A stretch of DNA of 64,000 nt from positions 4,720,522 to 4,784,521 of the forward strand of contig OX638329.1 of the NCBI GenBank assembly GCA_951812755.1. Reading direction: 5' to 3'. Numbering within the stretch: position 1 is the first letter of the stretch; the number at the start of each line of letters is the position of its first letter. Made by a program: the position numbers and the translations under genes. Shown one piece after another: positions 1 to 64,000 of the stretch. Source of the DNA: an uncultured Latescibacterota bacterium (lineage in GTDB: Bacteria; Latescibacterota; UBA2968). Under the pieces are notes generated by a model, which worked only from the letters and a program-made list of their open reading frames with translations, made no database searches and was not told where the DNA came from.

Positions 1-764
1 GTGTGCAAATTCACCAAACGCAAATGCGCCCGCGCATCGCCCGCCGCTTCAATCTTACACGTCCAATTTGGGGTACAACCTGTCAGCGTAATCATTCCAG
101 TAGCACCGCTATCAAAATGCGCGGTACAGGCAATGGCAAACCGCCCGCCCTCACCGACCGACAAATCCGCGTAAACCCGCTCGATCTCCCCACCCAAAAA
201 ACGCGCGAGATCTACCGCATGGGTTGTCTGAAAAATCATATACTGCCAACCCTCGCGATAGTCTGCATTGACCAGCCACATCGGGCCTGGCAAAAAATAT
301 CGGCTTTCCAAAAAAAGCAATTTACCAAACTCAGGCGTCGCCATCAACTCTCGAAATTTCTGTACCCCAGGCGCGTGTCGCATGTTGTGACCAATCTGCG
401 TAATCAGCCCCCTACCCTCGGCCATATCGACCAACTCGCGCGCATGGGCAGTTAAACGCGCCGGTGGCTTCTCCATCATCAACGGCAACCCCGCCGCCAG
501 CACCTGCTTGCCGCATTCAAAGTGCATATCCGGCGGTCCCACGACCATAACGGCATCCAGATCTTCCTTCTCTATCATATCAGACAAATTTGTGTACCAT
601 CTTCTCGCCCCAAAAAACCGCGCATTGCGTTCTGCCAGCTCCGCTTGCAAATCACAGCAGGCGTATAAATCCAATTCCGGTATGGTTGCAAAATTGGGAT
701 ACCACGATGCGCTCGCCTGCCTCCCACAGCCTACAAACCCAACGCGAACAGATGCGTCACTCAT
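1..764 (-). CDS. Gfo/Idh/MocA family oxidoreductase, C-terminus beyond window
   Basis: NAD(P)-dependent sugar or cyclitol dehydrogenase family; the substrate cannot be read from sequence. Translating the minus strand from the ATG at 764 gives 254 residues before the window edge. It opens with a Rossmann nucleotide-binding turn (VRVGFVGCGRQAS), carries MMEKPPA at about residue 100, which is the family's EKP motif, and continues into the mixed alpha/beta domain with QIGHNMRHAPGVQKF. The family is usually 330-400 residues, so about a third is missing. The start ATG overlaps the msrA stop (ATGA), so the two genes are probably translationally coupled. A second family member lies at 2345-3343 on the other strand. 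Confidence 0.9.
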   Translation of the reverse strand, partial: MSDASVRVGFVGCGRQASASWYPNFATIPELDLYACCDLQAELAERNARFFGARRWYTNLSDMIEKEDLDAVMVVGPPDMHFECGKQVLAAGLPLMMEKPPARLTAHARELVDMAEGRGLITQIGHNMRHAPGVQKFRELMATPEFGKLLFLESRYFLPGPMWLVNADYREGWQYMIFQTTHAVDLARFLGGEIERVYADLSVGEGGRFAIACTAHFDSGATGMITLTGCTPNWTCKIEAAGDARAHLRLVNLH

Positions 765-1309
765 TTTTCACCTCTCAGTTTACCGCGAAACGACTTGCGA
801 AACTTTTGCACCTTGGGATTGATAACAAAGATGCAATACGGTTGATATGGATTCTCCACAAAATAATTCTGATGATAGTCTTCCCCTTCATAAAATATTG
901 TGAGCGGCGCGATCTCCGTCACAATCGGGTCGGGCCATAAATCCGATGCATCCGTCTCTGCCATTGACCGGTCAGCAATGCTCTTCTGCTGTTCATCGTG
1001 ATAAAAAATCACCGACCGATACTGCGTACCCACATCATTTCCCTGGCGATTCAAAGTCGTTGGATCATGCGTGCGCCAGAAAATGAACAGAACCTCCTCA
1101 AACAAAATCACGGCCGGATCAAACACAATCTGCACGACCTCTGCGTGCCCTGTGGTACCCGAACACACCTGCTGGTACGTCGGATTCTCTACCGCCCCCC
1201 CCGCGTATCCCGACACGACTTTATGCACCCCAATCACATCCTGATAAATTGCCTCCACACACCAAAAACAACCGCCCCCGAGCGTCGCGGTCTCCATTGT
1301 ACTGGACAT
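761..1309 (-). CDS. msrA: Peptide-methionine (S)-S-oxide reductase MsrA
   Basis: Repairs oxidised protein by reducing methionine-S-sulfoxide. The 182-residue product is of normal size for a single-domain MsrA. It has the signature GGGCFWCVEA at residues 11-20 with the catalytic Cys, then VVSGYAGG and the GHAEVV segment that shape the active site, and YHQNYF near the C-terminus. There is no signal peptide, so it acts in the cytoplasm. The ATG at 1309 is preceded by AAAGGAG at good spacing. Its stop overlaps the start of the downstream dehydrogenase. No MsrB domain is fused or adjacent. Confidence 0.96.
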   Translation of the reverse strand: MSSTMETATLGGGCFWCVEAIYQDVIGVHKVVSGYAGGAVENPTYQQVCSGTTGHAEVVQIVFDPAVILFEEVLFIFWRTHDPTTLNRQGNDVGTQYRSVIFYHDEQQKSIADRSMAETDASDLWPDPIVTEIAPLTIFYEGEDYHQNYFVENPYQPYCIFVINPKVQKFRKSFRGKLRGEK

Positions 1310-1503
1310 ATCGATACTCCTTTGTGGCTATTTCACTCTATAATTTTCATGCATCATATTCCTACCCGCACCTTTTGTCAAGGCGAAATCAGAATCCCAC
1401 CACACAACAGATGACGATTTTCTATTTGACACACGCCCGCGATCCTATCAAATTAAACCCTTGTTTTAGACCGTTATTTTTTTCATTCTTAAAGGAGTGT
1501 TAC

Positions 1504-2328
1504 ATGCCCCAACGGGAATTCAACCTCAAATACGCCCCGCATTACGGCCATTTTTCAAACAGTGCGGGCGATGATTATCTCGACCAGCTCAAATACGCCG
1601 CGGATCAGGGCTTTACAGCCTGGGAAGACAATGGCATGCCCAAACGCGACATGGGAATGCAAGAGAAAATCGCCGCAGAAATGACCCGATTAAACCTCGA
1701 AATGGGTGTTTTTGTCGCCACGGGATCTTTTTCAGATGTCACATTTGCCGGCGACGATGAAGATGCAAAACAGGCTGTGCTAAAAGATATCAAAGCCGCC
1801 ATTGAAGTTGCCAGGCGCGTAAATGCAAAATGGTGTACAGTCGTGCCCGGACTTTACGACTTAAAACTCGCATGGGATTATCAAACAGCCAATGTGATCG
1901 AACTGCTCAAACGATGCTGCGACATTCTCGAAGAATCGGGTCTGGTAATGGTGTTGGAACCACTCAATCGCCTGACGAATCACCCCCGCGTTTATTTGGC
2001 TGGCTCACCGCAAGCATATCTGGTCTGTCAGGCCGTCAACCACCCGTGTTGCAAAATCCTTTTTGACATCTACCACCAGCAAATCACCGAAGGCAACCTC
2101 ATCCCCAACATCGACCGCTGCTGGTCTGAAATCGGCGTTTTTCAAGTGGGCGACAACCCTGGTCGCAAAGAACCCACCACCGGTGAGATTAACTACAAAA
2201 GTATCTTCAAGCATCTACATGAAAAAGGCTGCACGAGCATCGTCGGCATGGAACACGGCATCAGCCTGCCCGGCAAAGAAGGCGAAGACCGCCTGATCCA
2301 GGCTTATGTCGAATCGGATGATTTTTAG
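1504..2328 (+). CDS. Hydroxypyruvate isomerase-like TIM-barrel protein
   Basis: Sugar phosphate isomerase/epimerase superfamily (AP endonuclease 2 fold), closest in motif pattern to hydroxypyruvate isomerase Hyi. The 274 residues contain VLEPLNR (metal-binding Glu), ILFDIYHQQITEGN, FQVGDNPGRKEPTTGEINY and GMEHG, the order seen in Hyi. The frame is open upstream to 1249, but the start is set by AAAGGAGTG just before the ATG at 1504; upstream codons lack a ribosome site and do not match the family. It lies 16 bases before a Gfo/Idh/MocA gene, a pairing common in carbohydrate or inositol catabolism. The actual substrate is not established. Confidence 0.85.
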   Translation: MPQREFNLKYAPHYGHFSNSAGDDYLDQLKYAADQGFTAWEDNGMPKRDMGMQEKIAAEMTRLNLEMGVFVATGSFSDVTFAGDDEDAKQAVLKDIKAAIEVARRVNAKWCTVVPGLYDLKLAWDYQTANVIELLKRCCDILEESGLVMVLEPLNRLTNHPRVYLAGSPQAYLVCQAVNHPCCKILFDIYHQQITEGNLIPNIDRCWSEIGVFQVGDNPGRKEPTTGEINYKSIFKHLHEKGCTSIVGMEHGISLPGKEGEDRLIQAYVESDDF

Positions 2329-2344
2329 ATAAGGAGTCCATCTC

Positions 2345-3343
2345 ATGAAAGCAATTCTCGTCGGCCTCGGTGGTCGTTCGCGTCACTGGCAGGCCGCGTG
2401 TGACCAACATCCCGAAGTCGAATTGGTCGCCTATGTAGAACCTTCAGAAGAAAATAAAAAACGCGCGATAGAAGAACGCGGCGTATCCGAGGACCTCATC
2501 TACGAAGACCTCAGCGATGCCGCCTCAGTAGAAGCCGACTTTGTCGTTGATGTCACCCCACCCGCTGTTCACGAAACCATCGCGATGAAAGCCTTTGATG
2601 CGGGCCTCAACCTATTGGGCGAAAAACCCCTGAGCGATAACTTCGAAGCCGCCAAACGCATCGTTGAAGCGGGCAAAAAAGCGGGTGTCAAACACATGAT
2701 CACACAGAATTATCGCTTTAATGAACTACCCCGCACCACGCGGCGCTTGCTCGAAGCCAGACATATTGGCGATGTGGCGCAACTCGACGTATCGCTTTAT
2801 GTCGATTGGGCAGACAACCCGGGCAGTCACTATGTGACGGAACCCTATATGTTCCTCACCGACATGGGCATCCACCACTTTGACATGATGCGCTATACCC
2901 TCAATGCCGATCCCGTCAGCGCACACGCCATCACCTGGAATTTGCCCTGGGGCTGGCATCAGGGCGATGCCTGCCAGATTATCGTCTTCAAATTTGAAAA
3001 CGGCATTGTCGCCACACATCGCGGTATTGGCTGCACAATGGGACATGTGCCCGCGGGTCACAATGGCGAATGGCGTTACGAAGGGCCAAAAGGCACGCTG
3101 ACGTGGGAGGGCTTTGACCTCTTTTACACACTCAAGCACAAACAGAATCCACAAATTCGCGAACAAATCGCACTCGATGAAATCGACGGACCAAATCCCG
3201 TGCTCAACGAATTTGTTCGCGCCCTTCGTGAAGATCGCCGACCCGAATGCAATGCCGAAGACAATCTGAAATCCATGGCCATGGTCTTCGGAGCTGTCAC
3301 GAGTGCGAAAGAAGGACGAAAAGTACAATTGTCAGAACTATAA
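2345..3343 (+). CDS. Gfo/Idh/MocA family oxidoreductase
   Basis: Predicted NAD(P)-dependent sugar dehydrogenase of 332 residues, complete. Visible elements are the N-terminal Rossmann start (AILVGLGGRSRHW; a somewhat atypical GLGGR turn), GEKPLSDN near residue 97 (EKP motif with the catalytic-site Lys), QNYRFNELPRTTRRL, and DMGIHHFDMMRYTL near residue 180, where the family places substrate-binding and catalytic His/Asp residues. A Shine-Dalgarno AAGGAG precedes the ATG. It is probably co-transcribed with the TIM-barrel gene before it and the small gene and fucosidase after it. The substrate is unknown. Confidence 0.9.
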   Translation: MKAILVGLGGRSRHWQAACDQHPEVELVAYVEPSEENKKRAIEERGVSEDLIYEDLSDAASVEADFVVDVTPPAVHETIAMKAFDAGLNLLGEKPLSDNFEAAKRIVEAGKKAGVKHMITQNYRFNELPRTTRRLLEARHIGDVAQLDVSLYVDWADNPGSHYVTEPYMFLTDMGIHHFDMMRYTLNADPVSAHAITWNLPWGWHQGDACQIIVFKFENGIVATHRGIGCTMGHVPAGHNGEWRYEGPKGTLTWEGFDLFYTLKHKQNPQIREQIALDEIDGPNPVLNEFVRALREDRRPECNAEDNLKSMAMVFGAVTSAKEGRKVQLSEL

Positions 3344-3349
3344 TCCACT

Positions 3350-3685
3350 ATGATCGTCCAATTTAGAGAACAGAATATCGAATATCCCGATCTCACGCCC
3401 AATCAATATTATGTCGTAATTGGGATAGAAGCTGATGATTATAGAATTTTGAACGACGCAGGCAGGCCCTTTCTCTACGATGCTTCGTTGTTTGAGGTAG
3501 TCGATTCTAAAGAGCCTGACGATTGGATAACAGAGATTGGCGAAGATGGCGAGCGTTATGCCTATCCATTGCCGTTAAATTCAGTTGGGTTTTTTGAGGA
3601 TTTTTTTGACGGAAAGAAAGATGCGGTCGTCACATTCTGGCGGGTTATCAATCATCAACTTGCTGCTGCATCGGAAACTGTTTGA
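3350..3685 (+). CDS. Small acidic protein of unknown function
   Basis: A 111-residue cytosolic protein that I do not recognise. It is rich in Asp, Glu and aromatic residues (YYVVIGIEADDYRILNDAG, then DDWITEIGEDGERYAYP) and has no signal peptide, membrane segment or catalytic motif. The length, acidity and beta-strand-rich pattern resemble SUKH-like or other small immunity/binding proteins, but that is only an impression. The gene begins six bases after the dehydrogenase stop and ends 15 bases before the fucosidase, so it sits in the same probable operon. No clear Shine-Dalgarno is visible at its ATG, so translation may be coupled. Confidence 0.6.
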   Translation: MIVQFREQNIEYPDLTPNQYYVVIGIEADDYRILNDAGRPFLYDASLFEVVDSKEPDDWITEIGEDGERYAYPLPLNSVGFFEDFFDGKKDAVVTFWRVINHQLAAASETV

Positions 3686-3700
3686 AATAAGGGAGAACTC

Positions 3701-5008
3701 ATGGCAGATTTACAGGGTGACACGAGCTGGTTTACACACGATCGATTTGGATTGTTCATCCACTGGGGATTGTACGCATTGCCCGCGCGGCACGAGTGGA
3801 TAAAGCAACGAGAAGAAATACCCGACGCGCAATACGATCGGTATCTGAAATACTTCGATCCGGATTTGTACGATCCCGAAGCATGGGCAGATGCGGCGGC
3901 CAACGCGGGCATGAAGTATTTTTGTGTAACCACCAAACACCACGAAGGCTTTGCGCTGTGGGATTCCAAACTGACGGAATACAAAGCGACCAATACACCC
4001 GCGCGCAGAGATTTGTTAAAACCCATGGTAGAAGCGTTTCGGTCGCGCGGAATGAAAGTCGGCTTTTACCATTCCCTGATCGACTGGCACCATCCGCATT
4101 TCAGAATCGACGCCATTCACAGCATGCGGAACCATCTCGATAAAGATAAACTGAATGAACCGAGAGATCAGGCCCAATACGCGGCGTATTTGCGCGGTCA
4201 AGTCCGCGAGTTGCTCACCGAATACGGCAAAGTGGATATGCTATTTTACGATTTTAGCTATCCGGCTGGCGCAAAGGGCAGGCCCGAGGGTTTTGACGGC
4301 AAGGGACGAGATGATTGGAATAGTATTCAACTGATGAAAATGACGCGCGAGTTGCAGCCGGGTATTGTGATTAACGACCGACTGGACCTGGATGATGTGG
4401 AAGGCGGATGGGATTATCGCACGCCCGAACAATTTATGCCGCGCGAGTGGGTCACCTATCAGGGCGAGCGCGTATTGTGGGAGACATGCCAAACATTTTC
4501 GGGATCGTGGGGCTATCACCGCGACGAAACGAGTTGGAAAAGCGTCGAGCAACTGGTGCAAATGCTGGTCGGTGTGGTAAGCCGCGGAGGCAATTTATTG
4601 CTCAATGTCGGACCGACCGGGCGCGGGGTATTTGACGATCGGGCATTGCATTGCCTGAGCGGAATGGGCGAATGGATGAAATGGCACAGCCGATCCATTT
4701 ACGGGTGTACTGCCGCACCAGAGGAATTTCAGACGCCAGAGGATTGCCGCTTGACCTACAATCCCGAGACCAATCGGTTATACGTACATTTGTTCACCTA
4801 TCCGTTCCGCCATCTGCATCTGGATGGATTTGCCAATAAGGTAGAATACGCCCAGTTATTAAACGATGCTTCAGAAGTGCGATTTCACCAGCCCCGCGCT
4901 GGACACACGGGAGATAGCAGTCTCGAAAGAGAAACTCTCACACTGGAATTGCCCGTGCAAAAACCCAATGTGACAGTGCCCGTAGTCGAGTTATTTCTGA
5001 AGGAGTGA
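3701..5008 (+). CDS. GH29 alpha-L-fucosidase
   Basis: Glycoside hydrolase that removes alpha-linked L-fucose by a retaining mechanism. The 435-residue protein has the family opening FGLFIHWGLYALPARHEW at 16-33, TTKHHEGFALWDS at 77-89, and VDMLFYDFSYP where Asp184 matches the usual nucleophile position. The core ends with GGNLLLNVGPTGRG. There is no signal peptide, so it appears cytosolic and would act on imported oligosaccharides. The C-terminal 100 residues form a short beta domain. AAGGGAG precedes the start. Context (dehydrogenases, TonB receptor) suggests degradation of a fucose-containing glycan. Confidence 0.92.
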   Translation: MADLQGDTSWFTHDRFGLFIHWGLYALPARHEWIKQREEIPDAQYDRYLKYFDPDLYDPEAWADAAANAGMKYFCVTTKHHEGFALWDSKLTEYKATNTPARRDLLKPMVEAFRSRGMKVGFYHSLIDWHHPHFRIDAIHSMRNHLDKDKLNEPRDQAQYAAYLRGQVRELLTEYGKVDMLFYDFSYPAGAKGRPEGFDGKGRDDWNSIQLMKMTRELQPGIVINDRLDLDDVEGGWDYRTPEQFMPREWVTYQGERVLWETCQTFSGSWGYHRDETSWKSVEQLVQMLVGVVSRGGNLLLNVGPTGRGVFDDRALHCLSGMGEWMKWHSRSIYGCTAAPEEFQTPEDCRLTYNPETNRLYVHLFTYPFRHLHLDGFANKVEYAQLLNDASEVRFHQPRAGHTGDSSLERETLTLELPVQKPNVTVPVVELFLKE

Positions 5009-5015
5009 ATAAAAA

Positions 5016-5261
5016 ATGACAGATCGCATTATCACAAAAGATGACGTTTGTGGAGGGCGTCCTATTATCCGAGGGACTCGAATAACCGTTTTGGACATTG
5101 TCAATTATATGGAAATTTATGGTGATCGAGATCGCATTTTACAGGCCTTACCTCATTTAACGATTAAGGATATTGACGCCGCCCTGAATTATTACCGCGA
5201 ACACACAGAAGAAATTGAGGATTACCGCAAAGAGGAAGAAAAATTTGAAATTGGCGTTTGA
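5016..5261 (+). CDS. DUF433 family protein (antitoxin-like)
   Basis: An 81-residue DUF433 protein with the conserved opening CGGRPIIRGTRITVLDIV followed by a helix-turn-helix-like segment (HLTIKDIDAALNYYREH). The family commonly acts as the antitoxin partner of a DUF5615 PIN-like toxin encoded just downstream. Here the next 70 bases are non-coding and then a dioxygenase gene begins, so this copy is an orphan. It starts seven bases after the fucosidase stop, so it may be read on the same transcript. The last dozen residues are mostly Glu/Lys. Confidence 0.85.
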   Translation: MTDRIITKDDVCGGRPIIRGTRITVLDIVNYMEIYGDRDRILQALPHLTIKDIDAALNYYREHTEEIEDYRKEEEKFEIGV

Positions 5262-5331
5262 CTATTTTTTTGAACGTGATAGCAGAAGGTAAGACACAAA
5301 ATATGCTGTTCAATCTGGGGGAGTTTATTTG

Positions 5332-6033
5332 ATGACCGAAACGACCTTACGAAAACTCAGTGGCGACGAGTTGGCGATCTATCGCGAACAGGGCTATGTG
5401 ATTGTGCCAGATATCTTTCCGCTGGAGGAACTCGCGGAAATTGACCGCGAGATCGATCGGATTCAGGAAACTCAAAAAGAAACAGGGCGCAACAGCGGAT
5501 GGGTCATGCAGTTGGGATTGCGATCAGAAATAACCCGTCAATTTGCACAAGATGAGCGGGTATTGGCACTGATCGAAGATATTGTAAAACCCGGCATTTC
5601 AATTTATTCGGCCAAGTTGACGGCAAAAGTGCCACATTCCAATGACATCTGTCACTGGCACCAGGACAATGCGTATTACAACACGAATGTCCTTAGCAAA
5701 ACGCGCATGTCCACCTGGATACCGCTACAAGATGCTGATGAGACAAATGGGTGTTTGTGGGTCGTGCCACAAAGCCACAAGGGCGGCGTGGTCACGCATG
5801 GGCCATTTGGCGGACAATGCCCAAAGTGTATGGGACCCGCCGATCTCATGTTCGACGATGCGATCCCCTGTCCTGTAAAAGCCGGGGATATTCTTTTATT
5901 CCACGCCTGTTTGTGGCATCATTCCAAAGGCAACCAGACAGACCACGTGCGGCGGGCGTTTATTGTCTCATATCAAGAAGCCACCGTACCGCGTGGCAAT
6001 GGCGATCAGTATAAAATTCTGAGGTCCGCATAA
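5332..6033 (+). CDS. Phytanoyl-CoA dioxygenase (PhyH) family protein
   Basis: Non-haem Fe(II)/2-oxoglutarate-dependent oxygenase fold, 233 residues. The iron site is visible: HQD in ICHWHQDNAYYN near residue 105 (HxD) and a distal His in LFHACLWHHSKGN, followed by the Arg of HVRRAF that would hold 2-oxoglutarate. The true start is the ATG at 5332 after GGGGGAG; a TTG one codon earlier is less likely. Substrates of bacterial members vary widely and cannot be inferred here. It sits between the DUF433 gene and the TonB receptor gene, both on the same strand. Confidence 0.9.
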   Translation: MTETTLRKLSGDELAIYREQGYVIVPDIFPLEELAEIDREIDRIQETQKETGRNSGWVMQLGLRSEITRQFAQDERVLALIEDIVKPGISIYSAKLTAKVPHSNDICHWHQDNAYYNTNVLSKTRMSTWIPLQDADETNGCLWVVPQSHKGGVVTHGPFGGQCPKCMGPADLMFDDAIPCPVKAGDILLFHACLWHHSKGNQTDHVRRAFIVSYQEATVPRGNGDQYKILRSA

Positions 6034-6049
6034 GGAGGCGTGCTGAGTA

Positions 6050-9000
6050 ATGATTCGCCTTCACACCCCCATCCGCGTATTATCCTTCCTTTTCCTGTGC
6101 GCTGTACTATTGCATACTCCCACATGGGCGCAATCTCAGGCGACCACTGGCGTTATCCGCGGCTTTGTGTGGGATCAGTTCGGCAACCCCATTGGCAACG
6201 CTACCATCGCCCTCAAAGAAACAAACACCAATTACCGCCGAACCCTCACATCCTCCGATTTCGGGCTTTTCACCGCGACCTTGTTGCCCTTGGGCTTTTA
6301 CGACATAACAGTACAGGCTGAAGGACAGGCAGAAGTGCGGCAAACAGGGGTGCAGGTGCGGGTTGGCGAGACAGTGGAACTGATCTTTAAAATGGCATTG
6401 CAAATGGACGAGGTCCTCATCGAAGCGACGAGACCCACCGTTGACATCACCCAGAGCGAAACAGCCACGCGCCTGCCCGAAAAAGCCGTGCAGGACTTGC
6501 CCAACAACGGGCGCAATTTTCTCAATCTCACGCTATTGACCCCGGGTGTGAGCATCGTGCAAGGACCTGACGGCGATGAATTGACCATTGCCGGTCAACG
6601 CGGCATACACAACAACATCTCGGTAGATGGTGCGGATTTCAACAACCCCTTCTTCGGCGAACAGCGCGGCGGACAGCGCCCCGCCTTCACCTTTAATTTG
6701 AACGCAGTAGCGGAAATGGTGGTCGTACCCCAGGGAGCCAATGCCGAATTTGGACGCTCCAGCGGCGGCTTTGTCAATGTCATCACCAAATCGGGCACCA
6801 ACCAATTCCACGGCTCTGTGCATTTTTTTGGCAAACACGACGCCCTGTCCAGTACAGTTAGGCACAATGGGATGGAACGCACGCCCGATTTCAAGCAGGG
6901 ACAGTTTGGCTTCACCCTGGGTGGCCCGCTAAAAAAGAACAGGGCATTTTTCTTTGCCGCGTACGACCAGCAGATTTTCAGGGATACCAGACAGAACAAT
7001 ATCGAGCGTGGAGATACCCGCCTGCGCCACTTCATGTCCTCTGAGTTCAACCTATCCGACGACTACGGCGCCATTGACCGCACCAACGATGCCCGTGCTT
7101 TTCTACTCAAGGTCGATTACCACCTGTCGGAGGAACACTCCGCCACCCTCAAATACAATTACACCTGGTCCGAACAGGAAAACGGCACCTTTGATGTTGA
7201 CTCGTGGGCACGCAGCGCCAATGCGATTGAAAGGGACTGGTCACACGCCTTCAACGGCAGTTTGATCTCGCTTCTATCCGCCAGCACAATCAACGAGTTC
7301 CGATTCCAAATCGCCCGTGAAGACCGTCCCCGCCCCTACGGTGGACCGCACAATCCCAATACCGGACGCCCCTTTCCCGATACGGGCATGGATTTTGAAC
7401 ACGGCTATCGCTTTGGCATGCCTTTCTTCATTCCCATCGAATACCACGACTCCCGCATCCAGTTGCTCAACAATATCTCCATAAGCAAAGGCAATCATCT
7501 GATCAAAGCCGGGATCGAGTGGAACCGCGTCGAATCCGTACAAACCTTTATCGGTTTTGCCAATGGGCGCTACATCTTCAATTCAGTAGATGGCTTTCTC
7601 AACTTCGTCCAGCAGGGCAATACCTATGTCGAATGCTCCGACGGCAGCACCAGCACCACCGGAGCCTGTCCCGAAGGAGCGGAAATTACCGGACCTGTCC
7701 TCATCTACTTGCAGCAGTCCGGCGTCGGCGGCTTGAGCGTGGAAGAAGCGGGCACACAGAATATCCCCCAGCACGAACTGGCTCTTTTTGTGCAGGATAG
7801 TTGGCACCCCTCAAACAAACTCACACTCAATTATGGCTTGCGCTGGGAGGCGCAGATCCAGCCCGATGTGATCACCGATCCGGACGAGGTCTTCTTCGCC
7901 GATTTCATCGGCAAAACTGCCACCACTCAGACGGGAACATACACATTCCCCTCCAACGGCAAAATCCCCTCTGCCTGGAATATGTTCCAGCCGCGCCTGG
8001 GCATAGCTTACGATGTACACGGCGACAATAAGACCCTGTTGCGAGGCAGCGCGGGGATCTACTACGCCCGCATCCCGGGCTTGAACGTAGCTGGCACCCG
8101 CTCGACCAATGGTTCGCGCGGACAATCCATCTTCCGTTCCAGCGCACTGACGCCCGTGTTGGGTCCGCCACCGACCTACGGCGAGTTATTGCCCTCACCC
8201 ACAGGCGATCCCTTTCGCCCCAATATCTTTGTCTTCGACAAAAATTTTAAAAACCCCCGCACCATCAGCACGCATGTGGGCCTTGAACGCGAGTTGCATG
8301 CAAAGGGAGTAGTCGGTACCTTCGGCTATACATACTCCCGCACCGACAATCTAACGCGCTTTGTCAACCGCAACGACGCGGTCTTCGGTTCTCCCTGGTC
8401 AACAGGCTCAGGTCCCGATGGTATCAACGGCGTCGGCGACTTAGCCGTAGTCGAAAGCACAGCCAAATCGCGCTACCACGGTCTCAGCTTTGGGCTGCGC
8501 CAGATGGTGCGAGACGATTTCCAGTTCCAGATGAACTATACCCTGTCGTGGGACAAATCCGACGACGACAACGAGCGCGATCCCTTCACCTTTCGCTACG
8601 TCGATGCAACACAATTGGACCGCGAATGGGGCTATTCAGACCGCGACCAGCGCCACCGCTTCAATCTGTGGACCCTATCCAGATTGCCCGGCGATATATT
8701 CCTCAACAATCGCATAAGCTACTATTCGGCACAACCCACCTCTGCATCTTGCAAGGGCCAGCCCACGATTAACCCATGGGGTGCTACCTCTGACCGTATA
8801 TGCGCCGATGGCAGCATTATCCAGCGCAACACCCTCCGCAAAGACAATGCATTCTTCTCATGGGACGTGCGCCTGTCCCGCCCCATCCCCTTGGGCAACG
8901 GCCATCTGGAAGCCATCGTCGAAGTCTTCAACCTGCTCAACACAGACAACTTTCGCGATCCCTCCAGCGCAGGCCTGCTCTTCAATTTTGACGGCACCGT

Positions 9001-9058
9001 ACAATCTGGCCTCGGCGACCCACGCGAAGTGCAAATCGGCATGCGATACGTTTTTTGA
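6050..9058 (+). CDS. TonB-dependent receptor, Oar-like, with CarboxypepD_reg domain
   Basis: Outer-membrane transporter of 1002 residues. It has a signal peptide (about residues 1-27, ending TWAQ), an N-terminal carboxypeptidase-regulatory-like beta-sandwich (TTGVIRGFVWDQFGNPIGNATIAL), a plug domain (LPEKAVQDLPNNGRNF through FGRSSGGFVNVITKSGTNQFHGS) and a long beta-barrel ending in aromatic MRYVF. The plug's GRNFLNL and GGQRPAF features resemble Myxococcus Oar and related receptors of FCB bacteria. TAAGGAGG lies just upstream of the ATG. No SusD partner follows. The ligand is unknown; the neighbouring fucosidase suggests an oligosaccharide, but Oar-type proteins also export proteins. Confidence 0.93.
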   Translation: MIRLHTPIRVLSFLFLCAVLLHTPTWAQSQATTGVIRGFVWDQFGNPIGNATIALKETNTNYRRTLTSSDFGLFTATLLPLGFYDITVQAEGQAEVRQTGVQVRVGETVELIFKMALQMDEVLIEATRPTVDITQSETATRLPEKAVQDLPNNGRNFLNLTLLTPGVSIVQGPDGDELTIAGQRGIHNNISVDGADFNNPFFGEQRGGQRPAFTFNLNAVAEMVVVPQGANAEFGRSSGGFVNVITKSGTNQFHGSVHFFGKHDALSSTVRHNGMERTPDFKQGQFGFTLGGPLKKNRAFFFAAYDQQIFRDTRQNNIERGDTRLRHFMSSEFNLSDDYGAIDRTNDARAFLLKVDYHLSEEHSATLKYNYTWSEQENGTFDVDSWARSANAIERDWSHAFNGSLISLLSASTINEFRFQIAREDRPRPYGGPHNPNTGRPFPDTGMDFEHGYRFGMPFFIPIEYHDSRIQLLNNISISKGNHLIKAGIEWNRVESVQTFIGFANGRYIFNSVDGFLNFVQQGNTYVECSDGSTSTTGACPEGAEITGPVLIYLQQSGVGGLSVEEAGTQNIPQHELALFVQDSWHPSNKLTLNYGLRWEAQIQPDVITDPDEVFFADFIGKTATTQTGTYTFPSNGKIPSAWNMFQPRLGIAYDVHGDNKTLLRGSAGIYYARIPGLNVAGTRSTNGSRGQSIFRSSALTPVLGPPPTYGELLPSPTGDPFRPNIFVFDKNFKNPRTISTHVGLERELHAKGVVGTFGYTYSRTDNLTRFVNRNDAVFGSPWSTGSGPDGINGVGDLAVVESTAKSRYHGLSFGLRQMVRDDFQFQMNYTLSWDKSDDDNERDPFTFRYVDATQLDREWGYSDRDQRHRFNLWTLSRLPGDIFLNNRISYYSAQPTSASCKGQPTINPWGATSDRICADGSIIQRNTLRKDNAFFSWDVRLSRPIPLGNGHLEAIVEVFNLLNTDNFRDPSSAGLLFNFDGTVQSGLGDPREVQIGMRYVF

Positions 9059-9082
9059 TTGCAGTGAGAGAGAAAATGAAAA

Positions 9083-9331
9083 ATGAGTGAGTTTCAATCC
9101 GCTCAACTCGAACCGAAACCACTTCAGCCTGAAACCTCCTTTACGCATAAGGGACAACCGGCCTCCTTTTCGGTACTGGATTTCTGGGTCTGGATAGCTT
9201 CCGACGTATTGAACAACACCCTGCGTGGCATGGTCGCGGAATACATCGTAAGTCAAGCCACCGGAGCATGTTTGGCAGGGACCGGGACAAAATTCGCATC
9301 CTCGGCGACATCATTGAACCGATTGGCGTAA
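9083..9331 (+). pseudogene. Truncated N-terminal fragment of a small conserved hypothetical protein
   Basis: The first 60 or so residues, including ASFSVLDFWVWIASDVLNN and TLRGMVAEYIVSQATGA, match from memory the opening of a family of roughly 180-220-residue proteins thought to be restriction-endonuclease-like. After GACLAGTG the reading frame loses similarity and stops at 9331. The downstream DNA switches, in another frame, to what looks like the tail of an antitoxin (9268-9405). It is therefore most likely a deletion fusion between two genes rather than a functional 82-residue protein. Confidence 0.5.
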
Positions 9332-9405
9332 CTTGGGAAGCGGAGATGGGTAAGACGTGGGAAGGAGAGGACAACAACCATGGCTATCCCAAATCCTCTC
9401 ATTAA
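9268..9405 (+). pseudogene. Antitoxin C-terminal remnant (Phd-like tail)
   Basis: A 45-codon frame reading MFGRDRDKIRILGDIIEPI followed by GVTWEAEMGK. This resembles the C-terminal tail of Phd/prevent-host-death type antitoxins, where a GDI-x-P-x-x-VxWE pattern often closes the protein; recognition is from memory and weak. The N-terminal DNA-binding part is absent. It overlaps the 5' end of the Uma2 gene by 26 bases in a different frame, so it is probably debris from the rearrangement that also truncated the gene at 9083. Confidence 0.3.
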
Positions 9406-9928
9406 ATTTACCTATGAAGATTACGTGAACACGCCGGAAGACAAGCGTTACGAACTTTTGGATGGAGATTTAGTTGCGCTCTCTTCACCGGAAGAATTTC
9501 ATCAACGCATTTCCATCCTATTAGGGGCGAAATTGGTTCAGTTCGCAGTTGAGAATAGCCTGGGCCGGATCTATCACGCGCCCTTCGACGTGGTGCTATC
9601 GAACATAGATGTGGTGCAGCCCGATCTGATCTTCGTCTCCAATGAGCGCGCCGATATCATCACCCCCGCGAATATTCAGGGCGCGCCGGACCTCGTCGTC
9701 GAAATTCTGTCTCCTTCCACAGCAACACGCGACAAGACCTTCAAGCGCAGCCTGTATGCCAGGCACGGTATAACCGAATACTGGATGGTAGATCTGACCG
9801 AAAAAACCATAACAGTTCTGCGTCTCGGTGAGCACGGATTCGAGGTTATCGATACCTACGGCGAAGGAGAATCATTGACTTCGCCCACATTGCAAGGATT
9901 CACTTTGAATCTCGACGACATATTTTGA
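9380..9928 (+). CDS. Uma2 family endonuclease
   Basis: A 182-residue PD-(D/E)XK-fold protein of the Uma2 (DUF820) family. Recognisable segments are FTYEDYVNTPEDKRYELLDGD at the N-terminus, VVQPDLIFVSNERADII with the active-site Asp, APDLVVEILSPSTATRDKT with the Glu and Lys region, and YARHGITEYWMVD. These genes are very numerous in cyanobacteria, Chloroflexi and Poribacteria-like genomes and often travel with transposable DNA; their physiological role is unsettled. The ATG at 9380 has AGGAGAGG upstream. Debris of two other genes lies directly upstream, which suggests an unstable insertion site. Confidence 0.9.
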   Translation: MAIPNPLIKFTYEDYVNTPEDKRYELLDGDLVALSSPEEFHQRISILLGAKLVQFAVENSLGRIYHAPFDVVLSNIDVVQPDLIFVSNERADIITPANIQGAPDLVVEILSPSTATRDKTFKRSLYARHGITEYWMVDLTEKTITVLRLGEHGFEVIDTYGEGESLTSPTLQGFTLNLDDIF

Positions 9929-9940
9929 AATGACAAAAAA

Positions 9941-10035
9941 CCTTCTGGATCGCGGCTTAACACCACGCCGCAATGACGGCTCTACGGCGTATGATTGGCT
10001 GACTGCTGACTGCTGACCGCTAACAGCTTTTTTTC
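9941..10035. repeat. R2 hairpin repeat copy with shared tail
   Basis: Contains the R2 hairpin (here GCGGC...GCCGC with one arm base changed) followed by GACGGCTCTA and a tail with CTGACTGCTGAC. The same order of blocks recurs at 11839-11930, so the repeating unit is about 90 bases, longer than the hairpin alone. It lies between the Uma2 stop and a rho-independent terminator. The gap 9929-10232 holds this repeat and that terminator; I see nothing else in it. Confidence 0.6.
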
Positions 10036-10121
10036 GCCATTCTCCTGGATGGGCAAGTATGATGATTTCAACTTAATTGGCCTTTTTAAGTGCCTGACAG
10101 CCTTGACAACACCTAAAAGTT

Positions 10122-10163
10122 CGGCTATTTTGCAATCGCACTGCAAAATAGCCGCTTTTTTCT
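10122..10163 (+). terminator. Rho-independent terminator
   Basis: A perfect 13-bp stem, CGGCTATTTTGCA at 10122-10134 and TGCAAAATAGCCG at 10142-10154, with a 7-base loop, is followed by CTTTTTTCT. It lies about 195 bases after the Uma2 gene and 70 bases before manA. It would separate those two transcripts. The A-rich run on the other side (CCTAAAAGTT) could give weak termination in the reverse direction. Confidence 0.8.
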
Positions 10164-10232
10164 ACCCCAAATGTATATTACCCGCACTCTTGAATCCTTT
10201 GTAGCATCTTCCCAATTTCCCGTCTCATCTTA

Positions 10233-11201
10233 ATGATACCCGACCTCTTACCTTTAAAACCCTACCTCCGCGAAACCGTCTGGGGGGGACGCAGCCTGGG
10301 GACACACTACAACAAAGCACTTCCCCCGGATGTGCCCATTGGCGAATCGTGGGAAGTCTCGGCATACAAAGGAATGGAAAGCATTGTCGCAGACGGCCCA
10401 CTCGCCGGACAAAACCTCGCCGACCTCGTCGCAACTTATGGCGCCGACCTCCTCGGACAGCGCGTTATCCAGCGTTACGGCACCGAATTTCCATTGCTCA
10501 TCAAACTCCTCGATGCGCGCGACGACCTCTCCATCCAGGTACACCCCGACGACACCTACACCCGTGCAAAAAACCTGGGCACGTATGGAAAAACAGAAGC
10601 GTGGTACATACTCAAATCAGACCATGGGCGCGTAGCCTGTGGCCTGAAAGCTGGCGTTGACAAACACAGTTTTGCATCATCCATCCGCGAAAACCGCGTA
10701 CAGGACACCGTGCAATTCTTCGATGTACAGGAAGGCGATGTGATCTTCGTACCGCCCGGCACAGTACACGCCCTGTGCCAGAACGTTATGATCTACGAAG
10801 TACAACAATCCAGCGACCTCACCTTTCGCATCTACGACTACAACCGCCCCGGCACCGACGGCAAGCCGCGCGAACTCCACATTGACCGCGCCCTCGACGT
10901 CATCGCCTTTAATGCACCCGCGCCAGAACCGCAACACCACAGCCATCTCGCAACCGATGCAAACGCCACACTCATCGGCGCGGAAGACACCGAATACTTC
11001 CGCCTCGAACGCTTCGCCCCTGCAGGCACCATCCAGCACACCTATCCCACATTCGCGGCACTCACCATCCTCGCCGGCCAGGCACGACTTAACAAAGCCC
11101 ACAAAGCCCAAACAGGCGACACCTTCTTCATCCCGGCAAATCGCACCGTCACTGTTTCACCTGAAGAACAAGTGGAATATTTGATCTCATCTTGTGGGTA
11201 A
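10233..11201 (+). CDS. manA: Mannose-6-phosphate isomerase, class I
   Basis: Interconverts mannose-6-phosphate and fructose-6-phosphate in the cytosol; zinc enzyme of the cupin fold. The 322-residue length fits the short Bacillus-type ManA. Zinc ligands and active site are visible: IQVHPDD near residue 101, GKTEAWYIL near 120, FVPPGTVHAL near 178 and the Arg in SSDLTFRIYDY near 200. The protein starts PLKPYLRETVWGGRSLG, typical for the group. The ATG at 10233 lacks a strong Shine-Dalgarno. It appears to be a single-gene unit between a terminator and an R1 repeat. Confidence 0.93.
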   Translation: MIPDLLPLKPYLRETVWGGRSLGTHYNKALPPDVPIGESWEVSAYKGMESIVADGPLAGQNLADLVATYGADLLGQRVIQRYGTEFPLLIKLLDARDDLSIQVHPDDTYTRAKNLGTYGKTEAWYILKSDHGRVACGLKAGVDKHSFASSIRENRVQDTVQFFDVQEGDVIFVPPGTVHALCQNVMIYEVQQSSDLTFRIYDYNRPGTDGKPRELHIDRALDVIAFNAPAPEPQHHSHLATDANATLIGAEDTEYFRLERFAPAGTIQHTYPTFAALTILAGQARLNKAHKAQTGDTFFIPANRTVTVSPEEQVEYLISSCG

Positions 11202-11204
11202 TGC

Positions 11205-11391
11205 GAATTACCTGCTGATGTTACACATGTCTGGCGTTTTTGTCATGCTGAGCGAAGTGAAACGGAGCCGAAGCATCTGTTCCACCTGCGTTAGTAGAAG
11301 ATTCTTCGACTCCGCTGCGCTCCGCTCAGAATGACAGGGCAATAGATCATAGCCAGAAAAGGGGCAAAATGAGTTTTAAAACAGCTTCTTA
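11205..11391. repeat. Dispersed repeat R1, copy a
   Basis: About 185 bases. Reading on the minus strand it starts TAAGAAGCTGTTTTAAAAC, continues through TCATTCTGAGCGGAGCGCAG and GATGCTTCGGCTCCG, and ends near GCGTAACATCAG-like sequence. It is partly palindromic: a GAGCGGAGC arm faces a GCTCAGCATGAC-like arm. Other copies are at 14558, 21967, 36753 and 54636. Its TAA end coincides with the stop codon of the minus-strand gene at 11389. Confidence 0.75.
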
Positions 11392-11655
11392 AACCTGTGC
11401 TTCGCCGTAGAGGTCAATGCGGGCGCGGAGGGATGGCTTGATGAAAACATCATCGAGGGGCAATTGGGAAAAAGCGTATGCGAGAATATCGACCTGCGTG
11501 GGCACATCGAGGCGGTAATCGATAATCAGGCGCTGTTCGCCGCGCACGACACACAGACCACCGGTACCACCCATGAGGTCTTCGCGGGATAAAGGGATAT
11601 TCAGGCGATGGGCAAGGGCTTCAAATTCTTGAAGAAGTTGGGAATCGGTCATCAT
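11389..11655 (-). CDS. Small conserved hypothetical protein
   Basis: An 88-residue cytosolic protein, not assigned to a named family. It reads MTDSQLLQEFEALAHRLNIP, then GGLCVVRGEQRLIIDYRLD and VDILAYAFSQLPLDDVFIKP. The pattern of a helical start, a GG-L-C/R-V hairpin and a V-L-A-L-x-x-L tail ending in R-I-x-L-Y is familiar from short conserved proteins of FCB bacteria, but I cannot name a function. It starts at 11655 or the second ATG at 11652. Its TAA stop lies at the edge of an R1 repeat, so the repeat may have supplied the stop. Confidence 0.65.
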   Translation of the reverse strand: MMTDSQLLQEFEALAHRLNIPLSREDLMGGTGGLCVVRGEQRLIIDYRLDVPTQVDILAYAFSQLPLDDVFIKPSLRARIDLYGEAQV

Positions 11656-11759
11656 ATAAAAATCGGGACTGGGAACTTGAGGAAGGTCTCACCTGATAGT
11701 TGCAAATATAGCGAAATAAAAAAAATGCACAACTGGATCGGCGAAGGTCGGTCCATTTT

Positions 11760-11980
11760 TATATCAAAGAATAACGTGATGTGTGACTTCAAAACCGCCA
11801 CATAGTAATACCGGTAAACAGATATAAGAAAGTCAAAACCACTGGATTGCGGCTAACACCCTGCCGCAATGACGGCTCTAAAATCCTTGTTTTTCTGACT
11901 GCTGACCACTGATTGCTTATTTTTTTGACCATTATTTTAAAGTCACACATCACGTATCAAAGAATATGTTCTTTGATATA
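11760..11980. repeat. Inverted-repeat-bounded element overlapping a gene end
   Basis: The left arm at 11760-11796 has TATCAAAGAATA then ACGTGATGTGTGACTT. The right arm at about 11934-11980 carries the same two blocks in inverse orientation, with AAGTCACACATCACGT matching over 16 bases and an extra short insertion between blocks. The interior holds an R2 hairpin copy. The right arm contains the last codons and stop of the DUF2357 gene. This could be a MITE-like element or an inverted duplication of the gene's 3' end. The gap 11656-11956 holds only this structure and AT-rich sequence. Confidence 0.6.
11839..11930. repeat. R2 hairpin repeat copy
   Basis: Carries CTGGATTGCGGC and GCCGCAATGACGGCTCTA forming a perfect 8-bp stem (ATTGCGGC/GCCGCAAT) over an 8-base loop, followed by a CTGACTGCTGACCACTGATT tail. 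It is similar along about 90 bases to the copy at 9941-10035. Confidence 0.65.
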
Positions 11981-13546
11981 TTCTTTCAGAGCAGATAAGG
12001 TATTTATATCGCCCGGAAGGAGCGGAAGGCCGCCGATGCCATAGGACAGACTGGTATAAAAAGCATGAGTCTGATACGCGGGATCTACCTGAGCGGGAAA
12101 CAGAACAACAGCACTTTTGAGAATGCGTTGGAAATCTGTATCTATCACCTGACCAATAGCGTCCCGATAAGCGTGCATCTTGTCAATATCTTCGCGCATT
12201 GGAATCCACGTCCCATTGTAATCTTCGCGGCGATATTTGGCGTCAAATGCATAAATAGCGCGTTCTCTATTCGAGTTTTGAATCTCGATAATTACATCGG
12301 GTCTCAGATCATGGGTAAGCGCGCGTCCCGACGAGGTGGTATAAGTCATATTGTAGAGACAACGGATGCGGCACTCGCCGCGCTGAAGATATATCGCAGA
12401 GGATTCGCCCTGCGCGGGAGAAACGCTCAGACCTCGGTTGGTCAGGCGAAAAAGGTTATTGTCGCGGACCGGAACAAAGCCGACATCACACAGCGTGTGA
12501 ACCAGCGTAAAAAAGACCCAGTATTCGTAAAGAGCGTGTGTATCGCGGTAGGACAGATCAAACGGACCACCCGTACAGGGCGCGAGCGCGCGATTGAGAT
12601 CGCGGATAAGCGCGAAAGCCTTCTGGTAACGCACATCGAGATGAACGGGTAAAGTGTCATCGCGTCGCGCAGGTGGTAAAGAGAGCAACCGCAAGCAGCG
12701 ATCGACGTGTATTTTCAGGCGATGCCCCAGATCGGTATGTGCGATAGGTCTCGCGCGCCGAGACAGACGTTCTAAGCGTGCAACGAGATGGCGATTGAGC
12801 GGCGTGTCAATATCGGAATGGCGATGGGTCTCGCGCAAATGCGTACACCCGATACCGTCCGCCAAAGGTAAGTGTGGGAGATCGGTCCCGCTATGCGTCC
12901 AGAATTGTGGCGAGCGAATCATATCAACAATAGCATCGGGGTCGCGGCCCTGTGCGCGATCAACCGCGCGGATGCGTTGAACGATTTTGAGATGGCGATG
13001 CGGACGTTTGAGAATCGCCTGCAAAGTGCGGACGAGTTGATTCAGAAGACGATCCAGCACTTGATGAAAGTCTAAATTGCTGCCCGTATCATCTATCAGA
13101 CGGGTTGTAATACGGGTTTGATCGGGCAGAAGGTAAACGAGTTCACGGCTGATGCGCTCGAGATCGGCGCGCATGATTTGATAATCGGTTTCGTAGTCGA
13201 GATGCGAGGGGCGCACATCGAGTTCGGCATAGAGCAGATCGACATTATCTGAGCGAATGCAAAAACGGATGTGCCCCGGATGATCGCTCGTTGCGAGCCG
13301 TCCCCACAGTGCGTGCCCATCGCGGAGAAAACCGAGCGTCTCAACGGGTTGATCGTCGATATAGACCGAGATATTTTCTCCATTGAGCGGACGAATGAGG
13401 CAGTTGCATTCGGTAGCTTCAATCAGATGGTCAGCAATTACATTGCCCTGCACCGGAGAGAGCAAAATGCGGGCGTTGTCGTTTTCTGCGACAAGACCAT
13501 CGGATGTCTGCGTGAAAGAAGCGCGGATGTGTTGACCTGAGTCCAT
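11957..13546 (-). CDS. DUF2357 / PD-(D/E)XK nuclease-like protein
   Basis: A 529-residue protein of the DUF2357 type (COG1700). The C-terminal third contains RPDVIIEIQN, then AIYAFDAKYRRED, matching the D...(D/E)xK layout of McrC-like PD-(D/E)XK nucleases; the first two thirds carry the DUF2357 helical/beta region. Members are often paired with an McrB-like AAA GTPase in restriction or defence loci; no such partner is adjacent here. The start is uncertain: ATG at 13546 or an in-frame TTG at 13564, neither with a good Shine-Dalgarno. Its stop lies inside an inverted repeat. Confidence 0.75.
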   Translation of the reverse strand: MDSGQHIRASFTQTSDGLVAENDNARILLSPVQGNVIADHLIEATECNCLIRPLNGENISVYIDDQPVETLGFLRDGHALWGRLATSDHPGHIRFCIRSDNVDLLYAELDVRPSHLDYETDYQIMRADLERISRELVYLLPDQTRITTRLIDDTGSNLDFHQVLDRLLNQLVRTLQAILKRPHRHLKIVQRIRAVDRAQGRDPDAIVDMIRSPQFWTHSGTDLPHLPLADGIGCTHLRETHRHSDIDTPLNRHLVARLERLSRRARPIAHTDLGHRLKIHVDRCLRLLSLPPARRDDTLPVHLDVRYQKAFALIRDLNRALAPCTGGPFDLSYRDTHALYEYWVFFTLVHTLCDVGFVPVRDNNLFRLTNRGLSVSPAQGESSAIYLQRGECRIRCLYNMTYTTSSGRALTHDLRPDVIIEIQNSNRERAIYAFDAKYRREDYNGTWIPMREDIDKMHAYRDAIGQVIDTDFQRILKSAVVLFPAQVDPAYQTHAFYTSLSYGIGGLPLLPGDINTLSALKEYIKEHIL

Positions 13547-13599
13547 TGTTCGCGTAGATTTCAAAAGGATTTGTTTTCAACAATTTCAAGGAGAATGCC

Positions 13600-13899
13600 A
13601 TGGCTATTGATATTACTATAAAAAATATGCCGCCCAATCTCTACAAAAAATTGAAGGCGCGCGCCGCAACACACCGTCGCAGTGTAAACAGGGAGGTAAT
13701 CAGTTGCTTAGAGAAAGTCTTGAATCCCCAGCACGCAGATCAGAATTTACAGGATCCTCCTGATAATCTCGATAATCCTGATCAAACGGAAGAATTACTG
13801 GCCAAGATAGAGAAATTGCGAAATCGCGTTCCTCCTATTCCTTCTCATTTTTCGACGGATGAATTTTTGAGAAAAGCAAAAGAGGAGGGGCGGCCTTGA
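13600..13899 (+). CDS. FitA-like ribbon-helix-helix antitoxin
   Basis: A 99-residue protein whose first 45 residues (IDITIKNMPPNLYKKLKARA, then HRRSVNREVISCLEKVL) match the FitA/Arc ribbon-helix-helix class of DNA-binding antitoxins. The remaining half is an acidic, Pro/Asn-rich linker and a helix, where antitoxins usually wrap the toxin. CAAGGAGAA precedes the ATG. FitA genes are normally followed by a VapC/FitB PIN toxin; here the next gene, overlapping by four bases, is a HAD phosphatase. Confidence 0.8.
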   Translation: MAIDITIKNMPPNLYKKLKARAATHRRSVNREVISCLEKVLNPQHADQNLQDPPDNLDNPDQTEELLAKIEKLRNRVPPIPSHFSTDEFLRKAKEEGRP

Positions 13900-14534
13900 T
13901 TCGTGCAATTTTGTGGGATAACGATGGGGTGCTGGTAGATACCGAAGGTCTGTACTTTCAAGCGGGACATGAAGTATTGGCGACACAAGGTGTTGAACTA
14001 ACGCATAAAGATTTTGCCGAACAGTCGCTGAAAAAGGGACTGAGTGTATTCGATTTTCTGCCCGATCAAAATGCTGAATTGATCGAGCAGTTGCGCTTGA
14101 AACGCAATGCGCGGTACAGCGCATTATTAGCTGAAGGCGTGCCGATTTTTGATGGCGTGGTAGAAACACTCGAAACATTCTATGGCCGCGTACAAATGGG
14201 CATTGTGACGGGTTCTCGCAGAGATCACTTCGACATTGTTCACGCAAAGACGGATTTGCTTCCATTCTTCGATTTTGTGCTCGCAAGAGAAGATTACGAA
14301 GAAGCAAAGCCACATCCAGATGCGTATTTAACGGCCATGCGATTGCACGGGCTACAACCCGATGACTGTGTTGTAGTAGAGGATTCTGAGCGCGGATGTG
14401 TCGCGGCAGCAGCGGCTGGCTTACGCGTGCTCGCAGTGCCAAATGCGCTGTCGAAATACGGAGACTTTTCATCTGCGTACAAAGTCCTGAACTCTGTGCG
14501 AAATGTCGTAAATGAAGTAAAGAAGTTGAATTGA
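13896..14534 (+). CDS. HAD superfamily hydrolase, beta-phosphoglucomutase-like
   Basis: A 212-residue cytosolic HAD phosphatase/phosphomutase. Motif I is LWDNDGVLVDT with nucleophile and acid/base Asp, motif II is GIVTGSRRDH, motif III/IV are EEAKPHPDAYL and VVVEDSERGCVAAAAAG. A small helical cap lies between I and II, as in beta-phosphoglucomutase and sugar-phosphate phosphatases. The start is a TTG whose last bases overlap the antitoxin's TGA (TTGA), with GAGGAGGGG ideally placed upstream; no in-frame ATG precedes motif I. The substrate is not predictable. Confidence 0.87.
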   Translation: MIRAILWDNDGVLVDTEGLYFQAGHEVLATQGVELTHKDFAEQSLKKGLSVFDFLPDQNAELIEQLRLKRNARYSALLAEGVPIFDGVVETLETFYGRVQMGIVTGSRRDHFDIVHAKTDLLPFFDFVLAREDYEEAKPHPDAYLTAMRLHGLQPDDCVVVEDSERGCVAAAAAGLRVLAVPNALSKYGDFSSAYKVLNSVRNVVNEVKKLN

Positions 14535-14557
14535 GTCTATTTTTCAGCTCTTATAAT

Positions 14558-14710
14558 AGGCCTGTCATTTTGAGCGGAGCGCAGCGGAGTCGAAAAATCT
14601 ACTACTAACACAGGTGGAAAAGATGCTTCGGCTCCGTTCCACGGAGTTTATCTTGAGCGAAGTCGAAAGGCTCAGCATGACCAAACCACAGACCTGCGTA
14701 ACGTCAGCTC
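14558..14710. repeat. Dispersed repeat R1, copy b
   Basis: Fills most of the 197-base gap between the HAD gene and the M3 peptidase gene. It starts CCTGTCATTTTGAGCGGAGC, continues GCAGCGGAGTCGAAAAATCT and GATGCTTCGGCTCCGTTCCA, and ends CAGACCTGCGTAACGTCAG. An extra GTCGAAAGGCTCAGCATGAC segment relative to copy e makes its second arm longer. The arms are complementary enough to fold. Confidence 0.75.
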
Positions 14711-14731
14711 TTAAAAAATGAGGTATGCGTA

Positions 14732-16804
14732 ATGAGTGCATCAAAAAACAACCCTTTACTTGTCAAAGAGGGATTGCCACGGTACGACGAAATTGAGCCA
14801 GAACACGTTGTGCCGGGCGTAAAACATGTGCTAACAGAATCAGAAAAACAGATTGCGGCATTAGAGCAAAACATGACCCCATCGTGGAATGGATTGCTCA
14901 TCCCCCTCGAAGAACTCGACGTGCCCTTTTCTTATGCCTGGGGTCCCGTGGGCCATTTGCTGAGTGTAAAAAATTCGGATGATTTGCGCGAAGCACACGA
15001 GGCCGTCTTGCAAGATGTCGTGGCGTTTGGTCTGCGCGTAAAGCAAAGCCGTCCCATTTATGAAGGTCTGGTGGCAATTCGAGACGGCGAGGAATGGGCG
15101 AAGCTGGATGAGGCTCAAAAGCGATGTATAGAGCTGAAAATTCGCACAGCCGAACACGCCGGAGTGGGATTAGAAGGCGCGGCAAAAGAACGCTTTAATG
15201 AAATCGCCAAAGAATTATCGCAAATCAGCACAGATTTTTCCAACCATGTGCTGGATGCGACCAAAGCTTATGAACTAATTATCGAAAAGAAAAAAGATAC
15301 AGAGGGCTGGCCGAACAGCTTGCGACAAGTGGTCGCGCAATCTTATGCGCAGGCCAATGAAGGTAGCGAAGCGACACCGGAAAATGGTCCCTGGCGCATT
15401 ACCCTGGATTTCCCCAGCTTTTATCCCTTTATGCAACACCATCGCGTGCGCAACCACCGCGAGCAAGTGTACAAAGCCTATGTAAAACGCGCATCCTCAG
15501 GTGAATGGGACAACAGCGAGTTAATTGCGCGCACCTTAAAATTGCGCCAGGAGCAATCCGCTCTCCTGGGTTTTGCGACCTATGCAGACAGGAGCCTAAA
15601 TGTCAAAATGGCCCCCGATGTCGCCGCTGTCGAGCGCATGATCGGCGAATTGCAGGCAGCTTCGCAGCCCCATAGCGAAAATGATTTTGGCGCACTACAA
15701 GCACTGGCACAGGCGAACGGTCAGGAAGAGCCTGTCATGCACTGGGATACATCCTTCTGGTCGGAACGGTTGCGCGAGCAAAAATTCGATTATACCGACG
15801 ACCAGTTGCGTCCTTATTTTCCACTTCCCAAAGTACTCGATGGCATGTTTGCATTGGCAGAACGCCTTTTTGATATTGAGATCGCGCGGGCAGATGATGA
15901 AGACGCGCACAAATGGCATGAAGATGTGCAATTCTTCAAAGTGCTCCGCGATGGTGAGCGCATCGCGGCATTTTATCTGGACCCTTATTCTCGTCCAGCA
16001 GAAAAACGCGGTGGCGCATGGATGAACGATTGTCTGGGACGGCGATGGCTCAACGGCGAACTTCGCTTGCCCGTAGTACACCTCGTGTGCAACGGCACGC
16101 CGCCCGTGGGTGACACACCATCGCTGATGAGTTTTTCAGAAGTGGAAACCCTGTTCCACGAATTTGGGCACGGGTTACAGGGCATGTTGACAACCGTCGA
16201 TTATGCCGATGTGGCGGGATTACATGGCGTGGAATGGGATGCCGTAGAAATTGCCAGCCAGTTTATGGAAAACTGGTGTTATCAAAAACCCACACTAATT
16301 GGAATGACCGCACATGTGGAAACGGGCGAGCCCCTGCCAGATGATCTATTTGAGAAAATCGTTGCCGCACGCACATTTCAGGCGGGGTCTTTGATGATGC
16401 GCCAGTTGTCCTTCGGAAAAACAGACATGCTACTGCATTCTGCCTACGATCCAGATGGCGAAGAAACGGCTTTTGATGTAGAGCGCAGGGTAACCGAAGA
16501 AATGTCCGTATTGCCCCCCCTGCCAGAGAGCCGCTTCTTGTGCTCATTCTCCCATATTTTCGCTGGAGGCTATGCCGCCGGGTACTACAGCTACAAATGG
16601 TCAGAGGTACTGAGCGCAGATGCATTCGGGGCGTTTGAAGAGGCCGGGCTGGATAACGAAGAAGCCGTAAAAACAACCGGCCGCAAATTCCGCGACACAA
16701 TTCTCGCACTGGGCGGTAGCAAACACCCGATGGATGTGTACCGAGAATTTCGCGGGCGAGAACCGAGCACAGAAGCGTTGCTGCGACACAATGACCTGTT
16801 GTGA
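14732..16804 (+). CDS. M3 family oligopeptidase (oligopeptidase A/PrlC-like)
   Basis: Zinc metallopeptidase of 690 residues that cleaves short peptides, for example cleared signal peptides, in the cytoplasm. The zinc site LFHEFGHGLQGML has H476, E477 and H480, and the third ligand lies in WDAVEIASQFMENW. The C-terminal SHIFAGGYAAGYYSYKWSEVL is the substrate-binding Tyr/His region of PrlC and thimet oligopeptidases. No signal peptide. GAGGT precedes the ATG. The last codon and TGA stop sit exactly at the end of the TnpB transposable element, so the native last residues may have been altered. Confidence 0.95.
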   Translation: MSASKNNPLLVKEGLPRYDEIEPEHVVPGVKHVLTESEKQIAALEQNMTPSWNGLLIPLEELDVPFSYAWGPVGHLLSVKNSDDLREAHEAVLQDVVAFGLRVKQSRPIYEGLVAIRDGEEWAKLDEAQKRCIELKIRTAEHAGVGLEGAAKERFNEIAKELSQISTDFSNHVLDATKAYELIIEKKKDTEGWPNSLRQVVAQSYAQANEGSEATPENGPWRITLDFPSFYPFMQHHRVRNHREQVYKAYVKRASSGEWDNSELIARTLKLRQEQSALLGFATYADRSLNVKMAPDVAAVERMIGELQAASQPHSENDFGALQALAQANGQEEPVMHWDTSFWSERLREQKFDYTDDQLRPYFPLPKVLDGMFALAERLFDIEIARADDEDAHKWHEDVQFFKVLRDGERIAAFYLDPYSRPAEKRGGAWMNDCLGRRWLNGELRLPVVHLVCNGTPPVGDTPSLMSFSEVETLFHEFGHGLQGMLTTVDYADVAGLHGVEWDAVEIASQFMENWCYQKPTLIGMTAHVETGEPLPDDLFEKIVAARTFQAGSLMMRQLSFGKTDMLLHSAYDPDGEETAFDVERRVTEEMSVLPPLPESRFLCSFSHIFAGGYAAGYYSYKWSEVLSADAFGAFEEAGLDNEEAVKTTGRKFRDTILALGGSKHPMDVYREFRGREPSTEALLRHNDLL

Positions 16805-16900
16805 TTACTCCCAACGCTAAAGCTCTCTGCGAGTGGGCTTCTTGGCGGTCAAGCCGCCTGACTTTGTAATCCCAAAGTCAATATGTTTATTGCGGCGTTG
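16803..16900 (-). ncRNA. Candidate omegaRNA (reRNA) of the TnpB element
   Basis: In this family the guide RNA overlaps the 3' end of tnpB and runs through the right end, with the guide taken from flanking host DNA. The segment holds two small inverted repeats, AGGCGGCTTGACCGCC and a CCCAC...GTTGGG arm pair. If the boundary is right, the 16-base guide would be AACAGGTCATTGTGTC, antisense to the 3' end of the M3 peptidase gene. This is inference from known TnpB biology; I cannot fold it here. Confidence 0.4.
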
Positions 16901-17967
16901 TGGTCTCTGTCTGTTTTATAGCCACATTGTTTGCAATGATGCACACGCTGAGAAAGTTTTTTCTTTTCTCTGTGCCCGCATACCGAGCAATCTTGTGACG
17001 TATATTTAGGATCAACGGCTTTGAATCCAATACCAGCTTCTTCCGCTTTGTATTCGAGACAGTGCCGAAACAGTGACCATGCCGCGTCTGATATACTTTT
17101 TGATAGACGCCTGTTCTTTTGCATCTTTTGAGGCTCTAACTTTTCTGCTACTATGAAATCATATTCATTCACTATCTTTCGAGACTCTTGATGGGCAAAA
17201 TTATGCCGCTTATTACGGATACGCTCATGCACTCTGGCAACAACTTTACGCGCTTTTTCTCGCTTCTTTGCGGACGCTTTTTTCACTTTGTCCCAGTTGC
17301 GCTGGGCTTTGGCAAGAGACTTTTCCTCTTTACGCAGGAATCGAGGATTAGAGACTTTGGTCTTATCAGAGAACATGGCAAACTTTTCAAGTCCAATGTC
17401 AATGCCGACGGGTCTCTCGAAAGTTGTATTCTTATCTATGTCACCAATATCACAAGGGATAGAGGCAAACCACTTACCCGTCGCCGTGCGCGTGATAGTA
17501 CAAGTCTTTGGAACGCCACCAAGTGGTCTGTGCTGGACAACGCGAATACAGCCTATTTTGCTCAATCGCAAGCCCTTACTGTCCAATCGGCAACTATTGG
17601 AAAATTGTGGATAGGTGATAGAATCATAGCGATGCTGTCCCTTATATCTGGGAAAGCCAGCTTTCTCGCCAGTCTTTGCTCGCTCTTTAAGGCGGCGAAA
17701 GAAACCCTTGAAAGCCAAATCTACTCTTTGAGACACCTGCTGGAGAACTTGAGAGTGAACAAGAGTGAAAGGCTCATACTCGCCTTTAAGCATGGGCAAA
17801 GTTTTGTCCTGGTCATATTTAGAAAGGCTTTGCTTTCTCTTTTCCCATGCTTGTATTCTGGCACAGAGAAGTTGATTGTAGAGAATGCGACATTCGTCAA
17901 TGTGTGACAGCAAGATATTCTCCTGCTTTTTCGTTGGTCGCAATCTGTATTTAAATGACTTAACCAT
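16849..17967 (-). CDS. tnpB: RNA-guided endonuclease TnpB
   Basis: About 372 residues, full length for TnpB. The N-terminal OrfB_Zn_ribbon-family helix-turn-helix (MVKSFKYRLRPTKKQENIL) is followed by a split RuvC nuclease: VGIDIGLEKF (Asp), FIVAEKLEP (Glu) and TDRDHNAAINI (Asp), with a zinc finger CSVCG...HCKQCG between the last two. All catalytic residues are present, so the nuclease is probably active. An in-frame GTG lies at 17982, but the ATG at 17967 fits the promoter, which would give a leaderless mRNA. No transposase gene accompanies it. Confidence 0.92.
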   Translation of the reverse strand: MVKSFKYRLRPTKKQENILLSHIDECRILYNQLLCARIQAWEKRKQSLSKYDQDKTLPMLKGEYEPFTLVHSQVLQQVSQRVDLAFKGFFRRLKERAKTGEKAGFPRYKGQHRYDSITYPQFSNSCRLDSKGLRLSKIGCIRVVQHRPLGGVPKTCTITRTATGKWFASIPCDIGDIDKNTTFERPVGIDIGLEKFAMFSDKTKVSNPRFLRKEEKSLAKAQRNWDKVKKASAKKREKARKVVARVHERIRNKRHNFAHQESRKIVNEYDFIVAEKLEPQKMQKNRRLSKSISDAAWSLFRHCLEYKAEEAGIGFKAVDPKYTSQDCSVCGHREKKKLSQRVHHCKQCGYKTDRDHNAAINILTLGLQSQAA

Positions 17968-17973
17968 AAGTAA

Positions 17974-18001
17974 AATATACACTTATGGGCGAATTTGTCA
18001 A
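17974..18001 (-). promoter_or_regulatory. Predicted sigma70-type promoter of tnpB
   Basis: On the minus strand TTGACA (17996-18001) and TATATT (17974-17979) are separated by 16 bases, both perfect or near-perfect boxes. The expected start of transcription is 6-8 bases beyond the -10, at or next to the A of the ATG at 17967, which implies a leaderless transcript. Confidence 0.55.
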
Positions 18002-18183
18002 CATGTATTTAGTAGAATAAGCAGATGAATCTTAATGATTCACCGCCCATATCGCCTTGAGCGATATGCTGCCATGCTAAAGCACCACACCATAAATTCA
18101 TAAGCCCTTCGCCATGCGACCCAAGCCTAAAGGTCTTGGGCTTTACGGGCTGTCAGGTAAAATTAAAAACGAAGGAAATCATT

Positions 18184-19452
18184 ATGCTGGAGTTTTTCTA
18201 TAATTGGTTGCTCAGTTTAGGTGCCGAGCCAGAGATGGCTAAAAATTGGACCGCACCATTATTGGTGGGCCTGTGCATTCTGGCACTCAGTGTGATTGCC
18301 GATTTTATCGTAAAGCGCATAGCTCTGCGAACGCTAAAGTACGTGATAGAAAAAACGACAACACCCTGGGACGATGCATTTGTAGAGCATCGGGTTCTGG
18401 ATCGATTGGCACACCTGGCTCCCGCAGTGGTCATCTACCTTTTGGCCGATTTGCCATTTGCGGGAATGACAGAAACAGATCGAGATTATTGCGTAGCAAT
18501 TATTCGGGATGCTGTACAGATTTTTGTCGTGATCATCAGCGTCTGGGTGGTTGCGGCATTTCTCAATGCCGCGCTATCTGTTTATCAGACATTTGAGATC
18601 TCCCGCGAAATTCCCGGCAAGGGTTTTGTGCAGGTCTTGAAAATACTGGCGTATTTTGTAGGCGGCATTTTGATCTTGTCAATTTTGTTAGATCGCAATC
18701 CCGTATATTTCCTGAGCGGATTGGGCGCATTGATGGCCATACTCTTGCTGGTATTCAAAGATGCCATCCTGGGACTGGTCGCGGGCATACAACTGAGTGC
18801 AAATAAAATGGTCGCCGTGGGCGATTGGATCGAAATGCCGAAATACGGCGCAGACGGGGATGTCATTGAAGTGGCATTGACCACCGTAAAGGTACAAAAT
18901 TGGGACAAGACGATTACCTCGATCCCGGCGTATTCATTGATCAGCGAATCGTTTAAGAACTGGCGCGGCATGCAAGAATCGGGTGGGCGTCGGATCAAAC
19001 GTTCAATTTTAATCGATGTTCAAACAATCAAATTTTGCGACGAAGAGATGTTGGCGCGGTTTTCAAAAATCAAATACATCGCCGCCTATATCGAACACAA
19101 GAAAGACGAACTGGCAAAATTCAACCAGACGCAAGAGATCGATGAGTCGAGCCTGGTAAATGGGCGGCGCATGACCAATGTGGGCACGTTTCGGGCATAC
19201 ATCGTCGCGTATTTGAAAAATCATCCAAAAGTCAACCAGGAGATGACATTTTTGGTGCGACAACTGCCACCACAGGAACACGGCTTACCAATAGAAATTT
19301 ACGTTTTCTGCAGCGATACAGTATGGGCGAATTACGAGGCGATTCAGGCAGATATTTTCGACCACATCCTATCAGTAGTCCCCGAGTTTGACCTCAGCGT
19401 ATTTCAGACACCAACAGGGCACGATTTTAAGCATCTCGCTGCAAAAAATTGA
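18184..19452 (+). CDS. ybdG: YbdG-like mechanosensitive channel (MscS family)
   Basis: Inner-membrane channel of 422 residues that opens on membrane tension. It has about five membrane segments in the first 200 residues. The pore helix and beta domain read AILLLVFKDAILGLVAGIQL, then GDWIEMPKYGADGDVIEVAL, TVKVQNWDKTITSIP and SFKNWRGM, matching E. coli YbdG closely; SGGRRIKRSI also follows as in that subfamily. The frame opens at 18136, but GAAGGAAATC before the ATG at 18184 decides the start. The TnpB element's left end lies immediately upstream. Confidence 0.9.
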   Translation: MLEFFYNWLLSLGAEPEMAKNWTAPLLVGLCILALSVIADFIVKRIALRTLKYVIEKTTTPWDDAFVEHRVLDRLAHLAPAVVIYLLADLPFAGMTETDRDYCVAIIRDAVQIFVVIISVWVVAAFLNAALSVYQTFEISREIPGKGFVQVLKILAYFVGGILILSILLDRNPVYFLSGLGALMAILLLVFKDAILGLVAGIQLSANKMVAVGDWIEMPKYGADGDVIEVALTTVKVQNWDKTITSIPAYSLISESFKNWRGMQESGGRRIKRSILIDVQTIKFCDEEMLARFSKIKYIAAYIEHKKDELAKFNQTQEIDESSLVNGRRMTNVGTFRAYIVAYLKNHPKVNQEMTFLVRQLPPQEHGLPIEIYVFCSDTVWANYEAIQADIFDHILSVVPEFDLSVFQTPTGHDFKHLAAKN

Positions 19453-19469
19453 AAGTGGTTGCTTTTGTT

Positions 19470-20615
19470 ATGCCAGACCAACTCAAACAACGCAATCGCG
19501 AACTCTCAATCCTCAACGCGATTGCCCATGCACTCAACCAATCCGTCAATCTCGATCAAGCCCTCGAAACGGCACTTGAAAAAGTAGCCGCATTGCTCGG
19601 CTTGAGCACGAGTTGGATCTGGCTCATGCACGAAGACACGCACCAACCCTATCTGGCTGCCGCACAAAACCTGCCTCCCGTATTGCGCGACAACCCCAGC
19701 AAAATGGGCGGCTGGTGCTATTGCCTGGACACCTACCAAAAAGGCGACTTGACGGGTGCGGCAAATGTAAATGTCGTGGCCTGTAGCCGCCTGAAAGGAC
19801 TGGTAGAAGGCACAGATGGATTGCAGTATCACGCGAGTATCCCGCTGTACGCTCAGGAAAAAAAAGTAGGCGTATTAAATGTGGGCAGTGTCGAATGGCG
19901 CGAACTCTCAGACGAAGACCTGCGCTTGCTCAATACAGTGGGCGACTTGATGAGTATTGCGATTGAACGCGCGCGTCTATACGAAAAAAGTATTGAAATT
20001 GGCGCGGTGGATGAGCGTTTCAGGCTCGCGCGGGAATTACACGACACCCTCGGTCAGAATCTGGTGGCGATCTTAATGCGTCTGGAAACTCTGGATGCCT
20101 TGCTCGACAACAATACAGATCGCAAAATCCTGTCCGAAACCGTACGCGATGCCATAGCTCTGGCGCGCGATAACCTGGAAGATGCGCGGCGGGCAGTGCT
20201 GGATTTGCGCGCTGCACCACTTGAAAATCGCACGTTAATTGAAGCATTGGAAACTCTGAGTCAAAATATTGGCGGCGCGGCGTGTGTACGCGTAAAAAGT
20301 ATTGGCGAACATCCCCTATCCGTCAGAATAGAAGCGAGCTTGTATCGCATGGCACAAGAGGCGCTGAATAATATCTCGCAGCATGCAGATGCAAAAAAAG
20401 TCCTCATCGAACTGATATCAACACCTCAATACGTCCAACTCGTAGTCGAAGACGACGGTCGCGGATTTGATCCGGAAAACGTACAGAGAGATCGATACGG
20501 TCTCATTGGCCTGAATGAGCGGGCGCATTTACTGGGTGGTTCATTTGCAATTGAAAGCGCGCCCGACCACGGCACGCGTTTGGAAATCCACATCCCACTG
20601 GAGCGCGAGATATGA
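19470..20615 (+). CDS. GAF-domain sensor histidine kinase, NarL-type (HisKA_3)
   Basis: Soluble two-component sensor of about 381 residues. A coiled start is followed by a GAF domain (about 15-165) with WLMHEDT and CYCLDTYQKGD segments, then a HisKA_3 dimerisation/phosphoacceptor helix ERFRLARELHDTLGQNLVAIL (His in ELHDT) and a HATPase_c domain with LYRMAQEALNNISQHADAK (N box), VEDDGRGFD (G1) and RYGLIGLNERA (G2). Two Cys in VNVVACSRL and CYCLD could bind a cofactor, but this is speculative. Starts at TTG 19449 or GTG 19455 are possible. Its stop overlaps the regulator gene. Confidence 0.9.
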   Translation: MPDQLKQRNRELSILNAIAHALNQSVNLDQALETALEKVAALLGLSTSWIWLMHEDTHQPYLAAAQNLPPVLRDNPSKMGGWCYCLDTYQKGDLTGAANVNVVACSRLKGLVEGTDGLQYHASIPLYAQEKKVGVLNVGSVEWRELSDEDLRLLNTVGDLMSIAIERARLYEKSIEIGAVDERFRLARELHDTLGQNLVAILMRLETLDALLDNNTDRKILSETVRDAIALARDNLEDARRAVLDLRAAPLENRTLIEALETLSQNIGGAACVRVKSIGEHPLSVRIEASLYRMAQEALNNISQHADAKKVLIELISTPQYVQLVVEDDGRGFDPENVQRDRYGLIGLNERAHLLGGSFAIESAPDHGTRLEIHIPLEREI

Positions 20616-21232
20616 GCAGCCCCATTCGCATTGTCGTTGCAGACGATCATCCCGTTGTGCGCGATGGCCTGATTGCTATGCTACAGACCCAATCCGATTT
20701 TGAAGTTGTGGGAGAAGCCAGCGATGGTGCAGAGGCATTGCACATAGTTGCCGAACGCACACCCGATGTGCTATTGCTCGATTTGGAGATGCCGCGCGTG
20801 GATGGTATTGAGACGCTCCAGCGACTGGGAGAACAGAGAAGCAGCGTGCGGGTAATCGTGTTTACAGTTTTTGATACGGACGAGCGCATCGTATCGGCGA
20901 TGCGAGCCGGCGCAAAAGGCTATTTGCTCAAAGGCGCGCCCCGAAGCGATGTGTTTCGCGCCGTGCGCGTGGTGAACGAAGGCGGATCCCTACTCAAACC
21001 CCTCATCGCTTCCAAGCTATTGGACAGCGTGAACAATCCCGATGCATTGACCGCACGGCAAAAAGAAGTGCTACACCTGTTGGCAACGGGGCTGTTGAAC
21101 AAAGAAATCGCCGATCAACTCAACATTTCCGAACGCACGGTAAAATTTCATGTCAGCGAAATTCTGGGCAAACTCGGCGCGGGCAACCGCACAGAAGCCG
21201 CCGCGATTGCGATGCAGAGAGGGTTGATATAG
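20612..21232 (+). CDS. NarL/FixJ family response regulator
   Basis: A 206-residue partner of the kinase encoded just before it, overlapping by four bases (ATGA). The receiver domain has the acidic pair in VVADDHPVVRDGL, the phosphoacceptor Asp in VLLLDLEMPRVDG, Thr in VFTVFDTDER and Lys in GYLLKGAP. The C-terminal LuxR-type helix-turn-helix reads TARQKEVLHLLATGLLNKEI then ISERTVKFHVSEILGKL. It would bind DNA as a dimer when phosphorylated. Targets are unknown. A terminator follows. Confidence 0.94.
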   Translation: MSSPIRIVVADDHPVVRDGLIAMLQTQSDFEVVGEASDGAEALHIVAERTPDVLLLDLEMPRVDGIETLQRLGEQRSSVRVIVFTVFDTDERIVSAMRAGAKGYLLKGAPRSDVFRAVRVVNEGGSLLKPLIASKLLDSVNNPDALTARQKEVLHLLATGLLNKEIADQLNISERTVKFHVSEILGKLGAGNRTEAAAIAMQRGLI

Positions 21233-21267
21233 AACTGAAAAGAGTTGGATTTCATTTATATTTTTTT

Positions 21268-21300
21268 AAGCCCTGCTCAAGCAAGCAGGGCTTTTATTTT
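21268..21300 (+). terminator. Rho-independent terminator after the two-component operon
   Basis: AAGCCCTGCT at 21268-21277 pairs with AGCAGGGCTT at 21284-21293 around a 6-base loop and is followed by TTATTTTT. It sits 35 bases after the response-regulator stop. Confidence 0.85.
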
Positions 21301-21322
21301 TGGGATTCTATCCCAATATCGC

Positions 21323-21387
21323 AAAAAAATTGATAAATTCTCGACCCGTAAAAATCATATACGATTTATAGAATTATCAATTTTTTT
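21323..21387. repeat. Long AT-rich inverted repeat
   Basis: AAAAAAATTGATAAATTCT (21323-21341) and AGAATTATCAATTTTTTT (21370-21387) are inverse complements except for one extra base, around a 28-base spacer. It could act as a second, bidirectional terminator or a protein-binding palindrome. The following stretch 21388-21632 shows no gene. Confidence 0.55.
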
Positions 21388-21632
21388 GAAACTTTATACG
21401 GGACAAAGCGTGAGAAACGGAACAGAGGCAAATGGCAAAGTTGACTGACAAGCCCTATCTCGCCTCTCCTACCATATCAGCAGCATTGACATTGTTTTTG
21501 TATCCTTTCGGGAGGGAATTGCCACGATCAATAGTGTGAACGGTTTTCTTTAAGCTGTTGACAAACAAATATTTATGCAAATTGAAATTCGGAATCTGTA
21601 AGTTGTCCAGACAAATCCTTACAAATCCAATT

Positions 21633-21770
21633 TGCAAAACTATTCACATGGTTGGTCATGGCACTTTCTCTCAAATACTTTCCCTTCGCGCTCGGCTTCA
21701 CCAGTCTGCTGAGCCGGATATCCTCGTTTTACCCGCGGTCGCTTTCCTCTCAGACCAGTAGCTATTCCCT
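21633..21770 (+). pseudogene. 5' relic of the large secreted dockerin-type gene
   Basis: DNA from GCAAAACTATTCACATGGTT through the ATG at 21658 to CAGACCAGTAGC closely matches the leader, start and signal-peptide region of the giant gene at 27694. It encodes SLKYFPFALGFTSLLSRISS, then FYPRSLSSQTSS, against LKFLSFVLGITSLLSLIFL, then IYPRSLSPQTSS in the giant protein. After about 35 codons similarity ends; the frame stays open to 22041 but reads non-protein-like sequence and an R1 repeat. It is a truncated duplicate of the 5' end. Confidence 0.7.
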
Positions 21771-21966
21771 TTCTCTGGATAGTTCTGAAAGCGATCAAGC
21801 AGTATCCTCTCTCGGTGTACCTCCCAATCACGCTGTTTTCCTTCAGATTTCCCGCACAGATATTCCAGGCCTGTACCACATGGACTTGTCTCGTGATGAC
21901 TCTACACGGGATAGGTCTATGCGGTATGCCAGCGGTATTTCTGCGTGTGTTAAATCCGATGCCTCA

Positions 21967-22165
21967 CTGATGTTACGCATGTCTCGCGTTTCTGTCATGC
22001 AGAGAGGGCGCAATGAATCACCTGCGCCCGACAGCCATTAGGCTGACGAAGTATCTTTTATCTGTGCGTTGACAGAAGACGAACTGCTATACTGACGTTG
22101 TGCTGTGTGTACGCAGTTATACACCGCTGCTTCGACTCCGCTGTGCTCCGCTCAGAACATCAGTA
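21967..22165. repeat. Dispersed repeat R1, degenerate copy c
   Basis: Begins TGATGTTACGCATGTCTCGC, contains an inserted segment of about 100 bases, and resumes with TGCTTCGACTCCGCTGTGCTCCGCTCAGAA. The insertion ends with GTTATACACCGCTGCTTCGA, similar in layout to copy d, where the insertion ends GTTGTACCCCGCTCCTTCGA. It is more diverged than the other copies. The remaining bases to 22247 show no gene. Confidence 0.55.
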
Positions 22166-22247
22166 ACTCAGAGTTCATCTGATGCAGGCGATGTATTGCC
22201 CAATGCCCGATCCCTTTCACAGCAAAATTCAACAATGCGGGGAATAT

Positions 22248-22976
22248 ATGGACAAGCAGAAAATTCTGATTGTAGATCAGGAGCCACTCGTAATCTCAGC
22301 ACTTGAAAAATTTCTGAGAGACAAATCGTATGAAATATTCACTGCGGAAAATGGGCACAAAAGCCTTGAAATTTTGCACAAGGAAAAAATTGACCTCGCT
22401 GTGGTTGAGGCACAGGTAGAGGATATGGATGGGATAACACTGCTGACGCATGTGCAGGCAGAGAAAATTCAGACAGCTATACTGATCATGACGAGTTTGG
22501 GATCCGCAGAATTGGGCGAGCAACTGATCAAGGCCGGTGCCGTGAGTGTACTTGATAAACCCATAGCGAGAGATAGATTTTTGACCAAAGTAAAAAGATA
22601 TATGCCATCACAGTATATGTGGAAAGACCGGTTGGAATCATTTTTGGAAGATAATTACAGCAACCCAGAGCTGAAATTTGAAGACATCATGCACTATTTC
22701 AGGTTCTCTAAGACCTATGGATATGAATTGTTCAAAAAATATTTTGGCGAATCATTCAGGATGTGCCTGCGAAATGTGCGCATGGCAAAGGCTGAAGAAG
22801 CGTTGAAGCACACATCCGATTCCATTTCAGAAATTGCTTATCGGTGTGGTTTTACGTCCTTATCGACGTTTAGCAAGGTTTTCAAAGCAACGTATGGAGA
22901 TAATCCAACCACATATCGGAAATTCCATTTCAGAAATTACTTATCTATGTGGTTTTACGTCCTTATCGACTTTTAA
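22248..22976 (+). CDS. Response regulator with AraC-type DNA-binding domain
   Basis: A 242-residue regulator. The receiver domain (1-115) starts MDKQKILIVDQEPLVISALE and has AGAVSVLDKPI with the conserved Lys; where the phosphoacceptor Asp is expected the sequence reads LAVVEAQVEDMDG, so the site is Glu rather than Asp and may be phosphorylation-independent. The AraC-type domain carries MHYFRFSKTYGYELFKK and ISEIAYRCGFTSLSTFSKVF. GCGGGGA precedes the ATG at 22248. The last 18 residues are frameshifted sequence from an internal tandem duplication. No kinase gene adjoins it. Confidence 0.8.
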   Translation: MDKQKILIVDQEPLVISALEKFLRDKSYEIFTAENGHKSLEILHKEKIDLAVVEAQVEDMDGITLLTHVQAEKIQTAILIMTSLGSAELGEQLIKAGAVSVLDKPIARDRFLTKVKRYMPSQYMWKDRLESFLEDNYSNPELKFEDIMHYFRFSKTYGYELFKKYFGESFRMCLRNVRMAKAEEALKHTSDSISEIAYRCGFTSLSTFSKVFKATYGDNPTTYRKFHFRNYLSMWFYVLIDF

Positions 22977-23010
22977 CAAGGTTTTCAATGGAAATAATCC
23001 AATCACATAA
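22824..23010 (+). repeat. Tandem duplication of the helix-turn-helix coding segment
   Basis: The segment starting CCATTTCAGAAATTGCTTAT at about 22824 recurs starting CCATTTCAGAAATTACTTAT at about 22923. It runs through GTGGTTTTACGTCCTTATCG to AATCCAATCACATA, with a period near 99 bases and some deletions. The second copy is read in a shifted frame inside the regulator's tail, so it no longer encodes a helix-turn-helix. Confidence 0.8.
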
Positions 23011-23316
23011 GAAAAAATGGACACTGGAACAAATTTTGAACATTAGGACAAATCTTACAACTTGATTCTCTCTAATTTGGAGCAATATATTTTTTATAAC
23101 GCGATAATGCGAAAAACGAGATCTGTTAATGAGGCTTTGGGGGAAAGATCATACCCACAAAGAAATCCATCTAAGTTTCAGATTTTTTCATCTTCATCGC
23201 ATCAATCACGCGCAGAACTTGAAGGGCTATGGCTTTTTGCTGCAATACGATCAATCCAAATACGGATCTGTCGAAACGCGACAGGTCAATCAAAATCTGC
23301 TCGAACGGCTGGTGCC

Positions 23317-23730
23317 GTGAGTGTATTTGATAAACCAATAGAGAGAGACCTATTCTTGGCCAGAGTTAAGAGATATATGCTTTCACAAGATATGTGGAAG
23401 AACCGATTGGAATCATTTCTGGAAGACAATTACACCAATCCAGAACTGAAATTTGAAGACATCATGCACTATTTCAAGTTTTCTAAGACCTATGGATATG
23501 CATTGTTCAAAAAACATTTGGGAGAATCATTCAGGATGTGCCTGCGGAATGTGCGCATGGCAAAGGCTGAAGAAGCGTTGAAGCACACATCCGATTCCAT
23601 TTCAGAAATTGCCTATCAGTGTGGCTTTGCGTACTTATCGACGTTTAGCAGGGTTTTCAAAGCGACGTATGGGGATAATCCAACCACATATCGCAGAAAA
23701 TGGAAACTGCAACAAATTTCGAAACAGTAG
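23317..23730 (+). pseudogene. Decayed second copy of the AraC-type response regulator
   Basis: From AGAVSVFDKPIERDLFLARV onward the translation follows the regulator at 22248 almost residue for residue to NPTTYRRKW, about 130 residues, covering the end of the receiver and the whole AraC-type domain. The first 95 residues of the receiver are replaced by unrelated sequence (23062-23316), part of which, read in another frame, gives RINHAQNLKGYGFLLQYDQ, which I do not recognise. The 3' flank is duplicated too. A short DNA-binding protein starting within the frame is possible but untestable here. Confidence 0.65.
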
Positions 23731-23905
23731 GACAAATTTTCGGGATTGACATTGTAAGGACAAATAGGACTATTCTGAGAACCTACCCATCAATAGGACT
23801 TGCATGTTGTATTAAGATGCGAAATATACCAGCAGGTTTTATGAGTAATTTTTCTTTGGAATCATTTGTATTACGGCGTACTATATATAAGGGCATCAGC
23901 TAAAG

Positions 23906-24241
23906 ATGGATGAAAGCCAGGTCAAGTTGCGAAGCATACAAACCCGTGCATTCGACACCACAGAAAAGAATAAGATGCTTAGAACTGTAATAACCACACT
24001 TCAAGATTTCGACTATGTCCTGGATAAAGCAGATGCAACGCTTGGAATGATCAGTGCCACAAAACTCGACGAACATCAATACCGCATAACGGTTACTGTT
24101 CGCCCCAGGGGCGAAACCCAATTGTTGGTACGTGCAAACGTACAGTACAAACAAAAAGCTGTTAAGGATCCAATAGTATATCAGAATTTCTTCACCTCTT
24201 TGGCAAAGTCGATGTTTCTGACCGCTCACGAGGTTGATTAA
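23906..24241 (+). CDS. Conserved hypothetical protein, probable envelope lipoprotein family
   Basis: A 111-residue protein with VKLRSIQTRAFDTTEKNKML, TLQDFDYVLDKADATLGMI, SATKLDEHQYRITVTVRPRG and LTAHEVD. I recall this pattern from a widespread family of small bacterial lipoproteins of unknown function in which a lipobox Cys precedes the SSVQLRxxQTRxFD segment. In this copy translation begins at MDESQVKLRS with no signal peptide or Cys, so the export signal seems lost or lies in another frame upstream. The gap between it and the preceding pseudogene (23731-23905) holds no gene. Confidence 0.65.
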   Translation: MDESQVKLRSIQTRAFDTTEKNKMLRTVITTLQDFDYVLDKADATLGMISATKLDEHQYRITVTVRPRGETQLLVRANVQYKQKAVKDPIVYQNFFTSLAKSMFLTAHEVD

Positions 24242-24288
24242 ACGACCATTCAAGCCGTATCTCTTTTCCGATCTTGAGTAATAAACCC

Positions 24289-27200
24289 ATGAAAAAATTC
24301 ATTCTTTATTCCATATTTTTTAATCTCGTCCTCTTGCTGTTCGTGCAGGATAGCCGCGCACAAAACGCCCTTACAGGACATGCGAATGCCGTCGAATCCG
24401 TGGCATTTTCTCAGGATGGCACGATGCTCGCTTCCGGGTCAAGGGATGGCACGGTTGTGCTGTGGAACGCGACGACCAGACAAAATATCGACACCTTTGA
24501 AGGACATACGGATGTGGTCAGGGCTGTGGCATTTGCCCCCGATGGGACACTACTCGCTTCCGGATCATCAGTAGATGGCACAGTCAAGCTGTGGGACGTG
24601 CAGGCGGGCACAAATATCGCCATCCTTGAGGATCAGACAGATGTGGTCAGTGCTGTGGCATTTACCTCAGATGGGATATTGCTCGCTTCCGGGTCTGTGA
24701 ATGGCGCAATTCTGCTGTGGGACGTGGCGACGAAGACCGCCACCACCCTTGCGGGACACAGGGGTGCCATCAGTGCTATGGTATTTTCGCAAGATGGAAC
24801 GCTACTCGCTTCTGGGTCCGTGAATGGCACCATCCTCCTGTGGGATGTCGTGACAGGCACAAATATCGCCACCTTTGAAGGACATACGAATGATGTCTCT
24901 TCTGTGTCGTTTTCACAAGATGGGACGCTACTCGCTTCCGGATCTGATGATAACACGGTCAAGCTGTGGGACGTGCAGGCGGGCACAAATATCACCACCC
25001 TTGAGGAACATACGGATGCGGTCAGTGCTGTAGCATTTTCACAAGATGGAACGGTATTATCCTCCGGATCAGTGGATGGCAGGGTTATACTGTGGAACGT
25101 TGGAAAAAGAACACAGATCACCTCTCTTGAAGAACATAAAAATGCGGTCCGTTCTGTAGTGTTTTCACCCAATGGGACGCTACTCGCTTCCGGATCAGTA
25201 GATGGCAGGATTTTGCTTTGGAACGTATCTGAATGGACGCGACTTCGTCCCGATATACTGAGAAAAATCTCCGGCGACAACCAGCAAGGCACCCCCAGAG
25301 CAATGTTGACAAATCCTCTGATCGTTGAAGTACGAGATCAGAACGATAGTCCCTTGCCAGATGTGCAAGTCACATTCAGAGTGGCCGCCGGTGCGGGAAA
25401 GCTCAGCGGACGGTTCACGATTGAATACGCAACAACCGATGCAAATGGTCGCGCAGAGGCTACGCTTACCCTCGGTCCCAATCCGGGAACAAACACCGTT
25501 GAGGTATCTATTGCTGTGCATGAGCCGGTAACATTTCATGCAGTGAGCATTGGAACGCCTGCTGTGCCGAGCCTGGACGGGGATTATCCAACATGGCATG
25601 TACCCGACGGTGCAATCGCACGCTTGGGAAAAGGACCTACTGGCACAGGAGACAAAGCAATCGCATTCTCGCCAAACGGTCAAAGTCTCGCTGTGGCAAG
25701 TGGCATTGGCGTATGGCTTTACGATGTGGCGACCTCCCGTGAACTCATGCTATTACCCTCTGCAAATGCAGTCAGTTCTGTGGCGTTTTCAAGAGATGGG
25801 ATGCAACTGGCTTCCGGATCAGTAGATGGCACGGTTGCGATGTGGGACATCGCGACGGGACAAAATACCGACACATTTGAAACGCGCAGGGGCAAGATCT
25901 CTCCCGTGTCCTTTCCACAAAAGGGGACACTAACAGCTTCCAGATCAGTCGAATCGGTAGCATTTTCCCCCAATGGAACACTGATAGCTTCTGGACGAAA
26001 GGATGGCACGGTCGTGCTGTGGGATATTGCGACTGGAAATGCCACCACACTTGAGGGCCATACAGATTGGGTCAGTTCTGTGGCGTTTTCCCGCCAGGGG
26101 GTACTGGCTTCCGGATCTTTGGATAGAACGATCAAACTCTGGAACACAGCGACGGGACAAAATACCGACACATTTGAAGCACGCAGGGGAAATGTCTTGT
26201 CCGTGGCATTTTCACCTGATGGAACAATACTCGCTTCCGGATCAGGGGATGGCACGGTTGTGCTGTGGGATATCGCGACAGAAAACACCACCACACTTGA
26301 AGGACATACAGATGATGTCCGTTCCGTGGCATTTTCACCCGATGGAACAATACTATCTTCCGGATCTGATGATAATACGATCAAGCTGTGGGACATGCAG
26401 GCGCGCAAAAATACCGCCACCTTTGAAGGACATACAAATAATGTCAATTCTGTATCCCTATCTCAGGATGGGGATGAGATATTACTGGCTTCTGGATCTT
26501 TGGATGGCACCATCCTACTGTGGAATGTGGCGACTGGAAACACCTCCACACTTGAAGGACATACGCAGGCGGTCAGTTCTGTCGCGTTCTCTCCCGATGA
26601 AGATGAAACGCTACTCGCTTCCGGGTCTTTGGATGGCACCATCCTACTGTGGGACACAGTGAGGAGAGAGCAGATCACCACCCTTGAGGAACATTCGGGA
26701 GATGTCTTTTCCGTGTCGTTTTCCCCAGATGGGAGGTTGATAGCTTCCGGGTCTTTGGATGGCACCATCCTACTGTGGGACGTAGCGACTGGAAACACCA
26801 CCACTCTTGAAGGACAGGCTGTCAGTTCTATCGCGTTCTCGCCAGATGAGGATGAGACGCTACTCGCTTCCGGGTCTTTGGATGGCACCATCCTACTGTG
26901 GGACGTAGCGACTGGAAACACCACCACTCTTGAAGGACAGGCTGTCAGTTCTATCGCGTTCTCGCCAGATGGGACAATACTCGCTTCCGGATCTCTGGAT
27001 GGCACAATTCTACTATGGGACGTAGCAACGCGCACAACGACCACTACCCTTGAAGGACATACGCAGGTGGTCAGTTCTATAGCATTTTCGCAGGATGAGG
27101 ATGGACTACTCGCTTCCGGATCTCTGGATGGCACAATCCTGCTGTGGAACGTAGCAACGCGCACTACAACCGCCACTCTTAAAGGACATACACAGGCAGT

Positions 27201-27615
27201 CAGTTCTGTGTCCTTTTCACCCGATGGGACAATACTATCCTCTGGATCTTTGGATAACACGATCCTCCTGTGGGACATTGCGACTGGAAACGCCACCCTT
27301 CTTGAAGGGCATACAGACAACGTCTTTTCCGTAGCGTTTTCCCCAGATGGAATGCTGCTATCTTCCGGATCAGTAGATGGCACAATCCTCCTATGGAATA
27401 TGTCGCCGTATATCACACCGTCAACCCCTACGCCAGCCCCTACATCTGACTTTAATGGCGATGGCATTGTTGGTATTCCCGACTTTTTGCTATTTGTAGA
27501 TCATTTCGGGCTAACTCAAAGTGATGCGGAGTATGATGCACGGTACGATCTGGATGGCGATGGCACAATTGGTGTTGGCGATTTTCTGATCTTTGTCGAT
27601 GCCTTCGGCAAATAA
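24289..27615 (+). CDS. Secreted WD40-repeat protein with Ig-like insert and dockerin-like C-terminus
   Basis: A 1108-residue exported protein. Signal peptide at 1-25 (ending SRAQ). Seven WD40 blades follow (each with SGS-DG-(V/I)-LWD), then an Ig-like domain of about 100 residues (LIVEVRDQNDSPLPDVQVTF), then about fourteen more blades, one of them truncated (FPQKGTLTASRS). The total is near 21, enough for three seven-bladed propellers. The end has two EF-hand-like loops, DFNGDGIVGIPDFLLFVDHF and DLDGDGTIGVGDFLIFVDAF, a dockerin-like module. ATG 24289 fits the signal peptide better than TTG 24274. Probably a surface binding protein. Confidence 0.85.
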   Translation: MKKFILYSIFFNLVLLLFVQDSRAQNALTGHANAVESVAFSQDGTMLASGSRDGTVVLWNATTRQNIDTFEGHTDVVRAVAFAPDGTLLASGSSVDGTVKLWDVQAGTNIAILEDQTDVVSAVAFTSDGILLASGSVNGAILLWDVATKTATTLAGHRGAISAMVFSQDGTLLASGSVNGTILLWDVVTGTNIATFEGHTNDVSSVSFSQDGTLLASGSDDNTVKLWDVQAGTNITTLEEHTDAVSAVAFSQDGTVLSSGSVDGRVILWNVGKRTQITSLEEHKNAVRSVVFSPNGTLLASGSVDGRILLWNVSEWTRLRPDILRKISGDNQQGTPRAMLTNPLIVEVRDQNDSPLPDVQVTFRVAAGAGKLSGRFTIEYATTDANGRAEATLTLGPNPGTNTVEVSIAVHEPVTFHAVSIGTPAVPSLDGDYPTWHVPDGAIARLGKGPTGTGDKAIAFSPNGQSLAVASGIGVWLYDVATSRELMLLPSANAVSSVAFSRDGMQLASGSVDGTVAMWDIATGQNTDTFETRRGKISPVSFPQKGTLTASRSVESVAFSPNGTLIASGRKDGTVVLWDIATGNATTLEGHTDWVSSVAFSRQGVLASGSLDRTIKLWNTATGQNTDTFEARRGNVLSVAFSPDGTILASGSGDGTVVLWDIATENTTTLEGHTDDVRSVAFSPDGTILSSGSDDNTIKLWDMQARKNTATFEGHTNNVNSVSLSQDGDEILLASGSLDGTILLWNVATGNTSTLEGHTQAVSSVAFSPDEDETLLASGSLDGTILLWDTVRREQITTLEEHSGDVFSVSFSPDGRLIASGSLDGTILLWDVATGNTTTLEGQAVSSIAFSPDEDETLLASGSLDGTILLWDVATGNTTTLEGQAVSSIAFSPDGTILASGSLDGTILLWDVATRTTTTTLEGHTQVVSSIAFSQDEDGLLASGSLDGTILLWNVATRTTTATLKGHTQAVSSVSFSPDGTILSSGSLDNTILLWDIATGNATLLEGHTDNVFSVAFSPDGMLLSSGSVDGTILLWNMSPYITPSTPTPAPTSDFNGDGIVGIPDFLLFVDHFGLTQSDAEYDARYDLDGDGTIGVGDFLIFVDAFGK
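26750..26972 (+). repeat. Near-identical tandem WD40 repeat unit, period 123 bp
   Basis: About 100 bases beginning GATGGCACCATCCTACTGTG at 26758 recur without visible change from 26881, a period of 123 bases or 41 codons. Other blades in the gene are clearly diverged, so this pair is a recent duplication or gene conversion. Confidence 0.8.
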
Positions 27616-27693
27616 GGATTCTCGAATTAACTACTGATCTGATCGCGGACCAATTGTTAGCCCTGAGTGGCAAAACTATCCACACGGTTACTC

Positions 27694-30600
27694 ATGAAAC
27701 CTCCTCTTAAATTTCTCTCCTTCGTGCTCGGCATCACCAGTCTGCTGAGCCTGATCTTCTTGATTTACCCGCGGTCGCTATCCCCACAGACCAGCAGCGC
27801 AGCCTTAGAGACCGCTGCGCCACCTTCTCTCGACTTTGACGGCAACGGGATTGTGGATTTTCCCGACTTTTTGATGTTTGTAAGCGTGTTTGGATCCGAG
27901 GAGGGCCAGGATAAGTATGATGAAAAATACGACCTCAATAGCGATGGCAAAATTGCTTTTGAAGACTTTCTAATTTTAACCGACAACTTTGGAAAAAACG
28001 TTGTAGCACAAAAGTCTCCAACGTCATCGGGCCAGGACGCGAGCACGACTCAAAGCATGGCGGAGAACACGGGGACCACCGGTGCGACATTGCCCGTTAC
28101 TGCGCAGGAAGAATCGGTGGTCGCATCAACGCCACAGCCATTGACAGAAGCGACATTGGATGGCAGTGTGATCACCCTGACGCTGAGCAGTGCTACTTAC
28201 GAGTCGTTTTTCTTCGACATTCAACGTAACGTAAAGGTATCGGGCATTTCTGGGGTTACCTTTGACAGTTTCTTCGATGTAGATCGCGTGAGTGATACAG
28301 TGGTAACTGTTGAGCTTACATTTAACGGAAATATGACCACCAATGGCACGCTGACCTTCACGGTAGAGGCAGGTGCCATAGCCAACTATAGCGGGTCTGC
28401 GCTCACGACAACATTGTCTGTTACCGCGCTGGAAGAATCGGTGGCCGCATCAACGCCACAGCCATTGACAGAAGCAACATTGGATGGCAGTGTGGTCACC
28501 CTGACGCTGACAGGACGTTCTTATGAGCGGTCCGTGTTCGACATTAATGATGCGGTGAAAGTATCCGGTATTCCCGGGGTTACCTTTAACGGTTTCTTCG
28601 ATATAGATCGCGTAAGCGATACAGTGGTAACCGTTGAGCTTACATTTAACGGGAATATGACCACCGATGGCACACTGACCTTCACAGTAGAGGCAGATGC
28701 CATAGCGGGCTACAGCGGCTCACTCACTGCGACATTGCCCGTTACCGCGCTGGAGGAATCGGTGGTCGCATCAACGCCACAGCCATTGACAGAAGCGACA
28801 TTGGATGGCAGTGTGATCACCCTGACGCTGAGCAACGCTACGTACGAGTCGTTTTTCTTTGACATTCAAGGTAACGTGAAGGTATCGGGCATTGCTGGCG
28901 TAAGTGTGGGCACGTTTGATATAGATCGCGTGAGCGATGTAGTGGTAACCGTTAAACTTACATTTAACGGGAATATGACCACCAATGGCTCACTGACCTT
29001 CACGGTAGAGGCAGGTGCCATAGCGGGCTATAACGGTCCCGCACTCGCTACGACATTACCCGTTACCGCTGGCACTGGTAACGGAGGCCAACCACCACCG
29101 CCACAACCACCGCCACAACCACCGCCACAACCACCACCGGGCGGGGGCACGCCTACTGGTGGTCCCGATCTGATTGTCGAATCGCCTGCAGTCAGCGATA
29201 GTAGCCCGGATGCAGGCGCGTATTTCACACTGAGTGCAACTGTTCGCAACCGGGGAGGCAGTCGGGCTGCCTCTACGACATTGCGCTATTATCTATCAAC
29301 AGATGAGACCATCACGACAGGTGATACGGAAGTAGAAACCGACTATGTAAGCCGCCTTAATTCTTCTGCAATTAGTGATGAGTTCGCTCGGATAGAAGCA
29401 CCATTGAGTGAAGGCACGTATTACTATGGCGCCTGTGTCGATGCGGTGGATAGCGAATCTGACACAGGAAACAACTGCTCCAGTGCTGTCACTGTCACTG
29501 TTCTTGGCTCTGACTTAATCGTTGAATTGCCTTCAGTAAGCAATAGTAGTCCGGGGCCAGGCGCATCCTTCACATTGAGTGCGACTGTTCGCAATCAGGG
29601 TGGTGGCGCGGCTCCCTCGACGACATTGCGCTATTATCTGTCAACCGATCAGACCATCACGACAGGTGATACGGAAATAGAAACCAGCTACGTTAGCCCC
29701 CTTGATCCTTCTGAAACCAGCGACGAGAGGGCTTATTTGGACGCCCCATCGAGTGAGGGCAAGTATTATTATGGAGCTTGTGTCGAGAGCGTCACCGGGG
29801 AGAGCGATACGGGTAACAACTGCTCCAGTGCTGTCACCGTCACTGTTAGTGGTTCTGACTTAATCGTCGAATCGCCTACGGTCGATAACAACACCCCAGG
29901 ACCGGGGGAGTCTTTCTACCTGAGTGCGACAGTGCGCAATCAAGGTGGCAGTCGGTCTAACTATACCACATTGCGCTATTATCTCTCAACCGACGAGACA
30001 ATCACAACAAGCGATACGGAGGTAGATACGGACTCTGTGACCCGCCTTGATCCTTCTGAAACCAGCGAGGAATCTGTTCGTTTAGCGGCACCGTCGAGCG
30101 AGGGCACGTATTACTACGGAGCCTGTGTCGAGGCGGTGGATGGAGAATCTGATACAGGTAACAACTGCTCCAGTGCTGTCGCCGTCACTATTAGTGGTTC
30201 TGACTTAATCGTCGAATCACCTACAGTCAGCGAAAGTAACCCAAAGGCAGGTGCATCCTTCAGGCTATATGCCACTGTTCGCAATCAGGGTGGCAGTCGG
30301 TCTGCCTCTACCACATTGCGCTATTATCTCTCAACCGATGTGACGATCAATACGAACGATCAGGAAGTAGATACGGACTACGTGAGCCGCCTTGCCCCTT
30401 CTGAAACCAGCGAGGAATCTGCTTATTTGAACGCCCCGTCGAGTGCAGGCACATATTACTACGGCGCCTGTGTCGAGGCAGTCACTGGCGAATCTGACAC
30501 AGGCAACAACTGCTCCAGTACTGTCACCATAACCGTGGGCGGCACACCCCCTCCACCTACCCCCAACCAGCCTCCAGTATTCAGTGAAGGCGCGAGCACC

Positions 30601-33600
30601 ACCCGCAGCATAGCAGAAAACACAGGCGCAGGGCAGAACATCGGAAACCCGATCAGCGCGACAGATGGCGATAATGACCGGCTCACCTACAGCCTCGAAG
30701 GCAGAGATGCCAGAGCATTCACCATCATCTCAGGTAGTGGTCAACTCAGGACCCGATCGGGCGTGAAGTATGACTACGAGAAACAGAGCAGCTATTCAGT
30801 AACAGTGCGGGCACAGGACAGCAAAGGCGGCAGTGCGACCATTAGCGTGACCATCACCCTCACCGATGAGAATGAAACGCCGGGCAGGCCAGATGCGCCC
30901 ACAGTCACAGCCTCAACATTGAACAGCCTGAGCGTGCGCTGGACAGCACCGACTAACTCCGGGTCTGCAATCAGCGACTATGATGTACAATACAGGGAAG
31001 CAGGAGGCAGCTTCACCGACTGGCCCCATACAGGCACGAACACGAGCACGACGATCACTGGATTGACCGCAAACACCCGTTACGAGATACAGGTGCGCGC
31101 GCGCAATGCCCAGGGAGTGAGCAACTGGTCGCCATCTGCTACCGGAACGACCACAGCCAATCAGTCCCCAATGTTCAGTGAAGGAACGAACACGACCCGC
31201 AACATAGCAGAGAACACAGGAGCAGGCCAGAGCATCGGAAACCCGGTCAGTGCGACAGATGGCGACAACGACCAGATTACCTACAGCCTCGAAGGTAGGG
31301 ACGCCTCTGCATTCACTGTCCAGTCAAATAGTGGTCAACTTACGACCCGGTCAGGTCAGACGTATGACTATGAGACAAAGGATACCTATTCGGTAACCGT
31401 GCGGGCACAGGATGGCAAAGGCGGCAGTGCGACCATTGCCGTGACCATCACTCTGACCGATGAGAACGAACCACCGGGCAGACCCGCTGCGCCGACAGTC
31501 ACGGCCTCATCGAATAGCCTGAGCGTGCGTTGGGCAGAACCGGGAAATACCGGTCCCGCGATCAGCGACTACGATATACAGTACAGAGCTACAGGAGGCA
31601 ACTTCACCGACTGGCCCCATACTGGCACGAGCACGACAACAGCAATCACGGGCTTGACAGAAAATACCTCTTACGAGGTACAGGTACGAGCGACCAATGA
31701 CGAAGGCACTGGTGACTGGTCGCCATCGGGCAGTGGCACCACCAGTAGTACTGGTGCTAATAATCCCGATCTGATTGTCGAATCGCCTTCGGTCGATAAT
31801 AACACCCTGTCACCAGAGCAATCTTTCTACCTGAATGCCACCGTTCGCAATCAGGGTGGAGGGCGGTCTTCCTCTACCACATTGCGCTATTATCTGTCAA
31901 CCGACGAGGCAATATCGACAAGTGATACTGAAGTGGGCACGGACTACGTGAGCCGCCTTAATGCTTCTGCAAGTAGTGATGAGTCTGTTCGTTTGAAGGC
32001 ACCATCGAGTGAGGGCACATATTACTATGGCGCCTGCGTCGAAAGCGTCACTGGGGAGAGCGATACAGGTAACAACTGCTCCAGTGCGGTCACCGTCACT
32101 GTTCTCGGTCCTGACTTAATCGTCGAATCGCCTTCGGTTAGCAATAGTAGTCCAGGACCAGGTGCATCCTTCAGGCTATATGCCACTGTTCGCAATCAGG
32201 GTGGCGGGCGATCTTCCTCTACCACATTGCGCTATTATCTGTCAACCGACGAGACGATTGACCAGAGTGATACAGAAATAGATACGGACTATGTTAGCTC
32301 CCTTGATCCTTCTGAAACCAGTGATGAGTCGGATTTCTTATCAGCCCCGTCAAGTGCTGGCAGATATTACTACGGAGCCTGTGTCGAGGCAGTCACTGGC
32401 GAATCCGACACGGGTAACAACTGCTCCAGTGCTGTCATCGTGACCGTGAGAAGCGCCCCTCCTCCACCCGCACCCAATCAGCCTCCAGTATTCAGTGAAG
32501 GCGCGAGCACGACCCGCAGCATAGCCGAGAACACAGGGGCAGGTCAGGACATCGGCAACCCGGTCAGCGCGACAGATAGCGACAACGATCGCCTCACCTA
32601 CAGCCTTCAGGGCGGGGATGCCTCTGCATTTACCATAGTCTCAGGCAGTGGTCAACTCAGGACCCGATCGGGTGTGACGTATGACTATGAGACAAAGGAT
32701 ACCTATTCAGTAACCGTGCGAGTACAGGATGGAGAAGGCGGCAGTGCAACCATTGCCGTGGAGATCACCCTCACCGATGAAAATGAACCACCGGATAGAC
32801 CCGATGCACCAGTAGTCACAGCCTCGACCTTGAACAGCCTGAGCCTGCGCTGGACAGCACCGACTAATCCCGGTCCCGCCATCAATGACTACGACGTGCA
32901 GTACAGGGAAGCAGGAGGCAGCTTCACCGACTGGCCCCATACTGGGACTGGCACGACGACGACAATCACGGGCTTGAGCACGAACACCCGTTACGAGGTA
33001 CAGGTGCGCGCGCACAATGTCCAAGGCGAAAGCTCCTGGTCGCCATCGGTTACCGGGACAACCATAGCCAATCAATCCCCAGTGTTCAGTGATGGAGTGA
33101 ACACGACTCGCAGCATAGCCGAGAATACAGGGGCAGGTCAGAACATCGGCAATCCGGTCAGCGCGACAGATGGCGACAGTGACCCGCTCACCTACAGCCT
33201 GGAAGGCAGGGATGCCTCTGCATTCTCTGTCCAGTCCAATAGCGGTCAACTCAGTACCCAATCAGGTGTAACCTACGACTATGAGACAAAGGACAGCTAT
33301 TCGGTAACCGTGCGGGCACAGGACGGTAAAGGTGGCAGTGCGACCATTAGCGTGGAGATCTCCCTGACCGATGAAAACGAACCCCCGAGCAGACCTGCTG
33401 CACCCACAGTTACAGCCTCATCTAATAGCCTGAGCGTGCGTTGGGCAGCACCTGAAAATACCGGTCCTGCCATCAGCGACTACGATGTGCAATACAGGGA
33501 GGCAGGTGGCAGCTTCACCGACTGGCCCCATATTGGGCCAGGCTTGAGCACGACGATTAGAGGCTTGATGTCTGAGACCACTTACGAGGTACAGGTGCGA

Positions 33601-34881
33601 GCAACCAATGACGAAGGCACGAGCGATTGGTCGCCATCGGGCAACGGCACAACCAGTCGTCCCGCTCCCGGCTTTGCCCCAGTAGATCAGAATGCATTCA
33701 ATACATTTGTTAGGGACAAAGTCCTATCCGTAGAGACCTATTATATCGAGTTTGTATCTACTGGTCGTTTCGAGGAAAACAATGCATATCCGGGAAGCTA
33801 TACATATTCAAATACTGGCTCGAATACTGGCACACTTACGCAAAACTATGATGGAGGGCAGTTGGGCGGTACCTGCACAATCGAAATGACCTTCTCTTCA
33901 ACAACCACAGGCACTTTACGCGCCAGATGTGGTAGCGAGGAAAACTACGATTCACCCCAGGCGTGGCGGTTTTCCGATGCGCCCGATCCCAACGCCTTTA
34001 ATATCGAAGTCATTTGGGTCGGCAGCGAGCCATCTGAAGGTCACAGAGCAGCCTTCAATGCCGCGGTTACGCGTTGGGAAAACATCATCACGAGCGACAT
34101 CCCTGATGTTTTTGTCAGTTCAGATGAGGGGGGAGAGATAGACGGTGTTAAGGTCTTTGGTCTTGTAGATGATCTGCAGATCTACGCAAGCCTCACTAAT
34201 ATTGACGGCCCAGGTGAAACCCTGGGGAGTGCGGGACCTCGAGAAATGCGCGGGCAATCAAAATTGCCGATTGTAGCGCGAATGAGATTCGACACGTCTG
34301 ACCTGGGCGATTTTACGCTTGAAGCTCTGCAAGATCTCTATCTGCATGAGATGGGGCATTGTTTGGGGATCGGTACTGTGTGGAAAAGCCTCGGCTTGTT
34401 AAGAAATCCGTCAATCGAATATATCTTTTTTATCATTCCCGTAGAGGTAGATGATGCCGATACGCATTTCGCAGGTGCAGAAGCGATTGAGGCGTTCAAT
34501 GACGCAGGCGGAACGAACTACGCTGATGGAAAGGTACCCGTGGAGAATGAGAAAGGGGGACCGGGTACAAAGGATGGTCATTGGCGGCAGTCTGTGTTTG
34601 GACCCCATGAACTCATGGAGGGATTTGCTTCTCCCGGTGCTGCGACGCGCCAACCATTGAGCGCAATTACCATCCAGTCTCTGTCCGATCTGGGCTACAT
34701 CGTCGATGTCAGCCGGGCTGACGCGTACACGCTACCCTCTCCTACCGCTGCTAAATTGGCGATAGCATCTGGGCACCAGGTCCCGATTAACTGCATCATA
34801 ATAGAACCCATCGGCGAGATTGATGAATACAAGCCAATCGAGTTGAAGCCCAAACGCTTGAGAATACGTGAGGATCAATGA
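27694..34881 (+). CDS. Giant secreted multidomain protein with C-terminal metzincin-type peptidase
   Basis: A 2395-residue exported protein. Order: signal peptide (1-33); dockerin-like EF-hand pair (about 46-105, DFDGNGIVDFPDFLMFVSVF); three 106-residue repeats (139-460, QPLTEATLDGSVITLTL), SwmB-like; a PPPQ linker; four CARDB repeats of 115 residues (DLIVESP...SDTGNNCSSAVTVTV); two cadherin-like plus FN3 pairs (IAENTGAGQ...; PxxPxVTASSNSLSVRW); two more CARDB; two more cadherin/FN3 pairs; then a C-terminal region with YLHEMGHCLGIGTVW at about 2216, the zinc motif of metzincins, and GPHELMEGF and ITIQSLSDLGY as in leishmanolysin-like peptidases. ATG 27694 is the start; an upstream GTG at 27667 would precede the signal peptide. 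Confidence 0.85.
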   Translation: MKPPLKFLSFVLGITSLLSLIFLIYPRSLSPQTSSAALETAAPPSLDFDGNGIVDFPDFLMFVSVFGSEEGQDKYDEKYDLNSDGKIAFEDFLILTDNFGKNVVAQKSPTSSGQDASTTQSMAENTGTTGATLPVTAQEESVVASTPQPLTEATLDGSVITLTLSSATYESFFFDIQRNVKVSGISGVTFDSFFDVDRVSDTVVTVELTFNGNMTTNGTLTFTVEAGAIANYSGSALTTTLSVTALEESVAASTPQPLTEATLDGSVVTLTLTGRSYERSVFDINDAVKVSGIPGVTFNGFFDIDRVSDTVVTVELTFNGNMTTDGTLTFTVEADAIAGYSGSLTATLPVTALEESVVASTPQPLTEATLDGSVITLTLSNATYESFFFDIQGNVKVSGIAGVSVGTFDIDRVSDVVVTVKLTFNGNMTTNGSLTFTVEAGAIAGYNGPALATTLPVTAGTGNGGQPPPPQPPPQPPPQPPPGGGTPTGGPDLIVESPAVSDSSPDAGAYFTLSATVRNRGGSRAASTTLRYYLSTDETITTGDTEVETDYVSRLNSSAISDEFARIEAPLSEGTYYYGACVDAVDSESDTGNNCSSAVTVTVLGSDLIVELPSVSNSSPGPGASFTLSATVRNQGGGAAPSTTLRYYLSTDQTITTGDTEIETSYVSPLDPSETSDERAYLDAPSSEGKYYYGACVESVTGESDTGNNCSSAVTVTVSGSDLIVESPTVDNNTPGPGESFYLSATVRNQGGSRSNYTTLRYYLSTDETITTSDTEVDTDSVTRLDPSETSEESVRLAAPSSEGTYYYGACVEAVDGESDTGNNCSSAVAVTISGSDLIVESPTVSESNPKAGASFRLYATVRNQGGSRSASTTLRYYLSTDVTINTNDQEVDTDYVSRLAPSETSEESAYLNAPSSAGTYYYGACVEAVTGESDTGNNCSSTVTITVGGTPPPPTPNQPPVFSEGASTTRSIAENTGAGQNIGNPISATDGDNDRLTYSLEGRDARAFTIISGSGQLRTRSGVKYDYEKQSSYSVTVRAQDSKGGSATISVTITLTDENETPGRPDAPTVTASTLNSLSVRWTAPTNSGSAISDYDVQYREAGGSFTDWPHTGTNTSTTITGLTANTRYEIQVRARNAQGVSNWSPSATGTTTANQSPMFSEGTNTTRNIAENTGAGQSIGNPVSATDGDNDQITYSLEGRDASAFTVQSNSGQLTTRSGQTYDYETKDTYSVTVRAQDGKGGSATIAVTITLTDENEPPGRPAAPTVTASSNSLSVRWAEPGNTGPAISDYDIQYRATGGNFTDWPHTGTSTTTAITGLTENTSYEVQVRATNDEGTGDWSPSGSGTTSSTGANNPDLIVESPSVDNNTLSPEQSFYLNATVRNQGGGRSSSTTLRYYLSTDEAISTSDTEVGTDYVSRLNASASSDESVRLKAPSSEGTYYYGACVESVTGESDTGNNCSSAVTVTVLGPDLIVESPSVSNSSPGPGASFRLYATVRNQGGGRSSSTTLRYYLSTDETIDQSDTEIDTDYVSSLDPSETSDESDFLSAPSSAGRYYYGACVEAVTGESDTGNNCSSAVIVTVRSAPPPPAPNQPPVFSEGASTTRSIAENTGAGQDIGNPVSATDSDNDRLTYSLQGGDASAFTIVSGSGQLRTRSGVTYDYETKDTYSVTVRVQDGEGGSATIAVEITLTDENEPPDRPDAPVVTASTLNSLSLRWTAPTNPGPAINDYDVQYREAGGSFTDWPHTGTGTTTTITGLSTNTRYEVQVRAHNVQGESSWSPSVTGTTIANQSPVFSDGVNTTRSIAENTGAGQNIGNPVSATDGDSDPLTYSLEGRDASAFSVQSNSGQLSTQSGVTYDYETKDSYSVTVRAQDGKGGSATISVEISLTDENEPPSRPAAPTVTASSNSLSVRWAAPENTGPAISDYDVQYREAGGSFTDWPHIGPGLSTTIRGLMSETTYEVQVRATNDEGTSDWSPSGNGTTSRPAPGFAPVDQNAFNTFVRDKVLSVETYYIEFVSTGRFEENNAYPGSYTYSNTGSNTGTLTQNYDGGQLGGTCTIEMTFSSTTTGTLRARCGSEENYDSPQAWRFSDAPDPNAFNIEVIWVGSEPSEGHRAAFNAAVTRWENIITSDIPDVFVSSDEGGEIDGVKVFGLVDDLQIYASLTNIDGPGETLGSAGPREMRGQSKLPIVARMRFDTSDLGDFTLEALQDLYLHEMGHCLGIGTVWKSLGLLRNPSIEYIFFIIPVEVDDADTHFAGAEAIEAFNDAGGTNYADGKVPVENEKGGPGTKDGHWRQSVFGPHELMEGFASPGAATRQPLSAITIQSLSDLGYIVDVSRADAYTLPSPTAAKLAIASGHQVPINCIIIEPIGEIDEYKPIELKPKRLRIREDQ

Positions 34882-34934
34882 AATTCTGGTGCTGAAATAC
34901 AATGCTAAATCTCGTACCCTTGGAGATTATTGCC

Positions 34935-36188
34935 ATGTCCATTCTCAAACGTATATCACTCTGTTCCCTATTCGCATCACTACTTTTTCTTCCCTCGTTT
35001 GCACAACACTTTTTAGGCGCATTTTCAGGAGCGGTACTCCAGGTGGATACGCAGATCGAAAATCCTGTACAAAACAACAATGTGCAAACCCTTCCCGAAC
35101 AAAAGGCGGGGGATACGATCCAGTTTCAACTTTTCGTACCAGCAGGTGCGGGTCAATCTACCAATGGTTATACAGTGGAACTCGATCTGCCGGGCAAGAC
35201 ATTTTCCAGCTATATCGGAAATGTATCAGGCATGGATTGGACAGGAGGAGTGCTGATAAGCACCGGCTCTACAAAGCTGTCCGCGTTATTTCCCACGGGT
35301 ACTTCTGTACCCTCAACGGGTTATTTAGGGCAGCTTGATTTGCAAGTGACGAGGTCGCTTGAAGGCGGTGCGACACTGATCGTCAAAAGCTTTCAAATGA
35401 CCAGTGGGAGCGATGTTGACGTATTAGATGTATCCAATGCGATCATCACCTTTCCAGCAACTGGCCCCGGTGATTTTGATGGCAATGGAAACGTAAATTT
35501 GGCGGATTTTCTACTCTTTGTCGCAGTTTTTAACAAGACATCGTCGGATGTGGGATTTGATGCACGGATGGATTTTGATGGCAATGAAATCGTAAATTTG
35601 GCGGATTTTCTGGCGTTTGTAGAAGTGTTTGACACAACGTATTCTACAGGTGGCGGGCAAGGCGGTCCCGACAGTAATGTTATACCGCCCCCACCTGACA
35701 ATGCACGGTATTGGTGGGATACTTCTATTCAAGAATATAGAATCACCTGGGATCCTACTCCTAACGCAACTTCTTATCGGGTATATTACGACAGTGCGAG
35801 TTTCTTTAATGTTAGTTGCCCAGGGGGCTGCAGGCGAATAGCTAATGTAAGTGACACAACCACTGCTCACCTTAGTAGTCATGGCACAATAGGATACTGG
35901 GTACGGGCCTGCAATGACGCAGGCTGTTCAAACTATGTGAGAACATCCTATGTTAGAGCATCGAAGGTTGGAGGGTACCCTCTACCAACAACAATCATCC
36001 GACAGAGTGCTTTTGATCATCTCACTGGGATCACCTACGCCAATGGCAGGTTCTATGTGGTCGATAGTAGAAGGGACAAGGTGTATGCGTATATGAGTTC
36101 TGGGCAACGCGATGCAATTTCCGACTTCAACCTGTCTCCCGACAATCGGACACCTAGTGCATCGTGGCGTAAGTCTTGCGACATATAG
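34935..36188 (+). CDS. Secreted cohesin-like/dockerin-like/FN3 protein, 3' end interrupted by a MITE
   Basis: 417 residues as it stands. Signal peptide (MSILKRISLCSLFASLLFLP, ending SFAQ), a beta-sandwich (about 40-165, QLFVPAGAGQSTNGYTVELD, GYLGQLDLQVTRSLEGGATL) that looks cohesin-like, two EF-hand-like loops (DFDGNGNVNLADFLLFVAVF and a second), an FN3 domain (YRITWDPTPNATSYRVYY), then the first propeller repeat (GITYANGRFYVVDSRRDKVY). At 36158 a 128-bp element breaks the frame and adds PSASWRKSCDI before a stop. GGAG eight bases upstream supports ATG 34935 over 34902. Removing the element restores a 562-residue frame. Confidence 0.8.
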   Translation: MSILKRISLCSLFASLLFLPSFAQHFLGAFSGAVLQVDTQIENPVQNNNVQTLPEQKAGDTIQFQLFVPAGAGQSTNGYTVELDLPGKTFSSYIGNVSGMDWTGGVLISTGSTKLSALFPTGTSVPSTGYLGQLDLQVTRSLEGGATLIVKSFQMTSGSDVDVLDVSNAIITFPATGPGDFDGNGNVNLADFLLFVAVFNKTSSDVGFDARMDFDGNEIVNLADFLAFVEVFDTTYSTGGGQGGPDSNVIPPPPDNARYWWDTSIQEYRITWDPTPNATSYRVYYDSASFFNVSCPGGCRRIANVSDTTTAHLSSHGTIGYWVRACNDAGCSNYVRTSYVRASKVGGYPLPTTIIRQSAFDHLTGITYANGRFYVVDSRRDKVYAYMSSGQRDAISDFNLSPDNRTPSASWRKSCDI

Positions 36189-36285
36189 AAGTGAACATCA
36201 AAACCTTCTGGATTGCGGCTTAAACCATGCCGCAATGACAACCGCAAGTCAAATTGATATGACCAGTTTCTTTTGCCGAGATGCA
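36158..36285. mobile_element. 128-bp MITE inserted in a coding sequence, CTAG target duplication
   Basis: The ends TGCATC and GATGCA are inverse repeats, with weaker matching over about 15 bases. CTAG at 36154-36157 and 36286-36289 flanks it. Excising element plus one CTAG joins ...GACACCTAG to GGGGATCACC, giving PDNRTPRGITYAND in frame. The interior carries an R2 hairpin (ATTGCGGC 36212-36219, GCCGCAAT 36229-36236). There is no coding capacity, so mobilisation would need a transposase elsewhere in the genome. Confidence 0.8.
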
Positions 36286-36289
36286 CTAG

Positions 36290-36755
36290 GGGGATCACCT
36301 ACGCTAATGATAGGTTCTATGTGGTCAATAGTAGCACGGACAAGGTATATGCGCATATGAGTTCTGGGCAACGCGATACAGCTTCCGACTTCAACCTATC
36401 TTCCGACAATGGGACACCTACAGGGATCACCTACGCCAATGACAGGTTCTATGTGGTCGATAGTAGAAGGGACAAGGTATATGCGTATATGAGTTCTGGA
36501 CAACGCGATACAGCTTCCGATTTCAACCTATCTTCCGACAATGTGTTGGCTCAAGGGATCATCTACGCCAATGACAGGTTCTATGTGGCTGATAGTCACC
36601 GATTCAAAGTATATGCGTATATGAGTTCTGGACAGCGCGATGTAGCTTCTGACTTCAACCTGTCTCCCGACAATGGATATCCTAGTGGGATTACCTACGC
36701 CAATGGCAAATTCTACCTGCTTGTGCCTAGTATAGTATATGTGGTCGATCCCTAA
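36290..36755 (+). pseudogene. Displaced 3' part of the interrupted secreted protein (beta-propeller repeats)
   Basis: Continues the gene at 34935 in the same frame after the MITE. It encodes four 40-residue units of the form GITYANDRFYVVDSRRDKVY, AYMSSGQRDTASDFNLSSDN, which look like blades of an NHL/YVTN-type beta-propeller; a fifth unit lies before the insertion. It ends YVVDP with TAA at 36753-36755. Without its signal peptide this part cannot be exported. The TAA is also the first three bases of an R1 repeat. Confidence 0.75.
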
Positions 36756-37012
36756 GAAGCTGTTTTAAAATTAATACCTGATGTTACGCATGTCAGGCGT
36801 TTTGTCATGCTGAGCGTAGCCGAAGCATCTTTTCCACCTGAGTTGGTAAGAGATGAACTGGCCTGAGGATGGTGTACAACGAGCCGCTTTTCAGGCTCGT
36901 TCACCGGCCAGTTGTACCCCGCTCCTTCGACTCCGCTGCGCTCCGCTCAGAATGACAGGGCAATAGCGCATAGCCGAGAAGGGGCAAAATGAGTTTTAAA
37001 ACAGTCTCTAAG
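36753..37012. repeat. Dispersed repeat R1, copy d, with nested hairpins
   Basis: It starts TAAGAAGCTGTTTTAAAA and ends TTTTAAAACAGTCTCT, giving an inverted CTGTTTTAAAA at the borders. The core TTCGACTCCGCTGCGCTCCG matches the other copies. An insertion at 36856-36913 forms nested stems, AACTGGCC/GGCCAGTT enclosing AACGAGCC/GGCTCGTT. The 651-base interval 36756-37406 holds this repeat, the relic at 37025 and about 200 AT-rich bases upstream of the next gene in which I see nothing clear. Confidence 0.7.
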
Positions 37013-37024
37013 GAGGGTTCTCAC

Positions 37025-37205
37025 ATGAAAAAGGCCCTATTGTTCAACCTCATCCTCTCTATCTTGTTCGTGCAGAAAAGTCTCGCCCAAGACCATACCC
37101 GTTTGAGTTTGCCCGACGGCGCAATATGATCTGGATAGCGATGGCACCATCGGATTTGGCGATTTTCTGATCTTTGTGGATGCCTTCGGCAAAGAAAAGG
37201 CATAG
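37025..37205 (+). pseudogene. Fossil of a secreted dockerin-type gene: start joined to its end
   Basis: AAGGAGG precedes an ATG at 37025 encoding a signal peptide (KKALLFNLILSILFVQKSLA) and LSLPDGAI before TGA at 37127. In another frame the DNA goes straight into YDLDSDGTIGFGDFLIFVDA, FGKEKA and TAG at 37205. The start resembles the WD40 gene's signal peptide, LPDGAI its VPDGAIARLGKG segment, and the end its EF-hand tail. So an internal deletion removed nearly the whole coding region of a paralogue. Two segments, out of frame: not functional. Confidence 0.75.
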
Positions 37206-37406
37206 AAGATATGCGCCATGATTTGCGCCCTCTATTTGGCAAAGTCGCAGTCTGAGACTGCTGGCAATTTGATACAAAGGAGGACGCCTGAGCGGGTACC
37301 TGCGGTCACCAACAAGGGGGTTGATCTCTGTATTTTTGTATAGTATTTCTACTTTATATCACATAACTTGAGTTATATAAATTGATAATTTTTTGAGAAT
37401 CGGTTG

Positions 37407-38855
37407 ATGCGCTTATTTTTATTTTTTCTTCCTTTGTGTGTCTTTGTCTTCTGTCAGTTGAGCACCCCCAAGAACGCGCATACTTCAACTTCGGAGGCTA
37501 AAATTGATAGTCTTTACAAGCACGATCCCTACGATATATCGCAAGCCGAAGTTACCGACAGTACGGATGTCTATGTTACAAAAACTTCAAAAGTGAAATA
37601 TCTCTTGCGATTCCCCCGGTATATCCTGGTGATGATGGTCTATCCTTTGGAGAAATTCGCCCTTCAAGTAGAGTATGCCAAACTATGGGTTCGCTACTAT
37701 AAATTTTTCACTAATAAAACGGGTACATTTGGTCTTTTCCCGCACGGGCAATTGGGAGGAGAAACGGGTACAGGGGTTGGAGCGCGTCTTTTTCACACCA
37801 ATATCCTGGGGCGTGAAAATACAATCACAGCGCACTATATCTATTCAGGTGGACAGGGACAATTTTGCGAAGGTCTGTATATTGACCCCAATCTATTGGA
37901 TACGGGGCTTATTTGGAAAATTCAGGGTGGATATTTGCAAACCAAAAATAAAAATGCCAATATAAACGGCGCAATAAATGACGACGAATCGAGGCTTTTT
38001 GAACTCAAAAAAGTTGATGTTGAGACCTCTGTTGAATGGCGTTTGAAAACGGATGAGATCGCGTCTTTTGCGCCGCAATTTAAAATGGTGGGCAGGATTG
38101 GATTTTCGCAGCGCGATTTTATGCCTGTATTGGGTGGATTACAACCGCTTTCCGACCCGGGATCATCACCACAGGCACGCCTGCTTAAAGGGTTGGGTAC
38201 AATATTTAAATTTTATCGCTTTGGACTTCGGGTAATGTATGATGACCGCGATTATAAAAAACCTGTTCGCCAGCTTTCTCATCCCCCCAATTATCGATTT
38301 CCAGGCAGGATAGTTACACAATTTGGAGATCAGTTTTATTTTGCAAGAGATATTGGATATCCCGAACGCGGTGGATTTATCACCTTAGAAGGCGACTGGG
38401 TGACAGGTCCTGATCGCATTGCGTTCTACAAGATACGCGCCGAAGCTGCCCGTTATATCACGCTGTTCTGGAAAAACCGAATTCTGGTTCTGCACGCACG
38501 GATGGATAAAGTGCGGTCAGTGGGGGATGGATTTGTTCCTTATACCGAGTTGATCCAATTGGGTGGTAATGAATCGGCACGCGGATACACACGCGGTTAT
38601 TTTCGCGGACAGGGAGCATTGCAATTTAATGTGGAGTATCGATATCCAATATGGGATTATTCGAATGTGTTTTTGTTTTGGGATGAAGGTCAAATTTTCG
38701 ACCATTTTGGCGATTTGAGGTGGGGAGGGTTCCATTCTTCATGGGGCGGCGGTATTGCATTTCGCACGGAGACCGATTTGCTCGGCAAAATCAAAATTGG
38801 GCATAGTACTGCCAATCGTTTCCTCATCGGATTTACGATGAGTCAGGCATTTTAG
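37407..38855 (+). CDS. Omp85/BamA-type outer-membrane beta-barrel protein
   Basis: 482 residues with a signal peptide (MRLFLFFLPLCVFVFCQLST). After about 110 residues the sequence is a 16-strand-like barrel of the bacterial surface antigen (D15) class; GGNESARGYTRGYFRGQGAL contains the conserved RGY/F loop-6 motif, and the end is IGFTMSQAF with a terminal Phe for barrel assembly. No POTRA domain is evident, so it differs from BamA proper. ATG 37407 is preferred to TTG 37404. It opens a same-strand run of envelope genes. Role unknown. Confidence 0.82.
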   Translation: MRLFLFFLPLCVFVFCQLSTPKNAHTSTSEAKIDSLYKHDPYDISQAEVTDSTDVYVTKTSKVKYLLRFPRYILVMMVYPLEKFALQVEYAKLWVRYYKFFTNKTGTFGLFPHGQLGGETGTGVGARLFHTNILGRENTITAHYIYSGGQGQFCEGLYIDPNLLDTGLIWKIQGGYLQTKNKNANINGAINDDESRLFELKKVDVETSVEWRLKTDEIASFAPQFKMVGRIGFSQRDFMPVLGGLQPLSDPGSSPQARLLKGLGTIFKFYRFGLRVMYDDRDYKKPVRQLSHPPNYRFPGRIVTQFGDQFYFARDIGYPERGGFITLEGDWVTGPDRIAFYKIRAEAARYITLFWKNRILVLHARMDKVRSVGDGFVPYTELIQLGGNESARGYTRGYFRGQGALQFNVEYRYPIWDYSNVFLFWDEGQIFDHFGDLRWGGFHSSWGGGIAFRTETDLLGKIKIGHSTANRFLIGFTMSQAF

Positions 38856-38878
38856 AAGACGCAGAGAAGACATTCTTT

Positions 38879-40558
38879 ATGAAAAAGGATTTAAATAAAT
38901 TGTGGGTATGGGTGCTTATGGCCTGTATTGCTGCCGAGGTTAAAGCGGCTGACCGCCATTTATCAACTGCGCCAATCAAGTGGTTTGATCCCGATAATCG
39001 CAGTATTGCTCAACCCAAAGTAATTAAAAGGAATCTGATATGGGACATGGTCGATCACTCTTTTGTTTATCCAATGACGAAGAAACTGGATTTGGGACGG
39101 AGTGCGCGGCGGGTCGGAAATATTCTGAATATTGCGCCACCTCGTCAGGCAGATAATATCAATGTGCTGGATGAAGTACCCAATTCATCGTGGTACACGA
39201 ATCGGCATTTTCTTGTGCGGATGGATGCTGCGGCGTTGACCAAAGGACCGGGGTACGCGCATCCAGATACGAGCGGTTCATGGGAGATTATATCGGGAAA
39301 TTTTGAGGGCCAGGTGCCTGGGTTTACGATTCAGGACGCAAAAGGAGATACTTATTTTTTAAAGTTTGACGCCAAAGGTTATGAGGAACTGGCGACAACT
39401 GCTGAGGTTGTATCGACAAAAATTCTGTATGCTGCGGGCTATCATGTGCCGCAAAATTCCGTTGTTTTTTTTCGCGCCGAATGGCTTACTATCGGTCCTG
39501 AAGCGGAGGTGGTTGATGGTGAGGGAAGGCGCAGGTCCATGACAGATGCAGACTTGCAAAATGTACTGTCTTCTATTGAAAAGCAAGCTAACGGGCATAT
39601 CCGGTGCCTGGCAAGCAAGAGATTAACGGGTATTCCTCTCGGTGTTTTTGATTTTCACAGTCGGCGGAAAGACGATCCCAATGATCGCGTGAAACACCAG
39701 CATCGAAGGGAGTTACGAGGGTTGCGAGCGATCTCTTCGTGGATCAATGATGTAGATCGACGTGCGGCCAACACCCTGAATATGTTTGTGACTGATGAAC
39801 AGGGACGTCAATATATCAAACATTATTTGATCGATATGGACGCGACTTTGGGTAGTCGTTCGGTGCGGCCTCACACGCCCAGATCAGGAAATGAGTATTT
39901 TGTCGATTTTCGCTATATTGTCCCATCAGTTTTGGGGCTGGGGCTGTATCGAAAGGCGTGGGAAGATGCAGAGCCTATACATTTTCCATCAATTGGTTAT
40001 TTGGAGAGCGATGTATTTTCGCCCAGGCGGTGGGTTACCAATTATCCCAATCCGGCTTTTCAGCGGTGTACAAATCGCGACGGGTACTGGGGGGCAAAAA
40101 TCGCAATGGCGTTTAGCGATGCGGATTTGGCAGCTATTGTGAAGACAGGGCATTTGAGCGACAAGAAGTCTGAAGAGAGACTCATTCAACTTTTGATCGC
40201 ACGCCGCGATAAGGTGGGCGATTACTGGTTCCGACGCATAAATCCACTGGATCGCTTTTGGATTGATAGACGAGGATTGCATTTTGAGGATCTGGCGATT
40301 GTGGGAAATCTGGCTACTGAAGTAGAGACCCGGTATTTTTATCAATTTTTGAGTCGCGATGGAAAGGCACAGGGTGCTGTGCATCAACTCGATACGTCAG
40401 GGCACATACCCATACCACGCGATTTGCCGGATGGACAATATTACGGGATAGAGATTCGGACCGTGAGGTCTGGATGGGCAGATAAGTACGTTCGGGTTTA
40501 TTTTTTTGTTTGGAATGTCGGACTATATCAGATTGTACGGGTTGATCGGCAGGAGTAG
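38879..40558 (+). CDS. Exported protein with kinase-like (HipA/PI-kinase-like) residues
   Basis: 559 residues, signal peptide at 1-23 (ending VKAAD). No family name comes to mind, though I recall similar hypothetical proteins in other phyla. Kinase-like features appear in the expected order: FLKFDAKG with Lys162, TAEVVSTKIL with Glu176, NDVDRRAANTLNMFV giving a D293-x4-N298 catalytic pattern, and HYLIDMDATLGS at 316-325 in the place of a DFG motif. Hence it may be a periplasmic phosphotransferase. The C-terminal 80 residues look like a beta domain. It lies 23 bases after the Omp85 gene and before the patatin gene. Confidence 0.7.
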   Translation: MKKDLNKLWVWVLMACIAAEVKAADRHLSTAPIKWFDPDNRSIAQPKVIKRNLIWDMVDHSFVYPMTKKLDLGRSARRVGNILNIAPPRQADNINVLDEVPNSSWYTNRHFLVRMDAAALTKGPGYAHPDTSGSWEIISGNFEGQVPGFTIQDAKGDTYFLKFDAKGYEELATTAEVVSTKILYAAGYHVPQNSVVFFRAEWLTIGPEAEVVDGEGRRRSMTDADLQNVLSSIEKQANGHIRCLASKRLTGIPLGVFDFHSRRKDDPNDRVKHQHRRELRGLRAISSWINDVDRRAANTLNMFVTDEQGRQYIKHYLIDMDATLGSRSVRPHTPRSGNEYFVDFRYIVPSVLGLGLYRKAWEDAEPIHFPSIGYLESDVFSPRRWVTNYPNPAFQRCTNRDGYWGAKIAMAFSDADLAAIVKTGHLSDKKSEERLIQLLIARRDKVGDYWFRRINPLDRFWIDRRGLHFEDLAIVGNLATEVETRYFYQFLSRDGKAQGAVHQLDTSGHIPIPRDLPDGQYYGIEIRTVRSGWADKYVRVYFFVWNVGLYQIVRVDRQE

Positions 40559-40587
40559 TTTCAATTCTTTCAAAGGCCGAGAATCAG

Positions 40588-42819
40588 ATGACAGGCAAAA
40601 AATTATACGCAACAAAATGCGGGATAGTTCAAAGCCTATTTGTTTTTGTCTTCTGTTTCGGTTTTGCCTTGTCTGTCACGCTGCCTTCTTTTGCAACACA
40701 GAGACCCCGAGTCGCACTCGTGCTGAGTGGAGGAGGCGCGCGTGGTGGGGCACACATCGGCGTATTGCGCGTGCTCGAGCGCGAAGGCATACCCATTGAT
40801 TTGGTCGTGGGCGTGAGTTATGGCGCTCTGGTGGGAGGACTGTACGCTGCCGGATATTCTGTTGATAATGTCGAACGCATTATTGTGGGAACAGATTGGT
40901 GGGAAATAACCAACAATAGCCCCAACCGCCGTCTGTCGAATTTGAATCGCAAACCAATAGCTGATCGCCAGATGCTTGCATTGCGCCTCGATAAACTGAA
41001 CCTGAAATTGCCCTATGGGGTTTTTGCCGGACAAAAAATTCAGCATTTTCTCAATCAATTGACCCTTGGCGCAATTTATCGGGCGAGAAACGATTTTGAT
41101 CGGCTGTCAACGCCTTTTCGCGCAATAGCAACAGATATTTTATCTGGCGAACAGGTCGTGATTAAAAATGGCTCGCTCGGCACGGCAATCAGAGCAAGTA
41201 TTTCTGTCCCAGGGGTATTTGCCCCGATAAGTACAGAACAAACCCATCTCGTTGATGGCGGCATTGTCAATAATCTGCCTGTAGATGTCGCATTAGACGC
41301 TGGTGCTGATTTTGTTATTGCCGTGGATTGTGCCACGCCTTTGCGCACCCAAAAGCACGAAATTGAAGATATCATCGACGTCATAGATCAAGCTGTTAGT
41401 TTTCGAATTGAAGAAAAAAAAGTCGCCAATCGAAAACGCGCCCATGTGCTGATAACCCCTGATTTAAAAAAATTTGATGGCGGCGATTTTAATCTGTCAT
41501 ATACCTTAATCCCAATTGGCGAAAAAGAAGCCGAAAAACATCTAAATGCAATCTGGAAGGCCCTGCAAACGCTCGGAATTTCAAAACGCGTTGAAAAGTC
41601 GAGACCGTCAATATTACCAGATGATTTTGATTTCAGAACCTGGGTAGATATACCATCGGATATTGTAATTGACCGGGTGCGAATTGAGGGTTTAGAGCGC
41701 TATTCACAAGAGGTATTTACATCGCGATTGGAAAAGTTCGTCAACAAACCGATATCGTTTCGGAAACTGGAAAACGAATCTGGCCGATTCTATGCGACCG
41801 GCTTATTTCAAACGGTAGATTACGAGGTCATCTACCACGAAGACTATACCGAATTGGTTTTTCAGGTACTTGAAAACCCCCCCAGTGAGTTGAAAATAGG
41901 ACTTCATTACGACAACGATTTTGGGGTTTCGGCAATGACCGAGTTTGCACATCAAAATGCTTATGGCCCCGTAGCAGAGTTTTATTTTCGCGGTCTGTTG
42001 GGCAATTTGAATTTTGCTGAAATGGATTTAATTTTTCGCTCATCCAGGCGCCTGGGTTTCCTCGGAGATATTCAAGGTTGGAATCAAGAGCGGTGGTATT
42101 TTCAAAATGGGCAACGCCAGGACACGTATAATGAAAAGCGTTTTCGCGCGCGATTGGGCATGCAGGTTTTGTTCCACAGTTGGGGAGGTTTCAAAGTGGG
42201 GTATCAAGTCGAGCATGTCCGCATTCGCGATGCGGACAGTTCAATAGGCAATGCGTCTAAAGATCTGCCCGCCTTGTGGTTATCCGCAGGTATTGACACC
42301 CGAGACGATGTGTTTTTGACAAGACACGGCGTCTATTTTCAAACGCAAGCAAAATGGGTCCATCGGACATTTTCACATAAGCAGGTGCAAACACAACTCG
42401 CGTACTTCGCCAGCCCCCATCCGCAATTGAGCGTGGGCCTCTGGTCTCAAGGAGGCTATATGACACAGTCCGCGCCGATTTATGAACACTTCGCATTAGG
42501 TGGTGCAGGGCACTTTAGTAACGCAGCATTGCGCGTTGTCGGTCTCAACCGAGATGAACTGAGAGTTCCCAGGTTCGTCTCGGCGGGCATTTCTATCTGG
42601 AGCCACAAGAAATTTTGGGGAGCCATACCGCTCAGTGCTGTTGGAATTTTCTATCAGGGCGGTCTGTACAACAATCCAGATCAGCCAAATACCCGTATTC
42701 ACGGTTTTGGTATTGGTGGTTATATCAGCACAACGTTTTTAGGCCCCATTCGCATTGATATTGTGAGCACAGAAAAAAAAGATATCGAGATTTATACCGC
42801 AGTCGGATATGCGTTTTGA
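40588..42819 (+). CDS. Patatin-like phospholipase with POTRA and Omp85 barrel (PlpD-like, type Vd)
   Basis: 743 residues. Signal peptide (about 1-37), patatin domain at 42-330 with oxyanion hole GGGARG at 48-53, nucleophile Ser77 in GVSYG and dyad Asp223 in VDGGIVNN. Then a single POTRA domain (IDRVRIEGLERYSQEVFTSR) and a barrel of about 300 residues ending VGYAF. The order patatin-POTRA-barrel matches Pseudomonas PlpD, a type Vd autotransporter whose lipase reaches the cell surface. The catalytic residues are intact. It stands between two genes for kinase-like proteins. Confidence 0.92.
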   Translation: MTGKKLYATKCGIVQSLFVFVFCFGFALSVTLPSFATQRPRVALVLSGGGARGGAHIGVLRVLEREGIPIDLVVGVSYGALVGGLYAAGYSVDNVERIIVGTDWWEITNNSPNRRLSNLNRKPIADRQMLALRLDKLNLKLPYGVFAGQKIQHFLNQLTLGAIYRARNDFDRLSTPFRAIATDILSGEQVVIKNGSLGTAIRASISVPGVFAPISTEQTHLVDGGIVNNLPVDVALDAGADFVIAVDCATPLRTQKHEIEDIIDVIDQAVSFRIEEKKVANRKRAHVLITPDLKKFDGGDFNLSYTLIPIGEKEAEKHLNAIWKALQTLGISKRVEKSRPSILPDDFDFRTWVDIPSDIVIDRVRIEGLERYSQEVFTSRLEKFVNKPISFRKLENESGRFYATGLFQTVDYEVIYHEDYTELVFQVLENPPSELKIGLHYDNDFGVSAMTEFAHQNAYGPVAEFYFRGLLGNLNFAEMDLIFRSSRRLGFLGDIQGWNQERWYFQNGQRQDTYNEKRFRARLGMQVLFHSWGGFKVGYQVEHVRIRDADSSIGNASKDLPALWLSAGIDTRDDVFLTRHGVYFQTQAKWVHRTFSHKQVQTQLAYFASPHPQLSVGLWSQGGYMTQSAPIYEHFALGGAGHFSNAALRVVGLNRDELRVPRFVSAGISIWSHKKFWGAIPLSAVGIFYQGGLYNNPDQPNTRIHGFGIGGYISTTFLGPIRIDIVSTEKKDIEIYTAVGYAF

Positions 42820-42881
42820 TGCGCTATAAAATTTCAGAGGCATCTGTCTTATCCCAATCACCATGAAACGAAAGGATAAAA

Positions 42882-45593
42882 ATGGTATTTCCCAAACAAA
42901 ACGCTATTTTATTCTTCCTGGTGTTCGCTTTTTCTGTTCCGATAGAATCCACATCTGAGGAGGATTCACCTGCTCCAGGATACAGGATTCACCGATCTAT
43001 TCCGCCGCAGGGAGCCAAAACCCACATGGTGATTCCAGGGGAAAGATTCCGGGCTGGCGGGTTCAAACGCTGGTTTTACGGCAGCAATAACCGGGACCTC
43101 TGGACCACCCCTATTGAGGTTGCCGTCCTCGACCTCGGCAGCGTAGGAGGTGGCTTAACACCGCTTCGCACCGGCGGATTTGGGCAGTCCATCTCGCTTC
43201 ACTTTACAGGGGAAGACGGCCGCCGCTATACGGTCCGCTCCCTGGATAAAGACCCCACCAAAAGAATATGGGACGAACTCAAGGATACCATTGTAGATGA
43301 CGTCCTTCAGGACTTGATCAGCGCGCTTTTACCAACAGGGGCACTCGTGGTTGACCCGCTGATGGAAGCCACTGGTATTCTCCATTCCAAGCACACACTC
43401 GTCGTTATTCCAGATGATCCGAGGCTGGGAGAGTACCGCGAAGAGTTTGCCGGCCTTATAGGAACGCTACAAGAACACCCGTCTGAAGGGCCGGACGATA
43501 CGCCAGGCTTTGCGGGGTCCCGGAGGATCAGCGGAACGGAGAGGCTGTGGGAACACCTTGAAGAAAGTCCCTGCAACCGCATCGATGCCCGGGCCTATCT
43601 AAAGGCGAAACTGATGGATCTTTTCATCGGCGACAAGGACCGCCATTACGGCCAGTGGAGATGGGCGCAATTCCCCGATGGCGATTGTTATACATGGCTT
43701 CCAATACCCGAAGACCGCGACCAGGCTTTTATCGGCTTCAAGGGATTTGCTATGGCAATGGCGCGCAAAAGGCTCCCCAGACAAATCAAATTCGAAGACG
43801 AGTATCCGAGCCTGGTGGGCCTATCGACCACTGGTTGGGAGATGGACCGCGAGTTTCTGGCCGAACTCAATAAAACCGCATGGGATTCGGTAGTAACGGC
43901 ATTTCGCAGGGACCTGCCCGACCAGGTTATCGAGGATGCCGTGCGGAGACTCCCACCACCGTATTACAAAATGATCGGAGAAACGCTTACACAAGCCCTC
44001 AAATCGAGGCGGGACGCATTGCCTGAATTTGCCAGCAGATACTATGAATTGATTACCCACCAAGTCGAAATACAGGCGACCGATAAGGACGAGTACGCAC
44101 AGTGTGAACACCTGCCGAGCGGCGATCTCCTGGTCCGTATCGGTCTAAGGGAAGGTAATGGAGGAGAAAGGAAGACACCCTATTTCCAAAGAACTTTCCA
44201 CCCCAATGAAACCAGGGAAGTCCGAATATATCTCCGGGGCGGGGATGACCGTGCGGAAATATCGGGAACAAAGGGACAGATTGTCGTTCGCATTGATGGT
44301 GGCGGTGGGGATGACACACTTACAAACTCATCTGCTGGTTCAAAGATCCGGTTTTATGATTATCGTGGAAAAAATCAGTTCGCCAAAGGCAAGGGCGCGA
44401 AAATCGACGAGAGACCCTACAAGCGCCCTCCCGCGCGGCTTCTCCGTGCGAGATATGCACTGGACTGGGGCAAGCAGGCTATTACTGCTCCGATTATCAG
44501 GATAAATCCAGATCTGGATATATTCGTGGGGGCGACCTACCATCGGCAGCATTTCGGCTATCGCAAAGACCCTTTCTCTTCTCAACATTTTTTTAAGATC
44601 GGGCTGGCGAAAGACAATGATCTCGAGGGAATCAAGCCCTTTGCCTCCTATACCGGAAACTTTCGCGAATTCATGCGCGACTCCGACGCGAGAATCTACT
44701 TAAAGTACTCCGGAATCCAGATAATCCGGTTCAACGGATTCGGTAACAAAACAGAAATTCCTGAGCCGCCTTCCTTTTATAAGGTGGAACAAAATCATTT
44801 CGTTTTCGCACCGGCCCTCGAGTTTCGAGCAGGAGATCATAAAGGAGATATGCCTCATGTTGGTATGGGATCGCTCCGCTCGAAATTAACCATTGACTTT
44901 GGACCAATTATCAAGTATTCAAACACACCACTCAGTTCCAATAGAGAAAAATATATCGGTTCGCTTGATCAACCACTCTACGGTACGGATTCCTTCGGTC
45001 AGGTAGGCGCATTGGGTGAAATCAGTTACGATACGCGTAACAGTTTAGGGTATCCCACTCATGGGGTCAGGGTCAGAATTGCCGGAGCCATCTATCCGGA
45101 AGTCTGGGATGTAAAATCGACCTTTGGTAGTATAGATGGGGCAGCCAGTACTTATCTGACTGCTCCTATTCCGACTACCCCGACCCTTGCTTTAAGAGCG
45201 GGTGGCAAGAAAGTGTGGGGAACCTTTCCCTTTCACGAAAGTGCCTTTCTGGGCGGATCTGGTTTTGTCGGCGGTGGCATATCCAGTGGCAATTTGCGCG
45301 GTTTCCGGAAAAACCGGTTCGCTGGAGAGACTGCGCTGTATGGAAATTCCGAACTGCGACTGGTTCTGACAAAAATCAAGCTTCTGATATCGGGAGAGCT
45401 CGGATTGTTCGGTATTGCTGATGCTGGACGGGTGATTTATGATGGAGATCCGGACAACGCCGATAAATGGCACAACAGTATCGGAGGTGGATTCTGGCTG
45501 TCTTTTCTCCAGCGCCAGCAGACCTTGAGCGCGGCAATCGTAAAAGGCGATGACCTGACGGGCGTATATCTGCGCGCTGGCTTTATGTTTTAA
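42882..45593 (+). CDS. Kinase-like domain fused to an Omp85 outer-membrane barrel
   Basis: 903 residues with a signal peptide (1-24). The N-terminal 400 residues contain RYTVRSLDKDPTK (Arg/Lys strand), DDVLQDLISALLPTGALVV, VIPDDPRLGEYREEFAG, and at 250-261 GDKDRHYGQWRW followed by PIPEDRDQAF at 274-283: a D-R-H-x-x-Q loop and a downstream Asp pair as in HipA/FAM20/CotH-like atypical kinases. From about 560 a D15/BamA-type barrel follows, with NLRGFRKNRFAGE as the loop-6 motif and LRAGFMF at the end. I recall a similar kinase-like-barrel order in longer Bacteroidota proteins with an added metallophosphoesterase. AAAGGA precedes the ATG. Confidence 0.8.
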   Translation: MVFPKQNAILFFLVFAFSVPIESTSEEDSPAPGYRIHRSIPPQGAKTHMVIPGERFRAGGFKRWFYGSNNRDLWTTPIEVAVLDLGSVGGGLTPLRTGGFGQSISLHFTGEDGRRYTVRSLDKDPTKRIWDELKDTIVDDVLQDLISALLPTGALVVDPLMEATGILHSKHTLVVIPDDPRLGEYREEFAGLIGTLQEHPSEGPDDTPGFAGSRRISGTERLWEHLEESPCNRIDARAYLKAKLMDLFIGDKDRHYGQWRWAQFPDGDCYTWLPIPEDRDQAFIGFKGFAMAMARKRLPRQIKFEDEYPSLVGLSTTGWEMDREFLAELNKTAWDSVVTAFRRDLPDQVIEDAVRRLPPPYYKMIGETLTQALKSRRDALPEFASRYYELITHQVEIQATDKDEYAQCEHLPSGDLLVRIGLREGNGGERKTPYFQRTFHPNETREVRIYLRGGDDRAEISGTKGQIVVRIDGGGGDDTLTNSSAGSKIRFYDYRGKNQFAKGKGAKIDERPYKRPPARLLRARYALDWGKQAITAPIIRINPDLDIFVGATYHRQHFGYRKDPFSSQHFFKIGLAKDNDLEGIKPFASYTGNFREFMRDSDARIYLKYSGIQIIRFNGFGNKTEIPEPPSFYKVEQNHFVFAPALEFRAGDHKGDMPHVGMGSLRSKLTIDFGPIIKYSNTPLSSNREKYIGSLDQPLYGTDSFGQVGALGEISYDTRNSLGYPTHGVRVRIAGAIYPEVWDVKSTFGSIDGAASTYLTAPIPTTPTLALRAGGKKVWGTFPFHESAFLGGSGFVGGGISSGNLRGFRKNRFAGETALYGNSELRLVLTKIKLLISGELGLFGIADAGRVIYDGDPDNADKWHNSIGGGFWLSFLQRQQTLSAAIVKGDDLTGVYLRAGFMF

Positions 45594-45613
45594 TGCGAAT
45601 AAAGGAGAATGCG

Positions 45614-46543
45614 ATGCTCAACAACATCATCATACGTCTCGCCGTTTACTATATCACCTGGCTTTTGATTCTCAATGCGATTTTTCACATATTCCCCGAA
45701 ATTCTCCATTACGTCGCCCAGGAGCGCGAACGCATCTTTGTAGGAACATCCTTTGACTCCGGGGTCGATGCGGCCGTTCCGCTTGGAAACATCAAAGAAG
45801 GGGTAAACCGGCTCGCCGATCCGGAACACACGATTCCAGTTGTGGTCGCTTTGGTACTCGCCTTCGGGGTTACCCTCCCAATTACCTGGGTATATGCCTG
45901 GACGCATTCGTCCAAGAAATACAGCCAATCTTTTGTACAAACTCTGCTCGTGATACCTGTCGCCATCTCACTGGTTGTTTTTTTGGTGAAGGGTAGTCTC
46001 GCCCTTGCGTTCAGTCTGGCGGGTATCGTGGCCGCTGTCACCTTTCGGCTCTCACTCAAATCGACCATAGAAGGCGTGTACATGTTTATGGTCATCGGGA
46101 TAGGGCTGGCGGCCGGCACCCAGCTTACGACTGTGGCCTACCTCGCATCGCTGGCTTTCGTCACCATAACACTGGGCGTGTGGAAAGCCAATTATGGCGC
46201 GCAACCACCAGTACTATCCGGCTGGAGAATTGTTTCACCTGATCACTCAGCCCAGACCTCTGGATCAAAGGCCATTGCCACCGGTAATCCTTATTATGCC
46301 CGGATAGAAGTACATACAACGAAGGTCAAAGCAGCGCAAAAAGCAACAGCTCAAATCTTGAAATCCGGAACCAACCAGTGGCAGGTAGCAGACGTGATCG
46401 AGAAAGAGGATGGAACGACCATCATTGTGTATGATGTTTCGTTAAAACAATCCGTCGATCTGCCTTCCCTCATCCAGGATATTGAAAAGAGCAAAAAGTC
46501 GATCTTAAAAGCATATCAAAACGCAACGCTGACTAAAGTTTAA
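45614..46543 (+). CDS. DUF4956 family membrane protein
   Basis: 309 residues with about five membrane segments in the first 190 (WLLILNAIFHIF, TIPVVVALVLAFGVTLPI, LLVIPVAISLVVFLV, then LALAFSLAGIVAAVTFRLSL and VIGIGLAAGTQL), the last two matching the DUF4956 signature. A soluble C-terminal domain of about 110 residues follows. DUF4956 genes are often neighbours of VTC-type polyphosphate polymerase and CotH-kinase genes; here the neighbour is a kinase-like barrel protein. AAAGGAG decides the ATG at 45614 over the one overlapping the previous stop at 45593. Confidence 0.85.
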   Translation: MLNNIIIRLAVYYITWLLILNAIFHIFPEILHYVAQERERIFVGTSFDSGVDAAVPLGNIKEGVNRLADPEHTIPVVVALVLAFGVTLPITWVYAWTHSSKKYSQSFVQTLLVIPVAISLVVFLVKGSLALAFSLAGIVAAVTFRLSLKSTIEGVYMFMVIGIGLAAGTQLTTVAYLASLAFVTITLGVWKANYGAQPPVLSGWRIVSPDHSAQTSGSKAIATGNPYYARIEVHTTKVKAAQKATAQILKSGTNQWQVADVIEKEDGTTIIVYDVSLKQSVDLPSLIQDIEKSKKSILKAYQNATLTKV

Positions 46544-46559
46544 AATTGAAGGTTGTAAA

Positions 46560-47660
46560 ATGAAGAATAATAAAGATAAATTCCTGCTGGGATTCCTTGG
46601 TTTTGGCATTTTGCTCTACCTGTTGTCAATGGGCTATGGAGGGGATCCATCTTCAGGTCTTGGTGAAAATCCATCAAATGCAGATCCAGATACTACTATT
46701 TCAGATACTGCTATCGTCTCCCCTTCGGCAGACACAATGGCAGTATTAGACTATGCAGAGCATCTATCCTCAGATCTTAGTGAAAATCCACCAGACACAG
46801 ATCCAGATACTTCGTTTTCAGATACTTCGACCGTCCTTCCTTTGGCGGACACGATAGCGGTATTACAAAGGAAAATATCTCTCGAAAACTATACACTAAA
46901 CGAAGAGACCGCGACGCACTGGAAACTTCCCGAGCATCTCGAGGAGATCTCTGGTTTGGCAATGACCCGAGACAACCGACTTCTGGCGCACAATGATGAA
47001 AGAGGGGTCATTTTCGAGATCGATTATCAGAAGGGGTCAATCGCAAAATCATTCCAACTATCGGACATGAAGAACCCGGTTGCCAGTGATTTCGAGGGCA
47101 TTGCAACAATTGACGACCAGATCTATTTAGTCACGAGTTCAGGGCGACTATACGAGTGTCATGAGGGAACTGCTGGCGAGTCCGTTCTCTTTAATGTTTA
47201 TACGACTGGGGTCGGCAGAGATTGCGAAATAGAGGGCCTGGCGTATGACGAGAACAGGCGGGCACTCTTACTGATGTGCAAGGACGCTCGCAGCGCAGAC
47301 ATGGAGGGACAGTTGGCAGTATATCATTGGTCAATTGACGAGAAACAGCTAAGTAATGATGCCCATACTGTAATACCTGTCGTTGAATTCTCTCAGCATA
47401 TCAAGGGAAAAAAATTCCAACCTTCGGGAATCGAGCGACACCCAGTGTCGGGAAATTACTTTATCGTAGCTGCTCGTCAGGGAGCTATCGCGGAGATCAC
47501 GCCAGGGGGCAAGGTCGTTGCAGTCAGAGAGTTTCCCGCCCAATGGCATCGTCAGGTTGAAGGTATTACCTTCGCGGCGGACGGCACGCTAATCGTTTCC
47601 GATGAAGGCGCAGGGAAGAGAGCGCGACTAACCCTTTACCCTGTCTCGGATAGTCAATAA
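46560..47660 (+). CDS. SdiA-regulated-type beta-propeller protein with N-terminal anchor
   Basis: 366 residues. A membrane anchor (FLLGFLGFGILLYLLSMGYG) is followed by a 39-residue unit repeated twice (LGENPSNADPDTTISDTAIV and LSENPPDTDPDTSFSDTSTV), a flexible spacer, then an SdiA-regulated (YjiK-like) propeller: LEEISGLAMTRDNRLLAHND, ASDFEGIATIDDQIYLVTS, DCEIEGLAYDENRRALLLM, FQPSGIERHPVSGNYFIVAA, QVEGITFAADGTLIVSDEG. The fold relates to strictosidine-synthase and phytase-like propellers; activity is unproved. It starts 17 bases after the DUF4956 gene and likely ends the envelope operon. Confidence 0.82.
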   Translation: MKNNKDKFLLGFLGFGILLYLLSMGYGGDPSSGLGENPSNADPDTTISDTAIVSPSADTMAVLDYAEHLSSDLSENPPDTDPDTSFSDTSTVLPLADTIAVLQRKISLENYTLNEETATHWKLPEHLEEISGLAMTRDNRLLAHNDERGVIFEIDYQKGSIAKSFQLSDMKNPVASDFEGIATIDDQIYLVTSSGRLYECHEGTAGESVLFNVYTTGVGRDCEIEGLAYDENRRALLLMCKDARSADMEGQLAVYHWSIDEKQLSNDAHTVIPVVEFSQHIKGKKFQPSGIERHPVSGNYFIVAARQGAIAEITPGGKVVAVREFPAQWHRQVEGITFAADGTLIVSDEGAGKRARLTLYPVSDSQ

Positions 47661-47678
47661 GAAAAAACAGGACACAAA

Positions 47679-49166
47679 ATGGCACATTCAAAACCCAACT
47701 TGCTATACATCCACTCCGACCAGCACGACCCTTATGTGACGGGCTGTTATGGCGACAAAGTCGTTCAAACCCCCAACCTCGACAGCCTCGCTGCAAACGG
47801 CGTTGTATTTGAAAACTGCTACTGCCCCTCGCCGATATGCGTGCCCTCGCGCATGTCCATGCTATCGGGGCGCTATCCCTTTGAAAACGAAGTGTGGACA
47901 AACGGGCACATACTCAACTCGAGCATTCCCACATTTGCCCATGCCATGGGCGCGGGAGGCTATGACCCCGTGCTCGTCGGCCGCATGCATTCCAATGGAC
48001 CGGATCAGCTACACGGATATGCCCAGCGCCTCGTAGGCGATCACGGACCCAATCATTCCGGTGGCGGCGGCGTCAACCACGGGATGCTCTCCGGCACAGC
48101 AGGTCCCGCTCGCGTCAGCCTGACAAAATCGGGTATCGGGCAAAGTGCGTATCAGGTACACGACGAAGACGTAACCGCAGCAACCGTCGCATACCTCGAC
48201 CGCCTGGGCGTAAAAAAACGCGCTGGACAACCCGCTGAACCCTTCTCTCTAAGCGTTGGCTTTATGCTACCCCACCAGCCATTTGTCGCGCGCCGCGCCG
48301 ACTACAACCGCTACGACGGCCGCGTACCACCTCCCACCATCTCTGTCCCTTTCTCCGACGACCTGCATCCCCACATCAAACACTGGCGCGAACGCTGCGG
48401 CATTACAACCGTCACAGAAGCCGAAATTCACCGCGCGCGCACGGCATACTGGGCACTCGTTGATCGCATGGATTACATGATCGGGCAAATCCTCACAGCC
48501 CTCCGCCAAAACGAATTGCTCGAAAACACCCTCGTCATTTACATGTCAGACCACGGCGAACAAGCCGGCGAACACGGCCTGTGGTGGAAACAAACCTTCT
48601 ACGAACACTCCGCCAAAGTACCCGCCATCCTCTCCTGGCCCGGTCACCTGCCCGAAGGCAAACACTTTGACAACGTCATCTCTTCCCTCGACCTCAACGC
48701 CACCATGATCGACGCCCTGCAATGCCCCGAACTCCCCCACTCTCGCGGACGCTCACTCCTGCCCTTGATGCGCGGCGAAAACACATCCTGGGACAACCTC
48801 GCCTTCTCCGAATTTTGTCAGGACAGAGCAGGCGGTGGCGGTCCCTTCTCCGCCGAAGGCGTGTACCAGCGCATGATTCGGCAAGACGAATGGAAATTCA
48901 ATTACTACCACAATCAGCCCTGTCAACTCTTCAACCTGAAAGAAGATCCCAACGAATTGCACGACCGCGCAAATGACCTCACTTGTCAAAGCCTGATCAA
49001 AAATTTCACCGCCCGCATCCTCGATGGCTGGGATCCCGACGCCATCGCATCTCAGATCGCCGCCCGAAACAGAGACACCCGCATCCTCACAGCCTGGGCG
49101 CGCCATACCAAACCCGCAGATACGATCCGCTGGGAATTGCGCCCCGAAATGGATTATCTGGAATAG
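47679..49166 (+). CDS. Type I sulfatase (Cys-type)
   Basis: 495 residues. The start LLYIHSDQHDPYVTGCYGDK provides metal-binding Asp residues; ICVPSRMSMLSGRYP is the CxPSR formylglycine site, a Cys that needs a maturase; MSDHGEQAGEHGLWWKQTFYE is the conserved metal/sulfate-binding segment. No signal peptide, hence cytosolic. The C-terminus ends with RAWARHT-like choline-sulfatase-like sequence, so the substrate could be small. No sulfatase-maturing enzyme is encoded in the window. It is followed eight bases later by an MFS transporter gene. Confidence 0.92.
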   Translation: MAHSKPNLLYIHSDQHDPYVTGCYGDKVVQTPNLDSLAANGVVFENCYCPSPICVPSRMSMLSGRYPFENEVWTNGHILNSSIPTFAHAMGAGGYDPVLVGRMHSNGPDQLHGYAQRLVGDHGPNHSGGGGVNHGMLSGTAGPARVSLTKSGIGQSAYQVHDEDVTAATVAYLDRLGVKKRAGQPAEPFSLSVGFMLPHQPFVARRADYNRYDGRVPPPTISVPFSDDLHPHIKHWRERCGITTVTEAEIHRARTAYWALVDRMDYMIGQILTALRQNELLENTLVIYMSDHGEQAGEHGLWWKQTFYEHSAKVPAILSWPGHLPEGKHFDNVISSLDLNATMIDALQCPELPHSRGRSLLPLMRGENTSWDNLAFSEFCQDRAGGGGPFSAEGVYQRMIRQDEWKFNYYHNQPCQLFNLKEDPNELHDRANDLTCQSLIKNFTARILDGWDPDAIASQIAARNRDTRILTAWARHTKPADTIRWELRPEMDYLE

Positions 49167-49174
49167 CGGTGCCT

Positions 49175-50317
49175 ATGAAAACCGAACTCACCAGACTCGA
49201 TTTGGCCTGCTGGGGCGGGTTTATGATGTTTGCCACCAGCGGTGTTGCCACCCCAATATGCTTGCCCGAAATATCCAGAACCCTGTCCATCTCCCTCTCT
49301 GAAAGCGGCGGCCTGGAAACCGCGCGAACATGTCTTTTACTCGTCGTCTTAATCCTGTCTGGCATCCTCGCGCGCAAATGGGGCAAAAAACAGTTTGTGA
49401 TCTGGGGACAATATCTCCTCGCCATCGGCCTTCTCATGATCAGCTATGCCGACAGCTACCCCATGCTCATCCTGTCCCTCATGGTCACTGGCATTGGCGG
49501 CGGATTCACCGAAGCCCTCATCAATCCTCTAATCATCGACATTCACCCCAAAGACTCGGGCAAATACCTCAACATCACCAACGCCTTTTACCCCGTCGGC
49601 GTCATGGTCTCCGCGCTCCTCTTTGGCGAACTCTTGACCCTCGGATATTCCTGGCAGCTCGTATTCCGCATTGCTGCAGCAGGCGCGCTTTTCATGGGCA
49701 TCATATTCCACCTATCGCGTTTTCCCATCCCCGTATCAGATCAGCAATCGTCCAAACACCTGATTGCACAAATTCTCAAAACCCCCAAATTCTGGCTCTT
49801 TGCCATCGCCATATTTTTGGGCGCAGGTGTCGAAGCGGCATTCATATTCTGGAGCCGCAGCTATGTGGAAACCTATCTACAAGACATGCCCCGCGCTGGC
49901 GCAATCGCAGTCGTCGTCTTTGCCATTACAATGGCACTGGGCCGCTTGCTTTCCGCAAAATTGTCCCAGATGATACGCCTAACAAACCTGATGCTCGGTT
50001 CCGCTATCCTCGGTGTCGTCGTCAGCAGCGGCATTCCCTTCTCCGAAAACCTGATCGGATTTTATATCTTGCTCCTTTTCGCCGGATTTGCAACCGCCTG
50101 CTTCTGGCCCACCATACTCGCCGAAGCCGCAGAACACCTGTCCTTTGATACCACCATGCTCTTTGTCGTACTCGCCTGCTTTGGCATTGCCGGATTTGGC
50201 CTCATCCCCTGGATCATGGGCGTCATCGGAGACAGTGCTGGCCTGAAAGCGGGCTTCGCAGTCATCCCCGGTCTCTTTATCGGTCTGATCGTCGTACTCG
50301 CCATCACAAGGCGTTAA
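49175..50317 (+). CDS. MFS transporter
   Basis: 380 residues with about twelve membrane helices. The segment ILARKWGKKQFVIWGQYLLA between helices 2 and 3 is the MFS basic loop, and GGGFTEALINPLIIDIHPK lies in helix 4/5; the second half repeats the pattern (ALGRLLSAKLSQMIRL). The frame is open upstream to 48983, overlapping the sulfatase gene, but MKTELTRLDLACWGGFM begins the hydrophobic part; GTG at 49169 is also possible. The neighbours on both sides are sulfatases, so import of a sulfated or related organic compound is a fair guess. Confidence 0.87.
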   Translation: MKTELTRLDLACWGGFMMFATSGVATPICLPEISRTLSISLSESGGLETARTCLLLVVLILSGILARKWGKKQFVIWGQYLLAIGLLMISYADSYPMLILSLMVTGIGGGFTEALINPLIIDIHPKDSGKYLNITNAFYPVGVMVSALLFGELLTLGYSWQLVFRIAAAGALFMGIIFHLSRFPIPVSDQQSSKHLIAQILKTPKFWLFAIAIFLGAGVEAAFIFWSRSYVETYLQDMPRAGAIAVVVFAITMALGRLLSAKLSQMIRLTNLMLGSAILGVVVSSGIPFSENLIGFYILLLFAGFATACFWPTILAEAAEHLSFDTTMLFVVLACFGIAGFGLIPWIMGVIGDSAGLKAGFAVIPGLFIGLIVVLAITRR

Positions 50318-51840
50318 TCACCCGGCGGCCAAACCGTCTCTTTTGTATATGCCTCTTTCAAATCGCGCCAATACCGCCTGCCCTTGTGAACCAGATTTGT
50401 CGGCGCAAACCGCTTGTTCAAACCCCTCTCGTGACTCGACCGCCCCGTATCAGTTCGATATTGCAGTGTGAACCGCATCAATTGTGCGAGCAAATCAAAA
50501 CGCACATCTGCATACACTGGATCTGCCCAAACATTTGCGATCTCACCCGGATCATTGCGGTGATCGTACAACTCTCCCTCATCCAGACTCCCGTAAAACA
50601 CCAGCCGAAAATCGCGCGTGCGAATCGCGGACACCTTACCCCCGGGGTTGCCCCAATCCCACTCGCAAAATGCCGCTTCTTTACCATCTGCCTTGCCATT
50701 CACAACTGGTATCAGATCGCGCCCATCGCGCCCATCGGGAACAGGAATATCGCAGAGCCGACACAGTGTGGGATACCAATCAACCGATTCGACAATCGCA
50801 TCACATGTCGCACCCGAGGGACCACCCGGATAGCGCAATACAAAAGGAATGCGGTGAATCGAATCGTAAATCCCAAAATTCTTGTGAAACAACCCGTGGT
50901 CACCTGCAAAATCCCCGTGATCCGCGCAATACAATACAATGGTATTCTCCAACTCCCCCACATCATCCAGATAGTCCAGCACCCGCCCAATTTCGGAATC
51001 AATCGCCGTAATCAGCGCGTAATAACTCGCCAAACAGCGCTTCAAGCGATCGGGATTGGGGTCGGCCAGAGGATACCCACACCCATCGGCCAAACGCTTT
51101 TGCATAAACTCGGGCTTGCCGGCAAAGCGGCGCTCAAAATAATCAACCGCACTATCGGGCAACACCATCTCATCGGGATTGTACATATCAAAATGCTCTG
51201 CCGCAGGCGCAATCGGTGCATGCGGCCTTTGAAAACTCATATGCAAAAAAAACGGACGGTCTTCATCTCGCTCCTTCAAAAATGCCAGCGACTCATTGCC
51301 CGTATAATGCTCAATCGAATGTTGATATGGCAGCTTGGCTGGCGCACTGCCATCCATTGTATATTCCTGCCCGGGTCTGGCCGAGCCTTCTTCGTAAAAA
51401 TCCGATAACCCCAGATCTTCCAGATACTTGAAATAGTGCGTCTCGGTTGGATCCAAATGCGTCGCATCGCACAAATCCGTATATCGGATGCGCTCAAAAC
51501 CATCTTCATCCCAGCGCCGAACCATGTGCGCCTTGCCAATCACAGCCGTTTGATATCCGTATCTCCGAAACTGACACGCCAGCGTGTTGGGATTCGCCTC
51601 GGGAATCTCCGAATGATCATTGCCAAACATCCGATGCGTGTGGCAATACTGCCCGGTCATAAAACAGATCCGCGACGGTGAACAAATTGGGTTATTGCAA
51701 AAAGCGCGTGTAAACACCACCCCCTCATCCGCAATGCGGTCCATATTGGGAGTCTGGACATTTGGATGCGCGGCAAATCCCGCGCAATTGGCATTGTGCT
51801 GATCCGACATCAACCACAGCACATTGGGCCTTCGCGCCAT
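50314..51840 (-). CDS. Type I sulfatase (Cys-type)
   Basis: 508 residues, cytosolic. RPNVLWLMSDQHNANCAGF gives the first metal ligands, ICSPSRICFMTGQY is the CxPSR site, and YCADHGDFAGDHGLFHKNFG is the metal/sulfate-binding segment. The N-terminal MARRPNVLWLMSDQHN is typical of a large family of heparan/choline-type sulfatases in PVC/FCB bacteria. It converges on the MFS gene with a four-base overlap of the two 3' ends. AAGGAGAAA precedes the ATG. It is not a close copy of the other sulfatase, so the two probably have different substrates. Confidence 0.93.
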   Translation of the reverse strand: MARRPNVLWLMSDQHNANCAGFAAHPNVQTPNMDRIADEGVVFTRAFCNNPICSPSRICFMTGQYCHTHRMFGNDHSEIPEANPNTLACQFRRYGYQTAVIGKAHMVRRWDEDGFERIRYTDLCDATHLDPTETHYFKYLEDLGLSDFYEEGSARPGQEYTMDGSAPAKLPYQHSIEHYTGNESLAFLKERDEDRPFFLHMSFQRPHAPIAPAAEHFDMYNPDEMVLPDSAVDYFERRFAGKPEFMQKRLADGCGYPLADPNPDRLKRCLASYYALITAIDSEIGRVLDYLDDVGELENTIVLYCADHGDFAGDHGLFHKNFGIYDSIHRIPFVLRYPGGPSGATCDAIVESVDWYPTLCRLCDIPVPDGRDGRDLIPVVNGKADGKEAAFCEWDWGNPGGKVSAIRTRDFRLVFYGSLDEGELYDHRNDPGEIANVWADPVYADVRFDLLAQLMRFTLQYRTDTGRSSHERGLNKRFAPTNLVHKGRRYWRDLKEAYTKETVWPPGD

Positions 51841-51943
51841 AAATTTCTCCTTTCGAAATGTATGTGTTTGCAGACTATGAGATAAAGCATTAAATTGTTC
51901 CAGTTATATGAGAATGAATTGATCTTTTGCAGAGGAAAACACC

Positions 51944-53293
51944 ATGTTTTTTGACAATATCGCGCTCGGCGCACCCAAAATTTTGCTCCCAAACCCCGAA
52001 ATTGATTGTAGCAAATGGGCAGTCATCGCCTGTGATCAGTATGTACACGACATATCTTATTGGGAAGAAGTCAAAAGCCTTGTGGGAGACACGCCCTCAA
52101 CTCTGGACCTCATCTACCCCGAAGTCTATCTCTACGACGACGAACACGAAGAACGCATTGCCCGCGTACACAACAACATGAAACGCTTTGTCACCGATGG
52201 CATCTTCCGCGACGAAATCGAAGGCTTTTTGCTCGTCGATCGCGTTTTGCCTTCTGGAAAATCGCGCAAGGGCCTCGTCGTCACCCTCGACCTCGAGCAT
52301 TACGACAGCCGCAGCCAGTCCAAAACCCTCATCCGCACGACCGAGGGCACCTATCCCAAAAACCTCGAAGCGCGTTTTGAAGTTCGGGGCAACGCCTCCC
52401 TCGAATCGCCGCATATTTTAGTACTTATTGACGATCCCAAAAAAGAAATTATCGAACCCCTCTTTGACGAAGGCCATCCCAAGATCGTCGATTTCGAACT
52501 CATGATGAATGGGGGACAACTTAAGTATCATTTAATCGACAATAAAAAAGACATCGCGCGCATTGCCCAAAAACTCGCCAAACGCATTGAACCCGATTAC
52601 ATCCATCAAAAATACGGCGTAAAAAACGAAACACTCCTCTACGCCATGGGCGATGGCAACCACTCATTTGCCGCCGCGCAAAAAGCATGGAAAAAAATCA
52701 AATCAACACTCAATGATACACAACGCACAGCGCAACATCCAGCCAGACACGCCATGGTCGAACTGATCAATCTGCACGACGACTCGATAGGTATAGAGCC
52801 AATCCACAGGCTGATCACCCGCGTTGACCCACACACCGCCTGCAACACCCTCGTCGCATTGCTCAACACATCTGGCGCCCAAGCCCGTCTGGAAAAAGTC
52901 TCATCACCCGACGCGCAACATCGTCATACCAAAGCCCTATCATCTGCATCCACCCATTGCCTCCCCTATCGCGCCGCAGGGGACCTGGGCATACTCGTAA
53001 TTGAAAATCCATCTCAAAGAACCATACCCGAAACAATGGAAGCCGCGCTCGACCTGTTCACGCGAGAAAACACCGAAGCCGAAGTCGGATTCATCCACGG
53101 CGAAGACGTGATTGACGACCTGGGCAACAAACCCGACGCCCTCGGCTTTTACATGCCTCCCATTTCAAAAAACAGCGTCTTCGAGTCCATTGTCCGCTAC
53201 GGGGCCTATCCCCGAAAATCCATATCCATTGGACACGCCGACGAAAAACGCTATTATATGGAGTGCCGAAGCCTTGTCCGTACTAAACCATAA
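51944..53293 (+). CDS. DUF1015 family protein
   Basis: 449 residues, cytosolic. It has the family's typical opening (ILLPNPEIDCSKWAVIACDQ, then YWEEVKSLVG), the mid segment RHNNM-like RVHNNMKRFV, and the signature YAMGDGNHSFAAAQKAW, where most homologues have DGHHR. DUF1015 proteins are found across bacteria and archaea, often near serine or 3-phosphoglycerate metabolism genes; the reaction is not established to my knowledge. AGAGGAAAACACC precedes the ATG. It is divergent from the sulfatase and 40 bases before the reductase gene. Confidence 0.85.
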   Translation: MFFDNIALGAPKILLPNPEIDCSKWAVIACDQYVHDISYWEEVKSLVGDTPSTLDLIYPEVYLYDDEHEERIARVHNNMKRFVTDGIFRDEIEGFLLVDRVLPSGKSRKGLVVTLDLEHYDSRSQSKTLIRTTEGTYPKNLEARFEVRGNASLESPHILVLIDDPKKEIIEPLFDEGHPKIVDFELMMNGGQLKYHLIDNKKDIARIAQKLAKRIEPDYIHQKYGVKNETLLYAMGDGNHSFAAAQKAWKKIKSTLNDTQRTAQHPARHAMVELINLHDDSIGIEPIHRLITRVDPHTACNTLVALLNTSGAQARLEKVSSPDAQHRHTKALSSASTHCLPYRAAGDLGILVIENPSQRTIPETMEAALDLFTRENTEAEVGFIHGEDVIDDLGNKPDALGFYMPPISKNSVFESIVRYGAYPRKSISIGHADEKRYYMECRSLVRTKP

Positions 53294-53333
53294 TTTATGA
53301 CGGCCTCAATAGCAATCTCGATATGAGGGGAGT

Positions 53334-54575
53334 ATGACTGAGATATACGACATGATCATTGTTGGCGCAGGACCGGCAGGTGCGACAGCGGCGTTATATG
53401 CCCATCGCGCGGGACTCAATGTCTGTCTGGTAGATAAGGCGCGATTTCCGCGGGATAAAATCTGTGGCGACGCGCTATCGGGCAAAGTCGTGTCGATTTT
53501 GTATGAACTCGATTTGTTCGACCAGGTGGCCCGATTGCCTGGCGCGACCATTCGAGAAGTCGTATTTGGCAGCCCGAATCATGTGGATGCGCGTGTAGAT
53601 TTGCGACGGTATGACCACCGGGATCAGGCCACGGGTAAAATACTGCCAATGGAAGGGTTTGTGATTCGGCGCGAAGTACTGGATAATTTTCTCTTCCAGG
53701 AAGCGAAAAAAGTTGCGAACACCTGTTATGAGGAATTTGCCGTTAAAGACCTGATACGAGAAAACGAGCAAATTGTAGGTGTGCGCGGCGTAGTAGATGG
53801 CAGAGAACGAGAAATACAGGCTCGCGTCGTGCTCGGCTGCGATGGTTTTAATTCAATGGTCGCGCGCAAAGCGGGATTGTACGCCCATGAATCTGTGCAT
53901 TGGGTCGTGGCAATTCGGCGTTACTACGAAAATGTGGCGGAATTGGGGGATCAAATCGAGTTGCATTTTGTAGATGAAGTCTTACCGGGTTATTTCTGGA
54001 TTTTTCCACTGGAAAATGGGACGGCAAATGTGGGCATTGGCATGCGTCACGATGTATTAAAAAAGCGGCGTGTGGATCTGAAAGTAGCATTGAACGAAGT
54101 AATCAGTCGCTCGCCTTATGCTCATCGGTTCAAAAATGCGCGTCCAACCGAAGACCCGGTGGGATGGAATTTGCCAGTGGGAAGTACCCGTCGAAAAAGT
54201 TATGGGAATGGCGTATTGCTTTTGGGCGATGCCGCGGGATTGATCGACCCCTTTACGGGCGAGGGAATTGGCAATGCGTTGTATTCCGCGCGTTTTGCCG
54301 TAGATGCCGTCCAAGAAGCCATTGCCGCAGATGACTATTCAGGAACTTTTTTTAAGCGATACGAAGACCGATTATGGGATGCAATAGGCGATGAATTGGC
54401 GACCAGCACGCGAATGCAAAAAATGGGACAATGGCGTCCCCTTCTCAATTTTACCATCCACAAAGCCGCACACAACGACAAAGTGCGCGATCTAATCTGC
54501 GGCATGATGGCCAATGCCGTCCCCAAAAAACAACTCACCAACCCGCTATTCTATTTGAAGCTATTGTTTAGTTGA
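53334..54575 (+). CDS. Geranylgeranyl reductase family FAD-dependent oxidoreductase
   Basis: 413 residues. FAD-binding Rossmann motif MIIVGAGPAGATAALYAHRA at 7-26, DKARFPRDKICGDALSGKVV with the Cys-Gly-Asp typical of the family, and the second FAD motif LLGDAAGLIDPFTGEGIGNA. Family members reduce isoprenoid double bonds in lipids, quinones or chlorophyll, or halogenate/hydroxylate aromatic substrates. No isoprenoid genes are adjacent, so the substrate stays open. GAGGGGAGT precedes the ATG. The last 60 residues have an amphipathic run (FTIHKAAHNDKVRDLI) that may contact the membrane. Confidence 0.88.
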   Translation: MTEIYDMIIVGAGPAGATAALYAHRAGLNVCLVDKARFPRDKICGDALSGKVVSILYELDLFDQVARLPGATIREVVFGSPNHVDARVDLRRYDHRDQATGKILPMEGFVIRREVLDNFLFQEAKKVANTCYEEFAVKDLIRENEQIVGVRGVVDGREREIQARVVLGCDGFNSMVARKAGLYAHESVHWVVAIRRYYENVAELGDQIELHFVDEVLPGYFWIFPLENGTANVGIGMRHDVLKKRRVDLKVALNEVISRSPYAHRFKNARPTEDPVGWNLPVGSTRRKSYGNGVLLLGDAAGLIDPFTGEGIGNALYSARFAVDAVQEAIAADDYSGTFFKRYEDRLWDAIGDELATSTRMQKMGQWRPLLNFTIHKAAHNDKVRDLICGMMANAVPKKQLTNPLFYLKLLFS

Positions 54576-54635
54576 ACCATTCGCATGAATCTTTCACATA
54601 AGTTTATTGACTGATTTACGCATAGACACAATATA

Positions 54636-54770
54636 ATGGACCTGTCATTTTGAGCGGAGCGCAGCGGAGTCGAAAAATCTACTACCAACGTAGGTGGAAT
54701 AGATGCTTCGGCTCCGTTCCACTCCGCTCAGCATGACAAAAAACCCAGACCTGCGTAACATCAGTTATTG
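54636..54770. repeat. Dispersed repeat R1, copy e
   Basis: Starts GGACCTGTCATTTTGAGCGG, contains GCAGCGGAGTCGAAAAATCT and GATGCTTCGGCTCCGTTCCA, and ends CAGACCTGCGTAACATCAG. It is very close to copy b at 14558 but lacks that copy's extra arm segment. It forms an imperfect palindrome between GAGCGGAGC and GCTCAGCATGAC. Confidence 0.75.
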
Positions 54771-54771
54771 A

Positions 54772-54945
54772 TTTAAACCACTGGACTCCGGCCTGCGCCG
54801 GAGTGACGAAGACGGGTGTCATTGCGGCATGGTTTTAGCCGCCACGCCGCACGCCGTAGGCATGGCGTAGCCACACCACAACGCCAGTAATCCAGTAGTT
54901 TTGGTTGTCATTGCGGCATGATTTTAGCCGCAATCCAGTCTGAAG
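54772..54945. repeat. Cluster of R2 and related REP-like hairpins
   Basis: CTGGACTCCGGC/GCCGGAGTGACG forms one hairpin. Two inverse-orientation R2 copies follow, GTCATTGCGGCATGGTTTTA near 54818 and GTCATTGCGGCATGATTTTA near 54907, the second closing with GCCGCAATCCAG. In between is a GC-rich stretch with small palindromes. Together with copy e of R1 this accounts for most of the gap 54576-55014; the last 70 bases before the CARF gene show no clear promoter. Confidence 0.65.
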
Positions 54946-55014
54946 CAAGCCCGGATGTAAGAACAACAAATATTAGCTAATTTTTTTCAAATACCACTCA
55001 TACCCTAAAAGACC

Positions 55015-56529
55015 ATGAAAAGAATTTTAATATGCTGGATCGGCAACACAGACTTACAAGCCTCTGAAGGGGTAGATGTAGGTGCAGGGCCTATCGCCCA
55101 GGCACTGGACACGCGCGAATTTGATGAGATCTTTCTCATCTCAGATTATGAAGATACCCGCGTAAAGCCTTATCTCAACTGGATAAAAAAAAGAACTTCA
55201 ACACCACACAAACTATTTTATCGACAACTTTCAAGCCCCACCCACTTTGGAGAAATTTACGAGATTGCCGCAAGCGTCTGCCAAGAAGCATTGGATCAAT
55301 ATGGCGATCAAACAGAACTGACCTTTCACCTTAGCCCCGGCACACCGGCAATGGCCGCGATATGGATCATTTTGGCGAAAACGCGCTTTCCCGCTGAATT
55401 GATTGAGTCATCAAGAGCGTACGGCGTTCAAACCGCCTCTGTTCCCTTTGATATTTCTGCTGAATTTTTGCCTACCCTCCTGCAAAAACCCGATGCGCAA
55501 CTCCGCTCATTGAGCGAAGAAAAACCTACAGAATCAGCGAATTTTGAAAACATAATATACAGGAGTCCAGCCATAGCGCGTGTGGTCGAAAAAGCGAAGC
55601 GCGCTGCCGTGCGAGATATCCCTGTCTTATTCGAAGGAGAATCTGGCACGGGAAAAGAACTCTTTGCACGCGCCATTCACCAGAACAGCCCGCGAAAAGA
55701 GGGGCCGTTTATCGCTGTAAACTGCGGTGCAATTCATCCCAACCTTGTGGAATCTGAACTATTCGGGCACAAAAAAGGCGCATTCTCAAATGCCCATGAA
55801 GATCGCAAAGGCCATTTTGAAGAGGCAGATGGTGGTACTATCTTTTTAGACGAAATTGGTGAATTGCCCAAAGATATGCAGGTGAGACTATTGCGTGTCT
55901 TACAAGAAAAAGAAGTCGTGCGACTCGGTGAATCCAAACCCAGAAAAGTAGATGTACGCATTGTTGCGGCGACAAATCGAACTCTCATAGAGGAAGTTAG
56001 TGAAGGACGGTTCCGCGAAGACCTGTTCTATCGGCTTGTAGTAGCCTATCTCAAGTTGCCCCCACTGCGCGAACGCACGGGAGATATGGGACTGTTGATT
56101 AACCATTCGCTCGAACTGATCAACCAGGAGAATGAAGCCCAGCCCGGCTACAAATATAAAAAAATTTCTATCGGGGCAAGAAATCTTATTCTCAATTACC
56201 ATTGGCCCGGCAATATACGCGAGTTACAAAACACGCTCAGACGCGCGATGGTATGGACAGACGGAGAAACTCTTACAAAACAAGACATTGAAGAAGCCCT
56301 CTTACCCGCGTTTGGGAAACGAGACGAAGATATCCTGAATCGCCCCCTTGACACAGACTTTAGCCTGCCCGATCTAATTGATGAAGTTGCAAAACACTAT
56401 CTTAATCGCGCTCTGAAAGAATCTAAAACAAAAAAAGAAGCCGCAGAACTCGTGGGCCTACCCAGTTACCAGACCCTCACCAACTGGGCAAAAAAGCACG
56501 GCGTAGCAATTGATAACAAAAGAAAATAG
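55015..56529 (+). CDS. CARF-domain sigma54-dependent activator (RtcR-like architecture)
   Basis: 504 residues, three parts. (1) Residues 1-165: CARF-like sensor with an ILICWIGNTDLQA start, GAGPIAQALDTREFDEIFLI and FHLSPGTPAMAAIWIILAKT, as in RtcR and CRISPR ancillary CARF proteins. (2) Residues 180-410: sigma54-activator AAA+ ATPase with Walker A GESGTGKE (208-215), Walker B GGTIFLDE (273-280) and PGNIRELQN; the sigma54-contact loop reads GAFSNA (255-260), not GAFTGA. (3) A C-terminal helix-turn-helix (450-490, KKEAAELVGLPSYQTLTNWA). No signal peptide. A -24/-12 promoter lies 25 bases downstream of its stop, so the ATPase module is the probable target. Confidence 0.87.
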   Translation: MKRILICWIGNTDLQASEGVDVGAGPIAQALDTREFDEIFLISDYEDTRVKPYLNWIKKRTSTPHKLFYRQLSSPTHFGEIYEIAASVCQEALDQYGDQTELTFHLSPGTPAMAAIWIILAKTRFPAELIESSRAYGVQTASVPFDISAEFLPTLLQKPDAQLRSLSEEKPTESANFENIIYRSPAIARVVEKAKRAAVRDIPVLFEGESGTGKELFARAIHQNSPRKEGPFIAVNCGAIHPNLVESELFGHKKGAFSNAHEDRKGHFEEADGGTIFLDEIGELPKDMQVRLLRVLQEKEVVRLGESKPRKVDVRIVAATNRTLIEEVSEGRFREDLFYRLVVAYLKLPPLRERTGDMGLLINHSLELINQENEAQPGYKYKKISIGARNLILNYHWPGNIRELQNTLRRAMVWTDGETLTKQDIEEALLPAFGKRDEDILNRPLDTDFSLPDLIDEVAKHYLNRALKESKTKKEAAELVGLPSYQTLTNWAKKHGVAIDNKRK

Positions 56530-56553
56530 AAAAATATCAAATTTTAGCGTGTA

Positions 56554-56571
56554 TTGGCACGAAATATGCTT
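56554..56571 (+). promoter_or_regulatory. Predicted sigma54 (-24/-12) promoter
   Basis: TTGGCACGAAATATGCTT. GG at 56556-56557 and GC at 56568-56569 are separated by exactly 10 bases, and the site matches the sigma54 consensus (TTGGCACG-N4-TTGCT) except for one base. Transcription would start near 56581. It lies between the sigma54-activator gene and the ATPase gene on the same strand, about 180 bases before the ATPase start, as in activator-operon pairs such as rtcR-rtcBA. I found no second such site before the second module. Confidence 0.75.
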
Positions 56572-56700
56572 AAACAATCAGCGTGACATCAATGCGGACT
56601 CCCGACACCTGAAAGAATTTCTTGAAAAAGCTGCTGTCTTAGTGAAAAAATTAGTATCCTGACCATTCCAAATCGTAGAAAGTTTGGATATTCCAAAATT

Positions 56701-56758
56701 TGTCAACCTCAAGCGTTTCAGACAAACCTGAACGTTTCTTTCAACTTGTGAGAAATTC
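56701..56758 (+). repeat. Duplicated leader directly upstream of the first ATPase gene
   Basis: TGTCAACCTCAAGCGTTTCA, GACAAACCTGAACG and CAACTTGTGAGAAAT precede the ATG. The same blocks with a few changes precede the second ATPase gene at 59440-59495. The conservation of non-coding sequence shows that the duplication unit included the leader, and possibly that it has a function such as translational control. Confidence 0.6.
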
Positions 56759-58420
56759 ATGGCCATTACATCTATCACCATTGAAAATTTCAAGGGCATC
56801 GGCGATGCCGTGACCATTCCCATTCGCCCCATCACCTTGTTATTTGGCAAAAACAGCGCGGGCAAGTCAACAGTATTGCAGGCATTACGCTATCTGCGCG
56901 AAATATGCGGTGACTTGAATCAAAAGTTGGAAGCATCGCACGATGGCGTATACGAACAATTGAAGGCACTCCACATTGTATGCGGCTATTCCGACGGTCT
57001 CAAATATCGCGAAGTTCTGAATTCCATACCAATACATAAATTAGAAAAAATATCAAATGCTGATCTATCTAACCCTGGCTCTCGCCCCAGCGAAGTTCTA
57101 CAATCTATACAAAAACTAATTGAAGATACTGATTTGTCAGAATCAAAAGACGAGGAGAAATTTCAAGCAGAAGCAGAAGCATGGGAACATGGAGAAACCT
57201 ATCCAGGTCGCTATACTGATTTGGGCGATTTTCCTTCCCTGGTGCATGGCCATGAGTTTGATCGGAAGATTCGAATTCGCCTTGAATTTGATATAAAACC
57301 CGAACAAGCGAAAAGATTGAATCGTATTTTGAGTCTTGCAATAATACCGGAGGACATGGTGGACCTACAGTCCGCGGGGATAGAAATAGTAACAGGTTGG
57401 GACGAAAAACAGCGGATTGTTTATCTCGATTCATACAAGTATGCTTTAAACGGCGCAGAATGGATTTGTATCACCCCGGAGAACAAACCCGATGAAGCAA
57501 ATGTAAGACGTTCTAGTGATCTCAAAATATATTCACATCCTATCATCCAAGCAATCAAGCTCGGCCTGAGTGAAAGCGAATTGCTGACAGAATACCTCTC
57601 TTGGCTTCTCGATACTAATGCGGGTTTAGATAAAAATGCATTGACGGATTTAAGGCTCGGTTTCGAGGAGGGTGTGCTCAGATCGTTGGTGGAGGATGTA
57701 ATCATAGAAGTGCATGGCATTGTAATCGAAGAATTGCCTGACATACGGCATTTAGGTCCTGTGCGAGATGTGCTCCCTCGCCATCATAACTCACCGCTCT
57801 CAATGTTTAATTCCGCTGTATCGAGATGGGCAATGGGGTTAGAGGCTTGGGATGCGCTTGCACAAAACCCTCAATTAGTCGAAAAAACAAACTACTATAT
57901 GAAAAATGTTTTGAAACTCGGATATAGCATCAGGCTATTTGAAGACAGTGAACAGAGAATTCAACTTTATGACGAAACTCATAATATATACCTTCATCCA
58001 TTAGATGTTGGTTTTGGCATCTCTCAGGTTATTCCAGTTTTGGTGGGTGCGTTAGACGACAGCCAGAGCCCTGGAGTTTTTGCAATTGAACAACCAGAGC
58101 TTCACATTCACCCTGCCCTGCAAGTCGCTTTGGGCGATGTGTTCATTGATGGCATAAAAAACGGTAATCGCACCATGCTCATTGAAACGCATTCTGAGCA
58201 CTTGTTACTGAGAATTATGAGGCGGATGCGTGAGACTTTTGAAGATAGGATTGAAGAAAATCGGTACCCTGTAACTCCCGCTGATATTGCCGTACTATTC
58301 GTCGAATGGCATGATTCGCAAACAATCATACGAGAAATGCCTGTGAATGAACGTGGAGATTTGGTAAAAGCCTGGCCGGGTGGTTTTTTTGAGGAAGGTA
58401 TAGAAGAGGTATTTGCTTAA
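56759..58420 (+). CDS. AAA/SMC-like ATPase, DUF3696 family (module 1)
   Basis: 553-residue cytosolic ATPase of the OLD/RecF-like class. Walker A is FGKNSAGKST (29-38); IRHLGPVRD marks the central conserved site; PLDVGFGISQVIPVLVGAL is the signature-like helix; FAIEQPELHIHPALQ (about 441-455) is Walker B; IETHSEHLLLR carries the switch His. A DUF3696-like C-terminus (IAVLFVEW...AWPGGFFEEG) follows and there is no TOPRIM domain. The middle 250 residues form a divergent coiled or helical insert. Its TAA overlaps the next ATG (TAATG). Homologues occur in defence loci. A paralogue lies at 59496. Confidence 0.88.
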   Translation: MAITSITIENFKGIGDAVTIPIRPITLLFGKNSAGKSTVLQALRYLREICGDLNQKLEASHDGVYEQLKALHIVCGYSDGLKYREVLNSIPIHKLEKISNADLSNPGSRPSEVLQSIQKLIEDTDLSESKDEEKFQAEAEAWEHGETYPGRYTDLGDFPSLVHGHEFDRKIRIRLEFDIKPEQAKRLNRILSLAIIPEDMVDLQSAGIEIVTGWDEKQRIVYLDSYKYALNGAEWICITPENKPDEANVRRSSDLKIYSHPIIQAIKLGLSESELLTEYLSWLLDTNAGLDKNALTDLRLGFEEGVLRSLVEDVIIEVHGIVIEELPDIRHLGPVRDVLPRHHNSPLSMFNSAVSRWAMGLEAWDALAQNPQLVEKTNYYMKNVLKLGYSIRLFEDSEQRIQLYDETHNIYLHPLDVGFGISQVIPVLVGALDDSQSPGVFAIEQPELHIHPALQVALGDVFIDGIKNGNRTMLIETHSEHLLLRIMRRMRETFEDRIEENRYPVTPADIAVLFVEWHDSQTIIREMPVNERGDLVKAWPGGFFEEGIEEVFA

Positions 58421-59372
58421 TGGCTTTATTTTCTGAGTATACTGTAACACCTGATGTGTTTAATGAGAGTTGTTATGATTCACAGGCATTATGTGACGCA
58501 TATTTTAGACAATTGCTGGAAGTTTTTTTAGTGAGGGTCTCGTTCGAAATCTTCGCAATGGCGAATGGCAAGAGTTCTTTTCAACCCATGCAAGACCCTG
58601 GCACGACCGTACAAAGCATATTTTGAAAAATTTGACAGATGCTGGTCGCTTAGTACCAAGTGATCCAGCATTAAGTCATACACCTCAGACGGATCGTGAA
58701 TGGTGCAACGAGGCGTTGGAGTCACATGAAACCATACCTTTGAATGGCATTATAGTAAGCGATGCCATTCGAAGTACCTATCGCAGAAATCAGTTGGTTG
58801 AAAGTGTAAGCAGACTATCACAATCTACCTGCGAGTGGTGGGAACCCACAAATAGCTCGCTTCGATTAGAACGTACTATCAGTCAGTATATAGACGCTCT
58901 TACGCTGATTCTCAAACATGCGAAATCCATTATGTTTATAGACCCCAATATTGATCCAGCAAAGAGCAACTATGCTAATTTTGTACAATTGCTTGAAGCA
59001 ATAGGTAATAGACCATCACAATCACCCCAGCCACTCGTTGAGATACACCGCAAAAGTCTTCGCGGCTCTGGGAAAAATGCTCCCTTATGGGATCAACAAG
59101 ATATGGAGAATACATTTCGAGACGAATTTGGCTCAGTTCTTTCGCAGTCAAACTTAAAAGCAGAAGTCTTTATCTGGGACGATTTTCATGATCGTTATCT
59201 GATCAGCAATTTAGGCGGAATACTGGTCCCCTATGGATTTGACACGTCAAGCAAGCCTGATGACTTAACAACATGGTCACGCCTTGGACGATCGGACCGA
59301 GATGATGTACAGCGCGAATTTGCTCGCGAGAGTAATAAACACAAATTGCATTTTAATTTTACGATACCGTAA
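58420..59372 (+). CDS. PLD-like/HDRY-motif protein of module 1, needing a -1 frameshift
   Basis: Frame 0 from the ATG at 58420 gives MALFSEYTVTPDVFNESCYD through EVFL, then non-conserved residues to a stop at 58626. Shifting -1 at the T TTT TTA heptamer (58524-58530) continues SEGLVRNLRNGEWQEFFSTH, then RPWHDRTKHILKNLTDAGRL and on to 59372. The joined product has 317 residues, near the 327 of the module-2 partner. The C-terminal part has IMFIDPNIDP and FHDRYLISNLGGILVPYGFD, paralleling IHFLDRYFS and FHNRYVLSNHCGVIAGYGTD of the partner, a PLD-like (MITD1-type) pattern. Alternatively it is a pseudogene or an assembly homopolymer error. Confidence 0.7.
58524..58530 (+). other. Candidate -1 ribosomal frameshift heptamer
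   Basis: T TTT TTA in the zero frame (codons TTT and TTA after a T), inside a run of seven T. This is the X XXY YYZ form and the same heptamer used by HIV-1 gag-pol. Slippage by -1 joins the two halves of the gene exactly. A Shine-Dalgarno-like GTGAGGGT lies just downstream; I see no strong pseudoknot by eye. Confidence 0.45.
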
Positions 59373-59439
59373 AATCGAGACTCGTACTTTTTAATTTCAC
59401 TACTGCCCCGGCTTTACAGGGCAACATTGATTGGTATTT

Positions 59440-59495
59440 TGTCAATCTCAAGCTTTCGGACAAACCTGAATGCTTTTAACAACTTGTGAGAAATC
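59440..59495 (+). repeat. Duplicated leader directly upstream of the second ATPase gene
   Basis: TGTCAATCTCAAGC, GGACAAACCTGAATG and CAACTTGTGAGAAAT match the leader of the first ATPase gene. Similarity continues into the coding region to about codon 47. No sigma54-type promoter is visible in the 123-base gap, so this module probably depends on read-through from the first. Confidence 0.6.
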
Positions 59496-61196
59496 ATGGC
59501 TATTACATCTATCACCATTGAAAATTTTAAAGGCATTGGTGATGCTGTGACCATCCCCATTCGCCCCATCACCTTGTTATTTGGCAAAAACAGCGCGGGC
59601 AAGTCAACAGTATTGCAGGCACTGCGCTATCTACGCCAAATATGCAAATGCAAAGATCTGAAATTTGAAGAAAAGTCAGAGGCCCTAAGGGAACGCGAAA
59701 AACGCAAAGGTTTGAAATCTGCACCAAAGTTGCAAGAACTGTACGAGCTACACGACATGTTGAAGGCCGCGCACTTTCTATATCTACACGACCAATTTGA
59801 TTATCGCAAAATTTCAAAATCTGTACAAACAAGAATATCAAATATATCAGATGCTGATCTACCTGACTTTGACTCGATACGTCAAGAGGCTCTAAATGCC
59901 TTAAAAAAAATAATCGAATATCGAACTGATTTCGAATCAGAATATGAAGAAGATGACTGGCCTCAAGAAGATGATTGGAGGCAGGGAGGAATCGATCCAG
60001 ACCACTTTACTGAGTTACCCAGTTTTTTCTCTTTGATGCATCGTCATGAGTTGGATCGAAAAATACGGATTCGCCTTGAATTTGACATAGAACCCGAAAA
60101 ATTGGAAAGTTTGAATGGCATTTTGAGCCTTGCGATGAAACCGGAGTGTGTGACGAATCCGAAGTCCGCGTGGATAGAAATGGTAATAGGCTGGGACGAA
60201 CAGCAAAAAGTTGCTTATCTCAATTCATACAAGTATGCTCTGAATGGCACAGAATGGATTTGTCTCACACCGGTGAAAAGGCCAATGCCCAATGATGCAG
60301 AATGGAATTATGAAGAGAGGTGTATAGATCTAAACATCTATTCAAAGAATTTCGGTCTGAGTAACCGGATGAAAGACCTCTCCTGGCTTCTCGGCACTGA
60401 TAACAGTGAGGGTAAAAAATTCGGTCTGAATGAAAGTAAGTTAAAAAATATAAGACCCTGGTTGGAAAAGTGCGTATTCGAAGATAGAGCAACGAATATA
60501 CTGAAAAAATTGCACAACATTGTGCTTGGAGAGCTAGATGGCCTGCGACATTTAGGGCCAGTGCGCGATATTCGACCATCATACAGTAACGCTTGGACAA
60601 TGGGGGAAGCGGCATGGGCCGCACTTAAACAAGACCCTCAATTGCTAAAAAAGACAAACCGCTATATGAAAAAGTTAGCACTTGGATACAGCATCAGGCA
60701 ATCTGAAGATGACGAACAGGAGATTCAACTTTATGATGAAACCCATAAGATATACCTTCATCGCTTAGATGTTGGTTTTGGCATCTCTCAAGTCATTCCA
60801 GTTGTGGTCGGTGTGTTGGATAACACATCTCAGATTTTCGCAGTTGAACAACCCGAACTCCACCTGCATCCTGCCGCTCAAGTGGCTTTGGGCGATGTGT
60901 TCATTAATGGAATAAAAAACAGCAATCGCACCATGCTCATTGAAACGCATTCTGAACACTTGCTGTTGCGATTGCTGCGGCGTGTGCGTGAAACAACCCG
61001 TCGTAATAGACGCCGCCAGACCACCGAGTTAGAACAAACAGCCCACGAATTAACACCCAATGACCTTTCTGTGGTCTATGTTCGACCAACGCCAGCAGGC
61101 GTAAAATTCACGCCACTTACTGTAACGGATAACGGCGATTTTGATGCACCCTGGCCAGAAGGATTCTTTGATGAGCGCGATTCGGAGTTGTTTTAA
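59496..61196 (+). CDS. AAA/SMC-like ATPase, DUF3696 family (module 2)
   Basis: 566-residue paralogue of the gene at 56759. The first 47 residues are nearly identical (Walker A FGKNSAGKST), the next 300 have drifted, and the C-terminal half is similar again: RHLGPVRDI, RLDVGFGISQVIPVVVGVL, FAVEQPELHLHPAAQVALGD (Walker B), LIETHSEHLLLRLLRRVRE. The extreme C-terminus, ELTPNDLSVVYVRPTPAGVK and FDAPWPEGFFDERDSELF, is the clearest DUF3696 end. All ATPase residues are intact. The partner gene begins two bases after the stop, so the pair is translated together. Confidence 0.9.
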   Translation: MAITSITIENFKGIGDAVTIPIRPITLLFGKNSAGKSTVLQALRYLRQICKCKDLKFEEKSEALREREKRKGLKSAPKLQELYELHDMLKAAHFLYLHDQFDYRKISKSVQTRISNISDADLPDFDSIRQEALNALKKIIEYRTDFESEYEEDDWPQEDDWRQGGIDPDHFTELPSFFSLMHRHELDRKIRIRLEFDIEPEKLESLNGILSLAMKPECVTNPKSAWIEMVIGWDEQQKVAYLNSYKYALNGTEWICLTPVKRPMPNDAEWNYEERCIDLNIYSKNFGLSNRMKDLSWLLGTDNSEGKKFGLNESKLKNIRPWLEKCVFEDRATNILKKLHNIVLGELDGLRHLGPVRDIRPSYSNAWTMGEAAWAALKQDPQLLKKTNRYMKKLALGYSIRQSEDDEQEIQLYDETHKIYLHRLDVGFGISQVIPVVVGVLDNTSQIFAVEQPELHLHPAAQVALGDVFINGIKNSNRTMLIETHSEHLLLRLLRRVRETTRRNRRRQTTELEQTAHELTPNDLSVVYVRPTPAGVKFTPLTVTDNGDFDAPWPEGFFDERDSELF

Positions 61197-61198
61197 TT

Positions 61199-62182
61199 AT
61201 GCTGAAGATTTTTGCTATTGATCCCAAAACATGTCAAACCCTGGAGTGGTTTCGATATTGCACGGAGCACTGTCAGCCATCACAGGGACGTGCAATTGCA
61301 GATTTGCCGTATAACCAATGGTATGAAAATGCGTTTGCGATTATTCAAGACCTTAAACTCTTCCCTCTGGAAGAAAAAAGCTTGAAAAGGCGTCTGGATC
61401 TGGTGCGAGCACAACTGGTACATCGTCCAGGAACTGCTTGGACAAATTGGTACTATGATGATTTTTCACAATTTTCCTGGATTACCGAAATAGAGAAAGA
61501 GCATCAGCGAGAGCGTTTTTCTGCTGTCATCAGCCCTGATTACGCGGGGGCTGACGACACGGATCTAAAGTACCATCCCGATGAACTCAATAGAACTGTA
61601 GAAGCGTGGAATATACCCAGTGGCGTTTCAATTACGCGCAGCCCTGGAGAATTTGTAAATGCCATTCTGCCAATGCTTCGGGTCGCTTCGAATATTCACT
61701 TTTTAGATCGATATTTCAGTGTAGATGCTAACAGTTCTCATACCCAAAATTACAAGCAGATGATCCAGGATTTGGCCTCCTATTGTGATCCCTTTCCATC
61801 GCTGATAATCCATTGCTGTTCAGATGAAAATGAGACGCCTGATTCAGGTTACTTTAAAAATGAACTGAACAAGCACTACGCGCCCTTAATACCAACAGGG
61901 AAATCTGTAAGGGTTCTTTTGTGGCAGATAGAGCAAGATGCAAGAATAGAAAGAGGTGCTCATCCCTTTCACAATCGCTATGTGCTATCTAATCATTGCG
62001 GTGTCATTGCAGGATATGGTACGGATAGTGCAAAAACACCGACTGATGCACCAGATGTCCTTCAGATTGTTGACCATAAAATATATTTGGAATTGTGGAA
62101 CCAAATTCGGGATGAGACATTTCCGATGATCCATATTGAGGAGGAAAATAAATTTATGATTAACGGCACCAAAAGTGCGTGA
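61199..62182 (+). CDS. PLD-like/HNRY-motif partner protein (module 2)
   Basis: 327 residues, intact. It begins MLKIFAIDPKTCQTLEWFRY; the central part has YHPDELNRTVEAWNIPSGVS and the C-terminal part NIHFLDRYFS, VRVLLWQIEQDARIERGAHP and FHNRYVLSNHCGVIAGYGTD. The H(N/D)RY-(V/L)-(L/I)-S/T-x-x-G-G/C pattern and FLDRY strand suggest the PLD-like fold of MITD1-type proteins; the classical HxK is not complete, so nuclease activity is uncertain. It is paired with a DUF3696 ATPase, as its counterpart is in module 1. I infer an effector or nucleic-acid-binding subunit. Confidence 0.65.
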   Translation: MLKIFAIDPKTCQTLEWFRYCTEHCQPSQGRAIADLPYNQWYENAFAIIQDLKLFPLEEKSLKRRLDLVRAQLVHRPGTAWTNWYYDDFSQFSWITEIEKEHQRERFSAVISPDYAGADDTDLKYHPDELNRTVEAWNIPSGVSITRSPGEFVNAILPMLRVASNIHFLDRYFSVDANSSHTQNYKQMIQDLASYCDPFPSLIIHCCSDENETPDSGYFKNELNKHYAPLIPTGKSVRVLLWQIEQDARIERGAHPFHNRYVLSNHCGVIAGYGTDSAKTPTDAPDVLQIVDHKIYLELWNQIRDETFPMIHIEEENKFMINGTKSA

Positions 62183-62241
62183 TTAACGATGTATAATACG
62201 ATATGAAATTAAGACTTGTCACGAACAATGGGCTGCAAGTG

Positions 62242-62310
62242 TTCGAGGCAAGTCAAAGGTGTTACATGCACTGCGCTATTACCACGCAATTTGTAATAAC
62301 GAATTGTGGA
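62242..62310 (+). pseudogene. Fossil of a third ATPase copy (Walker A region)
   Basis: GAGGCAAGTCAAAGGTGTTA, CATGCACTGCGCTATTACCA and CGCAATTTGTAATAACG align with the Walker A region of both ATPase genes, translating to RGKSKVLHALRYYHAICN against AGKSTVLQALRYLRQICK. Frame and flanks are lost. The surrounding gap 62183-62367 holds nothing else recognisable. Confidence 0.65.
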
Positions 62311-62367
62311 CTTGCCCCCGAGGAGGCTCATAGTTAGATTCAATGGTGATTCCCAAGAGGATGAGAC

Positions 62368-63030
62368 ATGAGCGATAACTACCACAACTATCAGTTGCTA
62401 TTGGCAAAAGCCGCCCAACTTTACGAGAGGCATGGGAACCGCAGGGGGAAATATATGAGCGATTTAAAGGAACTTTGTCTGGAGGATAACCACTTTGTTC
62501 TTATCCATGATTTGAGAGATGCTATGCGTGAAGTGGAGACAGAATTGCGAAAGAAAATGTGGGACGAAATAGAATCTGAGCTAAAATCGGAAATTCAATA
62601 CTTTCCCGATAAAAAACGCTCATATAAAAAGGGTAATAAGGGCCTATGCTACCAGTTGAGTGAATCCACCTCGCTCGAGGTTGTAGGCGACTCCGCCATC
62701 TGGTTCGGGGTCCGTTGTTCCAAAAAGAAGTATAAAGACAAATATGACACGCTCAAAAATGCACTGGTGGATGTGAGTGGTGAAAAACCAGACGATGATT
62801 ATCCTTGGTGGCAGAAGGTCGATAGACTGGAGGACCTCTCGCTGCTATTGAAAGATGCAGAGCGGCAGAAATATGCAAAAAAAACCGCACGGGAAATCAT
62901 CGCAAAAGGCTTGAAGGAGCTTTTGGAAGTCCTCGAAGATATTGCTCTGGTGAATGCAATCAAAGAAGGAGAAAAAACAGAGCTTGTCCCCGAAGAAGAG
63001 ATATTCGAGATATTAGAAAGGCTATCTTGA
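62368..63030 (+). CDS. Hypothetical protein: PDDEXK_4-like fragment with antitoxin-like tail
   Basis: 220 residues, Lys/Glu-rich. Residues 1-165 (KGLCYQLSESTSLEVVGDSA, IWFGVRC, then WWQKVDRLEDLSLL) resemble the distal half of PD-(D/E)XK nuclease family 4, without an obvious catalytic D...ExK. Residues 175-220 (IIAKGLKELLEVLEDIALVN and EGEKTELVPEEEIFEILERL) read like the C-terminal tail of RelB/Phd-type antitoxins, and the next gene, three bases on, is a RelE-like toxin. So it may be a chimera in which an antitoxin lost its DNA-binding head. Both identifications are from memory. Confidence 0.55.
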   Translation: MSDNYHNYQLLLAKAAQLYERHGNRRGKYMSDLKELCLEDNHFVLIHDLRDAMREVETELRKKMWDEIESELKSEIQYFPDKKRSYKKGNKGLCYQLSESTSLEVVGDSAIWFGVRCSKKKYKDKYDTLKNALVDVSGEKPDDDYPWWQKVDRLEDLSLLLKDAERQKYAKKTAREIIAKGLKELLEVLEDIALVNAIKEGEKTELVPEEEIFEILERLS

Positions 63031-63033
63031 ATT

Positions 63034-63267
63034 TTGAAAGTCTTATTCAGAAACAGTTTTGGAAGAGACCTCAGACGTATCCGAAATCGATCTATTGGAG
63101 AGCGCGTCAAGGAAGCGACAGAGCAAGTCAAGGAAGCAAGCGATCTTACAGAGATCAGTGATGTCCGAAAACTCCGTGGCGATAGGATTGGATTTCAACT
63201 CAACGAGGGCACCGTAATTTTCGTACGATGTTTGCCGCGCCGAGATTTTTACCAACACTTTCCCTGA
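63034..63267 (+). CDS. RelE/ParE-type toxin with internal deletion
   Basis: 77 residues starting at TTG 63034: VLFRNSFGRDLRRIRNRSIG, ERVKEATEQVKEASDLTEIS, DVRKLRGD, then RIGFQLNEGTVIFVRCLPRR and DFYQHFP. The family's usual course is KLKG-x3-YYRIRVGDYRIG-...-VIFVRFLHR; here KLRGD goes directly to RIGF, so about ten residues including a beta-strand and a conserved Arg are missing in frame. The toxin may therefore be attenuated or dead. It is co-translated with the chimeric gene before it. Confidence 0.72.
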   Translation: MKVLFRNSFGRDLRRIRNRSIGERVKEATEQVKEASDLTEISDVRKLRGDRIGFQLNEGTVIFVRCLPRRDFYQHFP

Positions 63268-63410
63268 CCACCTCGCCTACCAAATGCTCAAGTTCCTCCT
63301 GCATCTATTGCCCGCATCCGTCCCCTCTACACAAATCCCCACTTCCACTGCTCAATCCATAATCGCCTTTTATCTGCGTTCATCTGCGTTCATGCTCGAA
63401 TTACTCGCCT

Positions 63411-64000
63411 TCATTCTGCGGACCCAAACGCCTTTTGCAAATACCCCAAATCGAGTTCGGGATAAACCGGGAATCGCGCGAGGAGATTACCGATCCTCTG
63501 TTGGGCGTATTCGAGCACACCATCCTGGATTCTGTACTGGACCTTGCTAAATTGCCCCGCGCTTCTGCCCCTCGTGAACTTCAATGGCCGTGCCTGGGTA
63601 AGCACATTGCCCATGACCGCGCCGATCTCCTGCATCTCCTCTGCCCCCATACCAAGCGTCGTAAGCGCCGGTGTCCCCACCCTGAGACCACTGGTGTACC
63701 ATGGCCCATTGGGATCAAAGGGAATAGTATTCTTATTCAGTGTAATCCCGGCATCGCGAAGCAGGGTCTCGGCCTGACGACCCGTGAGATTAAAAGGCGT
63801 AACATCAATCTGTAGCAAATGATTGTCCGTTCCCCCTGTGAGAACCGTAAGCCCCGCGTCCATACACGCCTGTGCGAGCACCTGGGCATTATCGACAATT
63901 CTGGCGGCATACGCTTGAAACTCGGGCGTACTCGCTTCCTGAAACGCGACAGCTTTGGCAGCCATCACATGGGGCAAAGGACCCCCGAGCACCATCGGGC
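63411..64000 (-). CDS. glyA: Serine hydroxymethyltransferase, N-terminus beyond window
   Basis: C-terminal 196 or so residues of GlyA, the PLP enzyme that interconverts serine and glycine with tetrahydrofolate. It shows GGPLPHVMAAKAVAFQEAST, GGTDNHLLQIDV, RQAETLLRDAGITLNKNTIP and LRVGTPALTTLGMGAEEM, all in the usual order; the PLP lysine lies before the window edge. The open frame continues past 64000. The stop is at 63411. The gap 63268-63410 on its 3' side has a short ATCTGCGTTC direct repeat and no gene. Confidence 0.92.
   Translation of the reverse strand, partial: PMVLGGPLPHVMAAKAVAFQEASTPEFQAYAARIVDNAQVLAQACMDAGLTVLTGGTDNHLLQIDVTPFNLTGRQAETLLRDAGITLNKNTIPFDPNGPWYTSGLRVGTPALTTLGMGAEEMQEIGAVMGNVLTQARPLKFTRGRSAGQFSKVQYRIQDGVLEYAQQRIGNLLARFPVYPELDLGYLQKAFGSAE

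What the first reader, a model, noticed from the sequence alone, without database searches (positions are those of the whole stretch)
55015..62182. Candidate inducible system: CARF-sigma54 activator driving tandem ATPase/PLD-like modules
Directly visible: a CARF-like plus AAA+ activator gene, a -24/-12 promoter 25 bases after it, and two ATPase plus HDRY/HNRY-protein modules on the same strand. Known: in RtcR the CARF-type domain senses an RNA-derived ligand and switches on rtcBA through sigma54; CARF domains elsewhere bind cyclic oligonucleotides made during phage attack. Inference: this locus is a ligand-triggered defence or RNA-damage response in which the effector is not RtcBA but a DUF3696 ATPase with a PLD-like partner. 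I do not know a described system with this layout.
Basis: partly seen in the sequence, partly recalled or inferred. Interest (0 to 1): 0.9.

Follow-up and report, generated by a model that had tools for sequence, protein, structure and literature searches.

The report
Self-contained CARF-sigma54 switch for defence operons
A bacterial sensor gene appears to carry its own on-switch, a binding site inside its coding sequence and a promoter at its end, and to drive interchangeable anti-phage gene sets, here two pairs of an ATPase and a nuclease-like protein.

Summary
55015-56529 encodes a CARF + sigma54-activator protein (PADLOC RtcR_PspF2, E 5.9e-198); its predicted N-terminal fold is CARF (Z 18.3 to Csm6). 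A -24/-12 promoter starts 26 nt after the stop, then two OLD/AriA-like ATPase + PLD-like modules follow. The first PLD gene really starts at 58420 and is frame-broken here. The triad recurs in several phyla, often as activator > HsdR-M-S > ATPase > PLD; the window has an RM-less form. Two features go beyond the finding. (1) In 57 of 74 related loci a sigma54-type site follows the activator gene, in 50 of these within 4 nt of the stop codon. (2) Some 350 nt before the gene end lies a dyad, TTTCT-N9-AGAAA, kept at synonymous sites (38 of 53 genes; shuffles average 2.4); the window copy is exact. I read it as an enhancer inside the activator gene: a portable sensor-enhancer-promoter cassette with swappable defence cargo, here on an 8.8-kb island missing from 6 of 6 same-genus genomes without the activator. 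RtcR-like activators heading defence operons are in print (Makarova 2014, Bell 2024): a new variant of a known kind. Ligand, DNA binding and defence are inferred.

The parts
55015..56529 (+). CARF + sigma54-interacting AAA+ + HTH activator (RtcR_PspF2 family)
   Evidence: PADLOC E 5.9e-198; Pfam Sigma54_activat E 1.4e-70; CARF fold Z 18.3
55015..55524 (+). CARF sensor domain (residues 1-170), conserved LTFHLSPGTPAMAA segment
   Evidence: alignments A1 and A6, model, fold searches
56165..56183 (+). intragenic dyad TTTCTATCGGGGCAAGAAA (TTTCT-N9-AGAAA), proposed enhancer inside the activator ORF
   Evidence: synonymous-site conservation; position-specific recurrence; only exact match in the window, 0.11 expected
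56555..56569 (+). -24/-12 (sigma54-type) promoter TGGCACGAAATATGC
   Evidence: a like site after 57 of 74 related activator genes
56759..58420 (+). ATPase 1 (ABC/OLD/AriA type, weak DUF3696 C-terminus, no Toprim hit)
58420..59372 (+). PLD-like gene 1 (HDRY type); start overlaps the ATPase stop; frame broken at 58523-58529 in this genome, intact copies in relatives
59496..61196 (+). ATPase 2
61199..62182 (+). PLD-like gene 2 (HNRY type; R147, D170, H205, H258, R260, G268, G274 invariant or nearly so)
   Evidence: alignments A2 and A5; model pLDDT 83.9; PLD-like folds, best Z 10.0
54576..63410 (.). variable island between a conserved FAD oxidoreductase gene (53334-54575) and an SHMT-like gene (63411-63998, minus strand; name recalled, not from a search)
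   Evidence: the two flanking genes lie next to each other, without the island, in 6 of 6 same-genus genomes lacking the activator

Best explanation
A self-contained ligand-inducible defence operon. The CARF domain, proposed to bind a small RNA-derived ligand (cyclic oligonucleotide favoured over tRNA ends), releases the AAA+ ring. The HTH is proposed to bind the TTTCT-N9-AGAAA dyad inside the activator's own coding sequence, so that the activator remodels sigma54 polymerase at the -24/-12 promoter just behind its stop codon. This transcribes the cargo in cis: here two ATPase + PLD-like modules, in many relatives a type I R-M operon that ends in the same ATPase + PLD pair. The ATPase probably acts as an OLD/AriA-like sensor or scaffold that gates a PLD-like nuclease. 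Shown by sequence: gene identities, the predicted CARF and PLD-like folds, recurrent gene order, the promoter position, DNA-level constraint on the dyad, the empty site. Inferred: binding of the HTH to the dyad, enhancer function, ligand, nuclease activity, phage defence.
For: CARF fold Z 18.3 to Csm6. Sigma54 factor in the genome, E 4e-59. Promoter score >= 13.5 within 300 nt of the stop in 57 of 74 loci, against 1 of 74 with one shuffle each, 0 of 74 on the reverse strand, 1 of 74 upstream; 50 of the 57 at +1 to +4. Dyad with at most 1 mismatch at 340-400 nt before the gene end in 53 of 70 genes, 22 exact; 3 elsewhere in the same genes; 0.046 per kb in 1042 kb of flanks. Synonymous shuffles: 38 of 53 pruned genes observed, shuffle mean 2.4, largest 8 in 500. 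GCA at codon 388 in 48 of 53 genes (16% of Ala codons elsewhere in them); ATT or CTT at 384 and AGA or AAA at 389 keep most of the DNA motif while the residue changes. Loci not used to find the motif: dyad in 6 of 10, promoter in 7 of 10. Cargo: Hsd-like genes in 32, ATPase in 20, PLD in 16 of 48 loci with at least 8 kb downstream. PLD and activator co-occur among 64 genomes of the phylum, Fisher p 2.9e-5. Empty site in 6 of 6. No RtcB in 8 of 8.
Against: The promoter alone is at chance in this window, and the orthologue of G008 (L023) has none. Promoter and dyad are not significantly associated across loci (Fisher p 0.28). Only one dyad per gene was found, whereas activators of this class usually use two or more sites (recalled). 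17 of 70 genes lack the dyad within one mismatch, and 4 of 10 in the independent set. The PLD-like fold match is moderate, and non-nuclease folds score as high (PssA 10.0, TrmB 9.3, MITD1 8.6); the HKD lysine is arginine. Cas10 was found in 4 of 8 activator-bearing genomes only. PLD-family genes occur without the activator in 3 of 9 genomes and on Methylocella and Deinococcus plasmids; in G040 the complete PLD hit lies on another contig than the activator. The first PLD gene is broken in this genome. First-cargo type is clustered on the activator tree, so cargo is not freely shuffled.
Confidence: 0.66

Rival explanations
1. [quoted passage not shown]
For: RtcR, a CARF-AAA-HTH protein, binds such fragments (PMC7790460, abstract and passages); Bell 2024 extends this ligand to defence-linked RtcR homologues. 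No Cas10 was found in 4 of 8 activator-bearing genomes.
Against: No RtcB match in 8 of 8 genomes. Pfam RtcR (PF06956) has no match in the window's genome. Closest folds are Csm6 CARF domains, with weak PADLOC hits to CARF-nuclease models including Csx1/Csm6 (E 6e-14 to 0.02); Makarova 2014 calls RtcR's CARF divergent.
Confidence: 0.3
2. The intragenic dyad is not an enhancer but another nucleotide-level signal: rare-codon pausing, an RNA hairpin, an internal promoter or an autoregulatory site.
For: Only one dyad per gene; no significant association with promoter presence (Fisher p 0.28); AGA and GCA are minority codons in these genes.
Against: ATT/CTT and AGA/AAA alternation keeps the DNA while changing the residue, which pausing does not predict; no Rfam family at gathering threshold in 54570-63420.
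Confidence: 0.25
3. Mere co-residence in a defence island: the ATPase + PLD modules work on their own and the activator controls something else or nothing.
For: ATPase + PLD pairs exist without the activator; L023 lacks a recognisable promoter.
Against: Co-directional order with the promoter at the activator's stop codon in loci from several phyla; co-occurrence p 2.9e-5 in the phylum; first-cargo class changes repeatedly on the activator tree (12 on the quick tree) while most loci keep the promoter.
Confidence: 0.12

Closest known systems
RtcR (sigma54 activator of rtcBA)
   Same: CARF + AAA+ + HTH order; sigma54-dependent; CARF domain restrains the AAA+ domain until ligand binds (PMC7790460, passages)
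   Different: No RtcB match in 8 of 8 genomes; cargo co-directional behind the activator; promoter at the activator's stop codon; dyad in the ORF; defence-type cargo
RtcR-like CARF-AAA-HTH proteins linked to R-M systems (Makarova 2014) and RtcR homologues heading CoCoNuT superoperons (Bell 2024)
   Same: Same protein class upstream of co-directional defence genes; Bell 2024 already predicts binding of an upstream activating sequence and lists HsdR/M/S and PLD among ancillary genes. Rhodoferax and Polaromonas plasmid loci show VWA, PP2C, kinase and AAA genes behind the activator, with DUF2357 annotated in Rhodoferax
   Different: The passages I read do not mention a promoter at the activator's stop codon, an enhancer inside its ORF, or the ATPase + PLD pair; here the pair is the main cargo, without R-M or CoCoNuT genes
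PARIS AriA, Gabija GajA, OLD ATPases
   Same: ABC-type ATPase with AAA_15/AAA_21 matches; ATPase plus separate effector as in PARIS (recalled)
   Different: No Toprim hit; partner is a PLD-like protein; best PADLOC models are PDC-M55A, NsnB and HEC-03B
PLD-family nucleases (Nuc, BfiI, SauUSI)
   Same: PLD-like fold of residues 141-322, Z 7.8 to 9.5 to these; one HKD-like motif
   Different: H-x-R instead of H-x-K, N/D/E in place of the D (motif recalled); extra N-terminal part; activity untested

Membership tests
CARF superfamily | Rossmann-like CARF fold | tested here: met
   Z 18.3 to Csm6, 14.4 VC1899, 12.7 Csa3
CARF superfamily | binds a cyclic oligonucleotide or RNA-derived ligand | not testable with these tools
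   conserved SPGTPxM segment only
RtcR_PspF2 (PADLOC CARF_AAA_HTH) | full-length match to the model | tested here: met
   E 5.9e-198, residues 2-497
RtcR, regulator of rtcBA | matches the RtcR models of Pfam and NCBIfam | tested here: not met
   PF06956 no match in the genome; NF038308 337.5 bits against a cut-off of 650
RtcR, regulator of rtcBA | genome encodes RtcB | tested here: not met
   no match in 8 of 8 genomes, the window's included
Sigma54 enhancer-binding protein | Sigma54 interaction domain, HTH, rpoN in the genome, -24/-12 promoter | tested here: met
   HTH only through the full-length PADLOC model, no separate Pfam HTH hit
Sigma54 enhancer-binding protein | binds an upstream enhancer | not testable with these tools
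   candidate dyad at 56165-56183
OLD/GajA | C-terminal Toprim nuclease domain | tested here: inconclusive
   no Toprim hit in Pfam; protein ends in a weak DUF3696 match; not folded
PARIS | AriA-type ATPase with an AriB partner | tested here: not met
   ATPases match AriA models, but the PLD-like ORFs match nothing in PADLOC at E <= 0.1 and the next gene matches PDC-S26
PLD superfamily | PLD fold | tested here: met
   best Z 10.0, residues 141-322; Foldseek probability 1.00 to PLD3 with TM about 0.3; moderate
PLD superfamily | canonical HxK(x)4D motif (recalled) | tested here: not met
   mostly H-x-R-(x)4-N/D/E in alignment A2
CoCoNuT superoperon | CoCoNuT genes downstream | tested here: inconclusive
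   no DUF2357 or McrB-like hit among the proteins scanned in Pfam; CoCoNuT models themselves were not run

The most novel reading that the evidence does not exclude
A portable, self-contained inducible expression cassette: one gene encodes a CARF sensor-activator, carries its own enhancer inside its coding sequence and ends in its own sigma54 promoter, so that whatever defence genes come to lie behind it fall under second-messenger control at transcription. In each of 8 genomes a dyad pattern hits the activator gene, and elsewhere only at about the rate of a reversed control (20 against 18 in all; the pattern was drawn from such genes).
Probability: 0.5. Interest if true: 0.85.

Novelty: new variant of a known kind. 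Interest (0 to 1): 0.72.

Why it matters
If true, CARF signalling is not only a direct switch on nucleases but a transcriptional one, packed into a single transferable gene with built-in enhancer and promoter. It would explain how costly restriction and nuclease modules stay off until infection, give a simple search rule (a sigma54 site at the stop codon of a CARF-AAA gene) for new defence cargo, and supply a compact inducible part. The ATPase + PLD pair at the end of many of these type I R-M operons found no description in my searches.

Tried and rejected
RtcBA regulation: rejected for these genomes (no RtcB match in 8 of 8; completeness 75-99%). Type III CRISPR as the general ligand source: not supported (Cas10 palm model in 4 of 8; the model also rings in the E. 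coli control, so weak hits such as that of G006, E 2.9e-6, are doubtful), though this genome has two GGDD proteins at 6.00-6.02 Mb (L127). Recent duplication of whole modules: rejected (PLD types 16-22% identical). A second synonymous peak at codons 184-192 was set aside as a likely serine-codon artefact. Profile searches of PDB sequences for PLD and CARF gave nothing usable. The genome pattern search had a wrong spacing and is not used; one search replaces it. Phage records matched neither query, one PLD protein and one CARF domain. For PDC-M55, NsnB and HEC-03, none of the 10 papers listed (of 19) looks relevant by title. For intragenic enhancers, one search returned no paper. Makarova 2020 (10.1093/nar/gkaa635) is not held, so its account of this family is unread. 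Passages of PMC7159879, PMC12839542 and PMC12458937 held nothing on this architecture.

Limits of the counts. The 80 loci are the best of 262 relatives, so counts lean towards close kin. 6 of 80 had no readable stop and were dropped. Four of the 74 left (L035, L090, L108, L109) have short, probably broken frames and count as misses there; they fall outside the 1400-1620 nt used for the dyad (70 genes). 53 of 69 genes were kept below 85% identity for the synonymous tests. The promoter weights and threshold were my own, set after the phylum loci had been seen. Hsd labels rest on BLAST to annotated type I subunits of three plasmids, so some HsdM-like genes may be other methyltransferases (L062 and relatives). 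The control with other activators scored 7 of 12 loci: six at 4-5 mismatches and L010, itself a distant CARF-like activator, at 3; five lacked the anchor motif. The tree is a quick one with 25 open forks.
Full report
Observation. The window is G000:C1:4720522-4784521 of a 6.53-Mb genome; its closest named relatives are MAGs labelled Latescibacterota or Gemmatimonadota. 55015-56529 is a CARF + sigma54-activator protein. A -24/-12 site lies at 56555-56569. Two ATPase + PLD-like modules follow to 62182 on the same strand. The promoter alone is not above chance in the window (1 found, 0.74 expected). The first PLD gene starts at 58420 and is frame-broken in a T run; intact copies exist in relatives.

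Fold tests. AlphaFold of the first 170 residues (32 sequences, pLDDT 87.6) matches CARF domains: Csm6 6tug_F Z 18.3, rmsd 2.0 over 139 aa; 8pe3 Z 16.7; VC1899 Z 14.4; Csa3 Z 12.7. PLD2 (22 sequences, pLDDT 83.9) matches PLD-like folds, mainly over residues 141-322: PssA 8yr5 and 3hsi Z 10.0, SauUSI 7clg 9.5, BfiI 8.1, Nuc 7.8, but also TrmB 9.3 and MITD1 8.6. These values are moderate and the fold does not prove a nuclease. D170 and H258 are invariant, R147, H205 and R260 nearly so: an HKD-like motif with R for K. The ATPases resemble AriA, OLD and GajA.

Co-occurrence in the phylum. A full-length RtcR_PspF2 hit (E <= 1e-135) occurs in 8 of 64 genomes. In 5 of these 8 loci, the window included, the ATPase + PLD pair follows; in a sixth (G040) the contig ends inside the ATPase; G037 has another cargo and G027 ends 476 nt after the gene. 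PLD-family hits occur in 9 of 64 genomes, 6 of them activator carriers (Fisher p 2.9e-5); in G040 the hit is on another contig.

Wider survey. A scan of genome contigs gave 262 relatives of the CARF domain, best 80 kept. Of 48 loci with at least 8 kb downstream, 32 carry Hsd-like genes, 20 the ATPase, 16 the PLD protein, 37 Hsd-like or ATPase. The order activator, HsdR, HsdM, HsdS, ATPase, PLD is seen for example in L051, L064, L068, L075 and L081; L043 and L061 have activator, ATPase, PLD directly, as in the window. Other cargo includes a QatA-like protein in L112 and a type IIG-like protein in L062 and a Fic protein in L096. On a quick activator tree the first-cargo class needs 12 changes, with 5 for the ATPase-first class forced by well-supported branches, yet it is clustered (shuffles average 19.5). 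On plasmids, Azotobacter and Vibrio show activator, type I R-M genes, ATPase and partner. The Azotobacter partner matches PLD2 at E 8e-7. The Vibrio partner matches PLD1 only at E 0.61 but the L049 member at E 1.4e-9; both were seeds of the family HMM, so their HMM hits are no independent test. Methylocella has R-M + ATPase + PLD behind a WYL gene instead; Deinococcus has the pair alone within 9 kb.

Promoter. Of 80 loci, 74 had a readable stop and at least 60 nt behind it. Score >= 13.5 within 300 nt: 57 of 74 after the gene, 1 of 74 in one shuffle each, 0 of 74 on the reverse strand, 1 of 74 upstream. In 50 of the 57 the TGGCAC starts 1-4 nt after the stop codon. In the phylum 7 of 8 activator loci have it; L023 does not.

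Intragenic dyad. A codon alignment of 53 genes under 85% identity shows one strong synonymous-conservation peak at about codons 383-391: xTT TCT nnn nnn GCA ARA AAn CTT, that is TTTCT-N9-AGAAA. Within one mismatch at 340-400 nt before the gene end: 53 of 70 genes (22 exact), against 3 elsewhere in those genes and 0.046 per kb in 1042 kb of flanks. Synonymous shuffling of the 53 genes gives mean 2.4, largest 8 in 500, against 38 observed; exact 17 against mean 0.19, largest 2. GCA is used at codon 388 in 48 of 53 genes although it is 16% of Ala codons elsewhere in them; ATT/CTT and AGA/AAA alternate, so the DNA is kept while the residue changes. Six other sigma54 activators have 4-5 mismatches there and a distant CARF-like one 3. 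In six plasmid and four viral-contig activators not used to find the motif, 6 of 10 have the dyad and 7 of 10 a promoter; two of the viral contigs are near-identical and lack both. A related pattern hits the activator gene in 8 of 8 genomes and 20 other places against 18 for the reversed control, so no other target stands out; the pattern was drawn from such genes. Against: promoter and dyad are not significantly associated across loci (p 0.28), and only one dyad is seen per gene.

Island. In 6 of 6 same-genus genomes without the activator, the flanking FAD oxidoreductase and SHMT-like genes are neighbours. In G008 the system has other flanking genes.

Mechanism and ligand. RtcR's CARF binds tRNA halves with 2',3'-cyclic phosphate (PMC7790460, abstract and passages). 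Here no RtcB was found in 8 of 8 genomes, the Pfam RtcR family does not match in the window's genome and the CARF fold is Csm6-like; I favour a cyclic oligonucleotide but cannot show it. This genome has two Cas10-like GGDD proteins, but 4 of 8 carriers showed no Cas10 hit.

Literature. Makarova 2014 (PMC4012209, passages) reports RtcR-like CARF-AAA-HTH proteins often associated with R-M systems. Bell 2024 (PMC11090510, passages and section 11 part 1 of 2) places RtcR homologues at the head of CoCoNuT superoperons, predicts activation through an upstream activating sequence, and lists HsdR/M/S and PLD among ancillary genes. So the idea of RtcR-like control of defence operons is not new. My searches listed no paper that I recognised as describing the stop-codon promoter, the intragenic dyad or the ATPase + PLD pair; I saw listings for most, passages for a few, and Makarova 2020 was not held.

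Noticed in passing
window 62368-63270: PDC-S26-like gene (PADLOC E 5.5e-13) followed by a RelE/ParE-like ORF (resemblance recalled) at about 63031-63270; in G010 the PDC-S26-like gene is longer, 404 aa, with a like ORF behind it.
   Followed up: partly
L023, L025, L027, downstream of the activator: Short hydrophobic ORFs of 23-24 aa with a good ribosome-binding site (for example MRKWLPIAIQVVIVVIDTLSKKRR in L025), behind the sigma54 site in L025 and L027; possible small membrane peptides.
   Followed up: no
L127 4562-6181 and 15341-17782 (G000 about 6.00-6.02 Mb): Two Cas10-like proteins with GGDD, one with an HD-like motif, in a type III CRISPR-like region.
   Followed up: partly
L123-L126: Activator genes on four IMG/VR viral contigs; five cargo proteins of two of these contigs match no Pfam family.
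   Followed up: partly
L122: Methylocella plasmid: WYL gene, HsdR-M-S, ATPase, PLD, SIR2: the same cargo under a different kind of regulator.
   Followed up: no
window 56759-56902 and 59496-59639: First 144 nt of the two ATPase genes 133/144 identical while the rest diverges, as if homogenised.
   Followed up: no
L022 3971-5314; L026 5492-7006: The first PLD gene of G006 is split, with a 447-aa ORF between its pieces; the activator gene of G010 has an in-frame TAG.
   Followed up: no
window 54576-55014: Intergenic stretch with a repeated GTCATTGCGGCATGRTTTTAGCCGC-like sequence upstream of the activator.
   Followed up: no

Follow-up and report, generated by a model that had tools for sequence, protein, structure and literature searches.

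A conserved sigma54-type promoter behind a CARF-domain activator gene probably serves a defence-type operon in an uncultured Latescibacterota bacterium

The 64-kb stretch of DNA analysed here (the window) comes from an uncultured Latescibacterota bacterium and carries a −24/−12 element at 56554-56571. Very probably this element is a sigma54-dependent promoter that serves a defence-type operon and answers to the regulator encoded directly 5′ of it. This assignment draws on comparative sequence analysis. The operon would comprise two AAA plus PLD-like modules and perhaps the gene at 62368. The features of the region are as follows.

55015-56529, + strand: CARF – sigma54-activator AAA+ – HTH regulator of the RtcR_PspF2 type, 504 aa (PADLOC, Pfam)
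55015-55530, + strand: predicted N-terminal CARF sensor domain (AlphaFold model and PDB structure comparison)
55777-55794, + strand: L1 loop, the expected sigma54 contact, with GAFSNA in place of GAFTGA
56554-56571, + strand: putative −24/−12 sigma54 promoter TTGGCACGAAATATGCTT (consensus match, conserved behind the regulator in orthologues)
56581-56758, + strand: predicted untranslated leader (start placed by arithmetic from the −12 element)
56759-58420, + strand: effector 1A, RecF/OLD-like AAA ATPase (AAA_15/AAA_21; closest PADLOC models PDC-M55A and NsnB)
58420-59372, + strand: effector 1B, putative PLD-fold-like protein, frameshifted (run of T near 58524-58531)
59496-61196, + strand: effector 2A, second AAA ATPase with a DUF3696 tail, 49% identical to 1A
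61199-62182, + strand: effector 2B, intact putative PLD-fold-like protein with an HxR motif (alignment A2 and a low-confidence model)
62368-63030, + strand: putative additional gene of the operon (the phage-defence candidate PDC-S26 is matched in part, E 5.5e-13)

Results

A −24/−12 site lies directly behind the activator gene

The first-pass annotation had proposed a sigma54-type site at 56554-56571, and both the sequence that it gave (TTGGCACGAAATATGCTT) and the coordinates proved exact. The sigma54 consensus used here is TGGCACG-N4-TTGCW. The site carries the GG (−24) and GC (−12) doublets with 10 bases between them and departs from the consensus once, as had been described (ATGC instead of TTGC, with A for the first T). 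It lies 25 bases 3′ of the stop codon of the 55015-56529 gene, in agreement with the proposed position directly after the activator gene. On a simple consensus score for −24/−12 sites with a maximum of 12.5, it reaches 11.5, and the runners-up across the 64 kb, both strands included, reach 10.5. The annotation had remarked that the site lies in the one place of the window where biology would predict it. We find no equal-scoring site on either strand; the TGGCACG-N5-TGCW core likewise has no second exact match within the 64 kb.

The annotation named two findings that would count against its proposal, the lack of rpoN and an abundance of equal-scoring sites in coding DNA. The gene is present in the genome (E 4e-59), and a genome scan found equal-scoring sites to be rare and mostly intergenic, so neither objection applies. 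Genome-wide counts were obtained by pattern searches with the reversed pattern as a control: TTGGCACG-N5-TGCW (TTGGCACGNNNNNTGCW) has 29 matches, as against 2 for the control. Inspection of all 29 places the majority in intergenic DNA with plausible start codons 60–300 bases downstream; equal-scoring sites are therefore not scattered over coding DNA. Seven of the 29, including that at 56554-56571, follow an activator gene of the same strand at a distance of no more than about 300 bases. Among the loci of 19 other activator genes of the genome, eight have a site scoring at least 11.5 within 350 bases of the stop codon. On the strand of rpoN, about 1 kb 3′ of that gene, there is a further −24/−12 site at G000:C1:3384842-3384858 (−).

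The regulator combines a predicted CARF sensor with a sigma54-activator core

The 55015-56529 product belongs to the RtcR_PspF2 CARF_AAA_HTH family, since it matches PADLOC model PDLC01995 (RtcR_PspF2) at full length (E 5.9e-198, residues 2-497, CARF domain included) and has a predicted CARF fold. It also matches Pfam Sigma54_activat with E 1.4e-70 and contains the Walker A (GESGTGKE) and Walker B (GGTIFLDEIG) motifs of a bEBP AAA+ protein. An AlphaFold model of the N-terminal 172 residues (pLDDT 68) has Csm6, Can2, VC1899, Cam1, and ring nucleases as its top PDB matches, which supports a CARF fold for this domain. Judged by a dN/dS of about 0.15–0.24 among orthologues, the gene is still under purifying selection.

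The L1 loop reads GAFSNA in the window and in locus L058, GTFANA in L052, and NAFTDA in L051, and GAFTGA is kept by every member outside this four-member sub-clade. The loop has been altered three ways inside one sub-clade while purifying selection still acts on the rest of the activator. The drift to GAFSNA and GTFANA may entail a weaker contact with sigma54. Other activators of the genome carry GAFTSA or GAFTDA, however, which argues that the fifth position is tolerant. The L051 orthologue carries a premature stop. Upstream of the regulator gene, an intergenic hairpin and direct repeats (TGTCATTGCGGCATG.TTTTAGCCGC) occupy 54643-54738 and 54814-54931, and similar words follow certain other activator genes of this genome.

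A search for an upstream activating sequence in the window's branch gave none that was convincing among the dyads at the 3′ end of the regulator gene, and synonymous conservation in the same 3′ end revealed no conserved element. An inverted repeat read by eye, CCCAGTT-N14-AACTGGG (near 56461-56488), lies inside the HTH coding sequence; it was rejected as an enhancer, being absent as a conserved element from aligned relatives. Two distant homologous loci, L063 and L064, have two CAAC-N4-GTTG-like dyads about 87–115 bases upstream of the site, spaced 20–22 bases apart. By chance 0.18 such dyads are expected in that stretch at each locus, a figure to be read with the dyads having been picked by eye before counting. 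They are plausible enhancer candidates.

The −24/−12 site is conserved behind the regulator

The CARF regulator is patchily distributed: of 64 Latescibacterota genomes, 8 have it; rpoN was found in seven of these eight, and the exception is a 75% complete genome. A −24/−12 site lies 3′ of the regulator in all eight orthologues, at offsets of +25, +25, +38, +37, −19, 0, +43, and +35 from the stop codon, the four closest copies being near-identical DNA and counted as one observation rather than as independent ones. The remaining orthologues differ in spacer, flanks, and payload. Within the sub-clade with the altered loop, the site is unchanged in all four members. Three distant homologues (L063, L064, and L065) have sites at +119, +138, and +175. 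Plasmids searched with the CARF domain yielded five Pseudomonadota homologues of 40–44% identity, and in four of them a site adjoins the stop codon (Rhodoferax −19, P. luteola +3, Azotobacter +4, and Vitreoscilla +7). The fifth, from a Polaromonas plasmid, has only a weak site at +165 with a score of 9.5, a value reached by 30 of 472 background windows.

Altogether, 15 of 16 regulator loci reach a score of 10.5. Background windows of 205 bases, equal in length to the tested stretch, score at least 10.5 in about 0.5% of cases and at least 11.5 in about 0.2%. We regard this conservation behind the regulator, set against the background windows, as the decisive comparative evidence for a promoter. 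The proposed reading as a sigma54 promoter is thus supported, and the retention of the site behind the same regulator despite differing spacers and downstream genes adds independent evidence. The accompanying statement that the site links regulator and effector genes without other data was too strong, because a single site alone would not have shown the link.

The leader precedes two AAA and PLD-like gene pairs

A predicted transcription start at about 56581 follows correctly from the position of the −12 element. The second AAA gene is preceded by a repeat of the final ~60 bases of the leader (about 59440-59495) but by no copy of the promoter, which is consistent with one promoter serving the whole array. 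A small frame running GTG...TGA over the promoter (about 56551-56663, by hand reading) was rejected as a gene, since its counterparts in relatives are shifted or cut short.

The AAA proteins have recognisable ATPase cores, and a literature search on 'NsnB' returned nothing relevant. No Pfam, PADLOC, NCBIfam, or PHROGs model matches their PLD-like partner, and PDB sequences, probed by a profile search, gave no match either. A model of effector 2B (pLDDT 55, low confidence) matches MITD1, PLD3, Nuc, NucT, and SauUSI, and a PLD-like fold is thereby weakly indicated. In alignment A2, D170, H258, and R260 are invariant; the protein lacks the HxK...D motif of PLD nucleases and has an invariant H-x-R (H258, R260) instead. 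The T run of effector 1B has 7 T in the window versus 8 T in L052, and the frameshift may be a sequencing error in a homopolymer. At L058:9400-11795, an insert of about 1.4 kb with a 447-aa reading frame interrupts the PLD-like gene.

Across the AAA genes at 56759 and 59496 of the window and those of L051 and L053, the first ~50–60 residues and the leader are about 75–84% or more alike, and the parts beyond are 32–49% identical. This mosaic suggests recombination that swaps the variable part. At L053, L061, and L062, the first frame of the operon, directly 3′ of the promoter, encodes tiny hydrophobic peptides (MIKVLPFLFQLAIAIIDHWPSKKK, MRKWLPIAIQVVIVVIDTLSKKRR, and MWPFILIPLAIYAGERIIDKIVR) with strong ribosome-binding sites, possibly small membrane toxins or regulators.

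Payloads differ among homologues

Near relatives, the distant genomes G087 and G105, and the Azotobacter plasmid also have the AAA and PLD-like pair behind the regulator. On that plasmid the pair lies downstream of type I restriction genes, and in G087 downstream of type I restriction-like genes, recognised by eye. Other homologues have different payloads: a PDC-M09A-like protein and a type I methylase/specificity fusion at L060, VWA/PP2C/kinase modules in Rhodoferax and Polaromonas, and type I restriction in Vitreoscilla and P. luteola. We read the regulator and promoter as a putative portable sensor-promoter cassette for inducible defence. At L065:1367-6540 (G021:C157), an ADP-ribosylglycohydrolase domain is fused to the CARF-sigma54 activator, and behind it come the −24/−12 site and then a protein with another ADP-ribosylglycohydrolase domain.

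A CARF5-sigma54 activator fusion heads a type III CRISPR operon

The pattern scan also led to a gene at G000:C1:5998470-6000356 (L095:2471-4357) in which a CARF5/NE0113-type ring-nuclease domain is fused to a sigma54 activator. The domain scores 164 bits against its NCBIfam model (cut-off 80.65) and 1.9e-68 against PADLOC CARF5. In the window's genome the fusion gene heads a type III CRISPR operon (L095:2471-19782; G000:C1:5998470-6015781), and behind it stand two perfect −24/−12 sites followed by genes for Cas6, Cas10, Cas7-like proteins, CARF-HEPN, and a second Cas10. The same fusion, with a −24/−12 site before cas6, occurs in G004 (L119; one mismatch) and G005 (L120; perfect). In the other genomes examined the CARF protein is apparently not fused to an activator; the fusion therefore appears to be an innovation of this genus. 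Our literature search found no paper on such a CARF5-sigma54 activator fusion.

CARF-gated sigma54 activators might serve in this lineage as a general switch for inducible immunity, with cyclic oligoadenylate from Cas10 activating transcription of the CRISPR operon and the ring nuclease resetting it, a proposal that we advance tentatively and consider somewhat more doubtful than probable. If true, cyclic oligoadenylate perhaps also activates other CARF-sigma54 cassettes, such as that of the window.

Alternative explanations

The element could be a true ancestral sigma54 promoter whose switch is degenerating in the genus and is no longer efficient, which we judge improbable. Such a history would account for the loop variants of the window, L058, L052, and L051 where all others have GAFTGA, for the premature stop in L051, and for the frameshift in the window's first PLD-like gene and the interruption of the L058 copy; with that stop and two broken effector copies, part of the lineage may indeed be decaying. 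It fits poorly, however, with the low dN/dS of the whole regulator and its intact Walker motifs, with a site that is identical across all four sub-clade members, and with the tolerance of the fifth loop position implied by GAFTSA and GAFTDA elsewhere in the genome. The second effector pair is also intact, and the frameshift in the first sits in a homopolymer, where it could stem from sequencing.

That a sigma70 promoter in the leader drives the effectors, the −24/−12 match being a chance word, appears very unlikely. There is a 9-of-12 sigma70-like match at 56622-56651, but such matches are about as common there as chance would predict (18 observed, 16 expected). An open frame (GTG TAT TGG CAC GAA ATA ...) does run across the site in the window, yet L052 and L051 have this frame shifted or cut, and numerous separate lineages have the site behind the regulator. 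We give hardly any credence to the idea that the regulator is RtcR controlling RNA repair, with unrelated genes downstream. The two share the CARF-AAA-HTH architecture, and the NCBIfam RtcR model matches with E 1.5e-100, but the score of 337 bits falls short of the curated cut-off of 650, and a search for RtcB in 14 genomes, all eight with the regulator included, found none. The protein is accordingly not classed as RtcR, and the absence of RtcB argues that it does not serve RNA repair.

Discussion

We favour the reading of 56554-56571 as a sigma54-dependent promoter governed by the adjacent CARF regulator. In the mechanism that we propose, the CARF domain would keep the AAA+ domain in check and release it on binding an infection signal, which might be a cyclic oligonucleotide or, as has been suggested for RtcR, an RNA end. 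A hexamer of the regulator, HTH-bound nearby, would then remodel the sigma54-RNA polymerase waiting at the site, and transcription would begin near 56581 and continue through the effector genes. Cyclic oligoadenylate may be available, given that the type III CRISPR of the genome includes two Cas10 proteins. As a general rule, however, Cas10-made cyclic oligoadenylate as the sole ligand of the window's CARF domain is unsupported: the regulator also occurs in G037, a single-contig genome in which no Cas10 match was found. With the promoter abutting the stop codon of the regulator gene, the two would travel together as one cassette, with payloads swapped behind it. An anti-phage role of the effectors is likely from their homology to candidate defence families.

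The idea that CARF activators control neighbouring defence genes via sigma54 was published before (Makarova 2014; CoCoNuTs 2024). For RtcR-like CARF activators near restriction systems, sigma54-dependent activation of downstream genes was predicted (Makarova 2014, PMC4012209), and the proteins treated in the sections of that paper considered here resemble ours in combining CARF, NtrC-type AAA+, and HTH domains, unlinked to rtcBA and beside defence genes. The present case differs in its AAA and PLD-like payload and in a promoter that is seen and conserved, whereas in those sections no promoter evidence was found. In CoCoNuT superoperons (2024, PMC11090510), a co-directional defence operon likewise begins with an RtcR homologue, one thought to sense cyclic-phosphate RNA ends, although the window's operon is smaller and no CoCoNuT genes were recognised in the part of it scanned. 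The RtcR/rtcBA RNA repair operon (PMC9650030, PMC7790460) shares a CARF-gated sigma54 activator of a neighbouring operon, but rtcBA is transcribed opposite to rtcR, whereas the window's operon is co-directional with its regulator in a genome without RtcB. The first effector gene has the AAA_15/AAA_21 ATPase core of PADLOC PDC-M55, NsnB, and OLD/Gabija-type AAA defence candidates, from which the window's system is set apart by its unmatched partner gene. We found no description of the promoter-at-stop-codon layout or of the AAA and PLD-like payload in the literature searched; some such neighbourhoods may already figure in the NAR 2020 CARF classification or in Burroughs & Aravind 2016.

With these results, the published CARF-NtrC/sigma54 prediction becomes a defined promoter-regulator pair with evolutionary support, found both in uncultured Latescibacterota and on the plasmids of bacteria that can be grown in culture. 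They imply that some defence operons would be silent until a nucleotide or RNA signal comes, and that regulator and promoter would form a unit behind which payloads are exchanged. Inspecting what follows a CARF-sigma54 activator and its −24/−12 site may therefore offer a route to unknown defence genes.
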